Source of the DNA: an uncultured Prevotella sp.
GTDB lineage: Bacteria; Bacteroidota; Bacteroidia; Bacteroidales; Bacteroidaceae
DNA: 11,146 nucleotides
Direction: 5' to 3'
NCBI GenBank assembly: GCA_905210845.1
Contig: CAJLYG010000093.1
Location: 1 to 11,146, forward strand
This document shows, piece after piece, positions 1 to 11,146 of this stretch. The translations under genes were made by a program, and so were the position numbers. A model generated the notes under the pieces. That model worked only from the letters and a program-made list of their open reading frames with translations, ran no database searches and had not been told where the DNA came from. Positions within the stretch are counted from its first letter, which is position 1; every line of letters begins with the position of its first letter.

Positions 1-2239
1 CGACGGGGGCGAATCCGATATCCGTAATGGCTGTCGTCTCCCATTTGATATTCCTGTTGGCATAAGCCGTCTGGGCATATCCCACGACCGTTCCATCAGA
101 AGATTTGGAGAAAGGATAGTCTGCAACGCTTGCAATCACAGCCTGATAAGGGTACAAGCCGATATTCTGGTTACCCAGCTCTCCCCAAGAACCTCTCAGT
201 TTGAAGTCGTCTAACCATTTCCAGTTCAATTTCTGGAAGAACGGCTCCTGTGTGATTCGCCATGCACCAGAGAAAGAGGGGAAGAAACCCCACCTGTTGT
301 CGCTGGCAATACGGGATGTGCCATCATAACGTGCATTTGCCTCAAACAAGTAACGTTCACGATAGTTGTAGTTCAGTCGACCGAAATAAGACTGGATCGC
401 CCAATCTTCCTCACCGCCACTGTTCGACCAGTTTGCGGTTGATCCCGCATTGATCACTGGCAATGGGAAAGCATATTCCTTCCTGTAAGCGCCCAATGTC
501 TCGTACTTCTCGTCCTCACGGTTGTAACCCAACATCAGTTCTACGTTATGGGCACCATCCATGAATGCCTGCTGGAATTTCAAATAAGAATACAGGTTCT
601 TATAGAACCGACGACCATCATTGACGGTCAAGCCCATCGTTCCCGTATCAAGCGTCCTGGTCTGCTCTCCCGTATGATAGTTATAAAGCGGGAATGTGCC
701 ACTGATAAATGTCTTATCCTTAGAATCTATCAGACGGGCAGCTCCCTTGGTGTACCATTCCAGGTTTTTCAGCAAATGGACAGAGACCCAGAGGTTGGCA
801 TTCAGGTCAAAACTTTTGTTCTTATTATTGACACCATAAGCAATAATAGCGGGCATATTCTTGTTGTAACTCTCAAAAGAATAGGCACTGCTCGTATAGC
901 GTCGTGTCCCTGATCCATCATCTGGCAGCCACGGCATATAGGTGGGAGCCTGTGACATGGATGACAAGAAGGCATCAGCTTGTCCGCTCTTGGGGGCCAG
1001 TCGGTCACCATACATCATTTCCGAATAGAAGCCGACCTTGATGAAATCGTTCAACTTCGCCGTCAGATTAGCCGTGACATTATACTTCTTATATTCGAAT
1101 CCTCGCAATGTACCAGGTTGATCGACATAATTTAGGGAGATATTATAGCTCGTCTTCTGGCCGGACCCGGCTACAGACAAGTTATGAGTCCATACAGTGG
1201 CCGTGTTGAACATATAGTCGAGCCAGTCGAAACTGGGATATTCGACACCCCTCTTGTTTGTATAGGCATCGATCTGATCTTGTGTATAGGCAAGACCAGA
1301 ACCTGAATTCGCCCATGCTAAGTTAGACAATTTCATATAGGTAGGAGAGTCCGTCACCAGGTCATACATCCGGGTAGGCGTATGGAAGCCGACATTCCCA
1401 TTGTAAGAGAAGACGACTTTATCGGGTACACCGGAGCCTTCTTTCGTCGTCACGAGGATGACACCATTAGCAGCACGGGCACCATAGATGGCAGCCGAAG
1501 CCGCATCCTTCAAGACGGAAACGCTCTCAATGACGCTTGGGTCAAGATTTGACAAAGAGCCAGGCACTCCGTTAATCAAGATCAACGGATCGGATCCTGC
1601 ACTGGAGAAAGTTCCTTGGCCACGAATACGCATGGATACAGATTCATTACCCGGCTGTCCAACACTTTGGTTGACACGCAGTCCGGGGATGACACCTTGC
1701 AATAAGACGGCTGAATTGGCAACTGGGCGCTTACTGATCTCATCACCAGAGACTGCCGCAACGGATCCGGTCAGGTTGGCTTTTTTCTGGGTACCATATC
1801 CCACAACAACCACTTCGTCTAACGACTTGGTATCATCGGATAGCACAATCTGGCTATTCGTACCTGCCTTAATCTGCTGGGGTTCAAATCCGATGAAAGA
1901 GATCTCCAATTCGCATCCTAAAGGAGCTTCCAAGGAGTATCGCCCATCGACATCTGTTACCGTACCGTTCTGGGTACCTTTCTGCATGACTGTGGCACCA
2001 ATGACAGGCTCTCCGTTCTTGTCGACAACGCGACCTGTCACCGTTACCTTTCCTTTTTGGTTTCCATTCTGCGGAGTCTGCGGATAGCTTGAGAACGCAC
2101 CGGCTCCGGAGTAGTTTGACTTGACTATCGAGGATGATAGTCGGGCAGCATGGTTTTCGGCGGAAGCATAAGACGGAAATCCTATGCAAGCCCCAAGGGA
2201 TGCTACCAAAATAACATGTTTGTTTAAATAACTCATCAT
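1..2239 (-). CDS. SusC/RagA-type TonB-dependent receptor, 3' end missing
   Basis: This is an outer-membrane glycan importer of the SusC class, which pairs with a SusD lipoprotein and takes energy from TonB. The frame is open from the ATG at 2237-2239 to the window edge, giving 746 codons of an expected 1000 or so. A signal peptide (about residues 1-27, ending ASA) is followed by a carboxypeptidase-D-like regulatory domain (about 66-134, with TGRVVDKNGEPVIGATV), a TonB box (DEVVVVGYG, 141-149) and a plug domain ending in the family signature KDAASAAIYGARAANGVILV. The strands after that belong to the barrel, including LRGSWGELGNQNIG near the edge. A second ATG follows at 2234-2236, so the start is uncertain by one codon. 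No terminator or TAnnTTTG promoter is visible in the 76 bp separating it from the upstream 959-aa gene, so cotranscription is likely. SusD is expected off the left edge. The transported glycan cannot be read from the sequence. Confidence 0.96.
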   Translation of the reverse strand, partial: MMSYLNKHVILVASLGACIGFPSYASAENHAARLSSSIVKSNYSGAGAFSSYPQTPQNGNQKGKVTVTGRVVDKNGEPVIGATVMQKGTQNGTVTDVDGRYSLEAPLGCELEISFIGFEPQQIKAGTNSQIVLSDDTKSLDEVVVVGYGTQKKANLTGSVAAVSGDEISKRPVANSAVLLQGVIPGLRVNQSVGQPGNESVSMRIRGQGTFSSAGSDPLILINGVPGSLSNLDPSVIESVSVLKDAASAAIYGARAANGVILVTTKEGSGVPDKVVFSYNGNVGFHTPTRMYDLVTDSPTYMKLSNLAWANSGSGLAYTQDQIDAYTNKRGVEYPSFDWLDYMFNTATVWTHNLSVAGSGQKTSYNISLNYVDQPGTLRGFEYKKYNVTANLTAKLNDFIKVGFYSEMMYGDRLAPKSGQADAFLSSMSQAPTYMPWLPDDGSGTRRYTSSAYSFESYNKNMPAIIAYGVNNKNKSFDLNANLWVSVHLLKNLEWYTKGAARLIDSKDKTFISGTFPLYNYHTGEQTRTLDTGTMGLTVNDGRRFYKNLYSYLKFQQAFMDGAHNVELMLGYNREDEKYETLGAYRKEYAFPLPVINAGSTANWSNSGGEEDWAIQSYFGRLNYNYRERYLFEANARYDGTSRIASDNRWGFFPSFSGAWRITQEPFFQKLNWKWLDDFKLRGSWGELGNQNIGLYPYQAVIASVADYPFSKSSDGTVVGYAQTAYANRNIKWETTAITDIGFAPV

Positions 2240-2315
2240 AGGTTTTTTATGGTTTTAATAATAAATGTGGAATTATTCATGATGTGATGTTCGGTTTTCA
2301 TCTATTTTCCATTCA

Positions 2316-5195
2316 TCAGGGTATGATCTTCTCATCTTCATACTCTTCATTTTCATTCTGATAGAGTCCATCCAAGTAATAAGATGACCCATGCAAAGAA
2401 GAGAGAATTTGCAACAGTTCTGCTTTCGATGCTGTCTTTGCCAAAGGGTAGTTATAGTTGAAGACCTTGTCATTGATGTCCTTTTGATACCCTGACACGA
2501 ATATCCTTCCTACTCCTGCAGCCTGGAGCAAGGACAGGTTCTTCTGTAAATTCTCGCGGTCTGCTGCAAGCATTGACAGAGACACGGCATAGACGAAGTT
2601 GTCTTTGTTGACATCCCTGACCACTTTCAGCGATCCCTCCACGTCACTATGCACAGTACCCGAGAGCGGACGGAAGACAACCGTAATGCCTTCTTCCTTG
2701 GCCAGATCAGCCAATTTCTGGTATGTTTCGATGAGTGAGGCATCAAATTTCTCTGAAGTGAAGTTATTCTCAATCGGCCGCATGGACGATATCAACAACT
2801 CATCTGCCCCTAAGAACTTCATCTTCGCTATGATAGACTGGATCCTGTGGATACTGGCTTCATAGACGGACGGATCATTATTGACGATGCGCAGGTCGGG
2901 AAACAGGTTAATGCCCGACGCCAAGTCTACAGAGATACCCACGTGCTGCCGTTTCAGCCAGTCGCCCTCTTCCCTCAATCGCGCGGTATCCCTGCGATCA
3001 ATGTATTTCCAGTCGACCACCGCGCGGTTATAATGCTGGAAGAAGGTCGGGCGCAACAGGATCTCTTTTTGCAGATCGCTCGTCTCTCTCATGCTCAAGG
3101 CACAATGACGAGTAAGGGGATTGCCTACCGATTGACCTAACATCTTTACATTCTCTCCTGTAGTGCGAATGCTGAATATCCTGACCCCGCCTCCTGCAAT
3201 GTCTGTCTTGGTATGGGTTCCTAAATGGGTTCCCCGCATGACCTTTGGGACATATCCAGCTGAGTTAGATGACTCATCTGGGATCTGCAGCTCCTTGATG
3301 GATAGGATCTTCCCCACATTCGACTTTAAGTTCATGGGGACTTGCTTCCACTGACTGTTGGTAAGTATGACCGTGTAATGGGTAGGATCCTTCACGCAGG
3401 TCACCATGCTCAACTCGGGATTCGCGCTAAACAGGGACTGACTGCCAAAGAGATGTCCCAAATATGCCTTCACATGTTTCAATAGGGGATAAGGAGTGGG
3501 CAAGGGACGATCCTCCTTGACCTTTACTGTGCCAACTCTTGGAGTCTGTCCTACCCCAAAGGGAACGGTGATGACCGTCACCTGCCCTTCCCCAGCAGCC
3601 TTTTCCACGATGGTTGGTCGCCCTTGACAGTTGGCGAGAACCGTACAACCACTTCCTTCCAACAATGCGTCAACTTGGAAGCTGTCTGTTTCCTGATAGC
3701 TGTCCTGCAAGTAGCTGACGGACGATGGCGGACAAGTCTGCGAACTGCCGGCTACCTGTATTCCACACAGACCGTGCTCAAAATTACGCAAAGACCCAGA
3801 GGTAATGACGAGGTGTCCTCCTGCCTGTACATAAGCTTCCAGCTTATCACGCAGTTCATGACTGTTCCTGACCTCATCTGCCACCACGATCACAGGATAT
3901 CGTTTCATGAGCCAAAGTGGGGCATCACTCAACAGGCAATCGGCAATATCTCCATACGGTGTTGGTGCCAAGAAACCCCGTTCATCATGATAGTAGGAAG
4001 CATCCTGATAGCCCGGATAAATCACATCCAAGATCCCATCTGTCATATAGTCAGATGTCTCGTACGGCAAGCTTCCCCATACCCTATAAGCATTCCCAGT
4101 ATACAAATGGCGTGGGAATGTCCATCCAGAGAAAAAGTCATTCAACAATGCCACAGGGGTGTACATGACACCAGGAAGACCATTCTTATGGATCCACTTG
4201 ACCGCATTCTGCTGGATCCTACCGATCGGACTCAACGTGTCTCCATTGGCATACAGTGAGCCTTCAAATCCTGCCATGATACAGTTATAGAAGAAATGAT
4301 TGTATATCAATCGTTTCAACAGGCTCAATGAGGTTCCCTTCCACGGACTACCTGCATTATAATCATTGTCATCATCCTTGATGGTCTTGGGATTATAGTC
4401 CTTATAGCCCCATCGATTCCATACAGATGCATTGCCAAACCAGCTGACACCATATTGCTTGCCCGCGCCTCGGATAAAGGAGTAATAGATCTGTGTGTTC
4501 GGGAGTCCCTGCGCAGTCTCTGCCCCAATCAAAGCGTAAGTACCTTCTTTCAGGTAATAATGGCCGTAGTTGAGAGAGACAAGGGTAGAGAGATGATTTC
4601 CTAAGATATCCGACATCTCTTGGAAATGGTGCTGGAATTTCAGGTATTGTTGCTTCCTGTCCATCCCTCCGGGATACTGGCGAGAGGCAAAGCTACCAAT
4701 ATATCGCCCGTCCTGCTCCCCATTATCCATTCCAAGCCATCGGTTTCCCAATTTTGCCTGGAACATGTCCAACACCTTACGGGGAGCAGTGAACTGCTTC
4801 CATGGGCCACCTGGCCCTGAGCCAGGAACAAATCCCCAAAGATCAAAAAGGTATAGGTTACGGGATGCGAGATAATCCGTGATCTCGCTGACATTCTTTT
4901 CGAACATAAAAGAATAATTCGGCCAGATCACATTACCTAATCGGTCTCTGTCCACATATTGCCGGATATCCGCCCGATAGTTGCCAGTCAGGTTTCTTAG
5001 GGATGTAAAAGCAATCATTCCGTTAAACAAAGAGAGGTCTGGGCTCTTAACGGAATGGCGGTTATAATCTGGGTTCTCCTTAGGAATCATATAATAAGGA
5101 TACACCTTTTTTGTCACTTGCGCTTGTGCTGGCATCGTCTTAAAAGACATGAGCATCAACACAACGATGGCGATGGTTTGTATAAAGTGTCTCAT
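2316..5195 (-). CDS. Large secreted multidomain protein, putative glycan-processing enzyme
   Basis: I do not recognise this as a named family. The chosen ATG (5193-5195) gives 959 aa. The frame could begin with a TTG at 5222, but that codon lies inside the -7 promoter box. The N-terminus (MRHFIQTIAIVVLMLMSF...PAQAQ) is a signal peptide, so the protein is exported. Numbering from this ATG: residues about 30-420 look like an alpha/beta glycosidase-type region with acidic candidates in GMDNGEQDGRY (about 155-165) and LIGAETAQGLPN (about 222-233). Residues about 425-470 (YPVIVVADEVRN...YVQAGGHLVITSG) resemble the glutamine-amidotransferase-like domain of some beta-galactosidases. Residues about 750-940 (GISVDLASGINLFPDLRIV..., ADELLISSMRP, GITVVFRPLSGTVHS) resemble a xylose-isomerase/AP-endonuclease-2 barrel, but metal ligands typical of that fold are not evident. 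It is first in the probable operon with susC, suggesting action on the imported glycan. Domain calls are by eye; catalytic activity is unproven. Confidence 0.85.
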   Translation of the reverse strand: MRHFIQTIAIVVLMLMSFKTMPAQAQVTKKVYPYYMIPKENPDYNRHSVKSPDLSLFNGMIAFTSLRNLTGNYRADIRQYVDRDRLGNVIWPNYSFMFEKNVSEITDYLASRNLYLFDLWGFVPGSGPGGPWKQFTAPRKVLDMFQAKLGNRWLGMDNGEQDGRYIGSFASRQYPGGMDRKQQYLKFQHHFQEMSDILGNHLSTLVSLNYGHYYLKEGTYALIGAETAQGLPNTQIYYSFIRGAGKQYGVSWFGNASVWNRWGYKDYNPKTIKDDDNDYNAGSPWKGTSLSLLKRLIYNHFFYNCIMAGFEGSLYANGDTLSPIGRIQQNAVKWIHKNGLPGVMYTPVALLNDFFSGWTFPRHLYTGNAYRVWGSLPYETSDYMTDGILDVIYPGYQDASYYHDERGFLAPTPYGDIADCLLSDAPLWLMKRYPVIVVADEVRNSHELRDKLEAYVQAGGHLVITSGSLRNFEHGLCGIQVAGSSQTCPPSSVSYLQDSYQETDSFQVDALLEGSGCTVLANCQGRPTIVEKAAGEGQVTVITVPFGVGQTPRVGTVKVKEDRPLPTPYPLLKHVKAYLGHLFGSQSLFSANPELSMVTCVKDPTHYTVILTNSQWKQVPMNLKSNVGKILSIKELQIPDESSNSAGYVPKVMRGTHLGTHTKTDIAGGGVRIFSIRTTGENVKMLGQSVGNPLTRHCALSMRETSDLQKEILLRPTFFQHYNRAVVDWKYIDRRDTARLREEGDWLKRQHVGISVDLASGINLFPDLRIVNNDPSVYEASIHRIQSIIAKMKFLGADELLISSMRPIENNFTSEKFDASLIETYQKLADLAKEEGITVVFRPLSGTVHSDVEGSLKVVRDVNKDNFVYAVSLSMLAADRENLQKNLSLLQAAGVGRIFVSGYQKDINDKVFNYNYPLAKTASKAELLQILSSLHGSSYYLDGLYQNENEEYEDEKIIP

Positions 5196-5219
5196 GATAC
5201 ATGTTTTTACCACAGTTTG

Positions 5220-5227
5220 CAAAGATA
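5220..5227 (-). promoter_or_regulatory. -7 promoter element of the 959-aa gene/susC operon
   Basis: On the minus strand this reads TATCTTTG, an exact match to the Bacteroidetes -7 consensus TAnnTTTG, followed by CAAA as in the aldo/keto reductase promoter. It lies 24 bp upstream of the ATG at 5195, so the leader would be short. No TTTG is present 19-21 bp further upstream, which would fit a promoter that needs an activator. Confidence 0.65.
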
Positions 5228-5270
5228 TAGAAAATAATAAAAACGTTATGGGGGGGGACTAAAAAATGAT

Positions 5271-5284
5271 CGTAACCGATTACG
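5271..5284. promoter_or_regulatory. LacI-family operator-like palindrome upstream of the 959-aa gene
   Basis: The site reads CGTAACCGATTACG, a 14-bp near-perfect palindrome with the central CG typical of LacI-family operators. It differs at only two central bases from the palindrome beside the lacI gene (8439-8452). Its edge is 43 bp upstream of the -7 box at 5220-5227, so its centre is near -61. Binding by the LacI protein encoded at 7404-8423 is inferred. Confidence 0.7.
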
Positions 5285-5349
5285 TAAAGAAACTCTACAA
5301 AGAATCACTTATGCCCGAAGAAAGACAAAGGATCACTACTTAGAAAGAC

Positions 5350-5409
5350 AAAAGTGCCCTATCCTGACAAGAAAAGTCCCTCACAAGAGAATCTTGCAGG
5401 ATAAGACAC
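5350..5409 (-). terminator. Rho-independent terminator after the GH16 gene
   Basis: On the minus strand, 12 bases after the GH16 stop codon, a 13-bp stem (GTGTCTTATCCTG with CAGGATAGGGCAC, including two G-U pairs) is extended by CAAGA/TCTTG across a one-base bulge. The loop is about 19 nt and TTTT follows. The stem separates GH16 transcription from the next gene, whose own promoter lies downstream of it. Confidence 0.75.
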
Positions 5410-5421
5410 CTTGCAACTTGA

Positions 5422-6501
5422 TTATTTCTGCCGATAATATCTCACATAATCAATGTCCATCTTCACCACTTCTTGGGGTTTGAGGCTAACCTCTCCAACC
5501 CATTGTCCACCCAATTGGGCACTGAGAATGACGTAGTAATCATAATGGTCGAATGGGAATTGTTTCTCAACAACAGGCTTGATGCGCGGATAGGTATAGG
5601 AGGCAGCCCCTCCATTCACCGAATAGACGACACTATCTGGATAGACCTCCACGCTATAGACATTGAATCCATCGCGATCAATGGGTGGCATATAGTGATT
5701 CTTAGGATTGGTCTTGTTGACAAGATTAGTGTACTCGGTATGAGCTGTCTGGTAAGCGTAGTTATCAAAATTGAGATGCTCCATCATGTCTAATTCCCCA
5801 TGGTCACTATAACGGTTGGACTCTTCCTGTGGGAGCAGCCAGATCGCGGGCCAGAATCCCTTTGCGCAAGAGAAGCGGGCACGTACCTCGATTTTCCCCA
5901 ACATGAAGGCGCGTTTGTCTTTCCCCCAAAGGCCACCAGTCAGATACTTGGAAGTGTCATTCGGAAGAATGGTATTTGCCATGCCCTTCAAGGTTAACAA
6001 CCCATCCTTCATCTCAAAAAGGCGGTCGTCATCGGTCATGTCATCACACCAGTTGCCACGGTCCCTGGGCACTTTCGACCATACCCGCCAATCAGGCTGA
6101 GTGCCATTGAACTCATCACTCCAGATAATTTTCCATTTTCCACCTGCCTGTTCTTCACGCGGGACAAAGTCGCTAAGGACGACCTTGTACTGCTCCGTGC
6201 GTTTCTTCTGCTTTAAAGTGAAGGTCACCTCTTTTGGCCACTTGCCAATCAACGTCTTCGGGTTCGGCGTAATGGTAGCACCTTCTGCCAATTGGTAGTT
6301 CACGCCCGTGACCAGACTGCCATCAGCGATATGCCTAATGATAGCCGTATGACCATCGGAGGAGAGTTCCGCTGGAGACACATCATCCCACACTTCCAAC
6401 AAAAAGGATTTCATTAAACTCTGAGGATTACCCGCTGCACGGGCCGTTGCGCATAGGCATAAAGCAAGAGCGCATGCAAAAATCATTCTTTTCATCATCA
6501 T
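5422..6501 (-). CDS. Secreted GH16 family endo-glycanase
   Basis: This is a retaining endo-acting hydrolase of glycoside hydrolase family 16 (laminarinases, agarases, porphyranases, carrageenases and mucin O-glycanases). The 359-aa protein has a signal peptide (MMMKRMIFACALALCLCATARA), an immunoglobulin-like N-terminal domain of about 80 residues, and a GH16 domain from KIIWSDEFNG to the C-terminus. The catalytic motif GELDMMEH places the nucleophile at E236, the helper at D238 and the acid/base at E241. The substrate-groove segment FWPAIWLLP (about 216-224) and the late SAQLGGQWVG segment also fit the family. I chose the ATG at 6499-6501. The frame extends up to 6585, but that start lies upstream of the promoter at 6544-6574; 6528 is a possible alternative. 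There is no lipobox, so it is probably periplasmic or secreted rather than a surface lipoprotein. The substrate within GH16 is undetermined. It has its own promoter and terminator, apart from the susC operon. Confidence 0.93.
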   Translation of the reverse strand: MMMKRMIFACALALCLCATARAAGNPQSLMKSFLLEVWDDVSPAELSSDGHTAIIRHIADGSLVTGVNYQLAEGATITPNPKTLIGKWPKEVTFTLKQKKRTEQYKVVLSDFVPREEQAGGKWKIIWSDEFNGTQPDWRVWSKVPRDRGNWCDDMTDDDRLFEMKDGLLTLKGMANTILPNDTSKYLTGGLWGKDKRAFMLGKIEVRARFSCAKGFWPAIWLLPQEESNRYSDHGELDMMEHLNFDNYAYQTAHTEYTNLVNKTNPKNHYMPPIDRDGFNVYSVEVYPDSVVYSVNGGAASYTYPRIKPVVEKQFPFDHYDYYVILSAQLGGQWVGEVSLKPQEVVKMDIDYVRYYRQK

Positions 6502-6543
6502 GGTAATAATACAATTTGGTTTCGTCATATAAGTTTTCGGTCG

Positions 6544-6574
6544 CAAATATAAAGTATTTCTTGCTTCCATGCAA
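6544..6574 (-). promoter_or_regulatory. Bacteroidetes-type promoter of the GH16 gene
   Basis: On the minus strand the -7 element is TATATTTG (6544-6551) and a -33 TTG lies at 6572-6574 with a 20-bp spacer, the usual geometry for this phylum. It predicts transcription starting near 6540 and rules out the upstream start codon at 6585. Confidence 0.75.
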
Positions 6575-6580
6575 TACTTT
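6551..6580. repeat. Inverted repeat AAAGTATT/AATACTTT across the GH16 promoter
   Basis: Perfect 8-bp arms at 6551-6558 and 6573-6580 with a 14-bp spacer span the region between the -7 and -33 elements of the GH16 promoter. The inner half-site AGTATT/AATACT also occurs in the palindrome at 8462-8479. It could be an operator that blocks RNA polymerase; function is inferred. Confidence 0.4.
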
Positions 6581-6591
6581 AGCACAAAAAT

Positions 6592-6610
6592 ATGATCAAA
6601 AAGTGATCAT
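6592..6610. promoter_or_regulatory. Palindrome ATGATCA-N5-TGATCAT upstream of the GH16 promoter
   Basis: Two 7-bp arms flank AAAAG. The centre (6601) is about 53 bp upstream of the centre of the -7 box, which places it near -61, a common activator position. The sequence is unlike the CGTAA palindromes, so a different regulator is likely. Confidence 0.5.
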
Positions 6611-6611
6611 T

Positions 6612-6653
6612 TTGTATGAGTAAGCATAAAAATTGCATGAGTAAGCATAAAAA
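6612..6653. repeat. Two tandem copies of a 21-bp unit upstream of GH16
   Basis: Units at 6612-6632 and 6633-6653 are identical except at one base (T at 6615, C at 6636). Each contains ATGAGTAAGCATAAAAA. The 21-bp period is two helical turns, as in direct-repeat sites bound by dimeric activators. The second copy runs into the A-tract of the Hsp20 terminator. Confidence 0.8.
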
Positions 6654-6682
6654 AAGGCGGGAGGTTTACGCCTTCCGCCTTT
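6649..6682 (-). terminator. Rho-independent terminator of the Hsp20 gene
   Basis: On the minus strand AAAGGCGGAAGG pairs with CCTCCCGCCTTT (one mismatch) around a 6-nt loop, followed by a run of seven T in total. It begins 17 bp after the Hsp20 stop codon. Confidence 0.85.
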
Positions 6683-6699
6683 CTTATAGACCGCAATCG

Positions 6700-7137
6700 T
6701 TATGCGACTTCGATCTTCTTTACGTTCTTGTCTTCCTCAGCCTTTGACAGTTTCGGCATCTCAATTGTCAAGACACCATCATTGACCTTTGCTGCGACTT
6801 TATCCTTATCGACATTCTCTGGGAGCTCATAGCTCTGCTCAAAGCTGCTATAAGAGAACTCACGACGCAGATAATGCTCTTTCTTGTTCTCATCCTTCTT
6901 GTCTGTCTTGTGCTCGAAGGAAACATTCAAGCAACCATCTTTATCGATGTTCATCTTTACCTCATCCTTCTTCAAGCCAGGAGCTGCAATGTCCATAATA
7001 TAAGCTTTCTCGTTCTCTTTTACGTTCACTGCTGGTGCTGTGGCATTCATGCGAGGCATCAAATCAGTATCAAAGAAACTATCATCAAACCAATTGTTTA
7101 ACCAATTATCATTATTTCTACGAGCTAACAACATCAT
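6700..7137 (-). CDS. hsp20: Small heat-shock protein, Hsp20/alpha-crystallin family
   Basis: This is a cytoplasmic ATP-independent holdase that binds unfolding proteins and passes them to DnaK/ClpB. The 145-aa length is normal. A short N-terminal arm rich in N, W, F and D (residues 1-30) precedes the alpha-crystallin domain (about 35-130), with APGL at 52-55 and the signature GVLTIEMPK at 121-129. The C-terminal IEV (142-144) matches the IxI/V motif used in oligomer assembly. The start is the ATG at 7135-7137, preceded by GGAGG with a 5-nt gap. An upstream in-frame TTG overlaps that ribosome-binding site and is rejected. A second ATG follows directly. It has its own terminator and is probably a single-gene unit unrelated to the glycan genes around it. 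Confidence 0.95.
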   Translation of the reverse strand: MMLLARRNNDNWLNNWFDDSFFDTDLMPRMNATAPAVNVKENEKAYIMDIAAPGLKKDEVKMNIDKDGCLNVSFEHKTDKKDENKKEHYLRREFSYSSFEQSYELPENVDKDKVAAKVNDGVLTIEMPKLSKAEEDKNVKKIEVA

Positions 7138-7168
7138 TAAAACCTCCAATTATTTGTTTTTGATCTCC

Positions 7169-7184
7169 AAATCTTATCAGATTT
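7169..7184 (-). other. Small hairpin in the Hsp20 leader
   Basis: AAATCT and AGATTT form a perfect 6-bp stem with loop GATA on the minus strand, ending 21 nt before the GGAGG ribosome-binding site. It does not itself cover the ribosome-binding site. A role in temperature control is possible but not shown. Confidence 0.35.
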
Positions 7185-7239
7185 TTCAATCGATTATCCA
7201 CAAGCGATGTGTTCGTGGATGCTTACCTCCGACCAACCT

Positions 7240-7336
7240 CCGTTAGGCTCTTTCGAGCTTCCCTTTAGCCTTGTCCTCAACGGCTTGCACTGATCCTTAT
7301 GCAAGGAATGTGCCAAGGGGAGGGTCCTGCCATTCC
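7240..7336 (-). ncRNA. Hairpin-rich region between lacI and hsp20, possible leader or small RNA
   Basis: The 266-bp gap between lacI and hsp20 has no convincing gene but contains several inverted repeats. Plus-strand coordinates: GGAATG (7305-7310) with CATTCC (7331-7336); CTTGCA (7284-7289) with TGCAAG (7300-7305); CCGTT (7240-7244) with AACGG (7279-7283); and AGGCT (7245-7249) with AGCCT (7267-7271). Read on the minus strand, the element inside is GCTC-GAAA-GAGC, a GNRA tetraloop hairpin that competes with the AGGCT pairing. The GNRA loop favours the minus strand. I do not recognise a known RNA family, and no clear promoter was found. Confidence 0.3.
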
Positions 7337-7403
7337 TGACATGAAAAGATGACGATCTGGCATCAATTCTTAAAATATTTTCAACTTTACTGACAACTTT
7401 CGA

Positions 7404-8423
7404 CTATCCCTTCTTCGTGCTGTCTCTCACTTGAAGCAAGGAAGGGATCACCAATTGCCGGACTTTCTGCTTGCCCTGGATCTTCTCCAGCAACAACTCA
7501 AAGGCGGCACGCCCCATCTTCTGTGGCTGCAGGCAAACGGAAGTCAACTTTGGGAAGACATAGTTGGAATGGAGTTCATCCGTATATCCAATCAAGGAGA
7601 TATCCTCTGGTATCTTCAACTGATGGCGGCGGATCACCTCCATGGCTGAGAAGGCAAGCGTATCGTTCATGGCGAGGATGCCATCAGGCGGATTATCTAA
7701 AGCCAACAACTGCTCCGTTGCCTGGCAACCGGACTCAAACTCGAGCTTCTGGCAAACGACGAGGGAGCGGTCAATGGGGATATGATGAGACCGCAATGCT
7801 TCCAGGTACCCGTGTTTCCGACGCTTAACGATATCCAGATAGTTCTCGCCTCCGATAAAGGCTACGCGCTTGCAGCCATGGTCAAGAAGGTAATTCGTGG
7901 CTTTCTCAGCTGATACGTCCCCGTCAGCGATGACCGAGGAAAACTCATGAGTCAGGCAAGTACGGTCGAAAAAGACAAGGGGAATATTCAATGATTGCAT
8001 AGAAAGGAAATGCGAATAGTCCGTTGTCTCCTGAGACAAGCAGGCAAGGATGCCCTCTACTCTCATTCCGGCAAGATTGTTCAGGTTGGACTTCTCCTTT
8101 TCCTCATTCTCATCAGAAGAGGTGATAATGACGAAATATCCTTTTTCCGTAGCCGCATCTTCAATTCCCTTGAGGATAGCAGAATAGAAATAGGTGACAA
8201 TATCCGGTACAACGACCCCTATGGTACGAGGGGCGTTGTAGCGCAAGCTGATCGCAAACGGATTCGGGCGATATCCCATCTGGCGGGCTGTCTTCTGCAC
8301 CTTCTTGCAAAGCTCCTCGGAAATCTCCCTACTATTCTTCAAGGCACGGGAGACCGTCGCCACTGAGACATCCAACCGCCGGGCTATATCCCGCATGGAC
8401 ACGTATCGTTTATTTTCCATCAT
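7404..8423 (-). CDS. LacI-family transcriptional regulator
   Basis: This is a sugar-responsive DNA-binding regulator of the LacI/GalR family, 339 aa, the usual length. The helix-turn-helix is at residues 11-31 (RDIARRLDVSVATVSRALKN), the hinge helix at about 53-61 (PNPFAISLR), and a periplasmic-binding-protein-like effector domain follows from about 66 (RTIGVVVPDIVTYFYSAILKG) to the end, with GILAMNDTLAFSAMEVIRR and DISLIGYTDE typical of the family. The ribosome-binding site AAAAGGAG (8427-8434) is 3 nt from the first ATG (8423) and 6 nt from the second (8420), so the second may be used. A palindrome at 8439-8452 lies 15 bp upstream of the start, which suggests autoregulation. It is divergent from the sugar-oxidation genes and likely controls them and the 959-aa gene/susC operon, which carries the same palindrome. 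The effector is unknown. Confidence 0.96.
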   Translation of the reverse strand: MMENKRYVSMRDIARRLDVSVATVSRALKNSREISEELCKKVQKTARQMGYRPNPFAISLRYNAPRTIGVVVPDIVTYFYSAILKGIEDAATEKGYFVIITSSDENEEKEKSNLNNLAGMRVEGILACLSQETTDYSHFLSMQSLNIPLVFFDRTCLTHEFSSVIADGDVSAEKATNYLLDHGCKRVAFIGGENYLDIVKRRKHGYLEALRSHHIPIDRSLVVCQKLEFESGCQATEQLLALDNPPDGILAMNDTLAFSAMEVIRRHQLKIPEDISLIGYTDELHSNYVFPKLTSVCLQPQKMGRAAFELLLEKIQGKQKVRQLVIPSLLQVRDSTKKG

Positions 8424-8437
8424 GCACTCCTTTTCTT

Positions 8438-8453
8438 ACGTAACGCATTACGT
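8438..8453. promoter_or_regulatory. LacI-family operator-like palindrome in the lacI/aldo-keto reductase intergenic region
   Basis: The site reads ACGTAACGCATTACGT, a 16-bp near-perfect palindrome. Its 14-bp core matches the site at 5271-5284 except at the two central bases (GC here, CG there). It lies just upstream of the lacI ribosome-binding site, and its core is 44 bp upstream of the -7 box of the divergent aldo/keto reductase gene. It could repress lacI while acting at about -62 on the other promoter. Confidence 0.7.
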
Positions 8454-8461
8454 TCAGTTTT

Positions 8462-8479
8462 TAGTATTTGGGAATACTA
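8462..8479. promoter_or_regulatory. Second palindrome TAGTATT-N4-AATACTA before the aldo/keto reductase promoter
   Basis: Perfect 7-bp arms flank TGGG. The centre is 25 bp from the centre of the LacI-type palindrome and 30 bp upstream of the centre of the -7 box, so it overlaps the place of the -33 element. It may be a second regulator's site; nothing identifies which. Confidence 0.45.
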
Positions 8480-8496
8480 CTTTAACCATTGTCTCG

Positions 8497-8504
8497 TACT
8501 TTTG
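8497..8504 (+). promoter_or_regulatory. -7 promoter element of the sugar-oxidation operon
   Basis: TACTTTTG matches TAnnTTTG exactly and is followed by CAAA, as in the promoter at 5220-5227. It is 27 bp upstream of the ATG at 8532. No TTTG occurs at the usual 19-21-bp spacing; the nearest (8467-8470) is 26 bp away and inside the palindrome at 8462-8479. Confidence 0.65.
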
Positions 8505-8531
8505 CAAAGGAATTTCAAGCTACGAAGATCA

Positions 8532-9464
8532 ATGGAATATAGAACATTAGGACATACTGGAATGAAGGTCTCCTCCCTCTCCTTCGGTGCCTCATCTTTA
8601 GGCGGAGTCTTCCACGACCTCAAGGAAAAGGAAGGCATCCAGGCCGTCCATACGGCAGTTGAGAACGGTATTAATTTTATCGATGTCTCACCTTATTATG
8701 GTTATTATAAGGCTGAGACCGTGTTGGGCAAAGCACTCAGGGAGATCGAGCGCGACCGCTATTACCTTTCTACGAAGGTGGGGAGGTATGGAAAGGACGG
8801 CCATAACACATGGGACTACTCTGCCAAGCGCGTCACAGAAAGCGTCTACGAAAGCATGGAACGCCTGAATGTCGACTACCTCGACCTCATCAACGTACAT
8901 GACATCGAGTTCGCCGACCTGCATCAGGTCGTCGACGAGACGCTGCCTGCCCTTGTAGAACTCAGGGATAAGGGAGTGGTCAAGCATGTGGGCATCACCG
9001 ACCTGCAGTTGGAGAATCTGAAATGGGTGATCGAACAGGTACCTGAGGGCACCGTTGAGACCATTCTGAACTTTTGCCATTACTGCCTCTGCGATGACAA
9101 GCTGATAGACTTCCTCGATTTCTTTGAGCATCATCATATTGGGGTGATCAACGCATCGCCATTCTCTATGGGACTGCTCACGGAGCGAGGCGTTCCCGAT
9201 TGGCATCCGGCACCCAAACCTTTGGTGGAGGCTTGCCAAAGAGCTGCTCAATATTGCCACGAGCAGCACTATCCCATCGAGAAGCTCGCCATCCAATATT
9301 CCACCCAGAACCCGCGCATTACCACCACCTTGTTCAGTACAACCCGCCCAAAGAACGTATTGGAGAACATCCAGGCTGTGGGCGAACCTGCACCGCAAGA
9401 GCTCGTCATCAAGGTGAAAGAGATGATTGGCGAGCAGCAACGCGTATCCTGGGCAAATACTTAA
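8532..9464 (+). CDS. Aldo/keto reductase, probable L-fucose/L-galactose-type 1-dehydrogenase
   Basis: This is an NAD(P)-dependent (alpha/beta)8-barrel oxidoreductase of 310 aa. The catalytic tetrad is visible as D51, Y56 (FIDVSPYYG), K82 (LSTKVGRYG) and H123 (NVHDIEF). MEYRTLGHTGMKVSSLSFGASSLGG at the N-terminus and the style of the active-site segments recall the L-galactose dehydrogenase/L-fucose dehydrogenase/D-threo-aldose 1-dehydrogenase group, which oxidises the anomeric carbon to a lactone. The start at 8532 is preferred because the upstream in-frame TTG at 8502 falls within the -7 box. It is first in an operon with an amidohydrolase 12 bp downstream, matching the dehydrogenase-lactonase order of oxidative fucose degradation. 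The substrate is inferred, and D-arabinose or L-galactose is as possible as L-fucose. Confidence 0.9.
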   Translation: MEYRTLGHTGMKVSSLSFGASSLGGVFHDLKEKEGIQAVHTAVENGINFIDVSPYYGYYKAETVLGKALREIERDRYYLSTKVGRYGKDGHNTWDYSAKRVTESVYESMERLNVDYLDLINVHDIEFADLHQVVDETLPALVELRDKGVVKHVGITDLQLENLKWVIEQVPEGTVETILNFCHYCLCDDKLIDFLDFFEHHHIGVINASPFSMGLLTERGVPDWHPAPKPLVEACQRAAQYCHEQHYPIEKLAIQYSTQNPRITTTLFSTTRPKNVLENIQAVGEPAPQELVIKVKEMIGEQQRVSWANT

Positions 9465-9476
9465 TTCCATCTTGCC

Positions 9477-10409
9477 ATGCATAACTATTATCCGATCATC
9501 GATGCCCATGCCCACCTCTGGCTGAAGCAAGACACTGTGGTGGACGGGAAACGGATTCGGACCTTGCACAACGGAAGGTCGGAATTCATGGGCGAAGAAC
9601 GCCAGATGCTCCCGCCGTTTATGACGGACGGTAGGAATACTGCTGAGGTTTTCTTGTCGAACATGGACTATGCCCAGGTCTCGGCTGCGGTCATCGTACA
9701 GGAATTTATCGATGGGATGCAGAATGACTACTTAGCAGAAGTGTGGTCACGCTATCCCCATCGCTTGAAGGTGACGGGGCTGCTCCCCTATCTTCAATCT
9801 GTCAATACCACAAAGGTGGAAGAGCTACTCAGCCAAGGATTCTGTGGTATGACCATTCCCGGTCACCGATTGAGGCGCGAGGATGGCAGTAGACTGGCAC
9901 TGAACGACCCAAATATGATGCAGATGTACCAGGTCATGAATGCACATCATGCGATCCTGTCCCTTGCCCTTGAACCTGGTACGGGACAGATTGCCGAAGT
10001 AGAAGATATCATCCATACCTTTCCTGGCCTAAAAATAGCCATTGCCCATTTCGGGATGGTAGGCAGCGAGGGATGGATGGAGCAAATCCGACTGGCAAGA
10101 CATAAGAATGTCATGATAGAGTCTGGCGGCATCACCTGGCTATTCAATGACGAGTTCTATCCTTTCCCCGGCGCCATCCGCGCCATCCGCAAAGCCGCTG
10201 ATGAGGTAGGAATAGAGAAGTTGATGTGGGGCTCGGACTATCCACGCACCATTACCGCCATCACCTATCGCATGTCATACGACTTTTTCACGAAAAGCGC
10301 GGCATTCAATGATGAGGAGAAGCGTCTTTTCTTAGGAGAGAACGCACGGCGATTCTACCAGTTCGAGGATCCCGTCCATCTACCTTATATTAAGAATATG
10401 TCAGAATAA
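9477..10409 (+). CDS. Amidohydrolase-family protein, probable sugar lactonase
   Basis: This 310-aa cytoplasmic TIM-barrel hydrolase belongs to the amidohydrolase-2 group, which includes L-fuconolactonase and 4-sulfomuconolactonase-like enzymes. The metal-site motif HxH is at H11 and H13 (IIDAHAHLW), further ligand candidates are H191 (IAIAHFGMVG) and the acidic D254 in WGSDYPR near the end of the barrel. There is no signal peptide. It follows the aldo/keto reductase by 12 bp and precedes the zinc dehydrogenase by 35 bp, so the three are one transcript. In this setting hydrolysis of the aldonolactone made by the reductase is the most economical role. Other members of the family are decarboxylases or amide hydrolases, so the exact reaction stays inferred. 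Confidence 0.88.
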   Translation: MHNYYPIIDAHAHLWLKQDTVVDGKRIRTLHNGRSEFMGEERQMLPPFMTDGRNTAEVFLSNMDYAQVSAAVIVQEFIDGMQNDYLAEVWSRYPHRLKVTGLLPYLQSVNTTKVEELLSQGFCGMTIPGHRLRREDGSRLALNDPNMMQMYQVMNAHHAILSLALEPGTGQIAEVEDIIHTFPGLKIAIAHFGMVGSEGWMEQIRLARHKNVMIESGGITWLFNDEFYPFPGAIRAIRKAADEVGIEKLMWGSDYPRTITAITYRMSYDFFTKSAAFNDEEKRLFLGENARRFYQFEDPVHLPYIKNMSE

Positions 10410-10444
10410 AAAAGATATCTGATCGATTAAAACAGCTATAAACA

Positions 10445-10873
10445 ATGAAAGCCATACAAATAGCAGACCTTCAGGATTTGAGGGTCGTTGATGTGGAAAA
10501 GCCCCAGCCACGAGCTGGAGAGGTATTATTGAAAATCCATTATGTAGGATTCTGCGGTTCCGACCTCAATACTTATTTAGGTCGCAATCCCATGGTCAGG
10601 ATGCCTGTCATCCCTGGTCATGAGGTAGGAGCCGTCATTGAGGCATGCGGGGAGGGCGTAACTGCCGACCTGCAAGAGGGCATGACCGTTACTCTAAATC
10701 CTTATACCAACTGCGGGCACTGTGCTTCCTGCCGCAATGGGCGTGTCAATGCCTGTGAGCACAATGAGACCTTAGGCGTACAGCGTAATGGCGTGATGCA
10801 GGAATATGCCGTGATCGCAGCGGAGCCACCAGACTGTCAGATGTGGAAATCAGATGCATTTTCTTTCGAATAA
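10445..10873 (+). pseudogene. Truncated zinc-dependent alcohol/polyol dehydrogenase
   Basis: Only the N-terminal GroES-like part of a medium-chain dehydrogenase is present: 142 aa against about 340 in the family. Visible residues are the catalytic-zinc ligands C37 (GFCGSDL), H59 and E60 (GHEVG), and the structural-zinc cysteines C90, C93, C96 and C104 (NCGHCASCRNGRVNAC). Homology appears to stop after GVMQEYAVIAAE (about residue 127, near 10825). The last 15 residues do not look like the family, and the NAD(P)-binding Rossmann fold is absent from the following sequence. The start has AACA just upstream and lies 35 bp after the lactonase gene. The full-length enzyme would probably have oxidised a hydroxy group of the sugar acid in the same pathway. 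The protein is unlikely to be active. A deletion, a recombination junction or an assembly join could explain it. Confidence 0.8.
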
Positions 10874-10941
10874 CGCTCCCGTAAACAATAACACATTTGA
10901 TTAAAAACTGCAATATTTTATAGTATGTTTGAAAATAAATA

Positions 10942-10969
10942 CAGGATATAGAGGTGTTTCTATATCCTG
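10942..10969 (-). terminator. Terminator hairpin of the convergent right-hand gene
   Basis: CAGGATATAGA and TCTATATCCTG form a perfect 11-bp stem around GGTGTT. On the minus strand the stem is followed by the T-rich tail TATTTATTTTC, and it lies 22 bp after the stop of the gene ending at 10992. There is no T-run on the plus-strand side, so it mainly serves the minus strand. Confidence 0.75.
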
Positions 10970-10991
10970 CAAAAAATATTGATTATGAGAT

Positions 10992-11146
10992 TTAGCGTTC
11001 CATCATGCTGATGGATTCAATTCCAACGCTTCCACCGCGAACCACTTCAATTCTGTGGAATTCTTCCTTGATCAGTTTAACAACTGCATCATTCTTGGTG
11101 GCTGTCTGGACAAATTCCAGAAGCAGACTGTCTTTGCCATAGTCAA
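10992..11146 (-). CDS. C-terminal fragment of an unrecognised protein
   Basis: An open frame enters from the right edge and ends at TAA (10992-10994), giving 50 residues that include LLLEFVQTATKNDAVVKLIK and end SVGIESISMMER. The alternation of charged and hydrophobic residues is that of a soluble alpha/beta protein, and there is no membrane segment. I do not recognise a family. It is convergent with the truncated dehydrogenase and has its own terminator, so it is probably unrelated to the sugar genes. Codon choice includes more GGA and GAA than the neighbouring dehydrogenase. Confidence 0.6.
   Translation of the reverse strand, partial: DYGKDSLLLEFVQTATKNDAVVKLIKEEFHRIEVVRGGSVGIESISMMER

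What the first reader, a model, noticed from the sequence alone, without database searches (positions are those of the whole stretch)
5220..8504. Matched LacI-type operators at the same distance from two promoters
CGTAACCGATTACG (5271-5284) and CGTAACGCATTACG (8439-8452) differ only at two central bases. The first is 43 bp upstream of TATCTTTG (5220-5227, minus) and the second 44 bp upstream of TACTTTTG (8497-8504, plus). If the -7 box is centred at -7, the palindromes are centred at about -61 and -62. Neither promoter has a TTTG at the usual -33 spacing. That geometry is typical of activators that contact the polymerase alpha subunit, and is unusual for LacI repressors, which normally cover the promoter. 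The regulator encoded at 7404-8423 may thus repress itself and activate two operons, linking glycan uptake with sugar oxidation.
Basis: partly seen in the sequence, partly recalled or inferred. Interest (0 to 1): 0.75.

Follow-up and report, generated by a model that had tools for sequence, protein, structure and literature searches.

The report
LacI regulator with class-I activator geometry
Two matching docking sites for a sugar-sensing regulator sit at the same distance upstream of two gene switches, and that distance is kept in related gut bacteria, which suggests that this regulator, from a family best known for turning genes off, turns them on.

Summary
In detail: two near-identical 14-bp palindromes lie 43 and 44 bp upstream of TAnnTTTG boxes of two operons; none of 2000 shuffles of the window gave this. 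The distance is under selection. Of 31 lacI-upstream regions examined (LacI at least 50% identical), 29 hold the palindrome; 29 of 29 have an exact TAnnTTTG 43-45 bp from it and none elsewhere from 10 to 99. Spacers are 30% identical, palindromes 82%. A T-run follows the palindrome in 17 of 18 dereplicated sites against 10 of 62 control promoters. Five further sites not upstream of lacI (one in the window, four in relatives) share the spacing. GCAAACGTTTGC sites of other LacI groups sit about one helical turn further out (35 of 53 at 60-62 bp from centre to box). Best reading: class-I-like activation by a LacI-family protein, linking glycan uptake (SusC operon) to L-galactose-type sugar oxidation. 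Activation is inferred; I have no expression data. The missing -33 box is not discriminating. Self-repression is plausible in some relatives, varies between clades and is unproven in the window.

The parts
5271..5284 (.). LacI-type operator 1, CGTAACCGATTACG, upstream of the 958-aa gene and susC
   Evidence: counterpart at L015:10591
5261..5266 (-). T6 tract between operator 1 and its promoter (A6 on the plus strand)
   Evidence: such a T-run follows the palindrome in 17 of 18 dereplicated relatives
5220..5227 (-). -7 box TATCTTTG of the glycan-uptake operon, 43 bp from operator 1
2316..5192 (-). 958-aa protein with a match to AP_endonuc_2 and a sub-threshold one to a GH42 trimerisation domain; first gene behind promoter 1 (start codon chosen by me)
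2..2239 (-). SusC-type TonB-dependent receptor (cut by the window end)
   Evidence: Plug, CarbopepD_reg_2
7404..8423 (-). LacI/GalR-family regulator
   Evidence: Pfam LacI + Peripla_BP_3; best match among solved structures is CcpA
8439..8452 (.). LacI-type operator 2, CGTAACGCATTACG, between lacI and the aldo/keto reductase gene
   Evidence: palindrome present in 29 of 31 lacI-upstream regions, the window included
8458..8462 (+). T5 tract between operator 2 and its promoter
8497..8504 (+). -7 box TACTTTTG of the sugar-oxidation operon, 44 bp from operator 2
8532..9464 (+). aldo/keto reductase, L-galactose-dehydrogenase-like
   Evidence: Pfam Aldo_ket_red; PDB 7lh6 L-galactose dehydrogenase, E 1.1e-153 over residues 1-310
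9477..10409 (+). Amidohydro_2 protein, possibly a sugar lactonase
   Evidence: weak match (23.5 bits, cut-off 400) to an L-fucono-1,5-lactonase model
10445..10873 (+). N-terminal part of a Zn alcohol dehydrogenase (142 aa, short)
   Evidence: ADH_N; matches only the first third of 330-390-aa models

Best explanation
The LacI-family protein encoded at 7404-8423 binds both palindromes and activates both operons from a fixed place: operator centred about 61-64 bp upstream of the transcription start, on one face of the helix, with the polymerase alpha C-terminal domain probably held on the T-tract between operator and promoter (class-I-like activation). It thereby ties uptake of a glycan (SusC operon) to oxidation of a released sugar of the L-galactose/L-fucose type. 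Shown here: palindromes, boxes, exact spacing, its conservation across diverged spacers, the T-tract, further sites with the same spacing, and sites of other LacI groups about one turn further out. Inferred: binding by this LacI (supported by covariation of the recognition helix with the half-site), activation, the alpha-CTD contact, the start sites and the inducer.
For: 29 of 29 sites upstream of lacI have an exact TAnnTTTG at 43-45 bp and 0 of 29 at any other distance 10-99; mean spacer identity over 406 pairs is 30%, palindrome identity 82%; 18 dereplicated spacers are 45 (9), 44 (8) and 43 (1) bp long; distance from palindrome to the start of the LacI match varies from 15 to 107 bp. Sites not upstream of lacI share the spacing: window 5271 (43), L015 10591 (43), L023 11018 (44), L003 11106 and L044 11089 (44, to a TTTCTTTG box). 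A run of at least four T within 14 bp of the palindrome: 17 of 18 against 10 of 62 control promoters, p = 1.3e-9. GCAAACGTTTGC with a box at gaps 15-75 in 251 genomes: 53 matches, 35 of them (in 18 genomes) at centre-to-box 60-62, none at 52-59; of the 30 distinct spacers in the loci held, 21 are at 60-62. CGTAAN4TTACG with a box at gaps 30-60 in 151 genomes: 11 of 26 at 43-45 bp, six of these not beside a LacI of the window's type. uxaB promoters: 43, 44 and 45 bp in L139, L160, L140, 44 in L083, 54 in L141. Recognition-helix residue tracks base 3 of the half-site: P with T in 12 of 12, S with C in 10 of 10.
Against: No expression or binding data. The LacI family models and structures that match best are mostly named repressors. 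Lack of -33 is not significant against controls (p = 0.44). Helix residue and half-site follow two main clades, so kinship is confounded; A goes with either base (2 C, 1 T). 11 of 53 matches and 13 of 26 lie outside both distance classes, at least two of them (L060, L063) inside coding sequence. The inner class is thin: of its 7 matches 3 are the nearer of two tandem boxes and 1 (L172) lies in a coding region. One LacI-adjacent palindrome (L174) has its nearest box at 39. 24 of 30 uxaB regions have no such palindrome at all, one has it without a box, one has a poorer site at 53. Many matches come from related genomes.
Confidence: 0.78

Rival explanations
1. LacI is an ordinary repressor that acts from upstream, by covering or displacing the alpha-CTD from the T-tract UP element, and the inducer sugar releases it.
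For: LacI-family proteins are usually repressors (general knowledge); the T-run starts 3-6 bp from the palindrome, so a bound dimer could interfere with it.
Against: Occlusion would not need a spacing fixed to within 2 bp, nor a second class about one turn further out with no match at 52-59. In the same family, where the operator covers a promoter (lacI side, box 17-18 bp on, TTTG inside the palindrome), it sits quite differently.
Confidence: 0.15
2. The palindrome is only an autoregulatory operator of lacI, and its distance from the divergent promoter is incidental.
For: In 11 of 14 loci with TTTG in the palindrome the operator overlaps a lacI -33 element; in the window it lies 15 bp from the lacI start codon.
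Against: Spacing to the divergent box is fixed while spacing to lacI varies from 15 to 107 bp; sites that are not upstream of lacI obey the same spacing.
Confidence: 0.03
3. Another transcription factor, not this LacI, binds the palindromes.
For: No footprint exists.
Against: The site accompanies lacI in 29 of 31 regions, has LacI-type symmetry, and covaries with the LacI recognition helix.
Confidence: 0.04

Closest known systems
CRP class I promoters of Escherichia coli (recalled)
   Same: Activator site centred near -61.5 or whole turns further, alpha-CTD placed between activator and core promoter
   Different: Here the protein belongs to the LacI family and the promoter is the Bacteroidota -7/-33 type; alpha-CTD contact not tested
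Cra/FruR and PckR, LacI-family dual regulators of Proteobacteria (passages seen in PMC4052901)
   Same: LacI-family proteins that activate some genes and repress others; for PckR this was predicted from site position
   Different: Global carbon regulators in Proteobacteria; no fixed-distance or one-turn rule in the passages seen
LacI-family KdgR, UxaR, UxuR, UxmR of Bacteroides (PMC3878776, passages, section 10)
   Same: LacI-family sugar regulators in Bacteroidota with predicted motifs; uxaB-type targets were met here too
   Different: The word activator does not occur in its main text and no promoter spacing is given in the parts seen; no L-galactose regulator is in its Table 2

Membership tests
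LacI/GalR family | N-terminal LacI HTH plus periplasmic-binding-protein-like sensor domain | tested here: met
   Pfam LacI 4.7e-14, Peripla_BP_3 1.5e-32
LacI/GalR family | Even palindromic operator near the gene | tested here: met
   29 of 31 lacI-upstream regions
LacI/GalR family | Protein binds this operator | not tested
   only covariation of helix and half-site
Class I activator promoter | Site centred upstream of the core promoter near -61 or whole turns further, at a fixed place | tested here: met
   (29 of 29); start sites assumed from the box at -12 to -5 in Flavobacterium psychrophilum (PMC9723704 passages)
Class I activator promoter | Distance changes only by whole helical turns | tested here: inconclusive
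   main classes 50-52 and 60-62 are 10-11 bp apart, but 11 of 53 and 13 of 26 matches lie outside both, and the inner class is thin
Class I activator promoter | A/T-rich alpha-CTD site between activator and core promoter | tested here: met
   T-run in 17 of 18 against 10 of 62 controls; binding of alpha-CTD itself not tested
Class I activator promoter | Transcription depends on the activator and on alpha-CTD | not testable with these tools
   needs genetics and in vitro transcription
Bacteroidota sigma-A promoter | TAnnTTTG -7 box | tested here: met
   both window promoters
Bacteroidota sigma-A promoter | -33 TTTG/TTG at 19-21 bp | tested here: not met
   absent in both window promoters by reading; present in only 15 of 62 controls, so weakly defining

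The most novel reading that the evidence does not exclude
In Bacteroidota much of the LacI family has become class-I-type activators: their operators stand at one of two places, about a helical turn apart, upstream of TAnnTTTG promoters, for L-galactose-type, galacturonate and (by my reading of gene sequences) starch regulons, for susC operons, and for an unnamed small RNA; clades have switched control of their own gene between repression (operator over the lacI -33) and activation (operator at the activating distance).
Probability: 0.5. Interest if true: 0.78.

Novelty: new variant of a known kind. Interest (0 to 1): 0.66.

Why it matters
If LacI-family regulators of gut Bacteroidota are activators, loss of the gene should silence, not derepress, its sugar pathway, and annotation by analogy with E. 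coli LacI would be wrong in sign for a set of carbohydrate regulons. The spacing rule also gives a genome-wide way to predict LacI targets and their direction of control, and a handle on how an activator may contact the Bacteroidota polymerase, whose promoters often lack a clear -33 element (47 of 62 control promoters had no TTG there). None of ten full-text searches turned up a statement of this in the listings and passages seen; most subscription papers are not in that library.

Tried and rejected
The -33 argument was tested and did not discriminate. A phylum scan with GTAAACGTTTAC gave matches in only 6 of 395 genomes and no usable histogram. A period test on the pooled distances was not informative (resultant higher at 12 than at 10.5). 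Searching the window's own genome was impossible. A palindrome scan around 45 LacI loci gave 61 palindromes, most without a box; it revealed the 60-62 class. uxaB: of 30 upstream regions, 6 hold a 14-mer of at least 9 of 10 points; gaps 43 (L139), 45 (L140), 44 (L160), 54 (L141), 53 (L142, a poorer site), none (L158); 24 hold none. Rfam gave no family for the candidate small RNA in four loci. Papers opened but not helpful: PMC10861873, PMC12125979, PMC10766802, PMC11495376, PMC12632263, PMC7366714 (passages only).

Rows dropped before counts: one search used 31 regions; L013 was left out (no upstream sequence), L014 and L023 had no palindrome there (L023 has one just downstream of lacI, 44 bp from a box), and the 27 more distant loci L031-L043 and L045-L058 were not part of it. 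In one search the strict pattern occurred in eight of those 27: L032, L037, L039, L040 and L042 with a box at 44-45 bp; L033, L038 and L055 without. One search used 25 of the 29 sites; L015, L025, L027 and L044 had no readable helix. The 12 LacI-linked promoters include one that faces lacI itself.

Full report
What is there. The window comes from a Prevotella-like bacterium; the relative with the most similar LacI is L015, uncultured Prevotella sp. RUG143 (95% identity; DNA 87% over window 1-5287 and 91% over 5415-10824). A LacI-family gene (7404-8423, minus) stands back to back with an operon of an aldo/keto reductase, an Amidohydro_2 protein and the start of a zinc alcohol dehydrogenase. The reductase matches an L-galactose dehydrogenase structure over its full length (7lh6, E 1.1e-153), so the operon probably oxidises L-galactose or a similar sugar; the lactonase guess rests on a weak match. 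Three kilobases away a second operon on the minus strand starts with a 958-aa protein and goes on to a SusC receptor.

Observation. Both palindromes, both boxes and both distances are as described. In 2000 dinucleotide shuffles of the window none had two such palindromes, and none had one with a box at 43-45 bp.

Conservation of the distance. LacI relatives were fetched from genome contigs (58 loci). In 31 lacI-upstream regions (30 loci with LacI at least 50% identical, and the window) the best-scoring 14-mer was chosen without looking at boxes; 29 reached 9 of 10 points. In 29 of 29 an exact TAnnTTTG lies 43-45 bp beyond it on the side away from lacI, and in 0 of 29 at any other distance between 10 and 99. 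The last 32 bp of the spacers are 30% identical on average over 406 pairs, the palindromes 82%; after dereplication 18 spacers remain, of 45 (9), 44 (8) and 43 (1) bp. The distance from palindrome to the start of the LacI match varies from 15 to 107 bp. So length, not sequence, is kept. Five sites that are not upstream of lacI follow the rule: window 5271 and L015 10591 (43), L023 11018 (44), L003 11106 and L044 11089 (44, to TTTCTTTG); those of L003, L023 and L044 lie just downstream of lacI, that of the window 3 kb away.

Promoter anatomy. A run of at least four T begins 3-6 bp beyond the palindrome in 17 of 18 dereplicated spacers; at the same place 10 of 62 control promoters have one (p = 1.3e-9). 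In 12 LacI-linked promoters the columns -41 to -36 from the box start are 58-92% T; controls are 71-85% A+T there. This is where, as I recall class I promoters, alpha-CTD binds DNA. The absence of a -33 TTG is not telling: 1 of 12 against 15 of 62 controls, p = 0.44.

Other LacI groups. A scan of 151 genomes of the family of G001 (Bacteroides congonensis) for CGTAAN4TTACG with a box at 30-60 bp gave 26 matches: 11 at 43-45 bp, 2 at 54, 13 elsewhere. Five of the 11 stand beside a LacI of the window's type (two of them loci already counted, L059 and L066), six do not; by my reading of the sequences three of the six precede uxaB and one a hexuronate transporter. A scan of 251 genomes for GCAAACGTTTGC with a box at 15-75 bp gave 53 matches: from centre to box, 35 (in 18 genomes) at 60-62, 7 at 49-51, 11 elsewhere, none at 52-59. 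In the 29 loci held from that scan, 30 distinct spacers remain after dereplication: 21 at 60-62, 3 at 50-51, 6 elsewhere. The window's own type sits at 50-52 on this scale, so the two main classes are 10-11 bp apart, about one helical turn. The inner class is thin: three of its seven are the nearer of two tandem boxes 11 bp apart and one lies in a coding region. LacI genes adjoin some of the 60-62 sites (L181, L184, L185, L190, L193, L194), and one LacI-adjacent site, L174, has its nearest box at 39. uxaB promoters with the site show 43, 44, 44, 45 and 54 bp, but 24 of 30 uxaB regions lack it.

Link to LacI. Where the helix could be read (24 loci and the window), the residue before TVSR is P in 12 of 12 with T at base 3 of the half-site as typed, S in 10 of 10 with C, and A in the remaining three (two C, one T, the window). 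The large groups are also clades, so this is support, not proof.

Own gene. Of 28 loci, 14 have TTTG inside the palindrome, and 11 of these have a lacI box 17-18 bp on, which makes that TTTG a -33 element at 19-20 bp; the operator would then cover the lacI promoter. Thirteen have no TTTG in it, and 13 of 13 have a near-consensus lacI box (TTTCTTTG or TTACTTTG) at 42-46 bp, the activating distance. L012, L016 and L018 have exact boxes at both places. L015 (the remaining locus) and the window show no lacI box between operator and gene. Autoregulation seems to have changed sign between clades.

Mechanism. A site kept at a fixed distance upstream of the core promoter, with a T-tract in between and a second class about one turn further out, is what one expects of a protein that touches polymerase. 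I therefore hold activation for likely (0.78), with an upstream-acting repressor as the main rival (0.15). Nothing here measures expression.

Literature. In PMC4052901 (passages) LacI-family proteins of Proteobacteria such as Cra and PckR activate some genes. PMC3878776 (passages; section 10) predicts four LacI-family regulators in Bacteroides; the word activator does not occur in its main text and no spacing rule is given in the parts seen. PMC12596196 has no mention of LacI in its main text. The ten searches showed no report of LacI-family class I activation in Bacteroidota in the listings and passages seen; not every listed paper was opened.

Noticed in passing
L024, L025, L027, L028 and L198-L206 (for example L024:9660-9945 minus): A probable small RNA: a stretch GAGTAATGAATAGTTGATAATAAGTTAGTTAGAAA, invariant in the four aligned loci, followed by what looks by eye like a hairpin of changing sequence and a T run. 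Its 24-base core is in 9 of 301 genomes (0 control hits); 10 of 13 copies have a LacI-type palindrome with a box at 44-45 bp, 3 (L198, L199, L205) do not. No Rfam family at gathering score in the four loci tested.
   Followed up: partly
window 5250-5257: A run of eight G lies inside the operator-to-box spacer of the SusC operon; L015 has a run of eight C, read along the operon, in the same spacer. Slippage there would change the spacing, so the promoter could be phase-variable.
   Followed up: no
window 10445-10873: The third gene of the oxidation operon is only the N-terminal 142 aa of a zinc alcohol dehydrogenase; similarity to L015 stops at 10824, so a recombination point may lie there.
   Followed up: partly
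L015:7582-8597: The lacI of the closest relative reads into a stop near its recognition helix; either an assembly slip or a broken gene.
   Followed up: no
L012, L016, L018 upstream of lacI: Two boxes in the lacI direction, 17 and 44 bp from the same palindrome, one overlapped by the operator and one at the activating distance.
   Followed up: partly
G566:C58, G622:C192, G134:C101: Tandem boxes 11 bp apart behind one palindrome, at centre distances of 50 and 61, so both classes at one promoter.
   Followed up: no
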